Shown here in pieces: positions 1-64,000 of a DNA stretch of 64,000 bases (positions are counted from its first letter, which is position 1; the number at the start of each line of letters is the position of its first letter). The DNA is from Streptomyces fagopyri. GTDB lineage: Bacteria > Actinomycetota > Actinomycetes > Streptomycetales > Streptomycetaceae. The position numbers and the translations under genes are program-made. The stretch lies in contig NZ_CP045643.1 in the NCBI RefSeq assembly GCF_009498275.1, forward strand, positions 1,860,001-1,924,000. The letters are read 5' to 3'. The notes below the pieces were generated by a model, which was given only the letters and a program-made list of their open reading frames with translations, was not told where the DNA came from and searched no databases.

Positions 1-259
1 CCGCGAGGGCCACCCCGAAGGCGCCGGCGAGGACCGCCCAGAGAACCGCGCCCGGGCGGGCGCCGGTGGAGCGCACGGTGAAAAGGACGGCCGCGCACGC
101 GCTGAGGGCCACCGCGGTGGGCGGCAGGACCGCCATCCGCAGCAGCTGGGGCCGGAGGTGGGTCTCGGGCTGCGTGGGGGCGGCGCGGGCGACCGGCCGT
201 CCGTGCCGCCCGCCCTCACGGCGGTCTGCGCGGGCGGCCGGTGCGCGAAGGTGAGACAT
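1..259 (-). CDS. N-terminus of membrane sensor protein, probably CvnA-type histidine kinase (partial)
   Basis: Reading the minus strand from an ATG at 259 gives 86 uninterrupted codons to the window edge. After a basic, Pro/Arg-rich cytoplasmic stretch of about 35 residues comes HLRPQLLRMAVLPPTAVALS, continuing as a membrane segment (about residues 39-63), and a second hydrophobic stretch begins near residue 73. This layout (short cytoplasmic tail, LLPP-like first helix) is what the nitrate-sensor-like histidine kinases of streptomycete conservons (CvnA) show. The kinase domain lies outside the window, so the family call is inference from the N-terminus alone. The gene would be transcribed away from the window. 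Confidence 0.5.
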   Translation of the reverse strand, partial: MSHLRAPAARADRREGGRHGRPVARAAPTQPETHLRPQLLRMAVLPPTAVALSACAAVLFTVRSTGARPGAVLWAVLAGAFGVALA

Positions 260-613
260 CTGCGTCCTCGTACTGGGCGTCGGGGGCACTCGGGCTCCCG
301 CGGGTCTGCGCGACTCGGGCGTGCGCCATCGCGGTGCCGGTCGAGAGTGCCGAAAAAACGGCCCTGCGTCGCCCGACGGCAACTGACAGTAGTCGGCAAC
401 GCGACAGGTGCGGTGGGCAGTTGACAAAGTCCCCCGGGCAGCGTCCCGCTCTGGTATGAGGTCTCGCACGGCAGACCGATATCGGCGTCGGACACGTGTT
501 CCCTGCCGACCCCGTTCCGATCAGGGCTGGTCAGAAGTGGTCACGAAAAGACGGCGAGGGCCGGGGAGCTTCGCGCTCCCCGGCCCTCGCCGCAGGTGGT
601 GCTTTCAGGAGAT
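260..613. other. Intergenic region upstream of the sensor gene
   Basis: About 350 bases between two minus-strand genes. The lower half should carry the promoter of the partial sensor gene. A TTGACA-like hexamer on the plus strand lies at 421-426 and its complement reads TTGTCA, but I found no matching -10 at a normal distance. The upper end holds the terminator of the next gene (554-590). No convincing small gene was seen. Confidence 0.4.
554..590 (-). terminator. Rho-independent-type terminator of the metallo-hydrolase gene
   Basis: Perfect 16-bp stem (554-569 with 575-590) around a TTCGC loop, lying 24 bases past the stop codon of the minus-strand hydrolase gene. The sequence beyond it on the minus strand reads CGTCTTTTCG, a short T-run. 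Confidence 0.8.
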
Positions 614-1921
614 TCAGCCCGCCGGCACCGTCTCCGGCTCTCCGGTGCCCTCCGCGGCTCCGCCCCCGGCGTCACCCGGCGTGTCGGAGCCCGCGCCACC
701 GGAAGCCGCGCCACCGGAGGCCGTCGTACCGGGAGCCGGGGCGGCGGCGGTCCTCCCGACCGCGGGCCAGCCACCCTCGGGCGGCACGGCCACACCGCGC
801 CACCAGGGCGCGGACGGGACGGCCTCGGAGGTGGGCTCGAAGGGCTCGCCCGGGTGCGGCAGCGCGATGCGCGCGCCGACCGTGTGCGCGGCCGCTATGG
901 TCCCCTCGCCGGGCTCCACCCACGGGTGCGTCGCCAGGTTGAACGTGGCCCAGTGGATCGGCATCATCACACCGGCGGGCCGGCCGCCCTGGAGGTCCAG
1001 GTGGGCGCGCATGCCCTCCTCGGGCGTCATGTGGATCTCGGGCCAGAACTCGCTGTACGCGCCGATCTGGATCATCGTGGCGTCGAACGGGCCGTGCTCG
1101 GCGCCGATGTCCTTGAAACCCTCGAAATAGCCGGTGTCACCGCTGTGGTAGATCCGGTGCTCGTCGCCCGCCACCGCCCAGGAGGCCCACAGCGTGTGCT
1201 GGGTGTTGCGCAGACCCCGCCCGCAGAAGTGCCGGGCGGGCGTGGCGGTGAGGGAGATGCCGCCGACCTTGGTGGACTCGTTCCAGTCCAGCTCGCGCAG
1301 GCGGTCCGGGGAGACGCCCCAGTGCTCCAGGTGGGCGCCGACACCGAGCGGCACCGCGAACACCGTGTCCGTGTCGGCGAGGGCCTTGATGGTGGGCAGG
1401 TCCAGGTGGTCGTAGTGGTCGTGCGAGATCACGACGACGTCGACCGGGCCCAGCGCGGCCAGCGGCAGGGGCACCGGGTGCAGCCGCTTGGGGCCGGCGA
1501 AGTTGAAGGGAGAACAGCGCTCGCCCCAGACCGGGTCGAACAGCACCCGGTGCCCGTCGATCTCCGCCAGCACGCTGGAGTGTCCCATCCAGGTGAGCCG
1601 CAGCCCGCTCGCCGCGGGCCGGGCGAGGTCGGCGAGCGTCGTGGGGTGCACCGGCACCGTGCCCGCGGGGGCGCGGCGGACGCGCTCCTCCTTGCGGAAG
1701 AAGACCTTCGCGAACTCGATCATGGAGCCGTCGGGGCGGGTCCGGGCGCTGACCGGGTTCTGGAAGACCCCGTCCGCGAAGTTCGGCGATCTGCGGATGC
1801 GCTCCATGCGCTCACCGCCCGGCTCCGCGCCGAAGGCGGCGGGCTGCAGCGCGCGGAGCCCGGAGCTCAACGTACGGAAACCGGTCACGGTACCTCCAAT
1901 GGAGTCGGTCAGGCCTCCCAT
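614..1921 (-). CDS. MBL-fold metallo-hydrolase, NAPE-PLD/RomA-like
   Basis: A 435-residue metallo-beta-lactamase-fold hydrolase. The zinc-site motifs are visible in order: GHSS near 113, HDHYDHLD at 167-174, ARHFCGRG near 229, SGDTGY at 260, IHMTPEEG near 296 and PIHWATFNLA near 331. This set is typical of the N-acyl-phosphatidylethanolamine phospholipase D/RomA branch (UlaG-like), whose bacterial members mostly lack a proven substrate. The last 60 residues are a Pro/Ala/Gly-rich tail unlikely to be part of the fold. The ATG at 1921 is preferred over longer readings because AGAGGGG sits about nine bases upstream and the homologous region begins there. Monocistronic, closed by a hairpin. Confidence 0.85.
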   Translation of the reverse strand: MGGLTDSIGGTVTGFRTLSSGLRALQPAAFGAEPGGERMERIRRSPNFADGVFQNPVSARTRPDGSMIEFAKVFFRKEERVRRAPAGTVPVHPTTLADLARPAASGLRLTWMGHSSVLAEIDGHRVLFDPVWGERCSPFNFAGPKRLHPVPLPLAALGPVDVVVISHDHYDHLDLPTIKALADTDTVFAVPLGVGAHLEHWGVSPDRLRELDWNESTKVGGISLTATPARHFCGRGLRNTQHTLWASWAVAGDEHRIYHSGDTGYFEGFKDIGAEHGPFDATMIQIGAYSEFWPEIHMTPEEGMRAHLDLQGGRPAGVMMPIHWATFNLATHPWVEPGEGTIAAAHTVGARIALPHPGEPFEPTSEAVPSAPWWRGVAVPPEGGWPAVGRTAAAPAPGTTASGGAASGGAGSDTPGDAGGGAAEGTGEPETVPAG

Positions 1922-2835
1922 TATGGTCGGCCCCTCTGACAGCGCCGGGTCGGCGGTGTCACGGCGCGGTGTCCCCGGTACGCACACCGCGAGCACGGAC
2001 GCCCGCCGAGCGCACTGTCGGGCGAACGCGCCAAAGGGGCCCACGGCCCGTATCTCGCAACCCCGCGGGGCCCTCTCTTCTTCCGCGGCGGGGAGCGGAA
2101 TTCCCGGGTACGCGGACACACCCGGCCCGGCACCGGGGACGAACGGCCCCACGCCGTGACGAACCGGTCGGCGACGCTCAGGCCGGCCGCGCGAACATCC
2201 GCGCCATCACCGCGGCCCCGCCCGCGCCCGCCCGCCCCCCTCACCACTGCACCCGCCCCCCTCACCACCGCACCCGCTCCCCGCCGCCCGCCGCCCGCCG
2301 CTGCTCCGTCCAGTGAATGGACACGGCCCGAGCGACCTTCCGGTACTGACTCACTATTCAGTAAAGGGTCCGGTGGAGGCGTGCGCGCCGATCCGTCCGC
2401 GCCGGGAGGAACGGTCGACGCGGACGTACTCGCCGAAGGGGGCCGTTCCCGAGCGGCACCCCGCCCGCCCCGGGTCTGGCCGCACACTGAGTCGGTGCAG
2501 AAGTGGCTGGCGGGTCGCGAGGTGATCGTCACCGTGGGCGCCGAGCCGGCCGGGAGCGATCTCCGGTCGCCGCCGACCGCCCTCGTCGTTCCGCTCGGTC
2601 CGGGCCGGTCCCGACCGTCCCGAACCGACCGAACCGAACCGAACCGACCGTCCCTACTCGGGCCGACCGTCCCGAACCGAACCGACCGTCCCTACTCGGG
2701 CCGGGCGTCCCTACCCGGGCCGGGCGGCCTCCGGACCCCCGCGGACGGCGCGCTCGTCGACGAACCGGCCCGCGCTCCCGCCGGGGTACCGCGTGCCTCC
2801 GGCCCCACCCCGATCGCCGTCCCCGAGGAGAACCC
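1922..2835. other. 900-bp intergenic region, no convincing gene
   Basis: Divergent gap between the metallo-hydrolase and the amino acid dehydrogenase, so it should hold both promoters. Reading frames cross it on both strands but their translations are low-complexity Pro/Arg/Ala, with no recognisable domain and no ribosome site. A less GC-rich patch (2347-2366, TGACTCACTATTCAGTAAAG) stands out. A direct-repeat block lies at 2611-2726. Confidence 0.5.
2611..2726. repeat. Imperfect direct repeats (GAACCGA/GACCGTCC units)
   Basis: A block beginning CCGACCGTCCCGAACCGA and ending in CCGTCCCTACTCGG occurs at 2611-2660 and again, 10-12 bases shorter, at 2663-2702. A third partial copy of CGTCCCTACCCGGGC follows at about 2706. 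Inside each copy the heptamer CGAACCG is itself repeated. It lies 110-220 bases upstream of the dehydrogenase start. Confidence 0.75.
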
Positions 2836-4026
2836 ATGACCGCGCCTTCGACCGCGCCCCTGATCACACTCACCTGGACCGATCACGTCACCGGCCGCCC
2901 GGGCTTCCTCGTGGTCGACCGTCTGGTCCGGGGTGTCTCCAGCGGCGGACTGCGGATGCGTGAGGGCTGCACCCTGGACGAGGTCGCCGGGCTGGCCCGG
3001 GGCATGACGATGAAGGAAGCCCTGCACTACAACCCCGAGGGCCGCTACATCCCGCTGGGCGGCGCGAAGGGCGGTATCGACTGCGATCCGCAGGACCCCG
3101 CGGCGTACGGCCTCCTGGTGCGCTATCTCCGGGCCATGCGCCCGTACATCGAGAACTTCTGGACCACGGGCGAGGATCTCGGGCTCAGCCAGGACCTGGT
3201 CGACCGGGCCGCCACCGAGGCGGGGCTCGTCTCCTCCATCCAGGCCGTGTACCCGCTGCTCGACGACGAGAAGAGCGCGCGGAGCCGTCTCGCGGACGCC
3301 TTCGCGGTCGAGGTGGACGGGATCGGGCTCGACGAACTGGTCGGCGGCTGCGGTGTCGCCGAGTCGGTGCTCGCGGCCCTGGACCGCGCCGGCGTCTCCC
3401 ACCCGGGCACGCGCGTCGCCGTACAGGGCCTGGGCACCATGGGCGGAGCCACGGCGCGGTTCCTGGCGCGCGCCGGTCTCACCGTCGTGGCCGTCGCCGA
3501 CATCAAGGGCACGATCGAGAACCGGGACGGACTCGACGTCGACGCGCTGCTCGCGGCGAGGGACGCCTACGGGACGGTGGACCGCGCGGCGCTGCGCCCG
3601 GCGGACCGCGAACTCCCGGCCGACGCCTGGCTGTCGGCCGACGCGGACGTCCTGGTGCCGGCCGCGGTCTCGTACGCGATCGACACCACGAACCAGGCGC
3701 GGATCACGGCCCGTTGGATCGTGGAGGCGGCCAACATGCCCGTCCTGGCCGAGGCGGAGGACCTGCTCGCCGCGCGCGGTGTCCTGGTACTGCCGGACGT
3801 CGTCGTCAACTCCGGTACGAACGCCTGGTGGTGGTGGACGCTCTTCGGCGACATCGGCGCGGACGCCGATGAGGCGTTCGCCCACACCCGGCGCTCCATG
3901 CGCGGTCTCATCGACCGGATGCTGGCCCGCGCGGAGGCCGACGGGACGACACCGCGGGCCGCCGCGCACGCCATCGTCGCCGACCGGCTGCCGGTGATCG
4001 CGGAACGGTTCGGGTGGTACCGCTGA
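2836..4026 (+). CDS. Glu/Leu/Phe/Val-type amino acid dehydrogenase
   Basis: A 396-residue NAD(P)-dependent amino acid dehydrogenase that would reversibly deaminate an amino acid to its 2-oxo acid. The N-terminal domain carries MTMKEAL (Lys60) and GGAKGGIDCD (Lys78), the substrate and catalytic lysine motifs of the ELFV family. The Rossmann motif GLGTMGGATA is near residue 198, followed by ADIKG. The C-terminal part contains VNSGTNAWWWWTLFGDIG, where a run of tryptophans replaces the usual sequence. ATG at 2836 has GAGGAG eight bases upstream. Substrate cannot be told from sequence; the protein is between glutamate and leucine dehydrogenases in length. Confidence 0.85.
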   Translation: MTAPSTAPLITLTWTDHVTGRPGFLVVDRLVRGVSSGGLRMREGCTLDEVAGLARGMTMKEALHYNPEGRYIPLGGAKGGIDCDPQDPAAYGLLVRYLRAMRPYIENFWTTGEDLGLSQDLVDRAATEAGLVSSIQAVYPLLDDEKSARSRLADAFAVEVDGIGLDELVGGCGVAESVLAALDRAGVSHPGTRVAVQGLGTMGGATARFLARAGLTVVAVADIKGTIENRDGLDVDALLAARDAYGTVDRAALRPADRELPADAWLSADADVLVPAAVSYAIDTTNQARITARWIVEAANMPVLAEAEDLLAARGVLVLPDVVVNSGTNAWWWWTLFGDIGADADEAFAHTRRSMRGLIDRMLARAEADGTTPRAAAHAIVADRLPVIAERFGWYR

Positions 4027-4222
4027 CCCGGAACCGGGCCGCCGCGCCGGACATCGGACCCGCACTCCCGCGCCGGGCATCCACGCCGGGCCACCACCCA
4101 CCCCTCACGCTCCCACCCCCGTCGCCCAAGTCACGTACGTGACGCGGGAGTTCGCGGCGGGCGAGGAGGACTTGCCGTGTCCGGATCGCCCGTCGGTCCG
4201 TCGCCCGACCCGGGCGAGGCAC

Positions 4223-4228
4223 TAGGGT
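4223..4228 (+). promoter_or_regulatory. -10 box TAGGGT for leaderless TetR mRNA
   Basis: TAGGGT ends six bases before the GTG start of the TetR gene and no Shine-Dalgarno sequence is present, so transcription and translation probably start at the same base. No clear -35. Confidence 0.5.
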
Positions 4229-4234
4229 TGCCGC

Positions 4235-4855
4235 GTGGCGAGGGTGCGGTTGAGCGTGGCGGAGCGGCGTCAGGAATTGCTGCGGGCTGCCATCGGGCAG
4301 ATCGAGGCACGGGGTGTGGCGGCGGTACGGATCGCCGACGTCGCCTCGTCGCTCGGGGTGAGCAACGCGTTGGTGCTGTACCACTTCTCCAGCAAGGAGA
4401 AGCTGGTCGCGGCCGCGTTCACCCATGCCGCCGAGGACGACCTCGCCCATCTGCGCAAGCTGCTCGGCCGCCGTACGTCCGCGCTGCGACGGCTGCGCTC
4501 GGCCGTCCGCTGGTACGCGCCGACCGGCCAGGCCAAGGGCTGGCGGCTGTGGATCGAGGGCTGGGGCGCGGCCCTGCGCGAGCCCGCGCTGCGGGAGGTC
4601 ACCCGCGATCTCGACAGCCAGTGGAAGGCCGCGATCACCGAGGTGATCGCCGAGGGAGTGGCCGGCGGCGAGTTCCGGTGCCCGGATCCCGCGGGAGCCG
4701 CGCTGCGGCTGACGGCGCTGCTCGACGGGCTGGCGGTGCAGATGACCGCCTACGCGGCCGCGGTGTCGCGCGCGCGGGCCCAGGAGTGGGTGGACGACGC
4801 GCTCGCGCGCGAGTTGGGACTCGAGCGGGCGGCCCTGACCGCGGCGGTGCGCTGA
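4235..4855 (+). CDS. TetR-family transcriptional regulator
   Basis: 206 residues. The first 50 form a TetR helix-turn-helix: RRQELLRAAIGQIEARG, then IADVASSLGVSNALVLYHF and SSKEKLV. The remainder is an all-helical ligand and dimer domain with several Trp and no recognised ligand motif; it resembles the BetI_C-type C-terminal domain. GTG at 4235 is chosen because a TAGGGT box lies six bases upstream (leaderless). Its target is unknown; it is not divergent from a neighbour, and its stop faces the SGNH hydrolase gene. Confidence 0.85.
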   Translation: MARVRLSVAERRQELLRAAIGQIEARGVAAVRIADVASSLGVSNALVLYHFSSKEKLVAAAFTHAAEDDLAHLRKLLGRRTSALRRLRSAVRWYAPTGQAKGWRLWIEGWGAALREPALREVTRDLDSQWKAAITEVIAEGVAGGEFRCPDPAGAALRLTALLDGLAVQMTAYAAAVSRARAQEWVDDALARELGLERAALTAAVR

Positions 4856-4879
4856 GGCGCGTGCCCCGGCGCACCGCCG
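4842..4879. terminator. Shared hairpin between convergent genes
   Basis: 11-bp perfect stem (4842-4852 with 4869-4879) with a 16-base loop that includes the TetR stop codon. Placed between convergent TetR and SGNH hydrolase genes, so it could stop transcription from either side. No T-run. Confidence 0.45.
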
Positions 4880-4941
4880 CCGTCAGGGCCCGCGTGCGCC
4901 CCGCGGTCCCGCCCGGCGGCCGCCCACCGATGTCCCGCGGC

Positions 4942-5760
4942 TCAGGCGACGGTCCCGATCCGCATCTTGATGTCGTCCGGCGACAGGCTGCCCTTGGCCG
5001 CCACGTGGTCGCCCGAGGACTCCCCGCGCAGCCGCCGTCCGATCCACGGCACGAGATACTCGCGCGCCCAGTGGATGTCGTCCCGGCGCACCTCGAACGT
5101 GCCCCGGGGCGGCAGGGGCGGCCACGGCTGGTCCGGGTCCGCCGGTACGTCGAGGCCGAGGACCTGGCCGGCCCGCAGCGCGACCCGGGTGTGACCCTCC
5201 GGCGACAGGTGCAGCCGGTCGCCGTCCCACGCGCGCCGGTCCTGGACCGTCTTCAGGGACCACAGGTCGAGGACCGGACAGCCGTACCGGTCCGCGATGG
5301 CCCGCACGTGCCCGTTGTACGTGGCGATCTTGCCGCGCAGGTGCTTCAGCACCGGGACGCCACGGGTGTCGAAGCCGGTCGTCACCATGACGGTGCCCAC
5401 GGCGGAGGTGAGGTCGGCGACCGCGCGCTCGAAACGCTCCGCGACCTCGTCGGGGTCGGTGCCGGGACGGATGATGTCGTTGCCGCCCGCACAGAAGGAG
5501 ACCAGGTCCGGGGCGAGTTCCTTGGCCCGCCGGAGCTGGTCGTCGACGACCTGGTCGAGCAGCTTCCCGCGCACGGCGAGGTTGGTGTAGGTGAAGTCGC
5601 CCTCCGGCTGCCGGTCCGCGAGCAGTACCGCGAAACGGTCCGCCCAACCGACGAGGGCTCCTTCGGGGCCGGGGTCGCCGACGCCTTCGGTGAAGCTGTC
5701 CCCCACCGCCACGTACGACCCGATCACCGCTCTGTTGTCACTCTTCGAATCGTCTGCCAC
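4942..5760 (-). CDS. SGNH/GDSL-family hydrolase (esterase/lipase)
   Basis: 272 residues. Block I is VAVGDSFTEGVG with the nucleophile Ser22; Gly is in VRGK near 64; block III is GGND at 92-95; block V DRLHLS supplies Asp181 and His184. These are the catalytic blocks of SGNH hydrolases. No signal peptide, so probably a cytoplasmic esterase of unknown substrate. The C-terminal 60 residues (WPPLPPRG onward, ending KMRIGTVA) extend past the usual domain and are conserved-looking but unassigned. Start is GTG at 5760; an AAGG lies about 16 bases upstream, so the start is slightly uncertain. Confidence 0.85.
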   Translation of the reverse strand: MADDSKSDNRAVIGSYVAVGDSFTEGVGDPGPEGALVGWADRFAVLLADRQPEGDFTYTNLAVRGKLLDQVVDDQLRRAKELAPDLVSFCAGGNDIIRPGTDPDEVAERFERAVADLTSAVGTVMVTTGFDTRGVPVLKHLRGKIATYNGHVRAIADRYGCPVLDLWSLKTVQDRRAWDGDRLHLSPEGHTRVALRAGQVLGLDVPADPDQPWPPLPPRGTFEVRRDDIHWAREYLVPWIGRRLRGESSGDHVAAKGSLSPDDIKMRIGTVA

Positions 5761-5901
5761 GTCGAGCCATGATTCACCTTGGGATGTGAGCTACGCGACC
5801 GTAGGAATGGGTTGACGGGTGGTGATATAAGCCACTCATAAAGAATGGCCGAAATCCGGAATAGGGCTTCCCCAGGCGTGGTTGAACAGCCGACACGCCG
5901 C

Positions 5902-5934
5902 GGGCCGGACCCCTTGCCTCAAGGGGTCCGGCCC
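5902..5934 (-). terminator. Terminator of the LysM-M23 peptidase gene
   Basis: Perfect 14-bp stem (5902-5915 with 5921-5934) and GCCTC loop, 21 bases beyond the stop of the minus-strand peptidase gene. Confidence 0.8.
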
Positions 5935-5954
5935 GTCGGACGCATGGGGGTGTG

Positions 5955-6848
5955 TCAGGCGACGACGACACCGTGCGCGCGCAGGTACGCGACCGGGTCC
6001 AGGTCCGAGCCGTAGTCAGGCGTCGTGCGGATCTCGAAGTGCAGGTGCGGACCGGTGACGTTGCCGGTCGCGCCGGAGAGACCGACCTGCTGCCCCTCGG
6101 TCACGGCCTGCCCCGCGGAGACGGTGAGCGCGGACATGTGGGCGTACTGCGAGTACCGGCCGTCGGCGTGCTGGACGACGACCTGGTTGCCGTACGCGCC
6201 GCCCCAGCCGGCCGAGACGACGGTGCCCGCGGCGACGGACCTGACCGTGGTGCCGGTCGGGACCACGAAGTCCACACCGGTGTGGTAGCCGCTGGACCAC
6301 ATGCTGCCGGGCACCTTGTAGCCGGTGCCGATGGTGGCCCCCTCGACCGGCAGGGTGTACCCCGCGTCGGCGGCCTTGGCCGCGGTCGCCGCGGCGGTCC
6401 TGGTCGCGGAGGCCGCCGCGACGGCGGGCCGCACGGAGGTCGGGGTGGCGGCGGACGCCGACGACGGCGTGGCGCCCTGTCCCCCGATCGTCAGCTTCAG
6501 ACCGGGACGGATCACCGTCGGATCGGCGCCGACGACCGCGCGGTTGTCGGCGTAGAGCTTCTTCCAGCCGCCGCTGACGTGCTGCCGGTCGGCGATCTTC
6601 GCGAGCGTGTCACCGGCCTTCACGACGTAGGTCTTCGGCGCGGCCTTCTCCGCGGCGCCTCCCGCGGACACGGAAACCGTGGTGACCTTCTGCACGACGG
6701 CCGGGACCGCGGCCGCCGGGGCCGCGGCGTGGGCGCAGACGGCCCCCATCAACGGCAGGGCGAGCGCGGCACCACCGGTGCCGGCCACGGCGATCGAACG
6801 GGGCAGACGCAGGAACTTGGGGCGACGGTGTTTACCCTTCGCGGGCAT
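5955..6848 (-). CDS. Secreted LysM-M23 cell-wall endopeptidase
   Basis: 297 residues. A basic N-terminus and hydrophobic segment (about 17-40, ending AHAAAPA) form a signal peptide. A LysM peptidoglycan-binding domain spans about 72-121 (YVVKAGDTLAKIADR). An Ala/Thr-rich linker leads to an M23 zinc endopeptidase domain with HTGVD (His189, Asp193) and PHLHFE (His268, His270). It should cut peptide crosslinks in the wall. It resembles the streptomycete SwlC-type hydrolases that, with RpfA and SwlA, sit behind c-di-AMP riboswitches; such a switch is present here just upstream. ATG at 6848 follows GAGAGGAA. Monocistronic with its own terminator. Confidence 0.92.
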   Translation of the reverse strand: MPAKGKHRRPKFLRLPRSIAVAGTGGAALALPLMGAVCAHAAAPAAAVPAVVQKVTTVSVSAGGAAEKAAPKTYVVKAGDTLAKIADRQHVSGGWKKLYADNRAVVGADPTVIRPGLKLTIGGQGATPSSASAATPTSVRPAVAAASATRTAAATAAKAADAGYTLPVEGATIGTGYKVPGSMWSSGYHTGVDFVVPTGTTVRSVAAGTVVSAGWGGAYGNQVVVQHADGRYSQYAHMSALTVSAGQAVTEGQQVGLSGATGNVTGPHLHFEIRTTPDYGSDLDPVAYLRAHGVVVA

Positions 6849-6858
6849 GGCTCATTTC

Positions 6859-7020
6859 CTCTCCGGCGCCTGCGAGGTGAGCTGTCGGGTGCGGACTGGA
6901 GATGTCCGGCCGCGCGGCGGCGCGGCTGTACCCCTAGCCGTTCCGGAGACCGGAACAGGCGCGATACCTGTGGGTCCCCCGCTCCTGCCGTGTACGGGTG
7001 AGTGCGGATTCCGGGCGGCG
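6859..7020 (-). promoter_or_regulatory. c-di-AMP riboswitch (ydaO/yuaA type)
   Basis: The minus-strand leader contains the hallmark CACGGCAGGAGCGGGGGACC (core GGGGGACCC at 6972-6980), then GGCTAGGGGTACAGCC, and ends with CCGACAGCTCACCTCGCAGG running into the ribosome site. These blocks match what I recall of the ydaO leaders of Streptomyces rpfA and related hydrolase genes. Binding of cyclic di-AMP is known to turn such genes off. Boundaries are approximate; no covariance search was possible. Confidence 0.88.
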
Positions 7021-7052
7021 GCAGGATTGGGCGTCCGTCCGGATTGAGGGCG

Positions 7053-7082
7053 AACGTAGGCGAGGGACGAGCGTGCCGACAA
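7053..7082 (-). promoter_or_regulatory. Probable promoter of the riboswitch-peptidase transcript
   Basis: TTGTCG (7077-7082) and TACGTT (7053-7058) on the minus strand, 18 bases apart, placing the transcript start about 25 bases before the aptamer. Confidence 0.5.
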
Positions 7083-7543
7083 CTGTGCGCGACCCCCCTA
7101 CGTGCCTCTTTCTTGATCGATGTCCTGATTGCCCGTCACCCTCCGTGCGCGGAGGCGCCGCCGGCCCGGCGATCCACGCGGCCGCACGGGCACGCCGGGG
7201 AAGGAGCGTCGCAACACATCGTCACGTGTATGACGCTGCTCACGCACGTCATCCCATGAGGCCATATTCCGGAGCTAGTTCTACCAAATGCACTAAATCG
7301 CACATAACAGTCATCTGTGTCAAAACAGGGCGATCGACCGGTCTGGATCCCAGAGCGGTGCCACGGGCCGCCGGGCGCGCGTGCGCCCTCTGCGTCCCGC
7401 CGCTCCGTCGACCGCGTCCCGGCAGGTGCGGCGGCGCCTGTGGACAACTCATGGCCCCCGGAACCGATGTCGTATCGTCGAGAGGCGATTCCCGTCGGCG
7501 AGCGACGACGAGCGGTGCCGACGGCCCTATGGGAGGAGCCCCC
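7083..7543. other. Divergent regulatory region with an AT-rich patch
   Basis: Gap between the riboswitch promoter and the tyrosine phosphatase gene. A distinctly less GC-rich patch spans about 7259-7332 and holds a consensus TTGACA on the minus strand (7318-7323), though without a good -10. Further promoters for either neighbour may lie here. GGGAGGAG at 7531-7538 is the ribosome site of the phosphatase gene. No small gene recognised. Confidence 0.4.
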
Positions 7544-8341
7544 GTGACGCAGCAGGTCCCGTCGACCGAGCCCGAGCTGGCCGGAGTGCGCAACTTCCGA
7601 GACGTGGGCGGCCTGCCCACCGTGGACGGCCGGCGGGTGCGGTCCGGACGGCTGTTCCGAAGCGGTCACCTCGCGCACGCGACGGCGGAGGACGCCGCGT
7701 TCCTCTCCTCCCTCGGCCTGCACACCATCTTCGACTTCCGCAACGCCTCGGACCAGAAACTGGAGGGCCCTGACGTCGAGCTGCCCGGTGTACGGAACGT
7801 GAACCTTCCGCTCACCGACCCGGCCGACGGCAGCGAGTTCTGGAAGATGGTCCGCGACGGCGAGCTCGACCAGCTCCGTGCCCACCTCGGCGGCGGCCGG
7901 GCGGCGGACCGGATGATCGGTTCGTACCGCTCGATCATCACCGAGCGGACGGCCGAGCACTCCCAGGTGCTGCACGCCCTGGCCGAGGACAGCGTGCCCG
8001 CGCTGATGCACTGCGCCGCGGGCAAGGACCGCGCGGGCCTGTCCATAGCCGTGACGCTGCTCGCCGTGGGCGTCGAGCGCGACGCCATCGTCACCGACTA
8101 CCTGGAGTCGAACGCACGGCACCGCCGCTACAAGGTGCAGCGCAACGGCACCTCCGACGCGGCCCGCTCCCCCGAGGTCATGGAGCTGCTCAGCCCGTTG
8201 TTCGACGCGCGGGCCGAATATCTGACGGCGGCCTTCGAGACGATCGAGGAGACCTGGGGCGGTGTCGACAGCTACCTGGAGCAGGCCCTGCGCCTCACCC
8301 CCGAGCTGCGGGACCGGCTGCGCGACAGGCTCCTCGACTGA
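7544..8341 (+). CDS. Tyrosine protein phosphatase (IphP/DUF-type, CX5R)
   Basis: 265 residues. The N-terminus has the family hallmark GVRNFRDVGGLP (14-25) and the GRLFRSGHL block; the catalytic loop is HCAAGKDRAG with Cys157 and Arg163, the CX5R phosphocysteine signature. It belongs to the tyrosine phosphatase family related to IphP and mycobacterial PtpB, dephosphorylating phosphotyrosine or phosphoinositide substrates. No signal peptide. GTG at 7544 has GGGAGGAG five bases upstream; an ATG at 7529 is in frame but lies inside that ribosome site. The physiological substrate is unknown. Confidence 0.88.
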   Translation: MTQQVPSTEPELAGVRNFRDVGGLPTVDGRRVRSGRLFRSGHLAHATAEDAAFLSSLGLHTIFDFRNASDQKLEGPDVELPGVRNVNLPLTDPADGSEFWKMVRDGELDQLRAHLGGGRAADRMIGSYRSIITERTAEHSQVLHALAEDSVPALMHCAAGKDRAGLSIAVTLLAVGVERDAIVTDYLESNARHRRYKVQRNGTSDAARSPEVMELLSPLFDARAEYLTAAFETIEETWGGVDSYLEQALRLTPELRDRLRDRLLD

Positions 8342-8356
8342 CGTCCACGCACCGCG

Positions 8357-8396
8357 CGGCTGTACGGCTGTACGGCTGTACGGCTGTACGGCTGTA
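8357..8396. repeat. Five tandem copies of an 8-bp unit (CGGCTGTA)
   Basis: Five exact head-to-tail copies lie just after the phosphatase stop and before the convergent small gene. A second, 9-bp repeat (GGTTCTACT) follows at 8416-8436 and overlaps the end of that gene. Confidence 0.9.
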
Positions 8397-8428
8397 CGTA
8401 CGGTCCCAGACCCCCGGTTCTACTGGTT

Positions 8429-8590
8429 CTACTGGTTCTGCGCCCCCAGCGTGAACAGCAGGTAGATGAAGGCCGCGAAGAGGTGGCCGACAGCGACGTA
8501 GATGATCAGCCGCACCCACAGCGCACGGGGGAACTTGTCCTCCATGGACCGCCGGGGGCCGGACTCCGTGGGCTCGGTGGGCTCCGTCAT
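8429..8590 (-). CDS. Small membrane protein, DUF6126-like
   Basis: 53 residues: a short charged N-terminus, MEDKFPRALWVRL, then one hydrophobic helix (IIYVAVGHLFAAFIYLLFTL) and a brief tail. This looks like the DUF6126 family of actinobacterial proteins, which I recall as neighbours of Xre-type regulators; the function is unknown. Its ATG overlaps the TGA of the upstream Xre-cupin gene (ATGA), so translation is probably coupled and the two act together, perhaps at the membrane. Confidence 0.75.
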   Translation of the reverse strand: MTEPTEPTESGPRRSMEDKFPRALWVRLIIYVAVGHLFAAFIYLLFTLGAQNQ

Positions 8591-9240
8591 GACATCTCTC
8601 CCAGGGTCGGGTGCGCCGTCGCCGGGCCGAGGCACAGCGCGGCGGCGGGGCTCTGCAGCAGGGTGTGTACGAAGAGGAGATCGGCCCCCGCCTGATCGGC
8701 GGCGGCTATGCGGTGCGGGGTCAGCGAGTCGAAGTGCGCGCTGTCCCCGGGCGCGAGGATCTGCGTGGTGTCCCCGAGCCGCAGCCGCAGCCGCCCCTGG
8801 AGGACGTGCAGCCACTCCTCGCCGGGATGGACGCGCACGATGTCGCCCTGGGAGCCGTACGGGACGTGCACCCGCAGTGCCTGCATCCCGCGGCCCGGGG
8901 AGCCGGCCTGCCAGTAGGTCCAGCCGCCCGCCGCGGTCGGCTCCATGTCCGCGGCCCGGACGATCGCGTCACGTTCGGCGACCCTCTCGCCCAGCAGCTC
9001 CGAGACCGTCGTACCGTAGATGCGGGCCAGGGCGAGCAGCATCGGGAGCGAGGGCTGGCGCTGTCCCGTCTCCAGCCGGGACAGGTGGGCGGCCGAGAGT
9101 CCGGCGGCACGGGCCGCGGCCTCCAGGGTCAGTGAGGCGCTCCGGCGCAGTTCACGCAGTTGCGGCGCGACGACGGGCAGCAGGTCGGCTGTCCCGGGCT
9201 CGGGCGGCGTGTCCGCCGCCTCCGGCTCGATGGGGCTCAT
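8587..9240 (-). CDS. Xre-family regulator with C-terminal cupin sensor domain
   Basis: 217 residues. A lambda-repressor-like helix-turn-helix covers about 28-85 (LRELRRSASLTLEAAARAAG, then LSAAHLSRLETGQRQPS). The C-terminal half is a cupin barrel (HPGEEWLHVLQGRLRLRLGD, later PGDSAHFDS and TPHRI). Such MerR-free HTH-cupin proteins sense small molecules, but the ligand here is unknown. Start ATG at 9240 is preferred by homology; ATG at 9249 is equally possible since neither has a good ribosome site. Two palindromes within 60 bases upstream are probable autoregulatory operators. Translationally coupled to the DUF6126-like gene. Confidence 0.88.
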   Translation of the reverse strand: MSPIEPEAADTPPEPGTADLLPVVAPQLRELRRSASLTLEAAARAAGLSAAHLSRLETGQRQPSLPMLLALARIYGTTVSELLGERVAERDAIVRAADMEPTAAGGWTYWQAGSPGRGMQALRVHVPYGSQGDIVRVHPGEEWLHVLQGRLRLRLGDTTQILAPGDSAHFDSLTPHRIAAADQAGADLLFVHTLLQSPAAALCLGPATAHPTLGEMS

Positions 9241-9260
9241 GCACTCCATTGAGCCGTATC

Positions 9261-9296
9261 TTTGCCTCTCGGGCAAATTTATTGCCTCACAGGCAA
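9261..9296 (-). promoter_or_regulatory. Twin palindromic operators of the Xre-cupin gene
   Basis: Two inverted repeats: TTTGCC-5-GGCAAA (9261-9277) and TTGCCT-CAC-AGGCAA (9282-9296). Their centres are 20 bp apart, two helical turns, suiting cooperative binding of two dimers on the same DNA face. They lie immediately before the Xre start, so autoregulation is the simplest reading. Confidence 0.75.
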
Positions 9297-9379
9297 AAGG
9301 GCGATGGCGGCACCCGATGGGGCGGCCGACCGCCCCACGCATCCTCGCCCTGCCCCGTCGCGGCACGCGGTCCGGGCGC

Positions 9380-9430
9380 GTCCGTCCCCGTCCTGTCGGG
9401 CGGGCGGTGCCCGACAGGACGGGGACGGAC
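9380..9430 (-). terminator. Terminator of the hopanoid operon
   Basis: Perfect 21-bp stem (9380-9400 with 9410-9430) with a nine-base loop, five bases past the stop of the last hopanoid gene. One of the strongest hairpins in the window. Confidence 0.88.
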
Positions 9431-9435
9431 CTGGT

Positions 9436-10836
9436 CTAGCGGTTGGCGACCGCCTGTTTGACCAGCGTCTTCCCGAAGTCCCACATCAGGCCGCCGCCGC
9501 TGTGCGCGTCGTCCATCACGGCGACGAAGGCCTCCATGAACCGGTCCACGTCCCGCTCACCCACGATCAGCGGCGGGATCAGTTTGATCACCTCCAGGTG
9601 GTCCCCGGAGACCTGGGTGAGGATGCGGTGCCGCTGCAGCAGCGGGACGACGACCATCTGCGCGAAGAGCCCCTTGCGCGCGGCCTGCAGCATGGTCCAG
9701 CGGCTGCGCAGCTTGAGCGACCTGGGCCGCCCGAACTCGATGCCGATCATCAGCCCCCGGCCGCGGACGTCACTGAGCAGCTCGTACGTGTCGACGAGCG
9801 CCGCGAGCCGGCTCTTCAGCTGCTCCCCCGTGGCCCGCGCGTTCGCCACGATCTGCTCGTTCTCCATCACCGAGAGCACGGCGAGCCCGGCCGCCATGGC
9901 CTGCGCGTTCGCCCCGAAGCTCGCCGAGTGGACGAGGACCCGGTCCATCGACGAGTAGACCTTCTTGAAGATCCAGTCCTTGCCGAGGGTGGCGCCGACC
10001 GGCACATAGCCGCCGGACAGCGCCTTGGCCACGCACACCAGGTCGGGTTCCACGCCGTCCTCGTGCTGGTACGCGTAGAAGTCACCGGTCCGCCCCAGAC
10101 CCGTCTGCACCTCGTCCGCGATGAGCAGCGCCTTGTGCCGGTGCAGCAACTCCTGGGCGGCGCGCAGATAGCCGGGCGGGGCCTCGTGCACGCCCTTGCC
10201 CTGGATGGGCTCGACGATGAGTCCGGCGACGTCGCCCCGCTTCAGCTCGCGGTCCAGCGCGTCGAGGTCGCCGAGCTCGACGGCCGTGTCGGGCAGCAGC
10301 GGGGCGAACCCGTCCCGGAACCCGTCCTCGCCGTTCACGGACAGCGACCCGGTGGTCAGCCCGTGGAAGGCGTGGGAGCAGTAGAGGATCCTGGGTCTGC
10401 CGGTGACGTACCGGGCGAACTTCAGGGCGGTCTCGACGGCCTCCGTACCGCTGTTGGCGAAGAACACCCGGTCCAGGTGCGGGCTGTGGGTGAGCAGCTT
10501 CTCCGCCAGCAGTCCCGGCAGCGGCTGGCAGTCGAAGCGGGTGAGGTCGGCGAGCGAGGCGTCCAGGACGTCGTGCAGCGCCTGGCGGACGACGGGGTGA
10601 TGGCGGCCCAGGCCCATCACCCCGAACCCGGCGAGCATGTCCAGGTAGTCGTTGCCGTCCGCGTCCCAGAAGTGCGCGCCCTCGGCCCGCTCGTACACCT
10701 TGTCGAAGCCGATGGTGTGCAGCATGCGCGGGAGCTGGTGGTTCAGGTACTTGGTGTGCAGCTCGTAGCGCTCGGCCCCGCGCTCGGCCAGCAGCGCGCC
10801 GAGGTCGAACTCCCGTTTCCCGGAAGGGGTGGTCAT
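9436..10836 (-). CDS. hpnO: Class III aminotransferase, hopanoid side-chain (HpnO-like)
   Basis: 466-residue PLP enzyme of the acetylornithine aminotransferase group. The cofactor pocket shows [11 protein letters not shown] near 125-135, the Asp of [11 protein letters not shown] near 241, and the Schiff-base lysine K271 in [14 protein letters not shown]. As the last gene of the hopanoid operon it most likely converts formyl- or ribosyl-hopane to aminobacteriohopanetriol, the final C35 product known from S. coelicolor. Its ATG overlaps the TGA of dxs (ATGA). Role assignment rests on operon context; the fold is certain. Confidence 0.88.
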
Positions 10837-12731
10837 TCCTGTTTCTCCTTGGACAACTCGTCCTTGACTGCCAGGGCGGCCCCGATCCGCCCGGCGATCT
10901 CGACGGGCGTGAGCCCGATGTCGGCCAGCACCTCCGCGCGCTTGGCGTGCGCGAGGAACTGCTCCGGAATCCCGAACCTCCTTACGGGTACGTCCACTTC
11001 CGCGTCCCCGAGGGCCAGTGCGACGGCCGCGCCGACGCCGCCCGCCCGGCTGTTGTCCTCGACGACCGCCACGAGCCGGTGCTCGGCCGCGAGGCCCGGC
11101 AGCGCCGGGTCGACGGGTTTGACCCAGCGCGGGTCGACGACGGTGCAGCCGATCCCCCGGGCCGCCAGCAGTTCGGCGGCCTGGAGGCAGACCGGCGCCA
11201 TGACGCCGACGGCCACCAGGAGGACCCGCGGGGTCGCCGCCGACCGGTGCAGGACGTCGAGGCCGCCGACCCGGTCGGTCGCCGGGATCGCCGGGCCCAC
11301 CGACTCCTTCGGGAACCGGATGAGCGTCGGCGCGTCGTCGACGGCGACCGCCTCCCGCAGCTGGGCGCGGAGCTGGTCGGCGTCACGCGGCGCCGCGATC
11401 CTGAGGCCCGGCACGACCTGGAGGACGGACAGGTCCCACATGCCGTTGTGCGAGGCGCCGTCGACGCCGGTGACACCGGCCCGGTCCAGTACGAAGGTGA
11501 CGCCGCAGCGGTGCAGCGCGACGTCCATCAGGAGCTGGTCGAAGGCCCGGTTGAGGAAGGTGGCGTAGACGGCGACGACCGGGTGCAGGCCGCCCGTGGC
11601 GAGTCCGGCCGCGGAGACCGTGGCGTGCTGCTCGGCGATCCCGACGTCCCACACGCGGTCGGGGAACCGCTCGGCGAACCCACCGAGTCCCACCGGGTGC
11701 AGCATGGCCGCCGTTATCGCCACGACGTCCTCGCGTTCCTCCCCGATCCGGACGATCTCGTCGCCGAACACAGAGGTCCAGGAGGGCCCGTTGGAGGGCG
11801 CGAGCGGCTCGCAGGTGAGGGGGTCCATCACGCCCACCGTGTGGAAACGGTCCTCGTCGTGGGCGAGCGCCGGTTCGTAACCGCGGCCCTTCTCCGTCAG
11901 ACAGTGGACCAGCACAGGCCCGTGGAAACGCTTCGCGCGCCGCAGCGCCGACTCCACGGCTCCCGTGTCGTGCCCGTCGATCGGCCCGACGTACTTGAGG
12001 CCGAGGTCCTCGAACATGCCCTGCGGTGCGAAGGCGTCCTTGAAGCCCTTCTTGGCGCCGTGCAGGGACTCGTAGAGGGTGGGCCCGACGACGGGGGTGC
12101 GCAGCAGTACGTCCTTGCCCCAGGCCAGCACCCTCTCGTAGCTGTCGGTCGTCCGCAGGGTCGCGAGGTGGTTGGCGAGGCCGCCGATGGTCGGCGCGTA
12201 CGAGCGTTCGTTGTCGTTGACGACGATGATCAGCGGTCGGTCCTTCGCGGCGGCGATGTTGTTCAGCGCCTCCCACGCCATTCCGCCCGTCAGCGCGCCG
12301 TCGCCGATGACCGCGACGACATGGCCCTTCTCGCCCTGCACCTGGCGGGCCTTGGCGAGGCCGTCCGCCCAGCCGAGCGCCGTCGAGGCGTGGCTGTTCT
12401 CGATGATGTCGTGCTCGGACTCCTCGCGCGAGGGGTAGCCGGACAGGCCGCCCTTGCCGCGCAGCTTGGAGAAGTCCTGACGTCCCGTCAGCAGCTTGTG
12501 CACATAGCTCTGGTGACCGGTGTCCCACAGGATGCGGTCGACGGGTGACTCGAAGACCCTGTGGAGGGCGATGGAGAGTTCCACCACCCCCAGATTGGGC
12601 CCGAGATGTCCACCGGTCCTGGCGACCGCGTGCACCAGGAACTCCCGGATCTCATCGGCCAGTTCACCGACCTCCGCCTCGGACAGCGCCTTCAGGTCGC
12701 GTGGTCCCCGGATCTTCTCCAGAATCGTCAC
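10833..12731 (-). CDS. dxs: 1-deoxy-D-xylulose-5-phosphate synthase
   Basis: 632 residues, full length for DXS. Condenses pyruvate and glyceraldehyde 3-phosphate to open the MEP pathway, using thiamine diphosphate. Visible motifs: [13 protein letters not shown] (His42), [14 protein letters not shown], the TPP motif [16 protein letters not shown] starting at 143, and the catalytic-glutamate region DVGIAEQHA in the second half. Streptomycetes carry a housekeeping dxs elsewhere, so this copy probably boosts isoprene supply for hopanoids. GTG start at 12731, 28 bases after ispG. Confidence 0.93.
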
Positions 12732-12759
12732 GCTCGGGCCCCCTCTCGATCCGTGGTGA

Positions 12760-13917
12760 TCAACTCACGGTGACGGCCGGTTCCCCGGACCCGACGCCGT
12801 CGTTCTCCATCTGCTCGGCGATCTTCATCGCCTCCTCGATGAGGGTCTCGACGATCTTCGACTCGGGCACGGTCTTGACGACCTCGCCCTTGACGAAGAT
12901 CTGCCCCTTGCCGTTGCCGGAGGCGACCCCCAGGTCAGCCTCCCGCGCCTCTCCGGGGCCGTTGACGACGCAGCCCATGACCGCGACGCGCAACGGGACC
13001 TCCATCCCCTCCAGACCGGCCGTGACCTCGTCGGCCAGCTTGTAGACGTCCACCTGGGCGCGCCCGCAGGACGGGCACGAGACGATCTCCAGGCGCCGCT
13101 GCCGCAGGCCCAGGGACTCCAGGATCTGGATACCGACCTTGCACTCCTCGGCGGGCGGCGCGCTCAGGGAGACCCGGATGGTGTCCCCGATGCCCTCGGA
13201 GAGCAACGCCCCGAAGGCGACCGCCGACTTGATGGTCCCCTGGAACGCCGGCCCGGCCTCCGTGACGCCCAGATGCAGCGGGTAGTCGCAGGCCGCCGCC
13301 AGCTGCCGGTAGGCGTTGACCATGACGACCGGGTCGTTGTGCTTGACCGAGATCTTGATGTCCCGGAACCCGTGCTCCTCGAAGAGGGACGCCTCCCACA
13401 GCGCCGACTCGACGAGCGCCTCCGGCGTCGCCCTGCCGTACTTCTGGAGCAGGCGCCGGTCGAGCGAGCCCGCGTTGACGCCGATCCGGATGGGAGTGCC
13501 CGCCTGGGAGGCGGCGCGCGCGATCTCCTTCACCTTGTCGTCGAACTGCTTGATGTTGCCCGGGTTGACCCGCACCGCCGCGCAGCCCGCGTCGATGGCG
13601 GCGAAGACGTACTTCGGCTGGAAGTGGATGTCGGCGATCACCGGGATCTGCGACTTGCGGGCGATCGTGGCGAGGGCGTCCGCGTCGTCCTGTGTGGGAC
13701 AGGCGACCCGGACGATCTGGCAGCCGGACGCGGTGAGTTCCGCGATCTGCTGCAGGGTGGCGCCGACGTCCGACGTACGCGTCGTCGTCATCGACTGCAC
13801 CGAGACGGGTGCTCCTCCCCCGACCGCCACCGGTCCGACCTGGATCCGCCGTGACACCCGGCGCTCCGCGATCGGTCGGACCGGCACCTCGGGAAGGCCC
13901 AGGGAAACGGCGGTCAT
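12760..13917 (-). CDS. ispG: 4-hydroxy-3-methylbut-2-enyl-diphosphate synthase
   Basis: 385 residues, normal length for bacterial IspG (GcpE). Reductively opens methylerythritol cyclodiphosphate in the MEP pathway with a [4Fe-4S] cluster held by Cys281, Cys284 (CPSCG) and Cys316 ([10 protein letters not shown]), with the conserved glutamate in PGE. N-terminal TIM-barrel motifs such as [10 protein letters not shown] and RVNPGN are intact. ATG at 13917 is four bases after the hpnH stop, so the two are coupled. With dxs next door it forms a dedicated precursor module inside the hopanoid operon. Confidence 0.94.
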
Positions 13918-13921
13918 GACG

Positions 13922-14944
13922 TCACCCGCGGCTTTCCGTGAACGTCTCGCGGGCGGCGCGCAGGGACTCCTTGAGGGAGCCCATGGTGGCGAGGACGGCC
14001 GTCGGCTCGTAGCCGCAGTGCGCCATGCAGTTCGCGCACCGGTCGTCCTTGCCCCGGCCGTAGGAGTCCCAGTCGGTGTCCTCCAGGAGCTGCCGGTACG
14101 TCTGGACGTACCCGTCGCTCATCAGGTAGCAGGGCTTCTGCCAGCCGAAGAGCGAGTAGCTGGGGATCGCCCACGCGGTGCACGGGAAGTCGACCTTGCC
14201 CTCCAGGAAGTCCAGGAAGAGCGGGCTCTGGTTGAGGCGCCAGCGGCGCCGGTTGCCGCCCGCGAAGGCCTTCTTGAACAGCTCCCGGGTCTGCTGCACA
14301 CCGAGGAAGTGCTCCTGGTCGGGAGCCTTCTCGTAGGCGTAGGCGGGCGAGAGCATCATCTCGTCCACCTTCAGGTCGTCATTGAGGAAGTTGAGCACCT
14401 CGATGATGGTCTGCGGGGTGTCGGTGTTGAAGAAGGTCGAGTTGGTGGTGACGCGGAAGCCGCGCCGCTTGGCCTCCTTGATGGCCTCGACCGCCTCGTC
14501 GAAGACGCCTTCCTTGGCCACCGACTCGTCATGACGCTCGCGCAGTCCGTCGATGTGCACGGCCCACGCGAAGTACGGCGAGGGCTTGAACTTGTCCATC
14601 TTCTTGCGCAGCAACAACGCGTTGGTGCACAGGAAGACGAACTTCTTCTTGGCCACCAACTGCCGCACGATCTCGTCGATCTGCGGGTGCATCAGCGGCT
14701 CGCCGCCCGCGATGGACACCATCGGCGCACCGGACTCCAGCACGGCGCCCACGGCCTGGGCCACCGGCATACGCTGCTTGAGCACCCCTGCCGGGTGCTG
14801 GATCTTGCCGCAGCCCTCGCATTTGAGGTTGCACGCGAAGAGCGGTTCCAACTCGACGATCAGCGCGAACTTGTCCCGCTTCCTGAGCTTCTGTTCAAAC
14901 AGGTACGCAGCGACCTTCATGGACTGCCGAAGCGGCATGGCCAT
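13922..14944 (-). CDS. hpnH: Radical SAM hopanoid synthase HpnH (adenosylhopane formation)
   Basis: 340 residues. CNLKCEGC gives the radical-SAM cluster cysteines C38, C42 and C45; GGEPLMH near 80 binds SAM; a C-terminal set [12 protein letters not shown] probably holds extra structure or a second metal site. HpnH adds the 5'-deoxyadenosyl group to diploptene, giving adenosylhopane, the first C35 intermediate. ATG at 14944 is selected over an upstream in-frame ATG because GGAGGTGAG lies six bases ahead. It begins five bases after the nucleosidase stop. Confidence 0.94.
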
Positions 14945-14949
14945 CTGGC

Positions 14950-15591
14950 TCACCTCCGAGGGAGCAGCAAAGAACGGTGCCATTCAAAAAAAGCGGGAAG
15001 GATGGCACGAAGAACACGGAAAGCTGATATTCCACCGCGCACCGTGCCGATACGGACGAGTTCATGTTCTGGAGCGTCCACGACCACCCGGACGGCCGCA
15101 ACCGGACGGGGACCGGCACGGACGGCGCTGTGCAGCGTGGCCGCGGACTCCATGTCGACCGCGATGGCGCCGGTCGCGAACAGGTCCGACCGTTCGTGAC
15201 CGCGGACGACGTGATCGGAGCCGGTGAGCGGCCCCGTATGGACGGTGCGCCCGGGCACGGCGCGCACCAGTTCCTTGACGAGCAGCTCGGTGCCCACGCA
15301 CGGAGTGCTGCCGCGCGTGTCCCGGGTCTCCTCGGCGACCACCAGGTCGCCGGGGTGCATACCCGGGGCGAGCCCCGCGCAGAAGCCCGTGGCCAGGACG
15401 GCCGCCTCGCGCAGCGCCGGGCCGGCGAGGGCCCGGTCGAGCGAGAGCTCCGCGGCCCTGGGGCCCATGCCGGTGCGCAGGACGGTGAGGGGCCCGTCGA
15501 AACCGCTCCGGTCGCCGCTGCGCAGGGCGAGGTGCTCGATGCCGAGCGCGCAGGCGATCAGCAGCGGTGCCGGTTCGGGCTTCGTGCTCAT
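14950..15591 (-). CDS. hpnG: Purine-nucleoside-phosphorylase-like nucleosidase, HpnG-type
   Basis: 213 residues of the phosphorylase/MTA-SAH-nucleosidase fold. Visible are TGMGPRAAE near 41, TGFCAGLAPGMHPGDLVVA near 68, and FATGAIAVDMESAA with the Glu that contacts the ribose. In hopanoid clusters HpnG removes adenine from adenosylhopane to give ribosylhopane. The ATG overlaps the shc stop by one base (TGATG), with GGAGGGGGG just ahead. Function inferred from fold plus position between shc and hpnH. Confidence 0.85.
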   Translation of the reverse strand: MSTKPEPAPLLIACALGIEHLALRSGDRSGFDGPLTVLRTGMGPRAAELSLDRALAGPALREAAVLATGFCAGLAPGMHPGDLVVAEETRDTRGSTPCVGTELLVKELVRAVPGRTVHTGPLTGSDHVVRGHERSDLFATGAIAVDMESAATLHSAVRAGPRPVAAVRVVVDAPEHELVRIGTVRGGISAFRVLRAILPAFFEWHRSLLLPRR

Positions 15592-17594
15592 CAACCCCCC
15601 TCCACCTCGGCGAACGGCTCGCCGTTGACATAGCGGCCGAGCGCGGTGAGCGGGAAGACCTGGCGGTAGAGGTGGTAGTTGATCGAGAAGTCCCACGGGA
15701 ACCCGGTACCCGTGAAGTACGGCTCGTCCCAGGAGCCGTCGGGCAGCTGGGTCTCCGCGAGCCAGGCGACACCACGCTCCACGGCCTTGGACTCGCGCTC
15801 CCCGGCCGCGAGCAGCGCGAGCAGCGCCCACCCGGTCTGTGAGGCGGTCGAGGCGCCCCGGCCGCTCCACTCGGCTGCGTCGTCGTAGGAGCGCAGGTCC
15901 TCGCCCCAGCCGCCGTCCTCGTTCTGGACGGTCTCCAGCCAGCCGACCGCCCGGCGGATCGCCGGGTGCGAGCCGGGCAGGCCGGCGGCCGTCAGCGCGG
16001 GCACCACCGATCCCGTGCCGTAGATGTAGTTGACGCCCCAGCGCCCGAACCACGAGCCGTTCGGCTCCTGTTCGGCGAGCAGCCACGCGATGCCCCGGCG
16101 GGTACGGGGGTCGTGCGCGAGGCCCTCCACCGCGAGCATCTCCACCACGTGCGCGGTGACGTCCGCGGACGGGGGGTCGATCACCTCCCCGAAGTCGCAG
16201 AACGGCAGCCGGTTGGGGAAGGGACTGGTGTTGTCGACGTCGAACGCGCCCCAGCCGCCGTCCTTCGACTGCATGCCGAGGTTCCAGCGCACCCCGCGCC
16301 CGATCGCCTTCTCGACGCGTTCCGGGTCGGGATGGCGCACTCGGCGCAGCGCGAGGACCACCTCGGCGGTGTCGTCGATGTCGGGATAGTTGTCGTTGTG
16401 GAACTCGAACGCCCAGCCGCCCGGCGGGAGATGAGGCCGTTTCACCGCCCAGTCGCCGGGTCTGACGATCTCCTCGCCGAGCATCCAGTCCGCGGCCTTG
16501 ACCAGTTGCGGATGGTCGGCGGGCAGGCCCGCGTCGGCGAGCGCGATGGCCGCCAGGCAGGTGTCCCAGACGGGCGACTGGCAGGCCTCGATCATCCGGG
16601 CCCCGTCCTCGCGCCAGACCGTGAAGCGGTTCAGTGACTCCAGTCCGGCACGCATCACCGGGTGGTCGAGGTCGTAGCCGAGCAGGTGGAGCGCGATGAC
16701 GGAGTACACCGCGGGCGGCTGGATGCCGCCCCAGCAGCCGTCGTTCTCCTGCCGTTCGATGATCCAGCGCGCCGCCGCGTTCATGGCGGCCCGGCGCAGC
16801 GGCTGCGGTGCGACCCGGCGGTACTGGTGCAGCGCCTTGTCCAGCCGCTGGAAGACGCCGCTCCAACTCGCCACGGGAGCCGTGGGTCTGACCGGGCTGG
16901 GATTGTCCGGGTCGGTGTGCAGCTCGTCCAGCGGGAACGGCGCGGGCCGCACCGGCCGCTTCGCCGAGACGATGGTGAGCGGCACGATCGTCTGCCGCGC
17001 CCAGCATCCGAAGTCGTAGATGTTGAGCGGCATCCACTTCGGGAAGTAGATGAGTTCCGGCGGGAGTTCGGGGAGGTCGTCCCACTTCCACCAGCCGAAC
17101 AGGGCGAGCCAGATCCGGGTGAAGACGCGGGCCGAGGCGATGCCGCCCCGCTCACGCACCCAGGCGGCGGCCTTCGTCATGTGCGGCGCGTCGGGGGCGT
17201 CCCCGGCCAGCCGCAGGGCGACGTACGCCTCGACGGTGGCGGAGAGGTCGCCCGGACCGTCGTAGAAGGTGGCCCAGGCGCCGTCCTCGCGCTGCTCGCC
17301 GCGGATGAACAGACCGGCGGCGCGGGCGGTCGTCTCGTCGAGGATTCCCAGGAACTGACGCAGGAGCAGATCCTCGGCGTCCATCGTGACGTTCGTGTCG
17401 AGGTCGCCCTTCCACCAGCCTTCGGCGTCCTGCCGCGAGAGCAGGTGGTCGGTGGCACGCTGTATGGCGTACTTGGCGACGTCTCGGGTCTCGACTGTCC
17501 CGGCCGCCACGGGAGTCGTCTCTGTCGGGATTTCGCTGGCCGCGGCAGCGCGGGGCGGCAGTGCCCCGGTACTTCCGTCGGTCGTCGCTGTCAT
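15591..17594 (-). CDS. shc: Squalene-hopene cyclase
   Basis: 667 residues, right for SHC. Cyclises squalene to hopene and hopanol at the membrane. The protonating DXDD motif is DIDD at 405-408; QW-type repeats recur (such as QREDGAWATF, RQENDGCWGG, QSKDGGWGAF, QNEDGGWGED, QLPDGSWDEP), and GWAFEF and IYGTGS follow the known enzymes. About 35 residues at the N-terminus are low complexity. ATG at 17594 has GGGGAAG seven bases upstream; longer readings enter the intergenic gap. It is preceded by the largest break in the operon (150 bases). Confidence 0.96.
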   Translation of the reverse strand: MTATTDGSTGALPPRAAAASEIPTETTPVAAGTVETRDVAKYAIQRATDHLLSRQDAEGWWKGDLDTNVTMDAEDLLLRQFLGILDETTARAAGLFIRGEQREDGAWATFYDGPGDLSATVEAYVALRLAGDAPDAPHMTKAAAWVRERGGIASARVFTRIWLALFGWWKWDDLPELPPELIYFPKWMPLNIYDFGCWARQTIVPLTIVSAKRPVRPAPFPLDELHTDPDNPSPVRPTAPVASWSGVFQRLDKALHQYRRVAPQPLRRAAMNAAARWIIERQENDGCWGGIQPPAVYSVIALHLLGYDLDHPVMRAGLESLNRFTVWREDGARMIEACQSPVWDTCLAAIALADAGLPADHPQLVKAADWMLGEEIVRPGDWAVKRPHLPPGGWAFEFHNDNYPDIDDTAEVVLALRRVRHPDPERVEKAIGRGVRWNLGMQSKDGGWGAFDVDNTSPFPNRLPFCDFGEVIDPPSADVTAHVVEMLAVEGLAHDPRTRRGIAWLLAEQEPNGSWFGRWGVNYIYGTGSVVPALTAAGLPGSHPAIRRAVGWLETVQNEDGGWGEDLRSYDDAAEWSGRGASTASQTGWALLALLAAGERESKAVERGVAWLAETQLPDGSWDEPYFTGTGFPWDFSINYHLYRQVFPLTALGRYVNGEPFAEVEGG

Positions 17595-17744
17595 GGCTTC
17601 CCCTTCGTGCAGTGGTACGTCTCTGCTGTGGGTCCGCCGTCGGCCGGTGCGTCGCTCCCATGGGGTCCCCTGTTCCCGTACGAGACGGGGAACCCGGGGA
17701 GACACCGGCCGGCGACTACGCGAGGTTTATTCGACCGATAGTGA
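17595..17744 (-). other. 150-base break inside the hopanoid operon
   Basis: Gap between the polyprenyl synthase stop and shc. It has a locally AT-rich start (TATCGGTCGAATAAACC on the minus strand) and a bulged hairpin (GTTCCC near 17682 pairing with GGGAAC near 17700). A secondary promoter or attenuator for shc onward is possible, but I see no good -35/-10 pair. Confidence 0.35.
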
Positions 17745-18875
17745 TCATCTCTTTCGTACGACGACGAAGTCGGCGAGCGCCACGAGCTGGGCCCGTACCT
17801 GGTCGGACATCTCGACGGCGTTCAGGGCCTCGATGGCGACGGCGTGCTGACGGCGTGCCTCCTGGGCGGTCCACTCCCGGCCGCCCGCCTCCTCGATGAG
17901 CGCGGCGCGGGCCGCGAACTCCTGCTCGGAGAAGTTCTCGAAGTCGCTGGCCTTGGCGTCCTCGGCGAGCAGCCGGCCGAGCCGTTCCGAGGCGGGGCCG
18001 CCCGCGGCGAGCGCCGCCACGACCGGCAGGGACTTCTTGCGCTGGCGCAGATCGCTCCAGGTCTGCTTGCCGGTGGCCTCCGGGTCGCCCCAGATGCCGA
18101 GGAGGTCGTCGACGGCCTGGAAGGCAAGGCCGAGGTGGTAGCCGTACCTCTCCAGCGTGTCGGCGGTGCGGTCGTCCGCGCCGCCGAGGACCGCGCCGAT
18201 CGAGCACGCGCAGGCGAGCAGGGCGCCCGTCTTGTTGCCCTCCATCTCCAGGCACTCCTCGACGCTGACCCGGTCGCGGTGTTCGTAGGAGATGTCCTGC
18301 GCCTGGCCGTCGATGAGGGCACGGGTGGCGGTGGTGAGGCGGCGGGTGGCGCGGCCGGCCTCGGCGGTGCCGAGTTCCAGGAGGATCTCGTTGGCCAGCG
18401 CGAACAGGGCGTCGCCGACCAGGATCGCCTGGGCGGGGCCGTGCACCTTCCAGACGGTGTCGCGGTGGCGGCGCTGTTCGTCGCCGTCCATCAGGTCGTC
18501 GTGCAGCAGCGAGAAGTTGTGCACCAGCTCCACCGCGACCGCGCCGGGCACTCCGACCTCCGGGGCGGCGCCGGCGGCCTGCGCGGACAGGACGGCCAAC
18601 GCGGGGCGCACGGCCTTGCCACCGTCACCGTCCGCGGGGTTGCCCGCGGCGTCGATCCAGCCGAAGTGGTAGGCCGCGACGGTGTCCATGGGCGACGCCA
18701 GGCGGTCTACGGCCGCCTTCAGCACCGGTGTGGCCAGGGTCCGGCCGCGCTCCAGGAGCGCGGTCACGTCCACCGCGTCGGCAGCCGATTCGGCCGGGGG
18801 CACAGTGGGCACAGTCTCTCCTCTTGTTGCGGTACCGGGGGTGCGGGGGTCCACCGCGCGCTGCTCGACCCTCAC
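17745..18875 (-). CDS. Polyprenyl (farnesyl-type) diphosphate synthase
   Basis: 376 residues, all-alpha trans-prenyltransferase. The first Asp-rich motif is DDLMD at 126-130 with Phe five residues before it, suggesting a short or medium product; GGKAVRP supplies the diphosphate-binding lysine and arginine. The second motif is DDLLG (256-260), where the usual last Asp is Gly. From the cluster it should supply farnesyl diphosphate to HpnC/HpnD, though chain length cannot be fixed by reading. GTG at 18875 overlaps the hpnE stop (GTGA). The first 35 residues are probably disordered. Confidence 0.88.
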   Translation of the reverse strand: MRVEQRAVDPRTPGTATRGETVPTVPPAESAADAVDVTALLERGRTLATPVLKAAVDRLASPMDTVAAYHFGWIDAAGNPADGDGGKAVRPALAVLSAQAAGAAPEVGVPGAVAVELVHNFSLLHDDLMDGDEQRRHRDTVWKVHGPAQAILVGDALFALANEILLELGTAEAGRATRRLTTATRALIDGQAQDISYEHRDRVSVEECLEMEGNKTGALLACACSIGAVLGGADDRTADTLERYGYHLGLAFQAVDDLLGIWGDPEATGKQTWSDLRQRKKSLPVVAALAAGGPASERLGRLLAEDAKASDFENFSEQEFAARAALIEEAGGREWTAQEARRQHAVAIEALNAVEMSDQVRAQLVALADFVVVRKR

Positions 18876-20413
18876 CTGGGTCCACCTCGCCGTGAAGCGC
18901 CGGTTCCCGCCGGTGTCCGGCCGGACGTCCGGAGGGTGTCCCCCGGGAGCGTGCGGGCCGTCTCCTCGAACGCGAGGAGGTGATCGCGGGGCCGGCCCAG
19001 GGCGCCCAGTGCGGCTCCCGCCGCGCCGACACCGCTACGGACCGCGCTCTCCATGGTCGCGGGCCACCCGGTGGCGGTCCACGCACCGGCCAGATACAGG
19101 CCGGGAGCCTTGGTGCGGGCACCGGGCCGCAGCCGTCCGACGCCAGGGGCGGGGGCGAACGTCGCGTGGCGCTCCCGGGTCACGAAGAAGTCCTTCACCG
19201 CGGCCTCTCGGGCAGCGGGCAGCAGCCGCTCCAGCTCCGGCAGATAGCGCTCTCGCAGGACGGCGACGGGCTCGTCGATCTCGTGCTGCGCGACCGACTG
19301 GGACAGGGCCAGGTACTGCCCCTCCCGCAGTCCGGAGGCCTCGGTGCGGTCGAAGACCCACTGCACCGGGGAGCCGAGCGCCGCGAAGAACGGGCGGGTG
19401 AGCACCTTGCGGTCGTAGACCACGTGGACGTTGAGGATCGGCGCGGTGCCGATCTCCAGGAGCCGCTCCGGGGCGTCCAGCGCGCCCGCCGGCAGCAGAT
19501 CGTGCGCCTCGCGCTGGGGTACGGCGAGCACGACGGTGTCCGCGTCGAGTGTCTCGCCGGGAACCTGAACGCTCCAACGCCCGTTCTCGTCGTGGGAGAT
19601 GGAGGTGACTCGTGTACGGACCTCGGTACGGACGCCCGCGGAGTCGAGCGCCTTGCGGGCGAGTGTGTCGTGCAGTTCGCCCAGCGGGACGCGCGCCCAG
19701 CCGATGTCGGCCGCGCCCGGGTCGGACAGCAGACCCGTCTTGAACACCATCGCGGCGAGCCCGAGCGACGAGTCGCCGGCCACCGCGTTGAGGGTGGCGA
19801 CCCCCACCAGGTCCCACAGTGCCTCGACGGCACGCTCCGACTGACCGTGTTCGGCGAGCCAGCTGCCGAAGTTCTGGTCGTCGAGCGCCGGATCGTCGAG
19901 GTCGAGCGCCTTGAGCGCCAGAGCGGCACGGCCGACCTTGGCGCGCTCGGTGAGCGACAGATGCTGATAGGTCGCGAGGCTGCGCGCGAGATGCAGCGGC
20001 ACCGGCAGCGCGGTGCGGCCGATTCTGCCGAGCCGTCTCCCCTCGGGACCCTCCGCGTCGAGAACGGGCACGTCGAGACGATCCTGCACCGGCGCGAGCG
20101 AGGTCCCGCCGACACGGTCGAGGAACCACCGGTAGGCGGTGCAGCAGCGCAGATACACGTGCTGGCCGTTGTCCACGGTGAGTTCGCCACGCTGGAAGGA
20201 GAAGGCCAGCCCGCCCAGTCGCGGCCTGCCTTCGAGCAGCGTCACACGCACCCCGGCGTCGGCGAGCGCGAGCGCGGCCGTGATCCCGGCGAGCCCGCCG
20301 CCGACCACGACGGCGGATGTCCCGGGGCCGGCCGTGGTGGCGGGCGTCCCGGGGCGGTCCGAGCCGGCCCGACCGTCCGCGCCCGGCTCCCCCGGCTGCG
20401 TGGCCTCGCTCAT
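18872..20413 (-). CDS. hpnE: Hydroxysqualene dehydroxylase (phytoene-desaturase-like flavoprotein)
   Basis: 513 residues. FAD-binding GGGLAGITAALALADAG near 38 and the C-terminal FAD motif GLYLAGAWTATGWPATMESA mark an amine-oxidase/phytoene-desaturase-like flavoprotein. HpnE reduces hydroxysqualene, made by HpnC, to squalene. ATG at 20413 follows GGGGGGAGAG by about six bases. A 136-base spacer separates it from hpnD, without any recognised signal beyond the ribosome site. Its end overlaps the polyprenyl synthase start. Confidence 0.93.
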   Translation of the reverse strand: MSEATQPGEPGADGRAGSDRPGTPATTAGPGTSAVVVGGGLAGITAALALADAGVRVTLLEGRPRLGGLAFSFQRGELTVDNGQHVYLRCCTAYRWFLDRVGGTSLAPVQDRLDVPVLDAEGPEGRRLGRIGRTALPVPLHLARSLATYQHLSLTERAKVGRAALALKALDLDDPALDDQNFGSWLAEHGQSERAVEALWDLVGVATLNAVAGDSSLGLAAMVFKTGLLSDPGAADIGWARVPLGELHDTLARKALDSAGVRTEVRTRVTSISHDENGRWSVQVPGETLDADTVVLAVPQREAHDLLPAGALDAPERLLEIGTAPILNVHVVYDRKVLTRPFFAALGSPVQWVFDRTEASGLREGQYLALSQSVAQHEIDEPVAVLRERYLPELERLLPAAREAAVKDFFVTRERHATFAPAPGVGRLRPGARTKAPGLYLAGAWTATGWPATMESAVRSGVGAAGAALGALGRPRDHLLAFEETARTLPGDTLRTSGRTPAGTGASRRGGPR

Positions 20414-20549
20414 CGTGCGCTCTCCCCCCTCGGCCCGCCGCGGTGCTCGAACGGTGTACGACCGGCCGTCGCAGTCAGGGACGCCGGGGACCACCGGAGG
20501 GTTGCGTGCCGCTTTCCTCCGATGGAATCACCTTGGACCGGATTGTCCA

Positions 20550-21500
20550 TCAGGTGCGCCTCCTGACGGTGCGGCGGGACACGTGCCGCGCGTCCAGGCC
20601 GGACAGACCGCGCACGGCGACGTACGCCTTCTCCCGGCCCGGCAGCGAGACGCGGCCGCGCAGCACGGCCTCCGGCTCCCGCTCGATGCGGTCGAGCAGC
20701 CGCCGGTAGATGCCGGCCATGGCGGCGACACAGGCGCCGCTGCGCCGGTCCAGCATGGGCAGCAGCCGGTAGCCCTCGGCGAAGAGGGTGCGGGCCCGTC
20801 TCACCTCGAAGTGCACCAGGCCCGCGAAGTCGGAGCCCTCCGGCGGCGTCGGCCCGTCGAACCCGGCCGAGCAGCCGAACTTCGCGAGGTCGTCGGCCGG
20901 CAGATAGGTGCGCCCGTCGCCCGCGTCCTCACGCACGTCGCGCAGGATGTTGGTGAGCTGGAGCGCGAGCCCGAGCGTGTCGGCATACTCCGGCGCGCGT
21001 TCGGCGCCGCGCGCCCCCGGTTCCGTACCGAACACGCCGAGCGACAGCCGCCCGATCGCCCCGGCCACACACCGGCAGTACACCTTCAGGTCGTCCCAGG
21101 TCTCGTACGTCTCACCGCGCACGTCCATCAGGACGCCGTCGATGAGCTCGTCGAGGCCGCCGAGCGGCACCGGGAAGTACGCCGCGGTGTGACTGAGGGC
21201 GACCGCGACCGGGTCGGTGTCGTCCTCGTCGACCCGGCCCTCGCGGACCCGGGTGAGCAGCGCCCTGGTGTCCTGGAGACGGGCCGCCTTCACATCCGGT
21301 GCCAGCGTGCCGTCGCCGATGTCGTCGACACGCCGTGAGAACGCGTAGAGCGCCGACATCGCACGACGCTTGGGCGTCGGGAGAAGTCGGATGCCGTACG
21401 CGAAGTTACGCGCCTGCTGACCGGTCACTGCCTCGCAGTAGCTGTAAGCGGCGAGTACCGGTGCGGACACGTGTTGTTCCGACTCCACGGTCCGGATCAC
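20550..21500 (-). CDS. hpnD: Presqualene diphosphate synthase
   Basis: 316 residues of the squalene/phytoene synthase family. The two Asp-rich motifs are RVDDIGD (59-63 for DDIGD) and RDVREDAGDGRTYLP (Asp188, Asp192). HpnD couples two farnesyl diphosphates into presqualene diphosphate. GTG at 21500 overlaps the hpnC TGA by four bases (GTGA), as is usual for this pair. The C-terminus ends in an Arg-rich tail. Distinguished from HpnC by the SALYAFSRRVDDIGDG and ETWDDLKVYC blocks and by position. Confidence 0.93.
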   Translation of the reverse strand: MIRTVESEQHVSAPVLAAYSYCEAVTGQQARNFAYGIRLLPTPKRRAMSALYAFSRRVDDIGDGTLAPDVKAARLQDTRALLTRVREGRVDEDDTDPVAVALSHTAAYFPVPLGGLDELIDGVLMDVRGETYETWDDLKVYCRCVAGAIGRLSLGVFGTEPGARGAERAPEYADTLGLALQLTNILRDVREDAGDGRTYLPADDLAKFGCSAGFDGPTPPEGSDFAGLVHFEVRRARTLFAEGYRLLPMLDRRSGACVAAMAGIYRRLLDRIEREPEAVLRGRVSLPGREKAYVAVRGLSGLDARHVSRRTVRRRT

Positions 21501-22399
21501 CCCTTTCCTCGCAGAGTCACTCCCACCTCGCGCAGCAACTGGAGCTTGCCGGGCTTGGGCGGGCCGGGAAGTACGTCGTATTCAGCGGCGGCGATCGCAC
21601 GGATCGCCGCCCTTCCCCCCGCAACGAACCCCGCGAGCAGCAGCTTCAGCCTGCCGTGGACGCTACCCACGAGGGGGGTGCCTTCATTCAGGAGGTGGAG
21701 CGCGCGTTCTGCTTCGTATGCAACCAGCGCGCGCGCCGATGCGCCTGCTGTGGCCGTGGCGAGGTCCGCCTCCTGGACATGGAAGCGCTTCATGTCCTCG
21801 GCGGGCAGGTAGACACGGTCGCGGCCCAGGTCCTCGGCCACGTCCTGGAGGTGCTCGACGATCTGCAGCGCCGTGCACACCGCGTCCGAGCGGCGGATCC
21901 GCTCGGGCGTCGAGGTGCCGGTGACCGAGAGGACCAGGCGGCCCACCGGGTTGGCGGACAGCTCGCAGTAGGCCAGCAGGTCGTCCCACGTCTCGTACCG
22001 GGTGACGAGCTGGTCCTGACGGTTGGCCCCGATCAGGCCCAGGAAGGGCTCGTGGGTGAGGCCGGCGCGGCGGACCGTGGGCTGGAGGCGGCGCAGCAGC
22101 GGGTGGAGCGGGGTCGCGTCGAACACCCGGTGGAGGTCCGCCTCGAGGGCGTCAAGGAGGACGAGACGGTCCTCGGCCTCCTCGGGCGACACGCCGAGCA
22201 GCCGGGCGTCCGTGCCGCCGGGGGCCAGATCCCCGTCCCCGATGTCGTCCACGAGGCGCGCGAAACCGTAGACCGCCATCAGGTCGTCGCGCCAGGCCCT
22301 GGGCAGGAAGAAGGGCGCGACGGGGAAGTTCTCGTCCGCGGCCTTGTCGAGGGTGCCGCGCTCCGGATCTCCGGTGTGGGCCGTACGGGCTTCGGTCAC
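21497..22399 (-). CDS. hpnC: Hydroxysqualene synthase
   Basis: 300 residues from the preferred GTG at 22399 (310 from an alternative GTG at 22429). First Asp motif RLVDDIGDGDLAPG near 51; second EHLQDVAEDLGRDRVYLP. NFPVAPFFLPRAWRDDLMAV near the N-terminus is characteristic of HpnC. It turns presqualene diphosphate into hydroxysqualene for HpnE. First gene of the ten-gene hopanoid operon, about 240 bases below the proposed promoter. The start is uncertain because neither GTG has a strong ribosome site. Confidence 0.92.
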   Translation of the reverse strand: MTEARTAHTGDPERGTLDKAADENFPVAPFFLPRAWRDDLMAVYGFARLVDDIGDGDLAPGGTDARLLGVSPEEAEDRLVLLDALEADLHRVFDATPLHPLLRRLQPTVRRAGLTHEPFLGLIGANRQDQLVTRYETWDDLLAYCELSANPVGRLVLSVTGTSTPERIRRSDAVCTALQIVEHLQDVAEDLGRDRVYLPAEDMKRFHVQEADLATATAGASARALVAYEAERALHLLNEGTPLVGSVHGRLKLLLAGFVAGGRAAIRAIAAAEYDVLPGPPKPGKLQLLREVGVTLRGKG

Positions 22400-22602
22400 C
22401 GCTCGCCGCCCGGCGCGGGGACGGCACACGCATCGCGGAGCTGGAGAGTTTCCGTAGCCATTGCCGTCACATCTCCCGTTCTACACTGCCGACCCAATAC
22501 TGCCCATTTCGGACACGCCGCCCGGAGGTCCGCGCAGCGCGCGGGTACCGGGCGTCGCGCAATATCGCCCCACTTGCCGCGATTCAGCACCGGTACAGCT
22601 TA

Positions 22603-22614
22603 CGTTGTACAACG
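22603..22614. promoter_or_regulatory. 12-bp palindrome in the hopanoid operon leader
   Basis: CGTTGTACAACG is a perfect palindrome about 20-30 bases downstream of the proposed hopanoid transcription start. Position suits a repressor site; no regulator is known to bind it. Confidence 0.45.
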
Positions 22615-22640
22615 CTGCACGGTCCGTCGGGGTGTCCTGC

Positions 22641-22670
22641 ACATCACAACAACACACCGATTGGCGTCAA
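22641..22670 (-). promoter_or_regulatory. Proposed promoter of the hopanoid operon
   Basis: On the minus strand TTGACG (22665-22670) and TGATGT (22641-22646) are separated by 18 bases. The surrounding 100 bases are far less GC-rich than the rest of the window. It is the only good promoter between the ABC gene terminator and hpnC. Confidence 0.6.
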
Positions 22671-22712
22671 GATTCCTAAGGACAGCAGGAGTTGGCTTTT
22701 CCTTCGCAGACG

Positions 22713-22746
22713 CAGGGCCCCGCCGAACCGTTCCGGCGGGGCCCTG
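22713..22746 (-). terminator. Terminator of the glycoconjugate/ABC operon
   Basis: Perfect 13-bp GC-rich stem (22713-22725 with 22734-22746), eight-base loop, 11 bases after the ABC ATPase stop. It should keep transcription of the seven-gene cassette from running into the hopanoid operon. Confidence 0.75.
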
Positions 22747-22757
22747 GGCGCGTGGGG

Positions 22758-23531
22758 TCATTTGCCCGTGAACTTCTCGTACTCCTTGAGGACCTCTTCG
22801 GTCGGCCCGTCCATGCGCAGCTCGCCGCGCTCCAGCCACAGCACACGGTCGCAGGTGTCGCGGATCGACTTGTTGTTGTGGCTGACCAGGAAGACGCTGC
22901 CCGCGCTCTTGCGCAGCTCGCGGATCCGCTGCTCGGAGCGCTTCTGGAAGGAGCGGTCGCCGGTGGCCAGCGCCTCGTCGATCATCAGCACGTCGTGGTC
23001 CTTGGCCGCCGCGATCGAGAACCGCAGCCGCGCCGCCATGCCGGAGGAGTACGTCCGCATCGGCAGCGTGATGAAGTCGCCCTTCTCGTTGATGCCCGAG
23101 AAGTCGACGATCTCCTGGTAGCGCTCCTTGATCTGCTCACGGGACATGCCCATCGCGAGGCCGCCCAGGATGACGTTCCGCTCGCCCGTCAGGTCGTTCA
23201 TCAGGGCGGCGTTCACGCCGAGCAGCGAGGGCTGGCCGTCGGTGTAGACCTTGCCCCTCTCGGCGGGCAGCAGTCCGGCGATGGCCCGCAGAAGCGTGGA
23301 CTTGCCGGAGCCGTTGGAGCCGATCAGGCCGATCGCCTCACCGCGGTAGGCGGTGAAGGTGACGCCCTTGACGGCGTGCACCTTGCGCACGCCCCGTTCC
23401 TCGCCGCGCTTGATGATGCGGCTGAGCGCGGCGGTGGCGCTGCCCTTGCCGGTCTTGGCGCCGTTCACGCGGTAGACGATGTGGAGCTCGTCCGCGATGA
23501 CGGTGGGGATGTGGGACACCTGGTCAGCCAC
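22758..23531 (-). CDS. ABC exporter ATPase, TagH/Wzt-type
   Basis: 257 residues. Walker A GSNGSGKST, signature region YSSGMAARLRF (degenerate, as in Wzt/TagH), Walker B DVLMIDEALATGD, H-loop LVSHN. It closely follows the polysaccharide/teichoic-acid exporter ATPases in lacking a C-terminal sugar-binding domain, so it probably handles a lipid-linked product without end-group recognition. GTG at 23531 overlaps the permease end by eight bases. Last gene of the cassette and followed by a hairpin. Confidence 0.9.
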   Translation of the reverse strand: MADQVSHIPTVIADELHIVYRVNGAKTGKGSATAALSRIIKRGEERGVRKVHAVKGVTFTAYRGEAIGLIGSNGSGKSTLLRAIAGLLPAERGKVYTDGQPSLLGVNAALMNDLTGERNVILGGLAMGMSREQIKERYQEIVDFSGINEKGDFITLPMRTYSSGMAARLRFSIAAAKDHDVLMIDEALATGDRSFQKRSEQRIRELRKSAGSVFLVSHNNKSIRDTCDRVLWLERGELRMDGPTEEVLKEYEKFTGK

Positions 23532-24453
23532 GGCCGTACCTCTCTTCCGCCTTCCAGAAGTACACGAAACCGCCGACGGCGACGAGCACGGCCCAGAAGG
23601 TGGCGATCGCCCACACGTGCGGCGGCAGGTGGGAGGCTCCGTAGCCGTCGATGAGCGCGTAGCGCATCAGGTCCATGTAGACCGCGGCCGGGTTCACCTG
23701 GAGCACGCGGATGACCCACTCGGGGCGGCCCACGAGCATGTTGCTGATGGAGAACATGACGCCCGAGGTGTACATCCAGGTGCGCAGGATGAACGGCATC
23801 AGCTGGGCGAGGTCGGGGGTCTTCGCGCCCAGCCTGGCCACGATGAGCGCGAGGCCGGTGTTGAACAGGAACTGCAGCACCAGCACGGGCACGATCAGCA
23901 GCCAGGACAGACCCGGGTAGCTGCCGAAGGCGATCGCCACGACGAACAGCACGAGCATCGAGAACAGCAGCTGCTGGAGCTGCTGGAGCGCGAAGGAGAT
24001 GGGCAGTGAGGCGCGCGGGAAGTGCAGCGCGCGTACCAGCCCGAGGTTGCCCGAGATCGCCCGGACGCCGGCCATTATCGAACTCTGGGTGAAGGTGAAG
24101 ACGAAGACGCCGGTCACCAGGAAGGGGATGTACGTGTCGTGCGACATGCCCCGGCTGGCCTTCAGGATCAGGCCGAAGATGAAGTAGTACACGGCCGCGT
24201 TCAGCAGCGGCGTCGCCACCTGCCACAGCTGGCCGAGCTTGGCCTGGCTGTACTGGGCGGTGAGCTTGGCCTGCGAGAACGCGAGGATGAAGTGGCGCCG
24301 CCCCCACAGCTGACGCACGTACTCGACGAGGCCGGGCCGGGCGCCGCTGACCGCGAGCCCGTACTTTCCGGCCAGCTCGGCGGCGGAGAGCCCGTCATCG
24401 GGCGACGGGCGGTCGCTCACCGCGACCGCGCCGTCCTGCGTTGTGTCACTCAC
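23524..24453 (-). CDS. ABC-2-type exporter permease, TagG/Wzm-type
   Basis: 309 residues with about six membrane helices: segments near SFAL/YYFIFGLIL, FLVTGVFVFTFT, LLFSMLVLFVVAIAF, LLIVPVLVLQFLF, MPFILRTWMYTSGVMFSI and the C-terminal IATFWAVLVAVGGFVYFW. This is the Wzm/TagG exporter pattern for teichoic acids, O-antigens and glycolipids. GTG at 24453 is the likely start, though no Shine-Dalgarno is visible and an upstream GTG at 24510 is in frame. Forms the transporter with the overlapping ATPase. Confidence 0.88.
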   Translation of the reverse strand: MSDTTQDGAVAVSDRPSPDDGLSAAELAGKYGLAVSGARPGLVEYVRQLWGRRHFILAFSQAKLTAQYSQAKLGQLWQVATPLLNAAVYYFIFGLILKASRGMSHDTYIPFLVTGVFVFTFTQSSIMAGVRAISGNLGLVRALHFPRASLPISFALQQLQQLLFSMLVLFVVAIAFGSYPGLSWLLIVPVLVLQFLFNTGLALIVARLGAKTPDLAQLMPFILRTWMYTSGVMFSISNMLVGRPEWVIRVLQVNPAAVYMDLMRYALIDGYGASHLPPHVWAIATFWAVLVAVGGFVYFWKAEERYGRG

Positions 24454-24551
24454 AAGGGGAAACTTTCGTCTTCGGATGCGCACGGCCGGGTCGGGCGGGG
24501 CAGTGGGCACGGAACCGGGGTCGGGACCACACGCTCACAGGAACGAGCTTG

Positions 24552-25436
24552 TCAGATGACGGGAGGACGGCCCAGTCTGGTCAGCCGCCACACCGTACGC
24601 CACTTCATGGGACGCCTCCGGCCGCACGAGCTGGTCCAGCCCTCCTTGAAACCGCCGAACCAGGCCTTCAGCGCCGGTCCGGAGGGGCGGCGGGCCAGCG
24701 TCAGGAGCATCCACACGCCCAGATAGACGGGGACGAGCGGCGCGGGAAGGTTTCGGCGGGCGAGCCAGACGCGGTTGCGGGCCACCATGCGGTGGTAGAC
24801 CGCGTGCCGCGAAGGCGCTGTCGTCGGGTGGTTCAGCACCATGTCGGACCGGTAGTCGATCATCCAGCCCGCGTCGAGCGCCCGCCAGGCCAGGTCGGTT
24901 TCCTCATGGGCGTAGAAGAACTCGTCCGGGAGCCCGCCGACCTGACCGAAGACCTTCGTACGGACGGCGTTGGCGCCGCCGAGGAAGGTGGTGACGCGGG
25001 AGGAACGCATCGGGTCGGAGGCCCGCAGCCGCGGCACGTGACGGCGCTGGGTCTCGCCGGTCTCCGGGTCGGCGATACGGAAGCTGACGATGCCGAGCGC
25101 CGGGTCGGCGGTGAAGGCGCGGCGGCACAGCTCGGCGGTGTCGTGGGTGGCGAGGAGCCCGTCGTCGTCGAGGAAGAGCAGGATGTCGACGTCGGCGCCG
25201 CCGGGTCCGAAGGCCTCGATGCCGACGTTGCGGCCGCCGGGTATGCCGAGGTTCTCGGGCAGCTCGACGGTGCGTACGCCCTCCGGGACGTCCGGGACGG
25301 GCGAGCCGTTGCCGACCACGACCACCTCGACCCGGTCACCGTCCTGCTTGGCCACGGAGTCCAGCAGGGCCCGGAGCTCGTCGGGGCGGTTGCCCATGGT
25401 GATGATCACCGCGCCGACCTTCATCGCCGCGCTCAC
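24552..25436 (-). CDS. Family-2 glycosyltransferase
   Basis: 294 residues of the GT-A fold: N-terminal VGAVIITMGNRPDELRALL, nucleotide-binding NLGIPGGRNVGI, metal-site LFLDDDGLL (near 90), and FYAHEETDLAWRALDAGW as the catalytic ED-like region. A C-terminal hydrophobic stretch (VPVYLGVWMLLTL) may attach it to the membrane. GTG at 25436 overlaps the preceding stop (GTGA); ATG at 25424 is an alternative. It probably adds a sugar to the lipid- or polyol-phosphate built by its neighbours. Confidence 0.87.
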   Translation of the reverse strand: MSAAMKVGAVIITMGNRPDELRALLDSVAKQDGDRVEVVVVGNGSPVPDVPEGVRTVELPENLGIPGGRNVGIEAFGPGGADVDILLFLDDDGLLATHDTAELCRRAFTADPALGIVSFRIADPETGETQRRHVPRLRASDPMRSSRVTTFLGGANAVRTKVFGQVGGLPDEFFYAHEETDLAWRALDAGWMIDYRSDMVLNHPTTAPSRHAVYHRMVARNRVWLARRNLPAPLVPVYLGVWMLLTLARRPSGPALKAWFGGFKEGWTSSCGRRRPMKWRTVWRLTRLGRPPVI

Positions 25437-26212
25437 TTCAGCCTGCTGGAGGCGAGGATGGACACGAGGTGCAGCAGGGTCTGCACGAGCGCGATGCCCG
25501 CGAGCACGGCGGTGCCGAGCCGGGTGAAGAACAGGTCGCCCCTGGCCTGGTCGGCGATCGCGAGGACCAGGATCAGCAGCGACGCCTCGATGCCGAGGAT
25601 CAGCCGGTGGAACTTGAGCGCGCCCGCGGCCCGGCGCGCGAGGGCCATGCCGGAGGAGCGGGGCTCGGACGCCGCCTCCTTGACCGGCGGCAGTCCGCCC
25701 TGGTGGCGGGCCACACCGACGAGGTCGGTCTCGGCCTTGACCAGGATCGCGCCGAGGGCGGCCAGGGTGCCGAGGAAGGCCCACAGCCAGTCGACGCGCC
25801 CGGCGCCCCACAGGTCGGCGGCGCGCAGCCCGAGGCCGACGAGGACGGCCGCGTCGGTCAGATAGGCGCCGACGCGGTCCAGGTAGACCCCGCCGAGCGA
25901 GTACTGCTTCTTCCACCGCGCGATCTCGCCGTCGACGCAGTCCAGCAGCAGGTACAGCTGGACCGCGACCACGCCGAGCACGGCGCCCGCGATCCCCGGC
26001 ACCAGCAGGGCCGGGGCCGCGAGCACACCGCAGACGGTCATCAGGTACGTGAGCTGGTTGGGCGTGATCCTGGTGTTCACCAGGTAGCGGTCGCAGCGCA
26101 GCGAGATCTCTCGCATGTACAGGCGTCCCGCCCAGTGCTCACCGCTGCGCCGGTCCTTCACCCCTGCGGGATGAACGACGGGGCGGAGTTCAGCTACTGA
26201 TGGCCTTGGCAT
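25433..26212 (-). CDS. CDP-alcohol phosphotransferase, membrane enzyme
   Basis: 259 residues. The full signature of the family is present near residues 90-120: DCVDGEIAR, then GGVYLDR and YLTD (DGxxAR, GxxxD, D). Four to six hydrophobic segments surround it. Such enzymes move a phospho-alcohol from a CDP-activated donor to an acceptor alcohol with loss of CMP. The N-terminal 35 residues are soluble. It overlaps the dehydrogenase gene by 23 bases and the glycosyltransferase by four. Donor and acceptor are unknown. Confidence 0.9.
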   Translation of the reverse strand: MPRPSVAELRPVVHPAGVKDRRSGEHWAGRLYMREISLRCDRYLVNTRITPNQLTYLMTVCGVLAAPALLVPGIAGAVLGVVAVQLYLLLDCVDGEIARWKKQYSLGGVYLDRVGAYLTDAAVLVGLGLRAADLWGAGRVDWLWAFLGTLAALGAILVKAETDLVGVARHQGGLPPVKEAASEPRSSGMALARRAAGALKFHRLILGIEASLLILVLAIADQARGDLFFTRLGTAVLAGIALVQTLLHLVSILASSRLK

Positions 26213-27251
26213 AGTCGGAGTAGATGTCCTTGATCTGGTGGGTTTTCAGGTCGAGGTGTTCGAGGATCGTGTAGCGGCCTGGCCGGGTCTGCGGGGCGAA
26301 CTCCACGACCTGGACGAACTCGTCCACCGTGAAGCCGATCTCCTCGGGCAGCACCGGCAGCCCGTGGCGGTGCAGCACCTCGGCCATGTGCACCGACTCC
26401 TCGTGCGCCCCCCGCAGGTACATCGCGAAGGCCGCCCCCAGTCCGCACTGCTCGCCGTGGCTCGCGGCGCGCTTGGGGAAGAGCAGGTCGAAGGCGTGGT
26501 TGATCTCGTGGCAGGCGCCCGACGAGGGCCGTGAGTCGCCCGAGACCGACATGGCGATACCGCTGAGGACCAGCGCCTCGGCGAGCACCTGGAGGAAGCC
26601 GGTGTCCCCGATGCCGCCGGGGTGGCGCAGCACGGCCTCGCCGGCCTGCCGTGCCATCGCGGCGGCCAGGCCGTCGATCTTCTCGCCGTTGACGCGGTTG
26701 GCCAGCTCCCAGTCCGCGATCGCGGAGATGTTGGACACGGCGTCACCGATGCCGGCCCGGACGAAGCGCACGGGGGCCTCGTGGATCACGTCGAGGTCGA
26801 TGACCACGGCGATCGGGTTCGGCACGCCGTAGGAGCCGCGGCCTGCGTCGTTGTCGAGCGTCGCGACCGGGGAGCACAGGCCGTCGTGCGCGAGGTTCGT
26901 CGGGACGGCGACCAGCGACAGCCCGACCCGCGCCGCGGCGAACTTCGCGCAGTCGATGATCTTGCCGCCGCCCAGGCCCACGACCGCGTCGTAGTGCCCT
27001 GCCCTTATGTCGCCGGCCAGCCGGACCGCGTCGTCGAGGGTGCCGCCGCCGACCTCGTACCAGGTGGCGCCGGGCAGCGCGGGGGCGAGCCGCTCGCGCA
27101 GCCGCGCGCCGGAGCCGTTGCTGACGGCGACGGCGAGCTTGCCCGAGTGGGAGATCCGCTCGTCGGAGAGCACGCTCGCCAGGTCGTCCAGGGCACCTCG
27201 ACGGATGTCGACGACGACCGGCGAGGGGATGAGCCTCGTCAGTACTGGCAC
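26190..27251 (-). CDS. Glycerol-1-phosphate-dehydrogenase-like enzyme (AraM/EgsA family)
   Basis: 353 residues of the iron-type alcohol dehydrogenase superfamily. GLGGGKIIDCAKFAA (near 92) binds NAD(P); PTNLAHDGLCSP, SSGACHEINHAFD and ASHGEQCGLG match the substrate and metal motifs of sn-glycerol-1-phosphate dehydrogenases such as AraM and archaeal EgsA. If correct, it reduces dihydroxyacetone phosphate to sn-glycerol 1-phosphate, the mirror form of the normal bacterial glycerol phosphate. GTG at 27251 overlaps the cytidylyltransferase end by 13 bases. Activity is inference. Confidence 0.85.
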   Translation of the reverse strand: MPVLTRLIPSPVVVDIRRGALDDLASVLSDERISHSGKLAVAVSNGSGARLRERLAPALPGATWYEVGGGTLDDAVRLAGDIRAGHYDAVVGLGGGKIIDCAKFAAARVGLSLVAVPTNLAHDGLCSPVATLDNDAGRGSYGVPNPIAVVIDLDVIHEAPVRFVRAGIGDAVSNISAIADWELANRVNGEKIDGLAAAMARQAGEAVLRHPGGIGDTGFLQVLAEALVLSGIAMSVSGDSRPSSGACHEINHAFDLLFPKRAASHGEQCGLGAAFAMYLRGAHEESVHMAEVLHRHGLPVLPEEIGFTVDEFVQVVEFAPQTRPGRYTILEHLDLKTHQIKDIYSDYAKAISS

Positions 27252-27991
27252 GCGATCTCACGTCCCTTGGCGAGGTCGTCGTGGTTGTCGATCTCGACCC
27301 ACTTGATGTCGCCGATCGGTGCCACGTCGATCCGGAAGCCGCGGTTCACGAGCTCCTGGTAGCCGTGCTCGTAGAACTGCTGCGGGTCCGTCTCCCACAC
27401 CGTCTTCAGGGCGTCGGCCAGGTCGGCCGCGGCCTCGCCCTCGATGAGGGTGACGCCGATGTACTCGCCGGTGGCCTCCGAGGGATCCATGAGCTTGGTG
27501 ATCTTCCGGACCCCCTTGTCGGGGTCCACGACGACCTTCATCTCCTCGTCGGCGAGCTTCTTGACCGTGTCGAGGGCGAGGATGATCCGCTTGCCCTCGC
27601 CACGGGCGGCGAGCAGCGTCCTCTCGACGGAGACCGGGTGCACGGTGTCGCCGTTGGCGAGGATCACACCGTCCGTGAGAGCGTCACGGCCGCACCACAG
27701 GGAGTAGGCGTTGTTCCACTCCTCGGCCTTGTCGTTGTCGATGAGCGTGATCCTGAGGCCGTACTTCTCCTCCAGGGCCGCCTTGCGGTCGTAGACGGCT
27801 TCCTTGCGGTAGCCGACGATGATGCCGACCTCGGTCAGGCCGATCTCGGCGAAGTTGCCGAGGGTCAGGTCCAGGACCGTGATGCTGTCCTCTATGCCCG
27901 CGGGACCAACCGGCACGAGAGCCTTGGGGAGGCTGTCGGTGTAGGGGCGCAGACGCCGTCCGGCGCCGGCCGCCAGCACGAGGCCGATCAT
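27239..27991 (-). CDS. LicC-like nucleotidyltransferase (probable CTP:polyol-phosphate cytidylyltransferase)
   Basis: 250 residues. N-terminal LAAGAGRRLRPYTDSLPKAL is the nucleotidyltransferase signature; EWNNAYSLWCGRDAL resembles the NNxYS motif of LicC-type phosphocholine cytidylyltransferases; ILANGDTV carries a metal-binding Asp and VEIDNHDDL the second. It should activate a phospho-alcohol as a CDP (or other NDP) ester. The neighbouring glycerol-1-phosphate-dehydrogenase-like enzyme suggests CDP-glycerol, but choline or another polyol is not excluded. ATGA overlap with the preceding gene. Confidence 0.85.
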   Translation of the reverse strand: MIGLVLAAGAGRRLRPYTDSLPKALVPVGPAGIEDSITVLDLTLGNFAEIGLTEVGIIVGYRKEAVYDRKAALEEKYGLRITLIDNDKAEEWNNAYSLWCGRDALTDGVILANGDTVHPVSVERTLLAARGEGKRIILALDTVKKLADEEMKVVVDPDKGVRKITKLMDPSEATGEYIGVTLIEGEAAADLADALKTVWETDPQQFYEHGYQELVNRGFRIDVAPIGDIKWVEIDNHDDLAKGREIACQY

Positions 27992-29799
27992 GCGGGTTCT
28001 CCTTCATCGTGTACGGCGGGCGCACCGCCCAAATGAGCGGTCACCCAGAAGTGGATGCTCTCGAAGAGCACCAGCACGGCCACGGCCACGGCGAGCACCG
28101 TGAGCGCGACCTCGAACTGTGCGGCGGTGAGCACCGCGGCCAGGACGGTGACCAGCAGCGTCCTGCCCTCGTGGCCGCCGGTCGCCCGCACCAGCCACCG
28201 CGGCGGCGCGCCCGCGTTGCCGCGGATGCGGTACACCGTGTCGTAGTGATGGTAGGCGACCGCGGCCACCAGGCCGAAAGCCGCGGGAAGTGCTCCGTTC
28301 ACGTCGGCTTTGGCTGCCAGTACCAGAACGGTGAGGTACTCGGCGGCGCGGAAGACCGGGGGGACCAGCCAGTCGAGGGCGCCCTTGAGCGGGCTGACGA
28401 CGGCTATGGCGGACATGAGCGTGTAGACGACGGCGAACAGGACGGTCTGCCAGCCGGAGCCCCACAGCACGGCCGAGGCGACCACGAGGAAGCCGCCGAC
28501 GAGCGCGCTGACGGGCGCCGTGTGCCGGGCGGTGCCACGCGCGAGGCGGACCAGCAGTCCGGCGAGCGGTCCGCTGTCGGTGAGGTCGGCCAGCGCCTGC
28601 GCCGCCCGGTCCGTGCGCCGGGCCTTGCGGGTCAGCGAGCGCAGCACCCGGCCCGCCGTGGTGTACGTCGCGGCGAAGGCGCAGCCGACGAGGAGCGCGT
28701 AGAAGGTGATCCGGGGTGTGGTCAGCGCCGTGAGAACGGCGATCATCGCCCATCGTTCGCCGATGGGCAGGACTATCATCCGGCGCACCCAGACCGTCCA
28801 GCCGACGCTGTCGAGCTTGCCGGAGAGGGCCGCGGTGGGGCTGGTGTTGGCGGTGGCGTCGTGGTTCGCCTCGTTGAAGGAGAAGTCGACGACGTGCCGG
28901 CAGGTCTGGAGGATCATCGCGCCCAGGGCGAGCGCCCACACGTCGTCGCCGCCGCGGGCGGCGCCGAGCGCGAGGCCCGCGTAGTAGGCGTACTCCTTGG
29001 CACGGTCGAAGGTCGCGTCCAGCCAGGCGCCGAGTGTCGAGTACTGCAGGGAGTAGCGGGCCAGCTGCCCGTCGGTGCAGTCCAGGACGAAGGAGAACAG
29101 GAGCAGCAGGCCGGCGGCGACGAACCCGGCGCGGGTGCCGGTGGCGGCGCAGCCCGCGGCGATCAGCGCGGTCAGCAGTGAGGCGGTGGTGACCTGGTTC
29201 GGGGTCAGGCCGCGACGGGCGCACCAGCGGGCGATGTAGCGGGAGTACGGGCTGATGCAGTACGTGGTGAAGAAGCCGTCGCGTGCCTTCACGGCGCCGC
29301 GCAGCCGGACGGCCTCGTCGTCCACGGCGGAGACGGCCTGCCGGCGCTCGTTGCGCTCCTGCGGGTCGGTGGGGACGGCGGCCACCAGAGAGCCCAGTTC
29401 CGGGCGGTACACGGCGACGCCGTCCGCGTCGAGGGCCGCGGTGAGACGCCCCGCGAGATTGTCGGTCGCGACGGCCAGGCCGCCGGACTCGGAGCTCTCG
29501 CGGGCCATCGCGCGGGTCAGCGCCCGGCGGGCCTCGGGCTGCACCGACACGGCGCCGGGCACCGCGGAGGCCGGGAACCGGGGGTCCGTGAGGCCGAGGC
29601 GCAGGGCGTGCGGGTGGCCGACGAAGCGGGCGTCGACGACGGCGACCCGCTCACCCGCCGGTACGGCGGCCAGCAGGGTCTCGGCGTCACCGGCTTCGGC
29701 GGCGGACCGTACGTCGAACCCGAGCGACCGCAGATCGCCCTCGAGCGACGATCCGGGGACCGGCTGGCCGGTGAGGATGGCGGTCGACAGCGAACTCAC
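27988..29799 (-). CDS. Large CDP-alcohol phosphotransferase with DUF5941-like C-terminus
   Basis: 603 residues. The first 190 form a soluble alpha/beta region with no motif I can name (VVDARFVGHPHAL, GAVSVQPEARRALTRAM). A CDP-alcohol phosphotransferase core follows with DCTDGQLAR, GAWLDATFDR and AKEY near 255-285 and several helices. From about 440 a second block of membrane helices resembles the actinobacterial DUF5941. First gene of the cassette; GTG at 29799. The AGGGA directly in front is too close for a good ribosome site, so the start may be misplaced. Reaction partners unknown. Confidence 0.85.
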   Translation of the reverse strand: MSSLSTAILTGQPVPGSSLEGDLRSLGFDVRSAAEAGDAETLLAAVPAGERVAVVDARFVGHPHALRLGLTDPRFPASAVPGAVSVQPEARRALTRAMARESSESGGLAVATDNLAGRLTAALDADGVAVYRPELGSLVAAVPTDPQERNERRQAVSAVDDEAVRLRGAVKARDGFFTTYCISPYSRYIARWCARRGLTPNQVTTASLLTALIAAGCAATGTRAGFVAAGLLLLFSFVLDCTDGQLARYSLQYSTLGAWLDATFDRAKEYAYYAGLALGAARGGDDVWALALGAMILQTCRHVVDFSFNEANHDATANTSPTAALSGKLDSVGWTVWVRRMIVLPIGERWAMIAVLTALTTPRITFYALLVGCAFAATYTTAGRVLRSLTRKARRTDRAAQALADLTDSGPLAGLLVRLARGTARHTAPVSALVGGFLVVASAVLWGSGWQTVLFAVVYTLMSAIAVVSPLKGALDWLVPPVFRAAEYLTVLVLAAKADVNGALPAAFGLVAAVAYHHYDTVYRIRGNAGAPPRWLVRATGGHEGRTLLVTVLAAVLTAAQFEVALTVLAVAVAVLVLFESIHFWVTAHLGGAPAVHDEGEPA

Positions 29800-30170
29800 T
29801 CCCTGAGTGCCGGGCGGCCTCGCGCCGGCATGTGCGTGGTGGGACGGCCCGGCCGGGCCCTTTCCTCGCCCTCCCGTCCGTCCGCCCCGAGGGCGGGCGG
29901 TGAGGGCGCGGACTGCGCCTGCGGCCGCTGGGCGGCATGTCGGCAGAGGCTATCGGATGATGGGAAGCGGGTGTTCACCACCCGTTCACGGTCCGATCAA
30001 CCTGGTCTGCGCGACCCCCCGGCCGCGATCATCATCGGTGATCCGGGGTCCGCGCGACAAACCGCGGCCCCAGACCGGACCATCGGCGGCATAACGTACG
30101 AGAAACGGCGCACCGGTCCGGAACACGGCAGGACGGGCGCGGGACCGGGCCCGGCATAGGGTGGTCGTCC
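29800..30170. other. Divergent promoter region, cassette versus galE
   Basis: 370 bases that should hold the promoter of the minus-strand glycoconjugate cassette. Around 29950-29975 the minus strand reads GTGAAC then TAGCCT at a 20-base spacing, the best candidate but weak. On the plus strand the galE -10 lies at 30157-30162. No small gene seen. Confidence 0.4.
30157..30162 (+). promoter_or_regulatory. -10 box TAGGGT for leaderless galE-like mRNA
   Basis: TAGGGT lies eight bases before the ATG and no Shine-Dalgarno precedes the start. Confidence 0.55.
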
Positions 30171-31148
30171 ATGACATGGCTGATCACAGGCGGGGCCGGA
30201 TACATCGGGGCACACGTGGCGCGGGCGATGACGGAGGCCGGTGAGCGCGTCGTCGCCCTGGACGACCTCTCCGCCGGGGTGGCGCGGCGCCTCCCGGAGA
30301 GCATCCCGCTGGTACAGGGTTCGTCCCTGGACGGAGACCTGCTCAAGCGGGTTCTCGCGGAGCACGCGGTGACGGGTGTGGTGCATCTCGCGGCGCGCAA
30401 GCAGGTCGGTGAGTCCGTGGAGCAGCCCACCCGCTACTACCAGGAGAACGTGGGCGGTCTCGCGACGCTTCTGGAGGCGGTGGCCGGGGCGGGCGTGCGG
30501 CGGTTCCTCTTCTCCTCGTCCGCGGCCGTCTACGGCAATCCGGACGTGGACCTCATCACGGAGGACACCCCGTGCGCGCCGATGAGCCCGTACGGCGAGA
30601 CGAAGCTCGCCGGGGAGTGGCTGGTGCGGGCGGCGGGCCGGGCGCACGGAATCGCGACGGTGTGTCTGCGCTACTTCAACGTGGCGGGCGCGGCCGGCCC
30701 GGAGCTCGCCGACACCGGGGTGTTCAACGTGATCCCGATGGTCTTCGACCGTCTCACCCGTGGCGAGGCCCCGCGGATCTTCGGTGGCGACTATCCGACG
30801 CCGGACGGCACCTGCGTCCGGGACTACATCCATGTCGCCGACCTCGCCGAGGCGCACCTGGCGGCGGCACGCCGGCTGGCGGGTGACGCGACGGGCGACC
30901 TGACCGTGAACATCGGCCGGGGCGAGGGCGTCTCGGTACGTGAACTGCTCACGCTCATCGCCGAGGTCAGCGGTGACACCCGGGAGCCGGTCGTCGAGCC
31001 GCGCCGTCCCGGTGACGCCCCGCGCGCGGTCGCCTCGGCAGGGCTGGCCGCCCGGGAGCTGGACTGGGGCGCGCGGCGCGGGGTGCGCGAGATGGTCGCG
31101 TCGGCGTGGGAGGGATGGCGACTTCATCACCCCCCGACACAGGGTTAA
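30171..31148 (+). CDS. UDP-glucose 4-epimerase-like NAD-dependent epimerase
   Basis: 325 residues of the extended short-chain dehydrogenase family. NAD motif GGAGYIGAH at 7-15, FSSSAAVYG for the catalytic Ser, and YGETK for Tyr and Lys, then LRYFNVAGA and DYIHVADLAEAH as in GalE. It probably interconverts UDP-glucose and UDP-galactose or the N-acetyl forms. Being next to the glycoconjugate cassette, it may supply a sugar donor to that glycosyltransferase, though it is on the other strand. Leaderless, and closed by a 16-bp hairpin. Confidence 0.88.
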   Translation: MTWLITGGAGYIGAHVARAMTEAGERVVALDDLSAGVARRLPESIPLVQGSSLDGDLLKRVLAEHAVTGVVHLAARKQVGESVEQPTRYYQENVGGLATLLEAVAGAGVRRFLFSSSAAVYGNPDVDLITEDTPCAPMSPYGETKLAGEWLVRAAGRAHGIATVCLRYFNVAGAAGPELADTGVFNVIPMVFDRLTRGEAPRIFGGDYPTPDGTCVRDYIHVADLAEAHLAAARRLAGDATGDLTVNIGRGEGVSVRELLTLIAEVSGDTREPVVEPRRPGDAPRAVASAGLAARELDWGARRGVREMVASAWEGWRLHHPPTQG

Positions 31149-31158
31149 CGATCTTTGC

Positions 31159-31197
31159 CTGCTCTGACCTGCGCCTGGTTTGCGCAGGTCAGAGCAG
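31159..31197 (+). terminator. Terminator of the galE-like gene
   Basis: Perfect 16-bp stem (31159-31174 with 31182-31197), seven-base loop, 10 bases after the stop. Confidence 0.87.
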
Positions 31198-31284
31198 ATG
31201 ACAACGGTGTTCAATGCGGCCCTGGTCCGCTACCCCCGCCCGTAGTTCACTGTGCTTCCGGGCAGCGGAGGGGAGGCGGCTTCC

Positions 31285-32229
31285 ATGGGGACCGGGCATG
31301 ACCACGGACACGGGCACGCGCACGGCGGACCCCCGACCGGCACGGCGGCGGCCGCGTACCGCGGGAGACTGCGGGTGGCGCTGTCGATCACGCTGGCCGT
31401 GACGGCGTTCGAGATCACCGGCGGCGTCCTGGCCGACTCGCTCGCGCTCGTCGCGGACGCGGCGCACATGGCGACGGACGCGCTGGGCCTCGGCATGGCC
31501 CTGCTCGCGATCCACTTCGCCAACCGCCCGGCCGGCGGGAACCGCACCTTCGGCTACGCGCGGGCCGAGATCCTCGCCGCGCTCGCCAACTGTCTGCTGC
31601 TGCTCGGCGTCGGGGGCTACGTCCTGTACGAGGCGGTCCAGCGCCTGGTGACGCCCGCCGGGACCGCGGGCGGCCCCACCGTCGTCGTCGGTCTGGTCGG
31701 CCTGGCCGCGAACACGGTCTCGCTCGCGCTGCTGATGCGCGGCCGCCGGGACAGCCTGAACGTGCGCGGCGCCTTCCTGGAGGTGACGGCGGACGCGCTG
31801 GGTTCGGTGGCCGTCGTCGTCTCCGCCGCGGTGATCATGGTCACCGGCCGGCAGGCCGCGGACCCGATCGCCTCGATCCTCATCGGCCTCATGATCGTGC
31901 CGCGCACCTGCGGGCTGCTGCGGGAGACGCTGAACGTGCTCCTGGAGGCGGCGCCCCGGCATGTCGACATGGCGGAGGTGCGCGCCCACATCGTGGCGCT
32001 GCCCGGCGTCGAGGACGTCCACGACCTGCACGCCTGGACCATCACGTCCGGCCTGCCGGTCCTCTCCGCCCATGTGGTCGTCGCCACGGACGTGCTGGAC
32101 GCCGGGCGGCACGAGAAGGTGCTCCTCGACCTCCGGGGCTGTCTCGGCCACCACTTCGACCTGGAGCACTGCACCTTCCAGCTGGAGCCGAGCGGTCACG
32201 CACGGCACGAGGCGAGGCTCTGCCACTGA
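31285..32229 (+). CDS. Cation diffusion facilitator, zinc exporter (CzcD/ZitB-type)
   Basis: 314 residues. His-rich N-terminus (HDHGHGHAHGG) followed by six membrane segments; the metal-site pairs are DAAHMATD in the second helix and EVTADALGS (Asp) in the fifth. The cytoplasmic C-terminal domain includes VHDLHAW with conserved His. It should export Zn(II) or a similar divalent metal in exchange for protons. ATG at 31285 is preceded by GGAGGGGAGG; an upstream in-frame ATG at 31252 lies over that site and is less likely. Confidence 0.92.
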   Translation: MGTGHDHGHGHAHGGPPTGTAAAAYRGRLRVALSITLAVTAFEITGGVLADSLALVADAAHMATDALGLGMALLAIHFANRPAGGNRTFGYARAEILAALANCLLLLGVGGYVLYEAVQRLVTPAGTAGGPTVVVGLVGLAANTVSLALLMRGRRDSLNVRGAFLEVTADALGSVAVVVSAAVIMVTGRQAADPIASILIGLMIVPRTCGLLRETLNVLLEAAPRHVDMAEVRAHIVALPGVEDVHDLHAWTITSGLPVLSAHVVVATDVLDAGRHEKVLLDLRGCLGHHFDLEHCTFQLEPSGHARHEARLCH

Positions 32230-32400
32230 ACGGGCGCGCGGGGCGGGAGACCTCGGGGGGACGCGGCGCGAGACCCGGGGGCGGGACGGGAGAGCCGGGA
32301 GCGGGACGGCAGTCCGGCCGGGCCGGGCCGGGCTGGACCGGGCCAGGCTGGACCGGGCCGGGCCGGGAAAACAGGCGTGCGGGGCCGTGCCGCCCGGTGC

Positions 32401-32406
32401 TAGCGT
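32401..32406 (+). promoter_or_regulatory. -10 box TAGCGT before the leader peptide/methyltransferase
   Basis: TAGCGT about 28 bases before the leader ORF ATG. No good -35. The DNA just upstream (32318-32370) repeats GGCCGGGC and GGCTGGACC units. Confidence 0.45.
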
Positions 32407-32434
32407 GGCGGCCGTCCTGGGAGGAGATGGGTCG

Positions 32435-32503
32435 ATGACTGTCACGTGCGACGCCGCCGTGCGCGGCGACAGGTGTGTCCCCGTCCTCCGGGTCCACGGC
32501 TGA
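32435..32503 (+). CDS. Possible 22-residue leader peptide with two cysteines
   Basis: ATG at 32435 opens a 22-codon frame, with GGGAGGAG upstream at 32419-32426 and a TAGCGT box before that. The product has Cys5 and Cys14 and ends RVHG. The stop is 53 bases before the methyltransferase ATG. A strong ribosome site on so short a frame suggests a regulatory leader peptide or coupling device, but no attenuator structure was resolved. Confidence 0.4.
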   Translation: MTVTCDAAVRGDRCVPVLRVHG

Positions 32504-32556
32504 CCCACGCCGTACGGCGTGCGCGGCGGCCCGGGCCCCGCATCCGAAGGCTGCTC

Positions 32557-33309
32557 ATGCTGTCCGACCACGACGCCTCCCACGAGGCCTTCTTCGCCCT
32601 GCATCACGGCCTGCCGCGGCAGGCCCCCGGCTCCGACGCCACCACCCGGCACCTGCTCTCGCTAGCCGGTCCGCTGCCGGACCGCCCGCGCGTGCTCGAC
32701 CTGGGCTGCGGGCCCGGCCGGTCCGCACTGCTGCTCGCGGCGGAGGCCGGGGCGCGGGTGACGGCCGTCGACCTGCACGAACCGTTCCTCGACGAACTGC
32801 GGAAGGCCGCCGCGGCCCGCTCCCTCTCCGCGTCCGTCCACGCCGTGCGCGCGGACATGGGGCGACTCCCCTGTGCGGACGGTTCGTTCGATCTCGTCTG
32901 GGCCGAGGGCTCGGCCTATCTGATCGGATTCGACACCGCCCTGCGCGACTGGCGGCGGCTGCTCGCCCCCGGCGGCACGCTGGTGCTCACGCACTGCTCG
33001 TGGACGGTCGGGATGCCGTCCGGCCCGGCCCGCGCCTTCTGGCGGGAACTGCTGCGCACGACCGCGGAGGACACCCGCGCCGCACGCGACGCGGGGTACG
33101 AGGTGCTCGGCACAGTGCTCCTGCCGGACTCCGACTGGGACGAGTACTACGAGCCGCTCGGCGCCCACGCGGAGGCTGCCGACCTCACCCGGCCCGGTAT
33201 GGCCGGGGCCGTCGCGGACACCCGGGCGGAGATCGCCCTGCGCCGCGCGCACGGGGCGGAGTACGGCTACGTCGGCCATGTGCTGCGCCCGGTGGCCGAC
33301 GGCACCTGA
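32557..33309 (+). CDS. SAM-dependent methyltransferase, class I
   Basis: 250 residues. SAM motif I VLDLGCGPGRSALLLA near 47, acidic VTAVDLHEPF for motif II, ADMGRLPCADGSFDLVWAEG for motif III/IV and LAPGGTLVLTHCSW. It is a small-molecule type methyltransferase; substrate unknown. ATG at 32557 has GAAGG seven bases upstream. Preceded by a possible leader peptide gene. About 290 bases follow before idi, in which I see no feature beyond the idi ribosome site. Confidence 0.88.
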   Translation: MLSDHDASHEAFFALHHGLPRQAPGSDATTRHLLSLAGPLPDRPRVLDLGCGPGRSALLLAAEAGARVTAVDLHEPFLDELRKAAAARSLSASVHAVRADMGRLPCADGSFDLVWAEGSAYLIGFDTALRDWRRLLAPGGTLVLTHCSWTVGMPSGPARAFWRELLRTTAEDTRAARDAGYEVLGTVLLPDSDWDEYYEPLGAHAEAADLTRPGMAGAVADTRAEIALRRAHGAEYGYVGHVLRPVADGT

Positions 33310-33596
33310 CCGGAGCGGCTCCAGCGGCATCGCATCCGGGCCCACCTGGAGGCTGTGCTCGACGGGAACCGGGCGGGGGTGTGAGGCCGAACATCTGTCG
33401 GCCCCCGTCCTGGACGATTCCTCGTCGGCGGCACCGGGCACGATCAGGTGTCCGGCCACGTCCGGCGCCTGACGCCGACCGGCCGCGTGTCCCGCCCCGG
33501 GAGTCCGGAGCGGGACATGCGGGGAGCCGCGAAGTGCCGGGAGTGCCGGTTTCGTACGGCAGACTTGGGGCTCGAAGACCGATGCGAAGGATGGGT

Positions 33597-34190
33597 ATGC
33601 CGATCACACCTGCCACCGCGACGCACAGTTCGTCGAACGGCACCGTTGAAGCGATCTTGCTCGAACTGGTCGACGAGGACGGCAACACCATCGGCACGGC
33701 GGAGAAGCTCGCCGCCCATCAGCCGCCCGGGCAGCTGCACCGGGCCTTCTCCGTCTTCCTCTTCGACGAGCGCGGACGGCTGCTGCTCCAGCAGCGCGCC
33801 CTGGGCAAGTACCACTCCCCCGGGGTGTGGTCCAACACCTGCTGCGGCCACCCCTACCCCGGTGAGGCCCCCTTCGCGGCCGCCGCCCGCCGGACGTACG
33901 AGGAGCTCGGGGTCTCCCCCTCGCTGCTCGCGGAGGCGGGCACGGTCCGCTACAACCACCCGGACCCGGAGTCGGGCCTGGTGGAGCAGGAGTACAACCA
34001 CCTCTTCGTCGGGATGGTCCAGGCGTCGCTGCGGCCCGACGCGGAGGAGGTCGGCGACACGGCCTTCGTGACCGCCGCCGAACTCTCCGAGCGGCACGAG
34101 AAGGACCCCTTCTCGTCGTGGTTCATGACCGTGCTGGACGCGGCCCGTCCGGCGGTCAGGGAGCTGACGGGCCCGTCCGCCGGCTGGTGA
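33597..34190 (+). CDS. idi: Isopentenyl-diphosphate delta-isomerase, type I
   Basis: 197 residues with the Nudix-like type I IDI fold. Metal and catalytic residues appear in WSNTCCGHPYPGE (Cys and His) and in RTYEELGVSP; EQEYNHLFVG holds the second glutamate. It interconverts IPP and DMAPP, complementing the extra dxs and ispG of the hopanoid operon 11 kb away. ATG at 33597 has GAAGG six bases ahead; in-frame ATGs at 33582 and 33591 overlap that site. Confidence 0.95.
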   Translation: MPITPATATHSSSNGTVEAILLELVDEDGNTIGTAEKLAAHQPPGQLHRAFSVFLFDERGRLLLQQRALGKYHSPGVWSNTCCGHPYPGEAPFAAAARRTYEELGVSPSLLAEAGTVRYNHPDPESGLVEQEYNHLFVGMVQASLRPDAEEVGDTAFVTAAELSERHEKDPFSSWFMTVLDAARPAVRELTGPSAGW

Positions 34191-34220
34191 CGGACCCGCT
34201 GGGCCGCTTCCCGGCAGGAT

Positions 34221-34727
34221 CTAGACGACGCTCGGCGTGAGCGGCAGGGCGGCCCAGATCACCTTGCCGCCGCTCGCCGTGTGCTCGACGTCGCACACCC
34301 CGCCCGACTCCCTGGTGACCTCACGCACCAGCAGCAGTCCGCGCCCGCCGGTCTGGCCGTGGTCCGCCTCCAGGGCCGTCGGGCGGTAGGGATGGTTGTC
34401 CTCCACGGAGACGCGCACCCACTCGGCACCGACGGCCACCTCGACGGCGAGCGTCGGGGACAGCAGTGCCGCGTGTCGGACGGCGTTCGTGACCAGTTCG
34501 GAGACGATCAGCAGGAGCCCCTGGACCAAGTCGTCCGAGGCGGGCACCCGTTGCCGGGAGAGCAGGTCACGGACGGCGTGCCGGGCCTGCGGCACCGAGG
34601 CGTCGACGGCGGGAGCGGTGAACCGCCACACCCCCTCGTACGGCAGCGGACCCGGCGGTCTCCGATCGGGAGCCACGTCCCCGCCCCCTTCGGGACGGGA
34701 GTCGAACCCCCGCCCGTGGTTCTCCAT
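34221..34727 (-). CDS. Anti-sigma-factor-type ATP-binding protein (HATPase_c_2)
   Basis: 168 residues from ATG 34727. The GHKL ATPase fold is shown by the N-box SELVTNAVRHA, VSVEDNHPYRP (G1-like) and GGRGLLLVREV (G2). This group includes RsbW/SpoIIAB-type kinases and the many small regulatory ATPases of Streptomyces that bind sigma or anti-anti-sigma factors. No partner gene is adjacent. Upstream in-frame starts exist (GTG near 34760), and the AAGGGTGG ribosome site is 11 bases from the ATG, so the start is uncertain. Confidence 0.85.
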   Translation of the reverse strand: MENHGRGFDSRPEGGGDVAPDRRPPGPLPYEGVWRFTAPAVDASVPQARHAVRDLLSRQRVPASDDLVQGLLLIVSELVTNAVRHAALLSPTLAVEVAVGAEWVRVSVEDNHPYRPTALEADHGQTGGRGLLLVREVTRESGGVCDVEHTASGGKVIWAALPLTPSVV

Positions 34728-35028
34728 CGTCCGGTCGCCACCCTTGCGCTCGATTGTCACCACACGTCGAGTGTGGGAACGCGCTGGTCCGGACCCGATG
34801 ACTGAACAGAAGTCAGCGACTATCGACGTTTTCTGATCGTCGACGTACGACACGGTCGACCTGACGACCGCTCCTGCCGAGGTTGTGTCTGTTTCGAGAA
34901 CTATTCGGGTTGTACGGGTTTGCCGTCGGGGTCTCCCTCCGCATCCGGGTGTCCGCGGGAGCCCGGCGGCCCAGGACGCTCCCGCCCGCGCCGATCACGC
35001 GTCGGAGGGTGCGGATAGCATCCGGCGT
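34728..35028. other. Divergent region between anti-sigma-type gene and enoyl-CoA hydratase
   Basis: 300 bases with a less GC-rich stretch (about 34800-34930) likely to hold the minus-strand promoter. Near the right end TAGCAT (35016-35021) serves the hydratase. No gene recognised. Confidence 0.4.
35016..35021 (+). promoter_or_regulatory. -10 box TAGCAT for leaderless hydratase mRNA
   Basis: TAGCAT ends seven bases before the ATG and there is no Shine-Dalgarno. Confidence 0.5.
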
Positions 35029-35793
35029 ATGGAGCCGCAGCTGCTGCACAGCGTCGCCGACGGCATCGCCACCGTCGTCATCCATCACCCCGCCAAGCGC
35101 AACGCCATGACGGCCGGGATGTGGCGGGCGCTGCCGCCCCTGCTCGACCGGCTGGCCGCCGATCCGGCCGTCCGCGCGCTGGTGCTCACCGGGGAGGGCG
35201 GGACCTTCTGCGCGGGGGCCGACATCTCGACCCTGCGGGGCTCCTCGGACGAGGCACAGGGTCTCGCCGTGCGGGCCGAGGACGCGCTCGCCGCCTTCCC
35301 CAAGCCGACGCTCGCGGCCGTCCGCGGGTACTGCGTGGGCGGCGGTTCACAGCTCGCCGCGGCCTGCGATCTGCGGTTCGCGGAGTCCGGCGCGCTGTTC
35401 GGGGTGACCCCGGCGAAGCTGGGAATCGTCTACCCGGCGTCCGCCACCCGGCGCCTGGTGTCGCTCGTGGGACCGGCGACCGCCAAGTACCTCCTGTTCT
35501 CGGGTGAGTTGATCGACGCCGGCCGCGCGCTGCGCACGGGCCTGGTGGACGAGGTGCTGCCGGGGGACGAACTCGACAAGCGGGTCGCGGAGTTCACCCT
35601 GGTACTGGCGGCACGGTCGCTGCTGACGCAGGCCGCCGCCAAGGAGTTCGCGAACGGACGGACCGACCGGGACGCCCACTGGACGGAGCAGGCGCGCGGC
35701 AGCGGCGACACCGCGGAGGGCGTCGCCGCGTTCCTGGAGCGCCGCCCGCCACGGTTCACCTGGTCCACGCCGGGTTCCGGCCCGACCACCTGA
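35029..35793 (+). CDS. Enoyl-CoA hydratase/isomerase family protein
   Basis: 254 residues, crotonase fold. The oxyanion-hole segments are FCAGADIS near 59 and RGYCVGGGSQLAAACD near 97. Catalytic glutamates of true hydratases would lie in the region reading AESGALFGVTPAKLGIVYPA; here the usual first Glu is Ser or Gln and the second is replaced, so the exact reaction (hydratase, isomerase or other) is open. ATG at 35029 is leaderless. It stands alone, outside the beta-oxidation operon to the right. Confidence 0.85.
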   Translation: MEPQLLHSVADGIATVVIHHPAKRNAMTAGMWRALPPLLDRLAADPAVRALVLTGEGGTFCAGADISTLRGSSDEAQGLAVRAEDALAAFPKPTLAAVRGYCVGGGSQLAAACDLRFAESGALFGVTPAKLGIVYPASATRRLVSLVGPATAKYLLFSGELIDAGRALRTGLVDEVLPGDELDKRVAEFTLVLAARSLLTQAAAKEFANGRTDRDAHWTEQARGSGDTAEGVAAFLERRPPRFTWSTPGSGPTT

Positions 35794-35842
35794 CGATGCA
35801 CCGACCACCTGGCGAAGAACCGGCCACCGCGGGATGGACAGG

Positions 35843-36478
35843 TCACCCCAGGATGAACCGGCTCTTCGCGCGCAGCTCCGCCACCAGGTGCGCGGGCGCC
35901 TTCCGCGGGGACCCCGCGTCGTAGGGCGGCTGCGGGTCGTACTCCGTCAGCAGCTGCACGGCCTGGGCGTGTTCGTCGCCCGCGATCCGGCCGAGCAGGT
36001 GGAGCCCCATGTCGATGCCGGAGGAGACGCCGGCCGCCGTCACGTACTTCCCGTCGAAGACCACCCGCTCCCCCGTCGGCTCGGCGCCGAACCCCTTGAG
36101 GGTGTCGAGGGCCAGCCAGTGCGAGGTGGCCCGGCGGCCGTCGAGCAGTCCGGCCGCGGCCAGGAGCAGCGAGCCGGTGCACACGGAGGTGGTCCAGGCG
36201 CTCGTGGCGTCTGCGGCCCGCAGCCAGTCCAGGAGGACCCGGTTGTCCATCTGCGGGGTCTGCCCCGGGCCGCCGGGGACCACCACGATGTCCGGGTCCG
36301 GCACCTGGTCCAGGGCACGGTCGGCGATGAGGGCCAGGTTGCCGGTCTCGTTGCGGACCGGGCCGGTGCGCTCGGCGACGAAGACGGTCTCGGCGCCGGG
36401 CAGCCGGCCGAGGGTCTCGTAGGGGCCCACCGCGTCCAGGGCGGTGAAGCGGTCGTAGAGGACGATGGCGATCTGCAT
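35843..36478 (-). CDS. DJ-1/PfpI-family protein, isonitrile-hydratase-like
   Basis: 211 residues. PGGPGQTPQ and the nucleophile elbow SVCTGSLLLAAAGLLDGRRAT place it with the InhA/isonitrile hydratase branch of the DJ-1 superfamily; the Cys of VCTG is the probable active site. Acts in the cytoplasm on an unknown substrate. ATG at 36478 follows GGGAAGGGA. Begins 17 bases after the related GlxA-type regulator, which has the same domain at its N-terminus, so the pair probably forms an operon. Confidence 0.87.
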   Translation of the reverse strand: MQIAIVLYDRFTALDAVGPYETLGRLPGAETVFVAERTGPVRNETGNLALIADRALDQVPDPDIVVVPGGPGQTPQMDNRVLLDWLRAADATSAWTTSVCTGSLLLAAAGLLDGRRATSHWLALDTLKGFGAEPTGERVVFDGKYVTAAGVSSGIDMGLHLLGRIAGDEHAQAVQLLTEYDPQPPYDAGSPRKAPAHLVAELRAKSRFILG

Positions 36479-36495
36479 CGGGGTCCCTTCCCGGT

Positions 36496-37449
36496 TCAGT
36501 GCGTGGGTGCGGGGCGGAAGCGGCGCCGGTACTCGGCCGGGGCCGCGCCGAGCGCCCGGAGGAAGGCGCGGCGCATGGCCTCCGGCGTGCCGTAGCCGCA
36601 GGCCCGGGATATCTCCGCGACGCCGTCCGGGGTGTCCTCCAGCAGGCGCCGGGCGTGTTCGAGGCGGACCCGGTCGACGTACCGGCCCGGCGTGACGCCC
36701 GTCTCGGACTGGAAGGCGCGCGCGAAGTGCCGGGGCGAGAGCCGGGCCCGGGCGGCGAGCGCCTCGACGCGGAGGTCCTCACCGGGGCGTTCGGTGATCC
36801 ACTGCTGGACCTCGCGCAGGGGTTCGCGACGGGCCGTCTGCGCGGCGAGCTGTGCGCTGAACTGGGCCTGGTTGCCCGGACGCCGCAGGAACACGACCAG
36901 ATGGCGGGCGACGGTGAGGGCGGCCTCGCGGCCGAGGTCGTCCTCGACGAGCGCGAGGGAGAGGTCGATTCCGGAGGTGACGCCCGCGGAGGTGGACACC
37001 CGGCCGTCGCGCACGTAGATGGGGTCGGGGTCGACCCGGACGGCCGGGTGGTCGCGGGCGAGCCGGTCGCAGTACGCCCAGTGGGTGGTCGCGCGGCGGC
37101 CGTCGAGCAGGCCCGCCCGGGCGAGCAGGAGGGCGCCGGTGCAGACGGAGACCAGACGGTCGGCGCGGGGTCCGTGCTCCCGCAGCCAGCCGGTGAGGCG
37201 TGGGTCGGGGCGCCGGGTGCCCCGCCCGCCCGGGACCAGCAGGGTGTGCGGGGCGGGCGCCTCGGCGAGGGTGCCGTCGGGGACGAGGGTCAGCCCGCTG
37301 GAGGTGCGGACCGGCGCGCCGTCCAGGGAGGCGGTGCGGACGCGGTACGAGCCGGCGCGGCAGGTCTCGGCGCCCGCGAAGACCTCCGTGGGACCCGTGA
37401 CGTCGAGGCTCTGCACCGCGTCGAAGAGGACGACCAGGACGGTTCGCAT
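36496..37449 (-). CDS. GlxA-family transcriptional regulator (DJ-1 plus AraC)
   Basis: 317 residues. An N-terminal DJ-1/PfpI domain (VPGGRGTR, SVCTGALLLARAGLLDGRRAT) is joined to a C-terminal AraC/XylS DNA-binding domain with two helix-turn-helix motifs (VEALAARARLSPRHFARAFQ and VAEISRACGYGTPEAMRRAF). Likely controls the downstream DJ-1 gene and itself. ATG at 37449 starts the conserved region MRTVLVVLFDAVQSLDVTG. Ligand unknown. Confidence 0.9.
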   Translation of the reverse strand: MRTVLVVLFDAVQSLDVTGPTEVFAGAETCRAGSYRVRTASLDGAPVRTSSGLTLVPDGTLAEAPAPHTLLVPGGRGTRRPDPRLTGWLREHGPRADRLVSVCTGALLLARAGLLDGRRATTHWAYCDRLARDHPAVRVDPDPIYVRDGRVSTSAGVTSGIDLSLALVEDDLGREAALTVARHLVVFLRRPGNQAQFSAQLAAQTARREPLREVQQWITERPGEDLRVEALAARARLSPRHFARAFQSETGVTPGRYVDRVRLEHARRLLEDTPDGVAEISRACGYGTPEAMRRAFLRALGAAPAEYRRRFRPAPTH

Positions 37450-37574
37450 GTCCTCGATTCTCGGCGGGGCCGGCGACGGCCGCAAGGACGGGCATCCCAC
37501 CTTTCCTGCCACGGTCGCACAAGTCCCCGCGCCCACCCGTTCCCCGCGTACTGACCAGTCGGTAACCTGCGGTC

Positions 37575-38441
37575 ATGACCACTCCTCTGCCCGAGCGCGC
37601 CGGACGGCGCTGCCACAACGTCCTCAATCCGCTGCACTCGACCCACTACTTCTCGCCGGACCTCGGCCGTGAGCTCGCCGCGGTCGGCATCGACGACAGC
37701 CGGGGCGCGTACTTCGCGGTGCGGGCCGCGGCCATGGGGCCGGTGGGCCCGGGCACGGTGACCGCGACCTTCTACAACTTCCGCCACGAACTGGTGGCCC
37801 GGCACGTGCCCGAGGTGTGGGAGAAGGCCTCCCCCGAGACCGTTCTCGCGGCACGCTCGCGCGCCGTCGACGCGACGCTGCGCCGACTGCTCGGCGAGGA
37901 CGTGCTCGCCTCCAAGGAGCTGGCCGAGGCGGCCGAGCTGGCACTGCGCGCGGCCGAGGCCTGCACCAGGACCGCGCGTCCGCTCTACGCGGCGCACGCG
38001 GACCTGCCCGTTCCCGACGCGCCGCACCTCGCGCTCTGGCACGGCGCCACGCTGCTGCGCGAGCACCGCGGCGACGGTCACCTCACGGTGCTGCTCGCGG
38101 CGGAACTCGATCCGGTCGAGGCCCTGGTGAGCCACACCGCGACCGGCAAGGGCATGGCTCCGAAGTGGGCACTGGGCACCCGCGGCTGGTCGCGTACCGA
38201 CTGGGAGGCGGCGGTGGAGCGGCTGCGCGAGCGCGGACTGCTGGACGCGGAGGGCGAGTTGACGCAGGCCGGCGTCGCGTTGCGCCAGGACGTCGAGGCC
38301 CGGACGGATCAGCTGGACCGCGCCCCGTACGAACATCTGGGCGCCGCGGGCGTGGAGCGGCTCAGCGAGCTCGCGAAGGGACTGCTGATGACGGCGCTCG
38401 CGGCCGGAGCGTTCCCCGAGGGCATGACCGGCAAGGGCTGA
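37575..38441 (+). CDS. SCO6745-family protein
   Basis: 288 residues matching what I recall as the streptomycete SCO6745 family: [19 protein letters not shown] at the N-terminus, a helical middle part, and a winged-helix-like C-terminal portion ([36 protein letters not shown]). A DNA- or RNA-binding role is possible but unproven. ATG at 37575 is 13 bases after GGTAAC; no ribosome site is obvious. It is divergent from the GlxA regulator, 125 bases away. Confidence 0.75.
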
Positions 38442-38529
38442 CACCGCCGATCGGCGCCCTGACCCCCCGATGTCGGTGTCACCTGCCACAATTGCCGCGC
38501 AACCTCAGTGGAGAAGGCGGTACGGGATC

Positions 38530-40929
38530 GTGACGACACCCCTCGTAGGGTCCATCGAAAGCAGGATCGCCGAGGAGCTCGGCGTACGGGAACGGCAGGT
38601 CAAGTCCGCCGTCGACTTGCTCGACGGCGGTTCGACGGTGCCCTTCATCGCCCGCTACCGCAAGGAAGCGACCGAGATGCTCGACGATGCGCAGCTGCGC
38701 ACCCTCGAGGAGCGGCTGCGCTATCTGCGGGAGCTGGAGGACCGGCGCACGGCGATCCTCGAATCGGTGCGCGAGCAGGGCAAGCTCACCGAGGAGGTCG
38801 AGGCCCGGATCCGGGGCGCGGAGACCAAGGCGCGCCTGGAGGACATCTATCTGCCGTTCAAGCCGAAGCGGCGCACGAAGGCGCAGATCGCGCGCGAGGC
38901 GGGTCTGGAGCCGCTGGCCGTGGGCCTGCTCGACGACCCGTCGGTCGACCCCGTCGCCGCGGCGACGGCCTTCGTCGACGCGGACAAGGGCGTCGCCGAC
39001 CCGCAGGCGGCGCTCGACGGCGCCCGCTCGATCCTCACCGAGCGGTTCTCGGAGGACGCCGACCTGATCGGCGAGCTGCGGGAGCGCATGTGGGTGCGTG
39101 GACGCCTGGCGGCCAAGGTGCGGGACGGGAAGGAGGAGGCGGGCGCCAAGTTCGCCGACTACTTCGACTTCGCCGAGCCCTTCAAGGAGCTGCCCTCGCA
39201 CCGCGTCCTCGCCATGCTGCGCGGCGAGAAGGAGGAGGTCCTCGACCTCGTCCTGGAGCCCGAGGAGCCCGCCGAGTCCCCGTCGGCCCCTTCGTCGTAC
39301 GAGGGGATCGTCGCCCACCGTTTCGGGATCGCCGACCGCGGCCGTCCCGCCGACAAGTGGCTGAAGGACACGGTCCGCTGGGCCTGGCGGACCCGCCTGC
39401 TCGTGCACCTCGGCATCGACCTGCGGCTGCGGCTGCGCACCGCCGCCGAGGACGAGGCGGTCGACGTCTTCGCGGCGAACCTGCGGGACCTGCTGCTGGC
39501 CGCTCCGGCCGGCACGCGCGCGACGCTGGGGCTGGACCCCGGATTCCGCACCGGCGTGAAGGTCGCCGTGGTCGACGCGACCGGCAAGGTCGTCGCCACG
39601 GACGTCATCCACCCCCATGTGCCGGCGAACAAGTGGGACGAGGCCGTCGCCAAGCTCGCCCGCCTCGCCAAGGAGCACACGGTCGACCTGATCGCGATCG
39701 GCAACGGCACGGCGTCCCGCGAGACCGACAAGCTCGCCGGTGAGCTGATCACCAAGCACCCCGAGCTGGGGCTCACCAAGGTGATGGTCTCCGAGGCCGG
39801 GGCGTCGGTGTACTCCGCGTCCGCGTTCGCCTCGCAGGAGCTGCCCGACATGGACGTGTCGCTGCGCGGCGCCGTCTCCATCGCGCGCCGGCTCCAGGAC
39901 CCGCTGGCCGAGCTGGTGAAGATCGACCCGAAGTCCATCGGTGTCGGGCAGTACCAGCACGACCTGTCCGAGGTGAAGCTCTCCCGCTCCCTGGACGCGG
40001 TCGTGGAGGACTGCGTGAACGGCGTGGGCGTGGACGTGAACACGGCCTCCGCCCCGCTGCTCTCCCGGGTCTCCGGCATCACCTCCGGACTCGCCGAGAA
40101 CATCGTGGCGCACCGCGACGCCAACGGCCCCTTCCGCTCCCGTACGTCCCTCAAGAACGTGGCCCGGCTCGGCCCGAAGGCGTACGAGCAGTGCGCGGGC
40201 TTCCTGCGGATCCGGGACGGGGACGACCCGCTGGACGCGTCCAGCGTGCACCCCGAGGCGTACCCCGTGGTGCGGCGGATGGTGAAGTCGGCGGACAGCG
40301 GGGTCGCGACCCTGATCGGCAACACCGGTGTGCTGCGCTCGCTCAGGCCGGCCGACTTCGTGGACGAGACGTTCGGTCTGCCGACCGTCTCGGACATCCT
40401 GAAGGAGCTGGAGAAGCCGGGCCGTGACCCGCGGCCCGCGTTCAAGACGGCCACCTTCAAGGAGGGTGTCGAGAAGATCTCCGACCTGGTGTCCGGCATG
40501 GTGCTCGAAGGGGTCGTCACGAATGTGGCCGCCTTCGGCGCCTTCGTGGACATCGGCGTCCACCAGGACGGTCTGGTGCACGTCTCGGCGATGTCCAGGA
40601 CGTTCGTGAAGGATCCGCGGGACGTCGCGAAGCCGGGTGACATCGTCAAGGTGAAGGTGCTCGACATCGACATCCCGCGCAAGCGGATCTCGTTGACGCT
40701 GCGCCTCGACGACGAGGCGGCCGCGTCGGACCAGCAGGGCGGGGGCGAGCGTCCGCAGCGGGGCGGACGGCCTCCGCAGCAGCGCCAGCAGCAGCGTCAG
40801 CCGCGGGGCGGGGCCGGCGGTGGCGGTGGTGGTGGTTCGCGGCAGGCCGCTCCGCCGCCGGCCAACAGCGCGATGGCCGACGCGCTGCGGCGCGCCGGGC
40901 TGGTGGACCCGAAGAAGGGCCGTCGCTGA
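38530..40929 (+). CDS. Tex-family S1 RNA-binding transcription factor
   Basis: 799 residues, full-length Tex. N-terminal helical domain ([16 protein letters not shown]), YqgF/RuvC-like domain ([16 protein letters not shown]), helix-hairpin-helix repeats ([19 protein letters not shown] and [12 protein letters not shown]), and a C-terminal S1 domain ([20 protein letters not shown]). Tex binds RNA and RNA polymerase and helps rescue stalled elongation. The 60-residue tail is Gln/Arg/Gly-rich. GTG at 38530 was chosen as the start of the conserved region. Terminated by a hairpin. Confidence 0.93.
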
Positions 40930-40950
40930 CCCGCGGCTGAGCGGTGACCG

Positions 40951-40992
40951 GTCGCGGTGCCCCGGGCCCCGGAAGGGGCGGGGCACCGCGAC
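40951..40992 (+). terminator. Terminator of tex
   Basis: Perfect 14-bp stem (40951-40964 with 40979-40992); the loop holds a second small hairpin (GCCCC/GGGGC) that competes with it. Confidence 0.82.
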
Positions 40993-41427
40993 CACGCTCC
41001 TGAAGTGACCGCGTGGTCGGCCGGCGTGGCCCTACCCGGGAAGCCGCCGGGAGCAAGGGTCCGAGACCTCGCGGGTCGTGTTCCGAGACCTCTTGGGTCA
41101 TGTCCGGCGCCCGCCTTCTCCGCGGGCGTGCGGGTGCGCGGTTGCGCGCGCGTGCCGTCGGGACGGTTTCGCCGGTTTCCCAGCCGTACTGGATCTCCTA
41201 CGAGCGCGACACCATCGGCGGGTTCGTGACCCGGGCGGCGGTGCCTGAGCGGCGCGAAGGCCTCGGGCACCCTCTCGCTCGACCCGCGGCACCACGGCGA
41301 GGGCACCGGACGGGGACGGCGGGCGCGTGCGTCTCCCGTCCGGTGACCACCACGGCGATCAGGGGTTCGACGTCGCGGGTCACGCCATGGACCCCCACGA
41401 CGGCGCGGCGGCCGGCCACGCCCTGGA
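40993..41427. other. Convergent intergenic region, no convincing gene
   Basis: 430 bases between the ends of tex and the ABC-F gene. Reading frames exist but show no domain. It holds a 22-bp direct repeat (41060-41103). A C-terminal-like string on the minus strand beyond the ABC-F stop was not convincing as coding. Confidence 0.4.
41060..41103. repeat. Two adjacent 22-bp repeats containing GACCTCNNGGGTC
   Basis: The 22-mer TCCGAGACCTC..GGGTC.TGT occurs at 41060-41081 and again immediately at 41082-41103, with 19 of 22 positions equal. Each copy includes an imperfect palindrome GACC-5-GGTC. Confidence 0.85.
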
Positions 41428-43068
41428 TCAGCGCTCCGTCACCTTGCCCGCCGCCACTTCCAGGCGGCGCGTGGTGCGGACGGCGTCGAGCATCCGGCGG
41501 TCGTGGGTCACCAGCAGCAGCGTGCCCTCGTACGTGTCGAGGGCCGACTCCAGCTGTTCGATCGCGGGCAGGTCGAGGTGGTTGGTCGGCTCGTCGAGGA
41601 CGAGGAGGTTGACCCCGCGGCCCTGGAGCAGGGCCAGCGCCGACCGGGTGCGCTCGCCCGGGGACAGGCTCGTGGCGGGGCGCAGCACGTGCTCCGCCTT
41701 CAGGCCGAACTTGGCCAGCAGGGTGCGGACTTCGGCCGGTTCGGTGTCGGGGACGGCCGCACAGAACGCGTCGAGCAGGGACTCCGGGCCGTGGAAGAGC
41801 TTGCGGGCCTGGTCGACCTCGCCGACGATCACGCCGGAGCCGAGCGTGGCGTGCCCGGCGTCCAGCGGGACGCGGCCGAGCAGGGCGCCGAGCAGGGTCG
41901 ATTTGCCCGCGCCGTTGGCGCCCGTGACGGCCACCCGGTCCGCCCAGTCGATCTGGAGGGTGGCGGGTCCGAAGGTGAAGTCGCCGCGCCGTACCTCGGC
42001 GTCCCGCAGGGTGGCGACGACCGCTCCGGAGCGCGGCGCGGCCGCGATCTCCATCCGCAGCTCCCACTCCTTGCGCGGCTCGTCGACGACGTCGAGCCGT
42101 TCGATCATGCGCTGGGTCTGCCGGGCTTTGGCGGCCTGCTTCTCGCTGGCCTCGCTGCGGAACTTGCGGCCGATCTTGTCGTTGTCGTTGTTCGCCTTCC
42201 GGCGGGCGTTCTTCACGCCCTTGTCCATCCAGGAGCGCTGCATCTGGGCGCGTCCTTCGAGGGCGGACCGCTTGTCCGCGTACTCGTCGTAGTCCTCGCG
42301 GGCGTGCCGGCGGGCGGTGTCACGCTCCTCCAGGTACGCCTCGTAGCCACCGCCGTACAGCGTGATCTGCTGCTGCGCGAGGTCGAGTTCGAGCACCTTG
42401 GTGACCGTGCGGGTGAGGAACTCGCGGTCGTGGCTGACGACGACGGTGCCCGCGCGCAGGCCGGAGACGAACCGTTCGAGCCGCTCCAGTCCGTCCAGGT
42501 CGAGGTCGTTGGTGGGCTCGTCGAGCAGGAAGACGTCGTAGCGGGACAGCAGCAGCGAGGCCAGACCCGCGCGGGCGGCCTGCCCGCCGGACAGGCCCGT
42601 CATCGGCTGGTCCAGGTCGACTGCGAGTCCGAGGGAGTCGGTGACCTCCTCCGCCCGTTCGTCGAGGTCGGCGCCGCCGAGGCCGAGCCACCGCTCCAGG
42701 CTCTCCGCGTAGGCGTCGTCCGCGCCCGGCGTGCCGTCGACGAGCCCCTGCGTCGCCTCGTCCATCACCCGCTGGGCCTCGGCGACGCCGGTGCGTCGCG
42801 CGAGGAACGCCCGTACGGTCTCGCCGTCCCGGCGCTCCGGCTCCTGCGGCAGGTGCCCGACCGCCGCGGAGGGCGGGGAGAGCCGCAGCTCCCCATGCTC
42901 GGGGGTGAGCAGCCCGGCGAGCAGCCGCAGCAGCGTGGACTTGCCCGCGCCGTTGGCACCGACGAGCCCGATCACATCGCCGGGCGCGACGACGAGGTCG
43001 AGCCCGGTGAAGAGCGAGCGGTCGCCGTGTCCGGCGGCGAGGTTCTTGGCGACGAGAGTGGCAGTCAT
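41428..43068 (-). CDS. ABC-F family ATPase (ribosome-associated)
   Basis: 546 residues, two ABC domains and no membrane segments. Walker A GANGAGKST occurs twice; signature 1 is LSGGQAARAG with LLDEPTNDLD; signature 2 is the weaker LSPGERTRSA with LVLDEPTNHLD. The charged linker (about 240-320, rich in Arg/Lys/Glu) is the P-site interaction motif of ABC-F proteins. Members act on the ribosome, some giving resistance to macrolides, lincosamides or streptogramins; whether this one does is unknown. ATG at 43068 has a TAGGAT box ten bases upstream rather than a ribosome site. Confidence 0.9.
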   Translation of the reverse strand: MTATLVAKNLAAGHGDRSLFTGLDLVVAPGDVIGLVGANGAGKSTLLRLLAGLLTPEHGELRLSPPSAAVGHLPQEPERRDGETVRAFLARRTGVAEAQRVMDEATQGLVDGTPGADDAYAESLERWLGLGGADLDERAEEVTDSLGLAVDLDQPMTGLSGGQAARAGLASLLLSRYDVFLLDEPTNDLDLDGLERLERFVSGLRAGTVVVSHDREFLTRTVTKVLELDLAQQQITLYGGGYEAYLEERDTARRHAREDYDEYADKRSALEGRAQMQRSWMDKGVKNARRKANNDNDKIGRKFRSEASEKQAAKARQTQRMIERLDVVDEPRKEWELRMEIAAAPRSGAVVATLRDAEVRRGDFTFGPATLQIDWADRVAVTGANGAGKSTLLGALLGRVPLDAGHATLGSGVIVGEVDQARKLFHGPESLLDAFCAAVPDTEPAEVRTLLAKFGLKAEHVLRPATSLSPGERTRSALALLQGRGVNLLVLDEPTNHLDLPAIEQLESALDTYEGTLLLVTHDRRMLDAVRTTRRLEVAAGKVTER

Positions 43069-43078
43069 CAGGAGGCCG

Positions 43079-43084
43079 ATCCTA
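43079..43084 (-). promoter_or_regulatory. -10 box TAGGAT upstream of the ABC-F gene
   Basis: TAGGAT on the minus strand, ten bases before the ATG with no Shine-Dalgarno, consistent with a leaderless or very short leader. Confidence 0.4.
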
Positions 43085-43508
43085 ACGGCCCGGCCGGCCG
43101 GGCCAGGACCCCGGATTTCTCTCCGCCACCGGCCCGCACGCACGGGTGGGCCGCGCTCACCGCCACGCGTCTCCGCGCCCCTGCCTCCGCACCCGCCCCG
43201 CTCCCGCCCTCGCGGGCCCGCCACCCCGGGCTCCGCACCGCCCCGCTCGCGCCCTCGCGGGCCCGCCACCCCGGGCTCCGTGCTCCCGGCGCCCTCGCCC
43301 CGCGCGGGCGCGCCCGCCACCCTCGCCCTCGCCCGTCCCGCTCCCGCTCCCGCTCCCGCCGTCGCGGGTCTCCCGCTCCCGGCGCCGTGCGTCCGGCAGC
43401 TCGCCGCAGGTCCGTCGCGGTGCCGTGCGTCCATCGCGTTCACGTTCGGACGCGTGCCGTGCGGGTCCCCGGGCAGGGAGTGAGGTGAGCACGGCACGAC
43501 CCGTCCGC
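43085..43508. other. Low-complexity GC-rich divergent region
   Basis: 420 bases between the divergent ABC-F and oxidase genes. Strongly C-biased on the plus strand, built of CGCTCCCG- and CCTCGCGGGCC-like units. Its translations are Gly/Arg or Pro/Ala repeats and not considered genes. Contains the tandem repeat at 43195-43284. Confidence 0.45.
43195..43284. repeat. Two 45-bp tandem repeats
   Basis: A 45-bp unit beginning GCCCCGCTC and containing GCCCTCGCGGGCCCGCCACC occurs at 43195-43239 and 43240-43284, nearly identical except for a C/G change and the last bases. Shorter CGCTCC repeats continue to about 43380. Confidence 0.85.
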
Positions 43509-43514
43509 TAGCGT
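43509..43514 (+). promoter_or_regulatory. -10 box TAGCGT for leaderless oxidase mRNA
   Basis: TAGCGT ends six bases before the GTG; no Shine-Dalgarno. Confidence 0.55.
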
Positions 43515-43520
43515 CCCCGC

Positions 43521-44492
43521 GTGGAGAACACACGGAGCGACGACGTGATCGTGGTCGGCAGCGGTGTCATCGGACTGACGACGGCCGTCGTCCTCGCCGA
43601 ACGCGGCCGGCGGGTGCGGGTGTGGACGCGGGAGCCCGCCGAGCGGGCCACCTCGGCGGTCGCCGGCGCGCTGTGGTGGCCGTACCGCATCGAACCCGAG
43701 GCCCTCGCCGGCGAATGGGCTCTCCGATCACTCTCCGTGTACGAGGAGTTGGCGGAGCGGCCCGGAACGACGGGTGTACGCATGGTCGACGGCGTACTGG
43801 CCGGGTCGCGGCTGGACGAGCAGGGCCCGTGGGCGGCCAGGGTACCGGGGCTGCGGGCGGCCACGGCCGAGGAGTACGCGGGGGTCGGGCTGCGCGCGCG
43901 GCTCCCGCTGATCGACATGCCGGTGCATCTGCGGTGGCTGCGCGAGAGGTTCACGGCCGCGGGCGGGACCGTCGAGAGCCGCACGGTTACCGACCTCGCC
44001 CGGGTGACGGCGCCGGTCGTCGTCAACTGCGCGGGGCTGGGGGCGCGCGCACTGGTCCCGGATCCGGCCGTACGGCCCGTGCGCGGACAGCTCGTGATCA
44101 CGGAGAACCCCGGCCTCGACTCCTGGATCGTCGCGAGCGACGCGATCGCCGGGACCAGCACATACGTCTTCCCGCAGCCGGACCGGCTGGTGCTCGGCGG
44201 GACCACCGAGGAGGACGACTGGTCGCTCACGCCCGATCCGGCGGCGGCCGCGCGGATCGTCGAGCGGTGCACCGCCCTGCGCCCCGAGATCGCGGGGGCG
44301 CGTGTCCTCGGTCATCTGGTGGGGCTGCGGCCGGTGCGCACCCCGGTGCGGCTGGAGCGCGAGGTGCGCGCCGACGGGCGGGTCGTGGTGCATCACTACG
44401 GCCATGGCGGCGCGGGGGTCACGGTGGCCTGGGGATGCGCGCGGGAGGCGGCCGCCCTCGCCGGGGGCGAGGACCCGGCCCCGGCGTGCTGA
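43521..44492 (+). CDS. D-amino-acid-oxidase-like FAD protein
   Basis: 323 residues. FAD motif VVGSGVIGLTTAVVLAERG at the N-terminus, WWPYRIEP, VNCAGLGARALVPD and the C-terminal signature HHYGHGGAGVTVAWG match the D-amino-acid oxidase group, which oxidises neutral or acidic D-amino acids to 2-oxo acids with hydrogen peroxide. The active-site Arg appears in LRPVRTPVRLE and Tyr in STYVFPQ. Leaderless GTG at 43521. No D-amino-acid gene is adjacent; a role in peptidoglycan-derived D-amino-acid use is only a guess. Confidence 0.9.
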   Translation: MENTRSDDVIVVGSGVIGLTTAVVLAERGRRVRVWTREPAERATSAVAGALWWPYRIEPEALAGEWALRSLSVYEELAERPGTTGVRMVDGVLAGSRLDEQGPWAARVPGLRAATAEEYAGVGLRARLPLIDMPVHLRWLRERFTAAGGTVESRTVTDLARVTAPVVVNCAGLGARALVPDPAVRPVRGQLVITENPGLDSWIVASDAIAGTSTYVFPQPDRLVLGGTTEEDDWSLTPDPAAAARIVERCTALRPEIAGARVLGHLVGLRPVRTPVRLEREVRADGRVVVHHYGHGGAGVTVAWGCAREAAALAGGEDPAPAC

Positions 44493-44556
44493 ACCGCCCT
44501 CGCGCGGGCGCGCGACCGCCGGCCGTCGTTGCGGGCAATGCCCGGTGCCGGGTGCG

Positions 44557-44595
44557 GCCGGGGCCGTGCCGGTGGGTGACCGACACGGCTCCGGC
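44557..44595. terminator. Hairpin between convergent oxidase and PepX genes
   Basis: 17-bp stem with two mismatches (44557-44573 with 44579-44595) and a five-base loop, in the 120-base gap between converging genes. Confidence 0.6.
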
Positions 44596-44612
44596 GCGCG
44601 TGCGGGACGCCG

Positions 44613-46577
44613 TCAGTGGCGGTCGCCCGGGATCCGCTGGACCGTGCGCGGATCGCGTACGCCGTCGTGGACGGGCGGACTCGTGGCCGTGCCGGTCCCC
44701 GCGGTCGCCCTGCCGAAGGCCTCGGCGCCGCCGACCACCGGGACCCGGGCCGACGTACGGGAGAGGTCGAGCGTCAGGGTCGGGGTGCTCGACGGCGGGT
44801 CGATGAGATCCCGGTCGGTGCCCGCGACGACGAGCGCGAGCCGGTGGCCCGCCGGCACGACGTGGTCGGTGGCGGCCAGGTCGAGCGTGATCGTGTAGGC
44901 CTTGCCGGGGGTGAGCGGTACTCCCCTGCCCGCCGAGGCGTACGTGCCGAGGTCGGCCCAGCCCCGGCTGAGGACGGTGGCGTCGACGTCGGTCGTCGCG
45001 GCCCGGGTGACCTTGTAGCAGGAGCTGTCGCCGGTGGTGCTGGATCCCCAGCAGGTGCGGTCGGTGAGGGTGGTGATGCCCTCGCCGCCGGCGGCGTAGT
45101 CGCGGATGGTGTCGGGGCCGAGGTCGACGAGGACCGCGCTGAGGTGGGCGGTGGAGGTGGTCGGCGTGGCGGTGACCGTCACCTCGGAGGAGCCGGACAG
45201 CCGCAGGTCCCGGGTGAGCGGCTTGGTGACGAACCCGGCCTTCTCGCTGGTGGACGAGTCGATGTGGGCGGCCCAGTCGGTCTCGCTCAGTCGCGGGTCG
45301 TCGGTGAACGTCTCCGTTCCGGCGCCCTTGCGCAGTCCGAGGGTTCCGACGCCCGGCCGGGTGCCGCTGCCGGGGCGCAGGATGGCCGTCCGGGTGGAGC
45401 GGGGCGGCCAGACGGAGGTGGTGACCCACTGGTCGGGGTGGCGCTCGATGTCGGCCATGGGCGCGCGGTCGATGCCGTTGTCGTAGCCGAGCAGTTCGTG
45501 GTCGAACCAGCGGTGCAGGGTGTCGACGAAGGCGGCACGGCGGAAGTCGAAGGGGTCGACGTGACCGGTCTGGGAGAGCCAGATCTTGCGCTCGACACCG
45601 TTCTTGGCGAGGGCGCTCCACCACTGACCGAAGTTCTTGGTGCGGACGTTGAGGTCCTGCATGCCGTGCACGAGGAAGACGCTGGCCCTGACCTTGCCGG
45701 CGTCCTTCACGTAGTCGCGCTCGGTCCAGAACGGTGTCCGGTCGCCCGTGCGCGGGGCTCCCGCGACGATCTTCTGCTGCACGGCGGCGCACCTGGCCCG
45801 CGCGTCGGGGCTGTCGACGTAGTCGGAGAGCCAGTCCGGCCCCGAGTCGTAGAGCGGGGCGCCCTGGGCGAAGTAGTAGTCGTACCAGGAGGAGATGGCG
45901 CTGATCGGCACGATGGTCTCGAGGCCCTTGACGCCGGTGGCGGCGACCCCGTTGGCGATGGTGCCGTCCCAGCTCTTGCCGATCATGCCGGTGCGGCCGT
46001 TGGTCCAGGTCGCTCTGGCCCGGTCCGCGCCGGTCCGGGTGGTGTAGGCCCGGGCCCGGCCGTTCAGCCAGTCGACGACCGCCTTCGCGGACTGGATGTC
46101 GGAGCGGCCCCCGACGTCCACACAGCCGTCGGAGCGATTGGTTCCGGCCAGGTCGACGCCGACGAAGGCGTAGCCGCGGGGAACGAAGTAGTTGTCGTAG
46201 AAGAGCGGCATCTGGACGACGTCGCCGTGCGCGTCGTACGTCTTGAGCTGGCTCTCGTTGCCACGTCCGCAGCAGGAGTAGTACGGGCTGGCGTCCATGA
46301 TCACGGGGACCTTGCGGCCCTGCTGGGCGGGTTCCCGGGGCCGCACGATGTCGACGGCGACGCGGTCGTTCCTGCCGTCGCCGTCGCCGTCGAGGCCGGT
46401 GTCCACCCAGACGGATTCGCGGACGGCGTTGTCGTAGGAGTAGACCGGGGTGCTCTCCCGCACGGCGGTGGCGTGCGCGGCGGCGGGGGTGAGGAAGGCG
46501 GCCATCAGGGCGGCCGTGGCCACCGTCGCCAGCGATCTCCAGGTCGTGAAGCGCCTGCGGCGCGCTGCTATCGGCAT
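44613..46577 (-). CDS. Secreted Xaa-Pro dipeptidyl-peptidase (PepX, S15)
   Basis: 654 residues. A 38-residue signal peptide (RRRRFTTWRSLATVATAALM, then AHATAV). The catalytic Ser is in GMIGKSWDGTIANG, the Asp in LVHGMQDLNV and the His in SQTGHVDPFD; the C-terminal jelly-roll (PAGHRLALVVAGTDRDLIDP) is as in the S15 family. It removes X-Pro dipeptides from peptides outside the cell. Divergent from the secreted M1 peptidase, with which it may cooperate in peptide use. ATG at 46577. Confidence 0.93.
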   Translation of the reverse strand: MPIAARRRRFTTWRSLATVATAALMAAFLTPAAAHATAVRESTPVYSYDNAVRESVWVDTGLDGDGDGRNDRVAVDIVRPREPAQQGRKVPVIMDASPYYSCCGRGNESQLKTYDAHGDVVQMPLFYDNYFVPRGYAFVGVDLAGTNRSDGCVDVGGRSDIQSAKAVVDWLNGRARAYTTRTGADRARATWTNGRTGMIGKSWDGTIANGVAATGVKGLETIVPISAISSWYDYYFAQGAPLYDSGPDWLSDYVDSPDARARCAAVQQKIVAGAPRTGDRTPFWTERDYVKDAGKVRASVFLVHGMQDLNVRTKNFGQWWSALAKNGVERKIWLSQTGHVDPFDFRRAAFVDTLHRWFDHELLGYDNGIDRAPMADIERHPDQWVTTSVWPPRSTRTAILRPGSGTRPGVGTLGLRKGAGTETFTDDPRLSETDWAAHIDSSTSEKAGFVTKPLTRDLRLSGSSEVTVTATPTTSTAHLSAVLVDLGPDTIRDYAAGGEGITTLTDRTCWGSSTTGDSSCYKVTRAATTDVDATVLSRGWADLGTYASAGRGVPLTPGKAYTITLDLAATDHVVPAGHRLALVVAGTDRDLIDPPSSTPTLTLDLSRTSARVPVVGGAEAFGRATAGTGTATSPPVHDGVRDPRTVQRIPGDRH

Positions 46578-46748
46578 GCGCGGACGGTACCCCGGTCAAC
46601 TCCTGTGCAAAAGGGGGCACTTGGACGGTCCGCGGAGGAAGGCCCGGTACGGACGGGGCGGGTGCGGCGTCCCCGCGAACGGTGTCGGCCGAATGGCGAT
46701 CGTGTGACAGGGGTGGCCATGGACACGGCCGGGGTCACAGGGACTCAA

Positions 46749-46754
46749 TAGGCT
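46749..46754 (+). promoter_or_regulatory. -10 box TAGGCT before the M1 peptidase
   Basis: TAGGCT about 38 bases before the GTG start, in a locally less GC-rich patch (ACTCAATAGGCTCC). No clear -35. Confidence 0.45.
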
Positions 46755-46792
46755 CCGAACAGACCATGTGCCCCCACGACTTGGAGCTTGAC

Positions 46793-48292
46793 GTGCACCG
46801 CAGACTCATCGCCCCGGGCGCGCTCGCCGCCTCCCTGCTGCTGGCGATCCCGGCATCGGCGGCCGACTACACCCCCGGGGCGCCGGGCATCGGCGACCCC
46901 TACTACCCGGCCTACGGCAACGGCGGGTACGACGTCTCGCACTACGACCTCCGGCTCACCTACCGGCCGACGAACGACCAACTGGAGGGCACGGCGACCC
47001 TCCTGGCCACCACCACACAGGACCTCTCACGCTTCGACCTGGACTTCCTCCTCGATGTGAGCGAGGTACGGGTCAACGGCGCGAAGGCCTCGTTCACCAC
47101 CTCGGGCCAGCACGAGCTGGAGATCACGCCGGCGGCCCCGCTGCCCAAGGGCACGCCCGTCACGGTGGTGGTCCGCTACAGCGGCGTTCCCTCCACGAAG
47201 AGCGCGTACGGCTTCTCGACCTGGCACCGTACTCCGGACGGCGCCGTCGCGGCCGACGAGCCCGAGTCGGCCTGGTGGTGGTACCCGAGCAACGACCACC
47301 CCAGCGACAAGGCGACCTACGACGTCTCGGTCTCGGTGCCGGACGGCACCCAGGCCATCTCCAACGGCACGCTCCAGTCGACGAGTTCGCAGCGCGGCTG
47401 GACCCGCTACAACTGGCGCTCGAACAAGCCGCAGGCGACCTATCTGACGACGCTCGCGATCGGCAGGTTCGACATCACCACCGGGAAGACGTCCGACGGC
47501 GTCCCGGTCGTCAACGCGTACAGCAGGGACCTCGGCGACAACGACGGGGCCGCACGGGCGAGCGTGGAGCGGACCGGGGAGATCGTCGACTGGCTGACCG
47601 GCTACTTCGGCCCGTACCCGTTCAGTTCGGTGGGGGGTTACGTCCCGAACACCACCACCGGGTACGCGCTGGAGACCCAGACACGCGTCTACTACAGCCC
47701 CCGGCAGTTCGCCAATGGCTCCAACACCTCCGTGGTCGTGCATGAGTTGGCGCACCAGTGGTACGGCGATGACGTGTCGCCGGCCGGGTGGAAGGACATC
47801 TGGATCAACGAGGGCTTCGCGCGGTACGCGCAGTGGCTCTGGTCCGAGCACGAGGGTGAGGGGACGACGCAGGAACTCGCGGACTACACGTACGCGTCGC
47901 ACCCGGCGGACGACGCGTTCTGGACGGTGAAGCCCGGTGACCCCGGTCCTGACCACCAGTTCGACGCCGCCGTCTACGACCGTGGGGCGCTGGCGATCCA
48001 GGCGCTGCGCGACGAGATCGGGGACGACGCGTTCTTCACCGTGCTGAAGGGGTGGCCGAAGCAGCACCCGTACGGGAACGCCTCGGTCCAGGACTTCCGC
48101 GAGTACGCGGAGACGGTGTCCGGCCGGTCGCTCGCCGCTCTCTTCGACACCTGGCTGTTCCAGCCCTCGAAGCCGGCCGGGCCCGCGGCGCGGGACGCCT
48201 CGCTCTCGGGGGCGCGGACCGCGCAGGGCATTCCCGCGCGGCCCAGGTCGTGGAAGAAGATCGCCGCGACCGACTCCGTCCACTCCGGCTGA
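46793..48292 (+). CDS. Secreted M1-family metallopeptidase
   Basis: 499 residues from GTG 46793, chosen because GGAG lies six bases upstream and the protein then opens directly with a signal peptide (HRRLIAPGALAASLLLAIPA, cut after ASA). The zinc site HELAHQWYG gives His317 and His321 with Glu318, and Glu340 in WINEGFA completes HEXXHX18E. YALETQTR is the position of the aminopeptidase GxMEN motif but differs from it. Shorter than classical PepN because it lacks the large C-terminal domain. Confidence 0.92.
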   Translation: MHRRLIAPGALAASLLLAIPASAADYTPGAPGIGDPYYPAYGNGGYDVSHYDLRLTYRPTNDQLEGTATLLATTTQDLSRFDLDFLLDVSEVRVNGAKASFTTSGQHELEITPAAPLPKGTPVTVVVRYSGVPSTKSAYGFSTWHRTPDGAVAADEPESAWWWYPSNDHPSDKATYDVSVSVPDGTQAISNGTLQSTSSQRGWTRYNWRSNKPQATYLTTLAIGRFDITTGKTSDGVPVVNAYSRDLGDNDGAARASVERTGEIVDWLTGYFGPYPFSSVGGYVPNTTTGYALETQTRVYYSPRQFANGSNTSVVVHELAHQWYGDDVSPAGWKDIWINEGFARYAQWLWSEHEGEGTTQELADYTYASHPADDAFWTVKPGDPGPDHQFDAAVYDRGALAIQALRDEIGDDAFFTVLKGWPKQHPYGNASVQDFREYAETVSGRSLAALFDTWLFQPSKPAGPAARDASLSGARTAQGIPARPRSWKKIAATDSVHSG

Positions 48293-48371
48293 GCGCGCGG
48301 CCCCGGCGGGCCGCCGGGGCCCGGCGCGCTTCCTGTGCTGTCGCCCGTCCCTCCCGGGGCGGGGGGCGGCG

Positions 48372-48407
48372 GGCCGGCCGCTCCTTCCCGGGAAGGAGCG
48401 GCCGGCC
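48372..48407. terminator. 36-bp perfect palindrome between convergent genes
   Basis: 48372-48389 is the exact reverse complement of 48390-48407. As RNA it would form a hairpin of about 16 bp with a four-base loop, able to end both the M1 peptidase transcript and the opposing small gene. Confidence 0.75.
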
Positions 48408-48497
48408 GTTCCAGGTCGTGCAACCCGACGGGCACGAGCGACCGCGGGCAGGAACGCGGCGGGCCGGACGACCGGGCCGGCGCGGCGACGAAGGGAT

Positions 48498-48974
48498 TCA
48501 GCCGACCTGTTCCACGGGGGCGCCGGGCCCCTCCCCCACCATGCGGCTCACCAGGTTCGAGGCCAACTCGGAGACCGATATACGCAGTTCGATCTCGGCG
48601 GCCGCGCGCTCGGCGTCGATACGGGCGCGGTCCCCGACCGGGGCGGTGTCGTGGTCGCGCTGACCGTCCTCCCGGGCCGGGGCGGTCACGACGGCAGCCG
48701 GCTCCTGGGCGCGCGACGGAATCCGGACGGCGTCGTGACGGGCCTCGGCGAGCAGCGCCTCGGTCAGGGCGCGTTCACGCTCGGCGCGGGCGCGTACGGC
48801 CTCGGACCGCTCCCCGGTGCCGCTGCTCGCGTCGTCGCGCGCCGCGAGCAGCCGGTCCACCCGGGGCCGGACACGGGCGACGAGCAGACAGACGAGGGCG
48901 AACAGCGGCAACGCGAGAAGCAGATCCCGAACCTTCGGGTCGAGCGGGCCGATCGGGTACGGGACGCGATCCAT
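48498..48974 (-). CDS. Small membrane-anchored protein with helical tail, unknown function
   Basis: 158 residues. One membrane helix (about 17-35, DLLLALPLFALVCLLVARV), then a long charged helical segment rich in Arg, Glu and Ala (SEAVRARAERERALTEALLA), a disordered stretch, and a C-terminal helix (AAAEIELRISVSELASNLVSR). The layout resembles ATP-synthase subunit b, and small streptomycete proteins of this type are known; no ATP-synthase genes are near, so it is probably something else. ATG at 48974 begins close to the membrane helix. Confidence 0.7.
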   Translation of the reverse strand: MDRVPYPIGPLDPKVRDLLLALPLFALVCLLVARVRPRVDRLLAARDDASSGTGERSEAVRARAERERALTEALLAEARHDAVRIPSRAQEPAAVVTAPAREDGQRDHDTAPVGDRARIDAERAAAEIELRISVSELASNLVSRMVGEGPGAPVEQVG

Positions 48975-49074
48975 GACCGTGATGTACCCGCTCGCGCGTA
49001 CGAACCAAGCCCGCGTGCGGCACAGTTGGCCGAAATCGACACCGGCCGGGCTCCACGGCCGTCCCGTCCGGCCG

Positions 49075-49554
49075 TCACCCGTCGTGGTCGTACACCGTCA
49101 CAGCGATCCCCCGTGCCACCAGCCGCCCGGTCACGAGGGGCTCCACACGCGACCAGGTGCCGCCCGCCAGGCCGCACCCGATGCGGGGCATGTGGACGGA
49201 CGCGTCGAGCTCGACCGCCCGGTCCGCGAGCCGCCCGAGCGCCCTGTCGATCGCCTCGTACCGGACGGGGACCCCCTTGCCGCCCGTCCGGATGCCCCGC
49301 TGGCCTATCAGGTTCGCGACCCACAGATATGGCTCGACCTGGACGAACCGGGCCGCGCCCAGACCGAAGTCGTTGTGCGCGCGGTCGCGGTGCCAGGCGC
49401 GGTAGGCCTTCTCCGGCTCCGGCCGGCGGCGGGAGAGCGCCTGCACGAAACCCTTTCCCCGGCCCCCGATGTCGTTGCAGACATGGGCGATCAGCTTGAC
49501 ACCCCGCGCCGACGGAACGGTGGCGTCACCCCGGACATATGTGATCTCCGACAT
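49075..49554 (-). CDS. Macro-domain protein (ADP-ribose binding)
   Basis: 159 residues, essentially one macro domain. EITYVRGDATVP opens the fold; LIAHVCNDIGGRGKGFVQAL forms the ADP-ribose-binding loop; PRIGCGLAGGTWSRVEPLV is the second loop; it ends VTVYDHDG. Close to the ADP-ribose-1''-phosphatase/TARG1-like group that remove ADP-ribose from proteins or nucleic acids. ATG at 49554 starts directly before the domain. No ADP-ribosyltransferase gene nearby. Confidence 0.88.
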   Translation of the reverse strand: MSEITYVRGDATVPSARGVKLIAHVCNDIGGRGKGFVQALSRRRPEPEKAYRAWHRDRAHNDFGLGAARFVQVEPYLWVANLIGQRGIRTGGKGVPVRYEAIDRALGRLADRAVELDASVHMPRIGCGLAGGTWSRVEPLVTGRLVARGIAVTVYDHDG

Positions 49555-49618
49555 GACGCCACCGTAGGGGCCGACTCTGACAACGCTCCAGGGACGGCCG
49601 CCCAACGGCGGTCGGCCG

Positions 49619-51088
49619 CTACCTGGTCAGGCTCTTCAGCTCCTCCTCCGCGGTCCTCGTGACGCGGCGACGGACCGCGAACCAGCCGCCGGTCAGCAGG
49701 ATCGCGATCACCGGGATGAGCAGCAGGGTCTTGCGGCCGACCTCCGGGTCGTTCCACATCAGGGCGAGCACGGCCAGCAGGAAGAGGATCGTCACGGTCT
49801 CCGTGACGGGGCTGCCGGACAGGCGGAAGGACGGACGGGTGAGCAGGCCCGCCCTGGCACGGCGGACGAAGACCAGGTGGCAGATCATGATGATCACCCA
49901 GGTGCTGATGATGCCCAGGGAGGCCACGTTCAGGACGATCTCGAAGGCCTGGTCCGGCATCAGGTAGTTCAGGCCGACACCGAGCACGCACACCGCGCAG
50001 GTGAGCAGGATGCCGCCGTAGGGCACCTGACTGCGGTTCATCCGCGCGGTGAACCTGGGTGCGGAGCCCGCCGTGGCCATGGAACGCAGGATGCGGCCGG
50101 TGGAGTAGAGGCCGGAGTTCAGCGAGGACATCGCCGCGGTGAGCACGACCAGGTTCATGACGTCGCCGGCTCCGGAGACACCGATCTTCGACAGGACCGT
50201 GACGAAGGGGCTCTCGTCGGCCGAGTAGACCGAGCCGGGGAGCAGCAGCGCGAGCAGGACGACCGAGCCGACGTAGAAGAGACCGACGCGCCACATGATC
50301 GAGTTCACCGCGCGCGGGACGACCTTCTCGGGCTCGGCGGTCTCGCCCGCCGCCACACCCACCAGTTCCAGGGCCGCGTAGGCGAAGATCACGCCCTGCA
50401 TCACGAGGACGACCGGCATCAGACCGTGCGGGAGGAGGCCGCCGTGGTCCGTGATGACGCTCAGGCCGGGCTTCTGGCCGTCCACGTGGTGCTGGGTGGC
50501 CAGCAGGAAGATGCCGACCAGCATGAAGGAGACCAGGGTGGCGACCTTGACGATCGCGAACCAGAACTCCATCTCGCCGAAGATCTTCACCGAGATCAGG
50601 TTGACGGCCAGGACCACCGCGAGGGCGATCAGGGCCAGCACCCACTGCGGGATGTCGGTGAAGAAGCTCCAGTAGTGCGTGTAGAGCGCGATCGCGGTGA
50701 TGTCGGCGATGCCGGTCGTCGACCAGTTGAGGAAGTACATCCACCCGGCGACGTAGGCGCCCTTCTCGCCGAGGAACTCGCGTGCGTACGAGACGAAGGA
50801 CCCGGAGGAGGGCCGGTAGAGCACCAGCTCGCCGAGGGCGCGCACCACGAAGAAGGCGAAGGTTCCGCAGACGAGGTACGCGATCGCCAGTGCGGGGCCC
50901 GCGTCGTGGAGGCGGCCGCCGGCACCGAGGAAGAGTCCGGTGCCGATCGCGCCTCCGATGGCGATCATGTTGACGTGGCGGGCCTTGAGGTCCTTGCTGT
51001 ATCCGGCGTCGCCCGCGTCCGCGGGCCGGCGGGACGCGTCGGTGCGGGATGCGGTGGCCTTGGCCGTGTCTACGGCGTCCTTGCTCAC
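49619..51088 (-). CDS. Amino acid permease (APC superfamily)
   Basis: 489 residues with about 12 membrane helices. [22 protein letters not shown] near 38 is the substrate-binding motif of the AAT group; [19 protein letters not shown] follows. This is the AnsP/GabP/CycA-type proton-coupled uptake system; the exact amino acid is not readable. GTG at 51088 is picked by the start of the charged N-terminus; an earlier GTG at 51100 is possible. A palindrome GTTGATCAAC lies 160 bases upstream at 51248-51257. Confidence 0.9.
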
Positions 51089-51274
51089 GGGTGGATCCAC
51101 TCTCTGGTGCGCCCGGCGCACTGTGCACGCGGGTCCGGACATGTCGCGGCCCGTACCTCCCCTGTCGCGGCACGGACCAAGGAGCCACCTTCCCCACGAG
51201 TCCCCGGGTACGCGATGGCACAGCTCACATCGCGTGACATCTCACATGTTGATCAACAGCGACATCACCGCAGG

Positions 51275-53125
51275 TCAGGAGGTGTACAGCTCCTCTATTA
51301 CGTCCCCGTAGCGCTCCTGCACCACCGTGCGGCGCAGCTTCAGCGAGGGTGTGAGTTCGCCCGTCACGGGACCCCATTCCCCGTCGAGCACGCGGTAGCG
51401 CCGAATCTGCTCGGTGCGGCTCAGCCGTGTGTTCGCCTGCGCCACGGCGTGCGCGAGGGCCTCCGCCAGGTCCGCGGCATCCCCCGCCGCGGCGGGGTCC
51501 GGGACGAGCAGGGCCACCAGGTACGGCCGGCCGTCGCCGTGGACGTAGGCCTGGTCGACGGCGGGGTGTTCCTTGAGCGTGTTCTCCACGTGCGCGGGCG
51601 AGACGTTCTTGCCCGTCGAGGTCACGATCATCTCCTTCTTGCGGCCGGTCAGGCGGAGGAAGCCGTCCTCGTCGATCCGCCCGATGTCGCCGGTGGCGAA
51701 CCAGCCCTCAGCGTCGCGGGCGTCCTCGACCGTGCCGTCGGCGCGCAGATAGCCGTCGAAGACGGTCGCGCCGCGCACCAGGATCTCGCCGTCCCCGGCG
51801 GTGCGCAGCTCCAGGCCGTCCAGGGGTCTGCCGACCGAGTCGCGGCGGAAGGCCGCCGGGCTGTTGGTCGTGGCGACACCCATGGTCTCGGTCAGCCCCC
51901 AGGCATCCATGATCACCAGTCCGAAGCCCGCCCAGAAGTCCGCCACGTCCGGGGGCATCGGTGCGGAGGCGCTCGCCGTCCACACCAGGCGGTCGAATCC
52001 GGCGAGGGCGAGGATCGGGTCGAGCACCCGCTCCTTCGCCGTCCGGTACGCCGCCTCCAGCCCGGCGGACGGCTTCTCGCCCCGTTCGCGGCACGCCACG
52101 TGCGCGTGGGCCGTCTCCCTGGCCGCGTCCACGGCCGCGCGCCGCTGTGCCGGGAGCGCCGCCAGCGCGGTCCGTACGGCGGCGGCGAGCTTCTCCCACA
52201 CCCGCGGCACGCCGAAGAACTGTGCCGGACGCAGCTCCCGGGCGTCGGCCCCCACCCGCGCCGGATCGGGGCACAGGTACACGTGCGAGGCGCGGAACAC
52301 CGGCAGGTAGATGCCGAGCATGCGCTCGGCGATGTGCGCGAAGGGGAGGTAGCAGAGATGCTCGACGTGGTCCGGGAGCTCGACCAGCCGGTTCAGCGCG
52401 TGGGCGTTCAGGAGGACGTTGCGGTGGGTGACACGTACGCCTCGGGGCTCCCCGGTGGTGCCCGAGGTGTAGACGACGGTCAGGGTGTCCGTGGCACGGG
52501 TCTCGCGCCAGGCCTTCTCGAAGAGATCCGTCCGCTCCTGGGTGCCCGCCCTCGGCAGACTCCTCTTCTCCAGCACCCCGCCGTTCTTCTCCAGGACGCC
52601 CAGATTCGCCAACGACCCGGGGAATCCGTGTCTCTTGAGGGATTCGTACGTCCGATGCGGTCCCGCCTGCGCCGCCTCGGTCACCACGAGGCGCTCCAGG
52701 CGGATACCGGGGTCCGCCAGCGATGGCTCCCAAAGGCCGAGTTCGCGGGCGCCCTCTACGATCGCGAGGCGTGAGCGGCTGTGCCGCGCGATGTGGGCGA
52801 CCTGCTCGGGCGCCGCGGTGCCGTGGACGGTGACCGGGACGGCGCCCAGGTGCGTCAGGGCGAGGTCGCTGAGCCAGTGCTCGGGCCGGTTGGTCATCAT
52901 CATCAGGACGTGCTCGCCGCGCTCGACGCCCAGTGCCGCGTACCCGGCGGCCAGGACGGCCGTCTCCCGGCGCACCTCGCTCCAGGTCAGCGTGGTCCAG
53001 CCGGCAGCGGCGTCGGTGCGCCAGGACAGGGCCGGGAGATCCCCGTGGTCCTCGGCGTTGCGCAACAGCAGGGCGGGGAGGGTGAGTTGGGCGGGGTCCC
53101 CGGGGAGTCGCAGGATCGTGGTCAT
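51275..53125 (-). CDS. Long-chain fatty-acid-CoA ligase (FadD-type)
   Basis: 616 residues of the ANL superfamily. AMP-binding YTSGTTGEPRGV (P-loop), WGLTETMGV, and the hinge ATGDIGRIDEDGFLRLTGRKKE; the catalytic lysine lies in LTPSLKLRR near the end. It activates long-chain fatty acids with ATP and CoA. A short low-complexity insertion (LGVLEKNGGVLEKRSLPRAG) sits before the P-loop. ATG at 53125 has AGGAGG nine bases ahead. Divergent from a MerR regulator that is probably its controller. Confidence 0.93.
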   Translation of the reverse strand: MTTILRLPGDPAQLTLPALLLRNAEDHGDLPALSWRTDAAAGWTTLTWSEVRRETAVLAAGYAALGVERGEHVLMMMTNRPEHWLSDLALTHLGAVPVTVHGTAAPEQVAHIARHSRSRLAIVEGARELGLWEPSLADPGIRLERLVVTEAAQAGPHRTYESLKRHGFPGSLANLGVLEKNGGVLEKRSLPRAGTQERTDLFEKAWRETRATDTLTVVYTSGTTGEPRGVRVTHRNVLLNAHALNRLVELPDHVEHLCYLPFAHIAERMLGIYLPVFRASHVYLCPDPARVGADARELRPAQFFGVPRVWEKLAAAVRTALAALPAQRRAAVDAARETAHAHVACRERGEKPSAGLEAAYRTAKERVLDPILALAGFDRLVWTASASAPMPPDVADFWAGFGLVIMDAWGLTETMGVATTNSPAAFRRDSVGRPLDGLELRTAGDGEILVRGATVFDGYLRADGTVEDARDAEGWFATGDIGRIDEDGFLRLTGRKKEMIVTSTGKNVSPAHVENTLKEHPAVDQAYVHGDGRPYLVALLVPDPAAAGDAADLAEALAHAVAQANTRLSRTEQIRRYRVLDGEWGPVTGELTPSLKLRRTVVQERYGDVIEELYTS

Positions 53126-53271
53126 GACCGCCTCCTGGCGCCATCGGCTCGGCATCGCACATCCCGGCCGTCCTGCCGGGACGACGGATGAACGTACGGA
53201 GCGTGCCGGTGGTTCCACGGAGCGTGTCGGGCGGGAACCGCTCAGGACGCTTTCACAACACCGGTGAGACA

Positions 53272-53284
53272 GCAATACTGTTGC
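53272..53284. promoter_or_regulatory. GCAA-TACTG-TTGC inverted repeat, probable MerR operator
   Basis: Inverted repeat in the 200-base space between fadD and the MerR gene, 38 bases before the MerR start, in a locally AT-richer stretch. MerR proteins usually bind dyads in elongated promoter spacers. Confidence 0.5.
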
Positions 53285-53322
53285 ACCTGATCGCTGCACC
53301 TCCGAAGGGGCGAGGACCTGCC

Positions 53323-54021
53323 ATGACGACGGACACCGAGGGGCCGGCGCTCACGGTCGACGAGCTGGCCGCGCGCGCGGGCGTCACGGTCCGTACGGTC
53401 CGCTTCTACAGCACCAGGGGTCTGCTGCCGCCGCCCGTGATCGGCCCCCGCCGGGTGGGGCACTACAGCCAGGAACACCTGGCCCGGCTCGCGCTCATCG
53501 AGGAGTTGCAGCGCCAGGGCATGACCCTGGCCGCCATCGAACGCCATCTGCGGCAGCTGCCGTCCGACCTGAGCGCCCGCGATCTCGCCCTCCACCGTGC
53601 GGTGGTGGCCTCCTGGGCACCGGACGCGGCGGAGGAGGTGACGCGCGAGGAGCTGGAGCGGCGGGCGGGCCGGCCACTGGAGGAGGAGCATCTGGAGCGG
53701 CTCGTCGCGATGAACGTCGTCGAGCGGGCCGGGGAGTCCTTCCGGGTCGATCCCGGGCTGCTGGGGCTCGGCGTCCAGCTCCTCGACGTACCGCTGGCGC
53801 ACGGGACGATCCTGGCGGCGCAGGGTGTCCTGCTGGAGCACTCGCGTGCCGTGGCGCACGAACTGTCCACGCTGCTGCGGGAGGCCGTGGGCCGGCACGA
53901 GTCCGCGGCGGCGGTCAGATCGCTGTCGGCGCACATGCAGCCGCTGGTGGTGCAGGCGCTGCTGACCACGTTCCAGCGTTCCCTCAAGCGGGAGCTGCGG
54001 GAGTGGCTGGAGGAGTCCTGA
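53323..54021 (+). CDS. MerR-family transcriptional regulator
   Basis: 232 residues. The winged helix-turn-helix (LTVDELAARAGVTVRTVRFY, STRGLLPPPV, RVGHYSQEHLARLALIEELQ) spans 10-75, followed by a helical effector region without the metal-binding cysteines of classical MerR, so it probably senses a small molecule. Location back to back with fadD suggests acyl-CoA or fatty acid sensing. ATG at 53323 follows GAAGGGGCGAGG. Confidence 0.88.
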   Translation: MTTDTEGPALTVDELAARAGVTVRTVRFYSTRGLLPPPVIGPRRVGHYSQEHLARLALIEELQRQGMTLAAIERHLRQLPSDLSARDLALHRAVVASWAPDAAEEVTREELERRAGRPLEEEHLERLVAMNVVERAGESFRVDPGLLGLGVQLLDVPLAHGTILAAQGVLLEHSRAVAHELSTLLREAVGRHESAAAVRSLSAHMQPLVVQALLTTFQRSLKRELREWLEES

Positions 54022-54508
54022 GCCGGCCGGGGCGGCGGGTCGGTCCCCGGACGGAAGCATGACCTGACGGGCGGGGCGGCGGGTCGGCCGCCCGGGCGGG
54101 AGGGTGACACGTCGACCGGGGGGCGGGTCAGCCCCTCAGTCGGGTGGGCGACACGTCGAGCGAGGCTGCGGGTCGGCAACTCGGCCGGGAGGGCGACCCG
54201 CCGACCGGGGGGGCGGTCAGCCCCTCAGTCGGGTGGGCGACACGTCGACCGAGGCTGCGGGTCGGCAACTCGGGCCGGAACCACGGCCCGGCGGCCCGAA
54301 CAGCGAGTCGGCCCCTCTGCCGCAACCACGGCCCGGCGGCCGGCACGGCGGGTCGGCGCCTGCGCCGGGACGGCGGGTTTCACGCCTGGCGGGCGCGCCG
54401 GACCGCCCCTGCACGCACGGGGGGCATCGCCGGGGGCGGGGCCGGTTCGCCGGTCGGCGTCCGGTCCCCGCCCCGCGGAGCTGGAGCGGCGTACCGCTCA
54501 GCGGCGGG
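54022..54508. repeat. Repeat-rich convergent intergenic region (89-bp units)
   Basis: A unit of 89 bp beginning GACCGGGG and containing TCAGCCCCTCAGTCGGGTGG and GGCTGCGGGTCGGCAACTCG occurs at 54114-54202 and 54203-54272 (second copy cut short). An earlier partial copy lies near 54075-54113. A separate motif, AACCACGGCCCGGCGGCC, is repeated at about 54279 and 54325. The 89-bp period is not a multiple of three, so it is not a repeated protein. It fills the gap between MerR and the FadB-type gene. Confidence 0.85.
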
Positions 54509-56713
54509 TCACCTTCCGGCGGACGACGCCGCGCCCTTCCTGTCGCTGAAACGCTCGCCCTTCGCCGCCTTGTCGACGAGCAGCGCGGGCGGGGTGAACC
54601 GCTCCCCGTAGCGCTCGGCGAGTTCCCGCGCGCGGGCCACGAATCCGGGCAGGCCGCCCTCGTAGCCGTTGATGTACTGCAGGACGCCGCCCGTCCAGCC
54701 CGGGAAACCGATGCCGAGGACGGACCCGATGTTGGCGTCCGCGACGGAGGTCAGCACGCCCTCCTCCACCAGGCGGACGGTGTCCAGCGCCTCGGAGAAG
54801 AGCATGCGCTCCTGCATGTCCCGGAACGGGATCTCGTACCCGGGCTTGGTGTAGTGCTCGCGCAGTCCCGGCCAGAGCCTGCCGCGCTTGCCGTCCTCGC
54901 CGTACTCGTAGAAGCCGCCGCCGCCGCTGCGGCCGGGGCGGCCGAACTCGTCGACCATGCGGTCGATGACCGCCTCCGCCGGGTGCGTCTGCCAGGTGCC
55001 GCCCGCCTCCTCGACGGCCTGCTTCGACTCCTTGCGGATCTTGCGCGGCAGAGTGAGCGTCAGCTCGTCCATCAAGGACAGGACCTTGGCGGGGTAGCCC
55101 GCCTGGGCGGCGGCCTGTTCGACGGAGGCGGGCTCGATGCCCTCGCCGACCATCGCGACGCCCTCGTTGATGAAGTGGCCGATGACACGGGAGGTGAAGA
55201 AGCCGCGCGAGTCGTTGACGACGATCGGGGTCTTCTTGATCTGGCGGACGAGGTCGAAGGCGCGCGCCAGTGTCTCGTCGCCGGTCCGCTCGCCCTTGAT
55301 GATCTCGACGAGCGGCATCTTGTCGACGGGCGAGAAGAAGTGCAGTCCGATGAAGTCGTCCTGCCGCTCCACGCCCTCGGCGAGCACGGTGATCGGCAGG
55401 GTCGAGGTGTTGGAGCAGAGCAGCGCGTCGGGCTCGACGATGTTCTGGATCTCCTGGAACACCTTGTGCTTGAGCGAGGTGTCCTCGAAGACGGCCTCGA
55501 TCACGGCGTCGCAGCCGGCCAGGTCGTTCGGGTCGGCGGTGGGGGTGATCCGGGCGAGGAGCGCGTCGGCCTGCTCCTGGGTGGTGCGGCCCCGGGACAC
55601 GGCCTTGGCGCAGAGCTTCTCGGAGTAGGCCCGGCCCTTGGCCGCCGCGTCCGCGGACACGTCCTTGAGGACGACGTCGATGCCCGCCCGCGCACACGAG
55701 TAGGCGATGCCCGCGCCCATCATCCCGGCGCCCAGGACGGCGACCTTGCGGACCGGACGCGGCTCGATGCCCTGCGGTCGGTTGGCGCCGGAGTTGACGG
55801 CCTGGAGGTCGAAGAAGAACGCCTGGATCATGTTCTTCGAGGTCTGGCCCGCGGCCAGCTCGACGAAGTAGCGGGCCTCGATGGCCTGGGCCGTCTCGAA
55901 GTCCACCTGGGAGCCCTCGACGGCCGCCGCCATGATGTTGCGCGGGGCCGGGTAGGGCGCGCCGTTGGTCTGCTTGCGCAGGTTGGCCGGGAAGGCGGGC
56001 AGGTTGGCCGCGAACTTCGGGTTCGACGGGGTGCCGCCGGGGATGCGGTAGCCGGGCTTGTCCCAGGGCTGCCGCGACTCGGGGTTGGCGTCGATGAACG
56101 CGCGGGCCTTGGCCAGCAGTTCCTCCGGGGTGGCGGCCACCTCGTGGACGAGGCCGTTGTCCCGGGCGCGCGTCGCGTTGTACTGCGTGCCCTGGAGGAG
56201 GACCTTCAGCAGGGCGTCGGCGATGCCCAGCAGGCGTACGGTGCGGACGACTCCGCCGCCTCCGGGGAGCAGGCCGAGCGTGACCTCGGGGCAGCCGATC
56301 TTGGTGCCGGAGGTGTCGAGGGCGACCCGGTGGTGGCAGGCGAGGGCGAGCTCGAACCCGCCGCCGAGGGCCGCGCCGTTGATCGCGGCGACGACCGGCT
56401 TGCCGAGGGTCTCGATGCGGCGCAGGTTGCGCTTGATGGCGAGGCCGCCGTCGAAGAGGTCCTGGGCCGTCTCGGGCGTGACCCGGATCAGGTCGCGCAG
56501 GTCGCCGCCCGCGAAGAAGGTCTTCTTGGCGGAGGTGAGGATGACGCCCCGGATCGAGTCCTTCTCGGCTTCGAGCCGGTCGGTGACCGCGGCGAGGGAG
56601 GCGCGGAACGCCTCGTTCATCGTGTTGGCGGACTGGTTGGGGTCGTCGAGGACGAGGGTGACGACACCGGTCTCGTCCTGTTCCCAGCGGATGGTGGTGG
56701 GCTCAGTGCTCAT
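54509..56713 (-). CDS. FadB/FadJ-type multifunctional fatty acid oxidation protein
   Basis: 734 residues with two enzymes. Residues 1-300 are a crotonase domain (FFAGGDLRDL, NGAALGGGFELALACHHRV, PEVTLGLLPGGGG with the catalytic Glu) giving enoyl-CoA hydratase. From about 330 a 3-hydroxyacyl-CoA dehydrogenase follows: NAD motif VLGAGMMGAGIAYSCARAG, CSNTSTLPIT, GLHFFSPVDKMPLVEI, and NDSRGFFTSR. Performs steps two and three of beta-oxidation. ATG at 56713. Last gene of the fatty-acid operon; the thiolase is 47 bases upstream. Confidence 0.95.
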   Translation of the reverse strand: MSTEPTTIRWEQDETGVVTLVLDDPNQSANTMNEAFRASLAAVTDRLEAEKDSIRGVILTSAKKTFFAGGDLRDLIRVTPETAQDLFDGGLAIKRNLRRIETLGKPVVAAINGAALGGGFELALACHHRVALDTSGTKIGCPEVTLGLLPGGGGVVRTVRLLGIADALLKVLLQGTQYNATRARDNGLVHEVAATPEELLAKARAFIDANPESRQPWDKPGYRIPGGTPSNPKFAANLPAFPANLRKQTNGAPYPAPRNIMAAAVEGSQVDFETAQAIEARYFVELAAGQTSKNMIQAFFFDLQAVNSGANRPQGIEPRPVRKVAVLGAGMMGAGIAYSCARAGIDVVLKDVSADAAAKGRAYSEKLCAKAVSRGRTTQEQADALLARITPTADPNDLAGCDAVIEAVFEDTSLKHKVFQEIQNIVEPDALLCSNTSTLPITVLAEGVERQDDFIGLHFFSPVDKMPLVEIIKGERTGDETLARAFDLVRQIKKTPIVVNDSRGFFTSRVIGHFINEGVAMVGEGIEPASVEQAAAQAGYPAKVLSLMDELTLTLPRKIRKESKQAVEEAGGTWQTHPAEAVIDRMVDEFGRPGRSGGGGFYEYGEDGKRGRLWPGLREHYTKPGYEIPFRDMQERMLFSEALDTVRLVEEGVLTSVADANIGSVLGIGFPGWTGGVLQYINGYEGGLPGFVARARELAERYGERFTPPALLVDKAAKGERFSDRKGAASSAGR

Positions 56714-56760
56714 CAGGGGTGCTCCGTTAGATGCGTGGGTCCGTTGATCCGTGGGAAAGG

Positions 56761-57975
56761 TCAGACGCGCTCGACGATGGTGGCGATGCCCATGCCGCCG
56801 CCCACGCACAGGGTGGCGAGGCCGTAGCGCTTGTCCTGGCGCTCCAGTTCGTCGACGAGGCTGCCGAGGATCATCGCGCCGGTGGCGCCGAGCGGGTGGC
56901 CGAGCGCGATCGCCCCGCCGTTGACGTTCACCTTGTCCAGGGAGAGGCCCATGTCCTTCACGAAGCGCAGGACGACCGCGGCGAAGGCCTCGTTGATCTC
57001 GACGAGGTCGATGTCGTCGATGGTCAGCCCGGCCTTGGCGAGCGCCTTGCGGGTGGCGGGCGCGGGGCCGGTGAGCATGATGGTGGGCTCGGAGCCGGAG
57101 ACGGCCGCGGCGACGATCCGGGCGCGCGGGGTGAGGCCGTGACGCTCGCCGACCTCCTTCGAGCCGATGGCGACGAGGGAGGCGCCGTCGACGATGCCGG
57201 AGGAGTTGCCCGCGTGGTGGACGTGGTCGATCCGCTCGACCCAGTGGTACTTCTGCAGGGCCACGGCGTCGAAGCCGCCGAGCTCGCCGATGTCCGCGAA
57301 CGACGCCTTCAGTTTGCCGAGCGAGTCGGCGGTGGTACCGGGGCGCATGTGCTCGTCGTGGTCGAGGACGACGAGCCCGCTGCGGTCCGTCACGGGGACG
57401 ACGGACTTCTCGAAGCGGCCGTCCTTCCATGCGGCGGCGGCGCGCTCCTGGGACAGGGCCGCGTACTCGTCGACGTCCCGGCGTGAGAAGCCCTCGATGG
57501 TGGCGATGAGGTCGGCGCCGATGCCCTGGGGCACGAAGTTGGTGGCGATGTTGGTCATCGGGTCGGCGAACCAGGCGCCGCCGTCCGAGGCCATCGGCAC
57601 CCGCGACATCGACTCGACGCCGCCCGCGAGCACCAGGTCCTCCCAGCCGGAGCGGACCTTCATCGCGGCCAGGTTGACGGCTTCCAGACCCGAGGCGCAG
57701 AAGCGGTTCTCCTGGACGCCGGCGACGGTGTCGGGCAGTCCGGCGGCGATCGCGGAGATACGGGCGATGTCGGAACCCTGGTCGCCCACGGGGCCCACGA
57801 CGCCGAGCACGATGTCGTCGATCGCGGCCGGGTCGAGGCCCGGGAGGCGGCGCTGGATCTCGTGGATGAGCCCGACGACCAGGTCGATGGGCTTGGTGCC
57901 GTGCAGGGCGCCGTTCGCCTTGCCGCGGCCGCGCGGGGTGCGGATCGCGTCGTACACGTACGCTTCGGTGGTCAC
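56761..57975 (-). CDS. Acetyl-CoA acyltransferase (thiolase)
   Basis: 404 residues. Nucleophile in [22 protein letters not shown]-type block [24 protein letters not shown] with the catalytic His, and the C-terminal CVGGGMG with the acid-base Cys. It cleaves 3-ketoacyl-CoA in the last step of beta-oxidation; with the FadB-type partner it forms the usual FadA-FadB pair. GTG at 57975 has AAAGG seven bases ahead; 29 bases after the acyl-CoA dehydrogenase. Confidence 0.95.
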
Positions 57976-58004
57976 GTTGAGCCTTTCGGGGAGGGTGCGG
58001 AGGG

Positions 58005-59147
58005 TCAGCCGAGCAGGGAGCGCCCGATGATCTCCTTCATGATCTCGGTGGTCCCGCCGTAGATGGTCTGGATGCGGCCGTCGGTGAAGGCCCGGGCGAC
58101 GGGGTACTCCGTCATGTAGCCGTAGCCGCCGTGCAGTTGCAGGCAGCGGTCGGCGACACGCTTCTGCAGTTCGGTGGCCCACCACTTGGCCATCGAGGCG
58201 TGCACGGCGTCGAGTTCCCCGTTCGAGTGGTCGACGATGCAGCGGTCGAGGAACGTCCGGGTGACGGCGCACTCGGTCGCCATCTCGGCTATCTCGAAGC
58301 GGATGTGCTGGAGCTTGGACAGCGGCCGTCCGAAGGCCTCGCGCTCCTTGACGTACCGCGTGGTGATGTCCAGCAGGTGTTCGGCGGCGGCGATCCCGGC
58401 GACGGCGATGCCCATGCGCTCCTGCGCGAGGTTCGTCATGAGGTGCACGAAGGCGCCGTTGAGCTCACCGAGCAGGTTCTCCCTGGGGACGCGGACGTCG
58501 TGGAAGAACAGCTCGGCCGTGTCCTGCGCCTTCTGTCCGATCTTGTCGAGATTGCGGCCACGCTCGAAGCCTTCCATGCCGCGCTCGACGACCAGCAGAG
58601 ACAGGCCGTGGGCGCCGCCTTCGGGGGTCGTCCGGGCGACGACGATCACGAGGTCGGCCAGGATCCCGTTGGAGATGAAGGTCTTGGAGCCGTTGAGCAG
58701 CCAGTGGTCGCCCCGGTCCTCGGCGTGGGTCCTGATGCCCTGGAGGTCGGATCCGGCGCCGGGCTCGGTCATGGCGATCGCGGTGATCAGCGAGCCGTCG
58801 CAGAAGCCGGGCAGCCAGCGCCGCCGCTGCTCGTCGGTGCCCAGACCGGTCAGATACGGCCCGATGATGTCGTTGTGCAGGCCGAGGGCGAGCCCCGAGG
58901 CTCCCGCGCGCGTGAACTCCTCGGCGAGGACGGCGCTGTAGCGGAAGTCGGGGTTGCCGCCGCCTCCGTACTCCTCCGGTACGGCGAGTCCGAGCAGCCC
59001 CTGCGTCCCGGCCGCCCGCCAGGCCTCGCGCGAGACGATGCCGTCCTTCTCCCACTGTTCGTAGTACGGCGTCACCTCCTTGGCGAGAAAGGTGCGTACG
59101 GTCTCGCGGAACGCGTCGTGCTCGGTGCCGAAGATCTGCCGCTTCAT
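58005..59147 (-). CDS. Acyl-CoA dehydrogenase
   Basis: 380 residues, normal size. FAD and substrate motifs: [61 protein letters not shown] and [19 protein letters not shown]. The catalytic base in this branch is usually Glu in the YGGTTE region, which is present. Catalyses the first step of beta-oxidation. ATG at 59147 overlaps the TGA of the small ORF by four bases, with GGAGGGGAC nine bases upstream. Confidence 0.94.
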
Positions 59148-59413
59148 GCGGGTCCCCTCCTGGAGTCGGCTCTTGACGGTCTCGGCCGGCCGGTCCGGTC
59201 CCGGACCCCGATCGGGATGACGTCGAGCATGTCGGCCCCGGTCTCCCGGAGTGCCTCGACACGCTCGCGTACCCGGCGGCCGGGCCCGCGCGGGGAGACC
59301 GGCGCCCGGCACACGGCCGGGACGGCGGCCTCGCCCTCCTCGATCGGGGCGGCGGCCTCGGTGACGGCCTGCCGGAGGTCGCGCGCCGGGCCGGGCGGGC
59401 GGGAGGGCTCCAT
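59144..59413 (-). CDS. 89-residue ORF, possibly the tail of an F420-dependent (LLM) oxidoreductase
   Basis: 89 codons. Its ATG shares a base with the TGA of the CoA-transferase (TGATG) and its TGA overlaps the ATG of the acyl-CoA dehydrogenase (ATGA), so it is read as part of the coupled operon. The middle reads GRRVRERVEALRETGADMLD followed by VIPIG, resembling the last 40 residues of luciferase-like F420-dependent oxidoreductases; the first 50 residues do not match. It may be a deletion remnant that kept the frame, or a true small protein. Confidence 0.5.
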   Translation of the reverse strand: MEPSRPPGPARDLRQAVTEAAAPIEEGEAAVPAVCRAPVSPRGPGRRVRERVEALRETGADMLDVIPIGVRDRTGRPRPSRADSRRGPA

Positions 59414-60564
59414 CAGCCGCCGTCCTTCGCCCGGTCGTCCTCGGCCAGGTGGGGCACGTCCCAGTCGCGGGCGACGCCGGCCGCGCCCGTGCCGGGCCGG
59501 GCGGGGCCGGAACGGACGGACGTGCGGGTCACGGAGAAGCGGGGCGCGGGGGCGGGCTGGGTGATGCCGCCGTGGTCGGTGAAGGTGCCGCGGGCGGCGA
59601 GGTGGGGGTGCGCGGGAGCCTCCCGCAGCGACAGGACGGGGGCCACACACGCGTCGGAGCCGTCGAAGACCGCGGTCCACTCCTCCCGGGTACGGGTCCT
59701 GAAGCGCGCGGCGACCGTCGCGCGCAGCGCGTCCCAGCGGGCCACGTCCGTGCGGGCGCCCGCGTGCTCCTCGATGCCGAGCAGCCGCACGAACTCGTCG
59801 TAGAACCGGGCTTCGAGGGCGCCCACCGCCATGTACTTCCCGTCGGACGTCTCGTACGTCCCGTAGTACGGGCAGCCGCCATCGAGGAGGTTGGCGCCGC
59901 GCCGGTCCTGCCAGGCGCCGGCGGCGACCATGCCGTGGATCATCGAGGCGAGGTGCGCGGTGCCGTCGACGATCGCCGCGTCCACGACCTGTCCGGCGCC
60001 GGTCGCGCGGGCGTGGTGGAGCGCGGCGAGCACACCGACGACGAGGTAGAGCGAGCCGCCCGCGTAGTCCCCGACGAGGTTCGCGGGGACCGTCGGGGGC
60101 ACGTCAGGACCGCCGGTCATGCCGAGGACGCCGGTCGGGGCGATGTAGGCGATGTCGTGCCCGGCGCGCTCGGCGAGCGGGCCCTCCTGGCCCCAGCCGG
60201 TCATGCGTCCGTAGACGAGGCGGGGGTTGCGCGCGTGACAGGCGCCGGGGCCGACGCCGAGGCGCTCGGCCACACCGGGGCGGAAGCCCTCGACGAGGAC
60301 GTCCGCGCGCTCGGCCAGGTCGAGGACGCGGGCCGGACCGTCCTCGGACTTCAGGTCGATGACGACCGACCGCTTGTTGCGGTTGGTGACGTCGTACTCC
60401 GGATCGATCCCGAGCCCCGGGCCGCCGGGCCGGTCCACGCGGACGACGTCCGCGCCGAGGTCGGCGAGCAGCATGGCGGCGAACGGTCCGGGCCCGATGC
60501 CCGCCAGCTCGACCACGCGCACTCCGGTCAGCGGGCCGTGCGTCGTCGTCCCTGCCCCTGCCAT
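59413..60564 (-). CDS. CaiB/BaiF family CoA-transferase (alpha-methylacyl-CoA-racemase-like)
   Basis: 383 residues. Opens GVRVVELAGIGPGPFAAMLL, then DLGADVVRVDRPGG and NRNKRSVVIDLK, all conserved in family III CoA-transferases; RPGVAERLGVGP and YGRMTGWGQEGP match the alpha-methylacyl-CoA racemase branch, and AGHDIAYIAPTG would carry the active-site Asp/His region. It may isomerise methyl-branched acyl-CoAs so that they can enter beta-oxidation, fitting the branched fatty acids of Streptomyces. ATG at 60564 follows GGGGGCTTG. First gene of the operon. Confidence 0.9.
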   Translation of the reverse strand: MAGAGTTTHGPLTGVRVVELAGIGPGPFAAMLLADLGADVVRVDRPGGPGLGIDPEYDVTNRNKRSVVIDLKSEDGPARVLDLAERADVLVEGFRPGVAERLGVGPGACHARNPRLVYGRMTGWGQEGPLAERAGHDIAYIAPTGVLGMTGGPDVPPTVPANLVGDYAGGSLYLVVGVLAALHHARATGAGQVVDAAIVDGTAHLASMIHGMVAAGAWQDRRGANLLDGGCPYYGTYETSDGKYMAVGALEARFYDEFVRLLGIEEHAGARTDVARWDALRATVAARFRTRTREEWTAVFDGSDACVAPVLSLREAPAHPHLAARGTFTDHGGITQPAPAPRFSVTRTSVRSGPARPGTGAAGVARDWDVPHLAEDDRAKDGG

Positions 60565-60589
60565 CAAGCCCCCAGCACTGTGACACCAC

Positions 60590-60602
60590 TGATGTGACAT
60601 CA
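60590..60602. promoter_or_regulatory. Palindromic operator TGATGT-G-ACATCA
   Basis: Perfect 13-bp palindrome centred at 60596, overlapping the expected transcription start of the fatty-acid operon (about 60599). Typical placement for a TetR- or GntR-type repressor; the regulator is unknown. Confidence 0.7.
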
Positions 60603-60605
60603 GAG

Positions 60606-60634
60606 ATGTTAAGAACGTGTTCCACGCCGGGCAA
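60606..60634 (-). promoter_or_regulatory. Promoter of the fatty-acid oxidation operon
   Basis: TTGCCC (60629-60634) and TAACAT (60606-60611) on the minus strand, exactly 17 bases apart, followed at once by the palindrome at 60590-60602. Confidence 0.7.
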
Positions 60635-61077
60635 GACCTGGCGAGCAAGCGCTTAGTTAAATCCCTGCGAGGGAATTACGGAGAGACCGTCCGTTCCCCG
60701 TCGAAGCGCCCCGGCCGCGAACGGGTCAGCGGGCCGCGTACCGAGGTCCGCGCCGAACGGCCTCGGCATCGGCCCCCGGCAGGGGTATCGGGGGTGTCCG
60801 TGTCCGGCCGGATCCGAGCGGGCCGGACACGGGGGCGCCCGGGACACTCGGCGGGACACGGGCGGGCCCGGCCGCGCGCGGCAGCGGACGGGCGGACCGG
60901 CGCGCCCGCGCGCACCGGCTCGGCACCTTCCGCGGCACGGCCACGGTCACCTCCGGCCTCTTCTTGCGACCTCGTCGTCCGGCTGCTCGTACCTCACGCT
61001 AGCCTCAGCCACCGACAACGGCGCTTCGCGCAGGGCAGCGGGGGCACCGCTCGGGAGCGGTCGAGAGTGGGAGTGTC
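60635..61077. other. Divergent region upstream of the reductase
   Basis: 440 bases. An AT-richer patch near 60645-60690 contains TCCCTGCGAGGGA, an imperfect palindrome. TAGCCT at 61000-61005 is a likely -10 for the gene at 61078, which has GGGAG nine bases before its ATG. No small gene recognised. Confidence 0.45.
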
Positions 61078-62250
61078 ATGAGCAGGGCAAAAGAGACGGA
61101 TCGCGCGTACGACATCGTGCTCTTCGGGGCCACGGGCTTCGTCGGGGCGCTCACCGCGGAGTACCTCGCCGCGCACGCGCCCGAGGGGCTGCGCTGGGCG
61201 ATCGCGGGGCGCGACCGGAAGAAGCTGGAGCGGCTGCGCGAAGGGCTCGCCGGTGCCCCCGACGTCATCCGGGCGGACACCTCCGAGCCGGCGTCGCTGC
61301 GTGAACTGGCCCACCGCGCGCGCGTGGTGGCCACCACGGTCGGACCGTACATCGTGCACGGCGAGGAGCTGGTCGCCGCCTGCGCCGACGCGGGCACCGA
61401 CTATCTGGACCTCACCGGTGAACCCGAGTTCGTGGACCTGATGTACGTCCGGCACGACGCGCGCGCCCGGGAGACCGGGGCCCGGCTCGTGCACGCCTGC
61501 GGTTTCGACTCGATCCCGCACGATTTGGGAGCGTACTTCACGGTGCGGCAGCTGCCCGAGGGCGTACCGCTGAGGGTCGACGGTTTCGTACGTACGCAGG
61601 CGATGTTCTCGGGCGGAACGTTCGCCTCCGCGCTCACCCAGTTCGCGCGCGGCCGGCAGATCCTGACCGCGGCGCGGGACCGCGGGCGGCACGAGCCGCG
61701 GCTGTTGGAACGGCGTGCGTCCGCGCCGGTGGGCGCTCCCCGGTACGCCAAGGAGGTCGGCGCCTGGGCGCTTCCGCTGCCCACGATCGATCCGCAGATC
61801 GTGCGCCGTTCGGCGCGGGAACTCGGGCGGTACGGGCCCGACTTCCGCTACCGCCACTACGCGGCCGTGCAGCGGCTGCCGATCGCGGTGGGCGGGGTCG
61901 CCGCCGTCGGCGCGGTGTTCGCGGCGGCCCAGCTGCCGCCCGCGCGGCGCTGGCTGTCCGACCGGATCAAGCCGGGCGAGGGACCGAGCGCCGAACGCCG
62001 GGCCAGGAGCTGGTTCTCCGTGCGGTTCGTGGGCGAGGGCGGCGGGAAGCGGGTGTTCACCGAGGTCGCGGGCGGCGACCCCGGCTACGACGAGACCGCC
62101 AAGATGTTCGCCGAGTCCGCGCTGTCGCTCGCCTTCGACGACCTGCCGCGGACGGCGGGTCAGGTCACGACGGCGGTGGCGATGGGCGACGCGCTCATCG
62201 CACGGCTCCGCGCGGCGGGGATCACCTTCCGGGTCGCGGCCATCCGGTAG
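61078..62250 (+). CDS. Saccharopine-dehydrogenase-like reductase (trans-acting enoyl reductase type)
   Basis: 390 residues. Rossmann start DIVLFGATGFVGALTAEYLA, then AGRDRKKLERL, TTVGPYIVHGEELVAACADA and ACGFDSIPHDLGAYF, which define the family containing mycobacterial trans-acting enoyl reductases and many uncharacterised lipid reductases. A hydrophobic segment (about 262-285, LPIAVGGVAAVGAVFAAAQL) may tie it to the membrane. Its closeness to the fatty-acid operon, divergently, suggests lipid metabolism. ATG at 61078. Confidence 0.88.
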   Translation: MSRAKETDRAYDIVLFGATGFVGALTAEYLAAHAPEGLRWAIAGRDRKKLERLREGLAGAPDVIRADTSEPASLRELAHRARVVATTVGPYIVHGEELVAACADAGTDYLDLTGEPEFVDLMYVRHDARARETGARLVHACGFDSIPHDLGAYFTVRQLPEGVPLRVDGFVRTQAMFSGGTFASALTQFARGRQILTAARDRGRHEPRLLERRASAPVGAPRYAKEVGAWALPLPTIDPQIVRRSARELGRYGPDFRYRHYAAVQRLPIAVGGVAAVGAVFAAAQLPPARRWLSDRIKPGEGPSAERRARSWFSVRFVGEGGGKRVFTEVAGGDPGYDETAKMFAESALSLAFDDLPRTAGQVTTAVAMGDALIARLRAAGITFRVAAIR

Positions 62251-62555
62251 CGGCCGACGGGGCCCCGGCCCGCGCCCGGCGCGCGGGCCTTCCCCGCCGC
62301 TTCCCCTGCCGCGTGCGCCCGGGTCCCTCCCGGCCCTCGGAACCGCCCCCGTCCGTCCACAGGTCCCCTCCCCGTCACGGGCCCGCCCGGCGGACGTCCG
62401 CCGAGCCGCGTCGTGACGGACCGTCATGGGCGCCGACCTCGCGGGCCGTCACGAAGGGCTGCCCGGCGGCCCGCGCGGTCCGCGCGGTCCGCGCGGTCCG
62501 CGCGGTCCGAGCCTGCCCGGGGCTGCCCGGAGCAGCCCGGAGCAGCCCGGGGTGC
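62251..62555. other. Convergent intergenic region with short repeats
   Basis: 300 bases between the reductase and the small membrane protein gene, very GC-rich with no gene. Holds the 9-bp repeat at 62472-62507 followed by CCCGGAGCAG repeats to about 62550. Confidence 0.5.
62472..62507. repeat. Four tandem copies of CGCGCGGTC
   Basis: Exact 9-bp unit repeated four times; then GCCCGGAGCA repeated twice to three times. Confidence 0.9.
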
Positions 62556-62717
62556 CTACAGCGGCCACTCCAGCACCGTGTAGATCATTCCGCCCACCCA
62601 GCCGACCCCGGCGACGACGGAGAGGACCAGCGCGGCCGTCACGGCACGCTCGACGGGCTGGGCGGGGCCGGGGTGCGCTCGGCGGGCGGCGGGCTTCGGG
62701 GATCGGTGCGTCGGCAT
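62556..62717 (-). CDS. Small membrane protein, unknown
   Basis: 53 residues from ATG 62717: a basic, Pro-rich N-terminus and a single C-terminal hydrophobic segment (VTAALVLSVVAGVGWVGGMI) ending TVLEWPL. No family named with confidence, though very similar short proteins occur in Streptomyces from memory. Lies 82 bases downstream of the endonuclease V gene on the same strand. No strong ribosome site. Confidence 0.6.
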   Translation of the reverse strand: MPTHRSPKPAARRAHPGPAQPVERAVTAALVLSVVAGVGWVGGMIYTVLEWPL

Positions 62718-62799
62718 ACGGCACAGCCTGCCGATACCCCGGCCGCCGGCACATCCGTACAAGTACTCAGAACGCGTACGCGTCAACGGCGCCGGCCTG

Positions 62800-63540
62800 T
62801 CAGGGCGTTGTCTCCCGAAGGGCGCGCCGGCACAGGGAGTCCGCACGCCGGGTGGTCTCCGGCAGGCGGAACTCGGGGGTGAGCGCCAGCGTGTGCGCGC
62901 ACGCGTTGTCGAGGCTCACCCGGTGGCCGACCGACACGAACACCGGTTTGACGCCGTCCCGGGTGCGCAGCGCCCGTCCCACCTCGTCCGCGTCCTCGTC
63001 CGCGTCCTCGTGCGCGTCCTCGTGCGCGGCGTCGACGTCGGCGGCGGCGAGCAGGGGTGACGTACTGCCGCGCGGGGCGCCGGGCTCCTGGTACGCGAAG
63101 GTGAACGGGTTCTTGGCGACCCCGATCGTGGGGAGCCCGGTGAGCACGCCGAGGTGACTGGCGAGGCCGAAGCGGCGCGGGTGGGCGAGGCCGTAACCGT
63201 CACAGACGACGAGGCCCGGCGGGCACGGCAGCGCGTCGAGCGCGGCCAGCACCGTCGGGATCTCACGGAAGGCGAGCAGCCCGGGGACGTACGGGAAGGA
63301 CACCTGTCCGACGGCGGTGGCCTCGGCGACGACCTGGAGGGACACCGCGTCGAGCACGACGGCGGCGGCCACGACGAGGTCCCGCTCGTCGTCGTAGGCC
63401 ACGTCGACCCCCGTCACCGTGCCGGTGCCGGGCGGCGGACCCGGCTCGTCGAGCACCACCCGCCCGCGCAGCTCGTCCTGCGCGGCGCGGGCCTGCTCCT
63501 GCGTCGCGGGCCAACCCGCGGGATTACGTACGGTCTTCAT
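62800..63540 (-). CDS. nfi: Endonuclease V
   Basis: 246 residues. Endonuclease V cuts DNA next to deoxyinosine. Conserved blocks: GVDVAYDDE (metal Asp), FPYVPGLLAFREIP (catalytic Glu), VCDGYGLAHPRRFGLASHLG (Asp) and GVAKNPF. Between the last of these and RTRDGVKPVFVSVGHR there is an acidic insert of about 20 residues built from AHED/ADED units, coded by 12-bp DNA repeats at about 62983-63040, absent from typical members. ATG at 63540. Confidence 0.92.
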   Translation of the reverse strand: MKTVRNPAGWPATQEQARAAQDELRGRVVLDEPGPPPGTGTVTGVDVAYDDERDLVVAAAVVLDAVSLQVVAEATAVGQVSFPYVPGLLAFREIPTVLAALDALPCPPGLVVCDGYGLAHPRRFGLASHLGVLTGLPTIGVAKNPFTFAYQEPGAPRGSTSPLLAAADVDAAHEDAHEDADEDADEVGRALRTRDGVKPVFVSVGHRVSLDNACAHTLALTPEFRLPETTRRADSLCRRALRETTP

Positions 63541-63639
63541 GGTGCCGACGAGCCTACGGGGCCGTCCGGCGGGCGAGACGGGCCGCGGTCGCCCCGGGCC
63601 TGCCGGCCGGGACCCGTCGCTCCTCGCACGGCCACGGGG

Positions 63640-64000
63640 TCAGCGCTCCAGGCGTGCCACCCGGCCCTTCTCACCGGCGGCCCAGCAGCCCAGGTCGGCG
63701 GTGCAGTCCACGGTGTCGTACGAGCCGGTGTCCAGGGTCCGCCAGGTACGGCCGCCGTCGGTCGTGAGGTCGGTGCCGGTCGGGCCGACCGCGAGGGCGG
63801 AGGCGCGGCTGTGCGGGAGCCAGGCGACTCCGGAGCGGTAGGCGGGCGGCGGGCGGCCGGCCGGGGTCCAGGTGCGGCCGCCGTCGCCGCTGACGGCCGC
63901 CGACCGGGGGGACGTCTGGTCGGCGCGGTAGTCGCCGCCGACCGCGAGGCCGTGGGCGCGGTCGCGGAAGGCGAGGGCGAAGACACCGCGTGCCGGGTCG
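63640..64000 (-). CDS. C-terminus of BNR/YCF48-like beta-propeller protein (partial)
   Basis: Minus-strand frame open to the right edge; 119 codons before a TGA at 63640-63642. The text shows repeated propeller units: AVSGDGGRTWTPAG and LTTDGGRTWRTLDTG, each with the Asp-box-like S/TDGGRTW motif, and FRDRAHGLAVGGD. It ends CTADLGCWAAGEKGRVARLE. This is the pattern of bacterial BNR-repeat or sialidase-like propellers, often called oxidoreductases in Streptomyces without proof. The N-terminus is outside the window. Confidence 0.75.
   Translation of the reverse strand, partial: DPARGVFALAFRDRAHGLAVGGDYRADQTSPRSAAVSGDGGRTWTPAGRPPPAYRSGVAWLPHSRASALAVGPTGTDLTTDGGRTWRTLDTGSYDTVDCTADLGCWAAGEKGRVARLER

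Follow-up and report, generated by a model that had tools for sequence, protein, structure and literature searches.

A seven-gene Streptomyces cassette as a candidate CDP-1-glycerol route to an exported envelope phosphoglycoconjugate

Described glycerol phosphate polymers and the layout of the cassette

Known systems close to the cassette described here include those for wall teichoic acid (Tag/Tar) and for the TagF-type poly(glycosylglycerol phosphate) capsules Cps3 and Cps7 of A. pleuropneumoniae, which are made from CDP-glycerol with glycosyl transfer. According to the available text of a 2021 paper on glycerol phosphate polymers, these capsule systems use sn-glycerol 3-phosphate in vivo together with TagF-like polymerases, and bacteria are regarded as probably lacking a CDP-1-glycerol route (PMC8262930). 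Teichulosonic acid and poly(diglycosyl 1-phosphate), the chief polymers on record from the walls of Streptomyces, contain no glycerol in the excerpted account (PMC11481543). Here we describe a cassette on the minus strand (positions 22758-29799) of a window of 64,000 nt from Streptomyces fagopyri (GCF_009498275.1, NZ_CP045643.1, positions 1,860,001-1,924,000), which resembles wall teichoic acid loci in its probably TagGH-like exporter and in the LCP and TagF-like neighbours of its relatives, but has CDP-alcohol phosphotransferases instead of TagB/TagF-type transferases, and a dehydrogenase of the sn-glycerol 1-phosphate (G1P) type in a genome with no match to TagD (TIGR01518, E<=0.001).

An earlier sequence-only reading had recognised seven mostly overlapping minus-strand genes here, and open reading frames together with profile matches confirmed them (A to G, Table 1). 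Overlaps of 4 nt (A/B), 13 nt (B/C), 23 nt (C/D) and 8 nt (F/G), and gaps of 8 nt between D and E and about 98 nt between E and F, indicate that A-E lie together in a single tight block, with F-G as another. We placed the start of E at ATG 25424 rather than at the start of its 454-aa open frame because the S. fungicidicus orthologue is 873 nt long, and that of F at about GTG 24453 rather than 24510 because its orthologue has 311 aa. The arrangement is not a product of chance, since an identical gene order is annotated in S. fungicidicus, D was matched in 199/199 Streptomyces genomes sampled (weakest best E about 1e-110), and both B and C are present at 24 of 40 non-Streptomyces loci, picked from places with DUF5941 to spread over genera and scored by tblastn with our own bit thresholds. 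The seven-gene cassette, found throughout Streptomyces, probably serves to make, decorate and export an envelope polymer or lipid that contains phosphate.

Table 1. Features of the cassette and its flanks, numbered by position in the window
Feature	Positions	Strand	Evidence
Protein A, 603 aa, CDP-OH_P_transf + DUF5941	27988..29799	-	profile matches
Signature of A, D240..D243G..A247R248..G257..D261..D265	29005..29082	-	all eight residues present
DUF5941 of A, a predicted additional transmembrane module	27991..28611	-	PF19365, 305 bits
Protein B, 250 aa, LicC-like nucleotidyltransferase	27239..27991	-	PF00483 (NTP_transferase), 39 bits
Protein C, 353 aa, Fe-ADH_2, G1PDH superclade	26190..27251	-	PF13685, 94 bits
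Protein D, 259 aa, CDP-OH_P_transf fold	25433..26212	-	profile match
Variant signature of D, D91..D94G..AR..G108..D112..A116	25865..25942	-	sequence and two alignments
Protein E, GT2 glycosyltransferase	24552..25424	-	PF00535, 47 bits
Protein F, Wzm/TagG-type ABC2 permease	23524..24453	-	PF01061, 57 bits
Protein G, Wzt/TagH-type ATPase, 257 aa	22758..23531	-	best NCBIfam match TagH
Stem-loop, candidate terminator between G and hopanoid operon	22690..22757	-	-41.1 kcal/mol, z -4.0
Divergent galE (UDP-glucose 4-epimerase)	30171..31148	+	TIGR01179, 312 bits, above cut-off 262

A coupled dehydrogenase and nucleotidyltransferase

The best PDB matches of C were 4rgq and 4rfl (142 bits). In an IQ-TREE analysis of 50 rows, C fell within the G1P dehydrogenase (G1PDH) superclade, apart from GldA, HcxA and a Halobacterium glycerol-dehydrogenase-like protein (100/100 split). 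Grouping with non-G1P alcohol dehydrogenases, which the sequence-only reading had named as an outcome that would count against it, was therefore not what we found, because C groups with the G1P dehydrogenases. The label AraM/EgsA-type stands as far as the superclade but no further: C is a separate lineage, one of four G1PDH-type lineages whose branching order is not settled by the 50-row tree, and scores 243.5 bits against the NCBIfam G1PDH equivalog NF002022, under its cut-off of 413. C lay outside the G1PDH references in a preceding FastTree that included four distant paralogues from this genome; these four rows were judged badly aligned and left out of the IQ-TREE analysis, an omission that favours the G1PDH reading, as C is placed there relative to the rows retained rather than to dehydroquinate-synthase-like proteins. 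Among the structures compared, 3ce9 bears the PDB title glycerol dehydrogenase, and the pair formed by 9h4x and a Shinella sequence is one that we take to be AraM-type. A Micromonosporaceae label considered for one locus family (f17) was dropped, since L147, from Nocardiopsaceae, lies beside L061 of that family in the tree and five Micromonosporaceae loci had no cassette-type A or D.

Names within this family can mislead, because a Halobacterium protein once annotated as G1PDH proved, according to the excerpt available, to be a glycolaldehyde reductase (PMC9700705); judging from organism and plasmid location only, the Halobacterium row of our tree would be this enzyme. A Streptomyces EgsA/AraM sequence already stands in a 2016 G1PDH alignment, as far as the accessible part of that paper goes (PMC5059525).

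In our alignment C shares with archaeal EgsA and Bacillus AraM the G1PDH-type SRPxSG insert, the DG motif and the Asp/His/His pattern, whose positions we take to be metal ligands; beside one presumed ligand His, C has Cys/Asp-His-Glu versus Glu-His-Leu. C differs from both in that its lineage, among the loci examined, occurs only in Actinomycetota, and in that its genome, which yields no match to PcrB, pairs this putative G1PDH with a cytidylyltransferase. The sequence of C suggests mirror-image (archaeal-type) glycerol phosphate as the building block.

B is a LicC-like nucleotidyltransferase and a predicted CTP:polyol-phosphate cytidylyltransferase. Its best PDB match was LicC (1jyk), at 51 bits, but this match is confined to residues 3-111 and so to the first half of the protein. 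The motifs LAAGxGxRL..T..LPK, NGDT and WxExD are kept in 10/10 aligned B rows, and B is also distantly like the inositol-1-phosphate and phosphonate cytidylyltransferases 4jd0 and 6pd1 (28-29 bits).

B and C form a coupled pair. A and D stand without B or C at 9 of the 40 loci, two more have A and the exporter only, and B and C are both missing from 11 of 16 genomes that were searched in full, so that the part comprising A, D, E and the exporter can use another CDP-alcohol. Conversely, none of 25 non-cassette G1PDH-like loci had an adjacent match to B or D, and a Salinispora locus with B, C and a phosphotransferase had no match to A, D, F or G within 16.7 kb. PcrB is the known bacterial user of G1P, and no match to it was found in this genome. 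A second IspD-like gene, at 6.14 Mb of this genome, could supply another CDP-polyol to TagF-like enzymes.

Alternatively, C might reduce a different phosphorylated ketone and B make a CDP-polyol other than CDP-glycerol, with the remaining genes still forming an envelope-polymer cassette. We consider this rather unlikely: the lineage of C under the G1PDH cut-off, the changed residues beside its presumed ligand and the distant likenesses of B would all fit, but C retains the insert and DG motif inside the superclade, and the cassette holds no other polyol-specific enzyme.

Two unlike CDP-alcohol phosphotransferases

The description of A as a 603-residue CDP-alcohol phosphotransferase (CDP-AP) is upheld by its domain and complete signature. 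The protein comprises a degenerate nucleotidyltransferase-like domain (residues ~1-165), the CDP-AP domain (~170-390) and DUF5941 (397-603). The signature is invariant across an alignment of 24 rows, and all four of its Asp residues are kept in 32/32 A-type proteins in which a motif search found the motif; this count excludes the split A at 9 of the 40 loci, six of which were inspected and have lost the motif.

The closest sequence relatives of D and of the A core are the archaeal fusion proteins AF2299 and IPCT-DIPPS, which share with A the order of a nucleotidyltransferase-fold domain followed by a CDP-AP domain; the N-terminal domain of A, however, is short and lacks the usual nucleotidyltransferase motifs, and DUF5941 is added at the C-terminus. 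Foldseek with the predicted model of A ranked AF2299 first (4e-9), with CHPT/CEPT only at 5e-3 to 8e-2, and the sequence profile saw CHPT weakly, in the CDP-AP core (E 0.06-0.11). Judging from match ranges and aligned lengths, DUF5941 would overlay the C-terminal helices of CHPT1/CEPT1, and the predicted architecture of A matches that of lipid-acceptor choline phosphotransferases, including 8ul9, solved with diacylglycerol; A differs from CHPT1/CEPT1 in its low identity (10-11%) and in its predicted donor, CDP-glycerol. Nothing on DUF5941 was found in the literature searched. Prokaryotic CDP-alcohol phosphotransferases characterised by 2015 all had soluble acceptors, according to the accessible portion of a study of this family (PMC4634129). 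If the prediction holds, bacteria would have in A a candidate for a CDP-alcohol phosphotransferase that carries the additional helices seen in eukaryotic lipid-acceptor enzymes, and DUF5941 would gain a testable function.

The second CDP-alcohol phosphotransferase of the sequence-only reading has the fold but not the full signature, as the fourth Asp of D is replaced, by Ala116 here and by His in most relatives. In the same study this residue is, as excerpted, the likely catalytic base, a change from D to N nearly abolishes a PIPS, and the catalytic Asp is called absolutely conserved (PMC4634129); D would, if so, be a natural variant at that position.

The kinship with AF2299 and IPCT-DIPPS might point away from an exported conjugate and towards a soluble osmolyte or phosphodiester (of the di-glycerol phosphate, glycerophosphoinositol or di-inositol phosphate type). 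This is extremely improbable given the polymer-type ABC exporter and GT2 enzyme in the same gene run, the wall-polymer neighbours in relatives and the predicted lipid-acceptor architecture of A. Decoration with phosphocholine or phosphoethanolamine, with B of LicC type and A or D transferring phosphocholine, is only slightly less improbable: LicC is the best PDB match of B, B is publicly annotated as 'phosphocholine cytidylyltransferase family protein' and the model of A resembles CHPT1, yet the LicC match stops halfway through B, choline kinase, choline transporter and LicD are absent among the seven genes, and the pairing of B with a dehydrogenase would have no role.

Export, wall-polymer context and flanking features

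E matches the GT2 family, and F and G match ABC2 permease and exporter ATPase families; the best NCBIfam match of G is TagH, at 182 bits, under the cut-off of 320. F is 72% identical over 283 residues, and G 89% identical over 253 residues, to a permease and an ATPase at the TagF-like locus of this genome. No initiating transferase, TagF/TagB-type glycerophosphotransferase or LCP ligase is among the seven genes; TagF-like and LCP genes occur elsewhere in the genome. At 31 of the 40 relatives' loci, LCP or TagF-like genes lie alongside, a count based on a simple GC-frame gene picker, which misses and mis-starts some genes, with one Pfam-checked representative per cluster and an LCP base rate measured in this genome only. 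The context of these loci is wall-polymer-like.

Together with the placement of C, the coupling of B and C and the lack of PcrB or TagD matches, this context lends partial support to the CDP-polyol pathway first proposed. In our reading, C would reduce dihydroxyacetone phosphate to G1P, as its family suggests; B, from its fold and its coupling to C, would convert G1P and CTP to CDP-1-glycerol; and A, from its predicted structure, would pass glycerol phosphate on to a lipid acceptor in the membrane, perhaps a polyprenol-linked one. D, catalytically atypical, may use another acceptor or assist A; E would add a sugar, F-G would carry the lipid-linked product outwards, and LCP ligases from other loci of this genome may join it to the wall. 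We put this reading as a whole, in which the genes would produce and export a phosphoglycoconjugate of the actinomycete envelope whose likeliest form is a wall-glycopolymer (teichoic-acid-like) unit, at slightly below an even chance. A bolder version is more tentative, clearly short of even: a dedicated CDP-sn-1-glycerol pathway of G1P dehydrogenase and LicC-like cytidylyltransferase in Streptomyces and other actinomycetes, in which a bacterial phosphotransferase of CHPT/CEPT architecture (CDP-AP and DUF5941) loads the lipid carrier of an envelope polymer with archaeal-handed glycerol phosphate, and a second CDP-AP, its catalytic Asp changed to His or Ala, assists. If correct, it would establish a bacterial CDP-1-glycerol route in a gene set whose D occurs in every Streptomyces genome sampled; relative to the available text of PMC8262930, the novelty would lie in the CDP-1-glycerol donor.

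The product might instead be a membrane glycolipid or lipoteichoic-acid-like anchor, with glycerol phosphate on diacylglycerol or a glycolipid that F-G flip and that never becomes wall-bound. We judge this unlikely; the modelled resemblance of A to an enzyme solved with diacylglycerol, the lack of LCP and TagF-like genes in the cassette and the Salinispora locus agree with it, whereas the wall-polymer genes of relatives and the closeness of the exporter to that of the TagF-like locus do not.

The statement that no product is described holds in that the literature searched yielded none, nor any work tying CDP-alcohol phosphotransferase, G1P and capsule together; it is qualified by a source from 2026 in which, in the part consulted, the syntenic region stands among clusters linked to the biosynthesis of teichoic acid (PMC13118837). 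In a table of the sigma-E regulon paper idi is sco6750, one basis for the S. coelicolor gene numbers used below, and in its main text, so far as available, sco6750 is the sole 'sco675' match (PMC6767563). For SCO6752-6756 and SCO6758, the literature searched yielded nothing but network-inference work. These are presumably the S. coelicolor cassette genes, a correspondence that we draw partly from the numbering of the hopanoid cluster.

The terminator said to separate the cassette from the hopanoid operon corresponds to a strong stem-loop after G that has no T-run and received no call in a terminator pattern scan; it plausibly acts as one. At the other flank, the divergent galE, a possible source of sugar for E, is found at the same place in S. 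fungicidicus, and a gene of its cluster occurs at two relatives' loci (L049 and L080).

Layout and distribution of the cassette

The seven minus-strand genes that the sequence-only reading had placed at 22758-29799, as a cassette for an exported CDP-glycerol-type phosphoglycoconjugate with an sn-glycerol 1-phosphate (G1P) dehydrogenase-like enzyme, were all confirmed at those positions, and the annotated orthologues in S. fungicidicus then served to correct the starts of E and F. Genes A to E are tightly packed into a single block, in which neighbours overlap by 4, 13 and 23 nt or, once, stand 8 nt apart; the exporter pair F-G is set off from this block by ~98 nt. The terminator claimed between the cassette and the hopanoid operon found partial support, as a hairpin (-41 kcal/mol, z -4.0) lies 3' of G, but a terminator pattern scan did not call it.

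Features of the cassette and its flanks (window coordinates)
Feature	Position	Strand or orientation	Remark
galE	30171-31148	divergent, upstream of cassette	TIGR01179 match over cut-off
A, CDP-alcohol phosphotransferase + DUF5941	27988-29799	minus	
B, LicC-like nucleotidyltransferase	27239-27991	minus	
C, Fe-ADH_2 dehydrogenase	26190-27251	minus	
D, second CDP-alcohol phosphotransferase	25433-26212	minus	
E, GT2	start 25424	minus	corrected start
F, ABC2 permease	start ~24453	minus	corrected start
G, ATPase	22758-23531	minus	
hpnD/hpnC homologues (hopanoid operon)	20550-22429	same strand, directly downstream	likewise in S. fungicidicus

D was matched in every one of 199 sampled Streptomyces genomes (best-hit E ~1e-110 in the weakest case). 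In a sample of the class, 109 of 394 genomes and 40 of 137 genera carried DUF5941, the mark of A. Surveying co-occurrence over Actinobacteria, as the sequence-only reading had suggested, we fetched 40 stretches, each of at most 20 kb, around non-Streptomyces DUF5941 places from that sample; by tblastn, 24 had both B and C, of which 23 also had D and 22 both D and E. The gene patterns of these 24 were ABCDE (10), ABCDEFG (9), BCDEFG (3), ABCDFG (1) and ABC (1), and those of the other 16, also by tblastn, were AB (1), ADEFG (4), ADEG (2), ADFG (1), ADEF (1), ADF (1), AFG (2) and A alone (4). Protein A is in two pieces, with DUF5941 kept, in L052, L058, L061, L062, L065, L066, L071, L074 and L075, and the DxxDGxxAR motif is gone from the six N-terminal parts printed. 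Beside A-type DUF5941 phosphotransferases that stand apart from the rest of a cassette, a cis-prenyltransferase (uppS-like) gene, its family assigned from one representative, adjoins or lies one predicted ORF away in 5/5 loci (L002, L055, L063, L068, L070).

Pairing of B and C

B was present in 24/24 loci with C, and C lay nearby in 24 of the 25 with B, the exception being L047, where C is ~10 kb off on the same contig. When 16 genomes were searched whole (12 whose fetched locus missed one or both genes and four whose locus was not fetched), C was found in five and B in the same five, as overlapping neighbours in four, and neither was found anywhere in 11. A scan with an alignment of G1P dehydrogenases (G1PDHs) gave 80 named loci, nine actinomycete ones being inspected closely; in 5/5 Micromonosporaceae loci (Salinispora, Micromonospora, Catellatospora; the Salinispora one checked by Pfam), a CDP-alcohol phosphotransferase of a different type, signature intact, comes after B-C. 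That B-C recurs with differing phosphotransferases is the strongest sign that the two enzymes would jointly make a CDP-activated donor. Counting against the proposed route, no match to B or D lay next to any of 25 non-cassette G1PDH-like loci. In L128 (a Stackebrandtia MAG), B-C-permease adjoins a polysaccharide lyase family 8 gene.

B belongs to the LicC/inositol-phosphate/phosphonate cytidylyltransferase kind of nucleotidyltransferases, whose motifs were kept in 10/10 rows aligned; sequence assigns the kind of this predicted cytidylyltransferase and does not tell its substrate. A, D, E and the exporter are kept in several lineages in which a search of the entire genome found no B or C, and another nucleotidyltransferase (cluster c25) lies beside the exporter in 5/11 loci with A and D or the exporter but without B and C, which together suggest that this core may handle other CDP-alcohols. 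The c25 enzyme is MobA-like (one member checked by Pfam) and occurs in L050, L082, L083, L084 and L085, which have A and D; its substrate could be a pointer to the alternative CDP-alcohol.

Relatives of protein C

The best solved relatives of C were archaeal G1PDH (4rgq/4rfl, 142 bits) and 3ce9 (141 bits); most PDB entries titled glycerol dehydrogenase scored at most 67 bits, though 3ce9, too, carries that title. C retains an SRPxSG insert ahead of a His and an xDG motif at the place of GldA's TDAP. In a 50-row tree, archaeal EgsA, the pair of 9h4x and an annotated Shinella G1PDH, which we take to be AraM-type, the clade of cassette proteins (98/98) and one of 3CE9-like proteins (96/96) fell together, their order not settled, and were split at 100/100 from GldA, a Halobacterium glycerol-dehydrogenase-like protein, HcxA and a Labrenzia enzyme. 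C thus stood with the G1PDH lineages in this tree and not among non-G1P alcohol dehydrogenases, the placement that would have told against the sequence-only reading. An earlier FastTree, which included four distant paralogues from the same genome, disagreed, placing C outside the G1PDH references, and C scored under the cut-off of the NCBI G1PDH equivalog. We also count against the G1PDH reading that an enzyme formerly so named turned out to be something else (PMC9700705, available part). A 2016 phylogeny, in its available part, included a Streptomyces sequence under EgsA/AraM in its alignment and recognised, among bacterial G1PDHs, a group of Gammaproteobacteria and Actinobacteria (PMC5059525).

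In Bacillus subtilis, G1P is used for an ether lipid (PMC4244643, in the part available). PcrB had no match in the S. fagopyri genome, which makes such use unlikely there. Outside the cassette, G1PDH-like genes of the 3CE9 type often have a HAD-family phosphatase gene ahead of them, examples being at L097:1549-2241, L098:7014-7724 and L104:7018-7743. Of 26 loci that were compared, 15 contain the phosphatase cluster, three members of which were checked by Pfam; the pair would fit a route from DHAP through a glycerol phosphate to glycerol.

Wall-polymer context and precedents

Genes of the LCP wall-polymer ligase family lay within the stretch in 26 of the 40 relatives' loci, TagF-like (teichoic-acid polymerase-like) genes in 14 and either in 31, with families taken from one representative per cluster; the LCP base rate, for the window's genome only, was 11 places in 8.88 Mb (~0.025 per 20 kb). 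F and G are 72% and 89% identical to an exporter at that genome's TagF-like locus. Such neighbours and exporter likeness point to a wall glycopolymer as the predicted product. None of the seven genes, however, encodes a polymerase, an initiating transferase or a ligase. Against a glycerol-phosphate wall polymer we count that teichulosonic acid and poly(diglycosyl 1-phosphate), which are reported as main and minor components of the Streptomyces wall (PMC11481543, available part), are free of glycerol.

According to the accessible text of PMC8262930, bacteria do carry sn-1 glycerol phosphate in surface structures, where it derives from donors of other kinds, and CDP-1-glycerol is likely absent from them. 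The claim that no product is described held for function, literature searches on the cassette's genes and families having found no functional study, but the syntenic region is already in print, in the available part of PMC13118837 only as associated with teichoic acid biosynthesis. We rate the cassette as a putative envelope phosphopolymer system, a known kind in a variant form, of which two enzymological features would be new, if borne out. Elsewhere in the S. fagopyri genome, four TagF-like places lie at 5.625-5.647 Mb (stretches L184 and L185) despite the absence of any TagD match in the genome; a second IspD-like gene might supply another polyol to these TagF-like enzymes.
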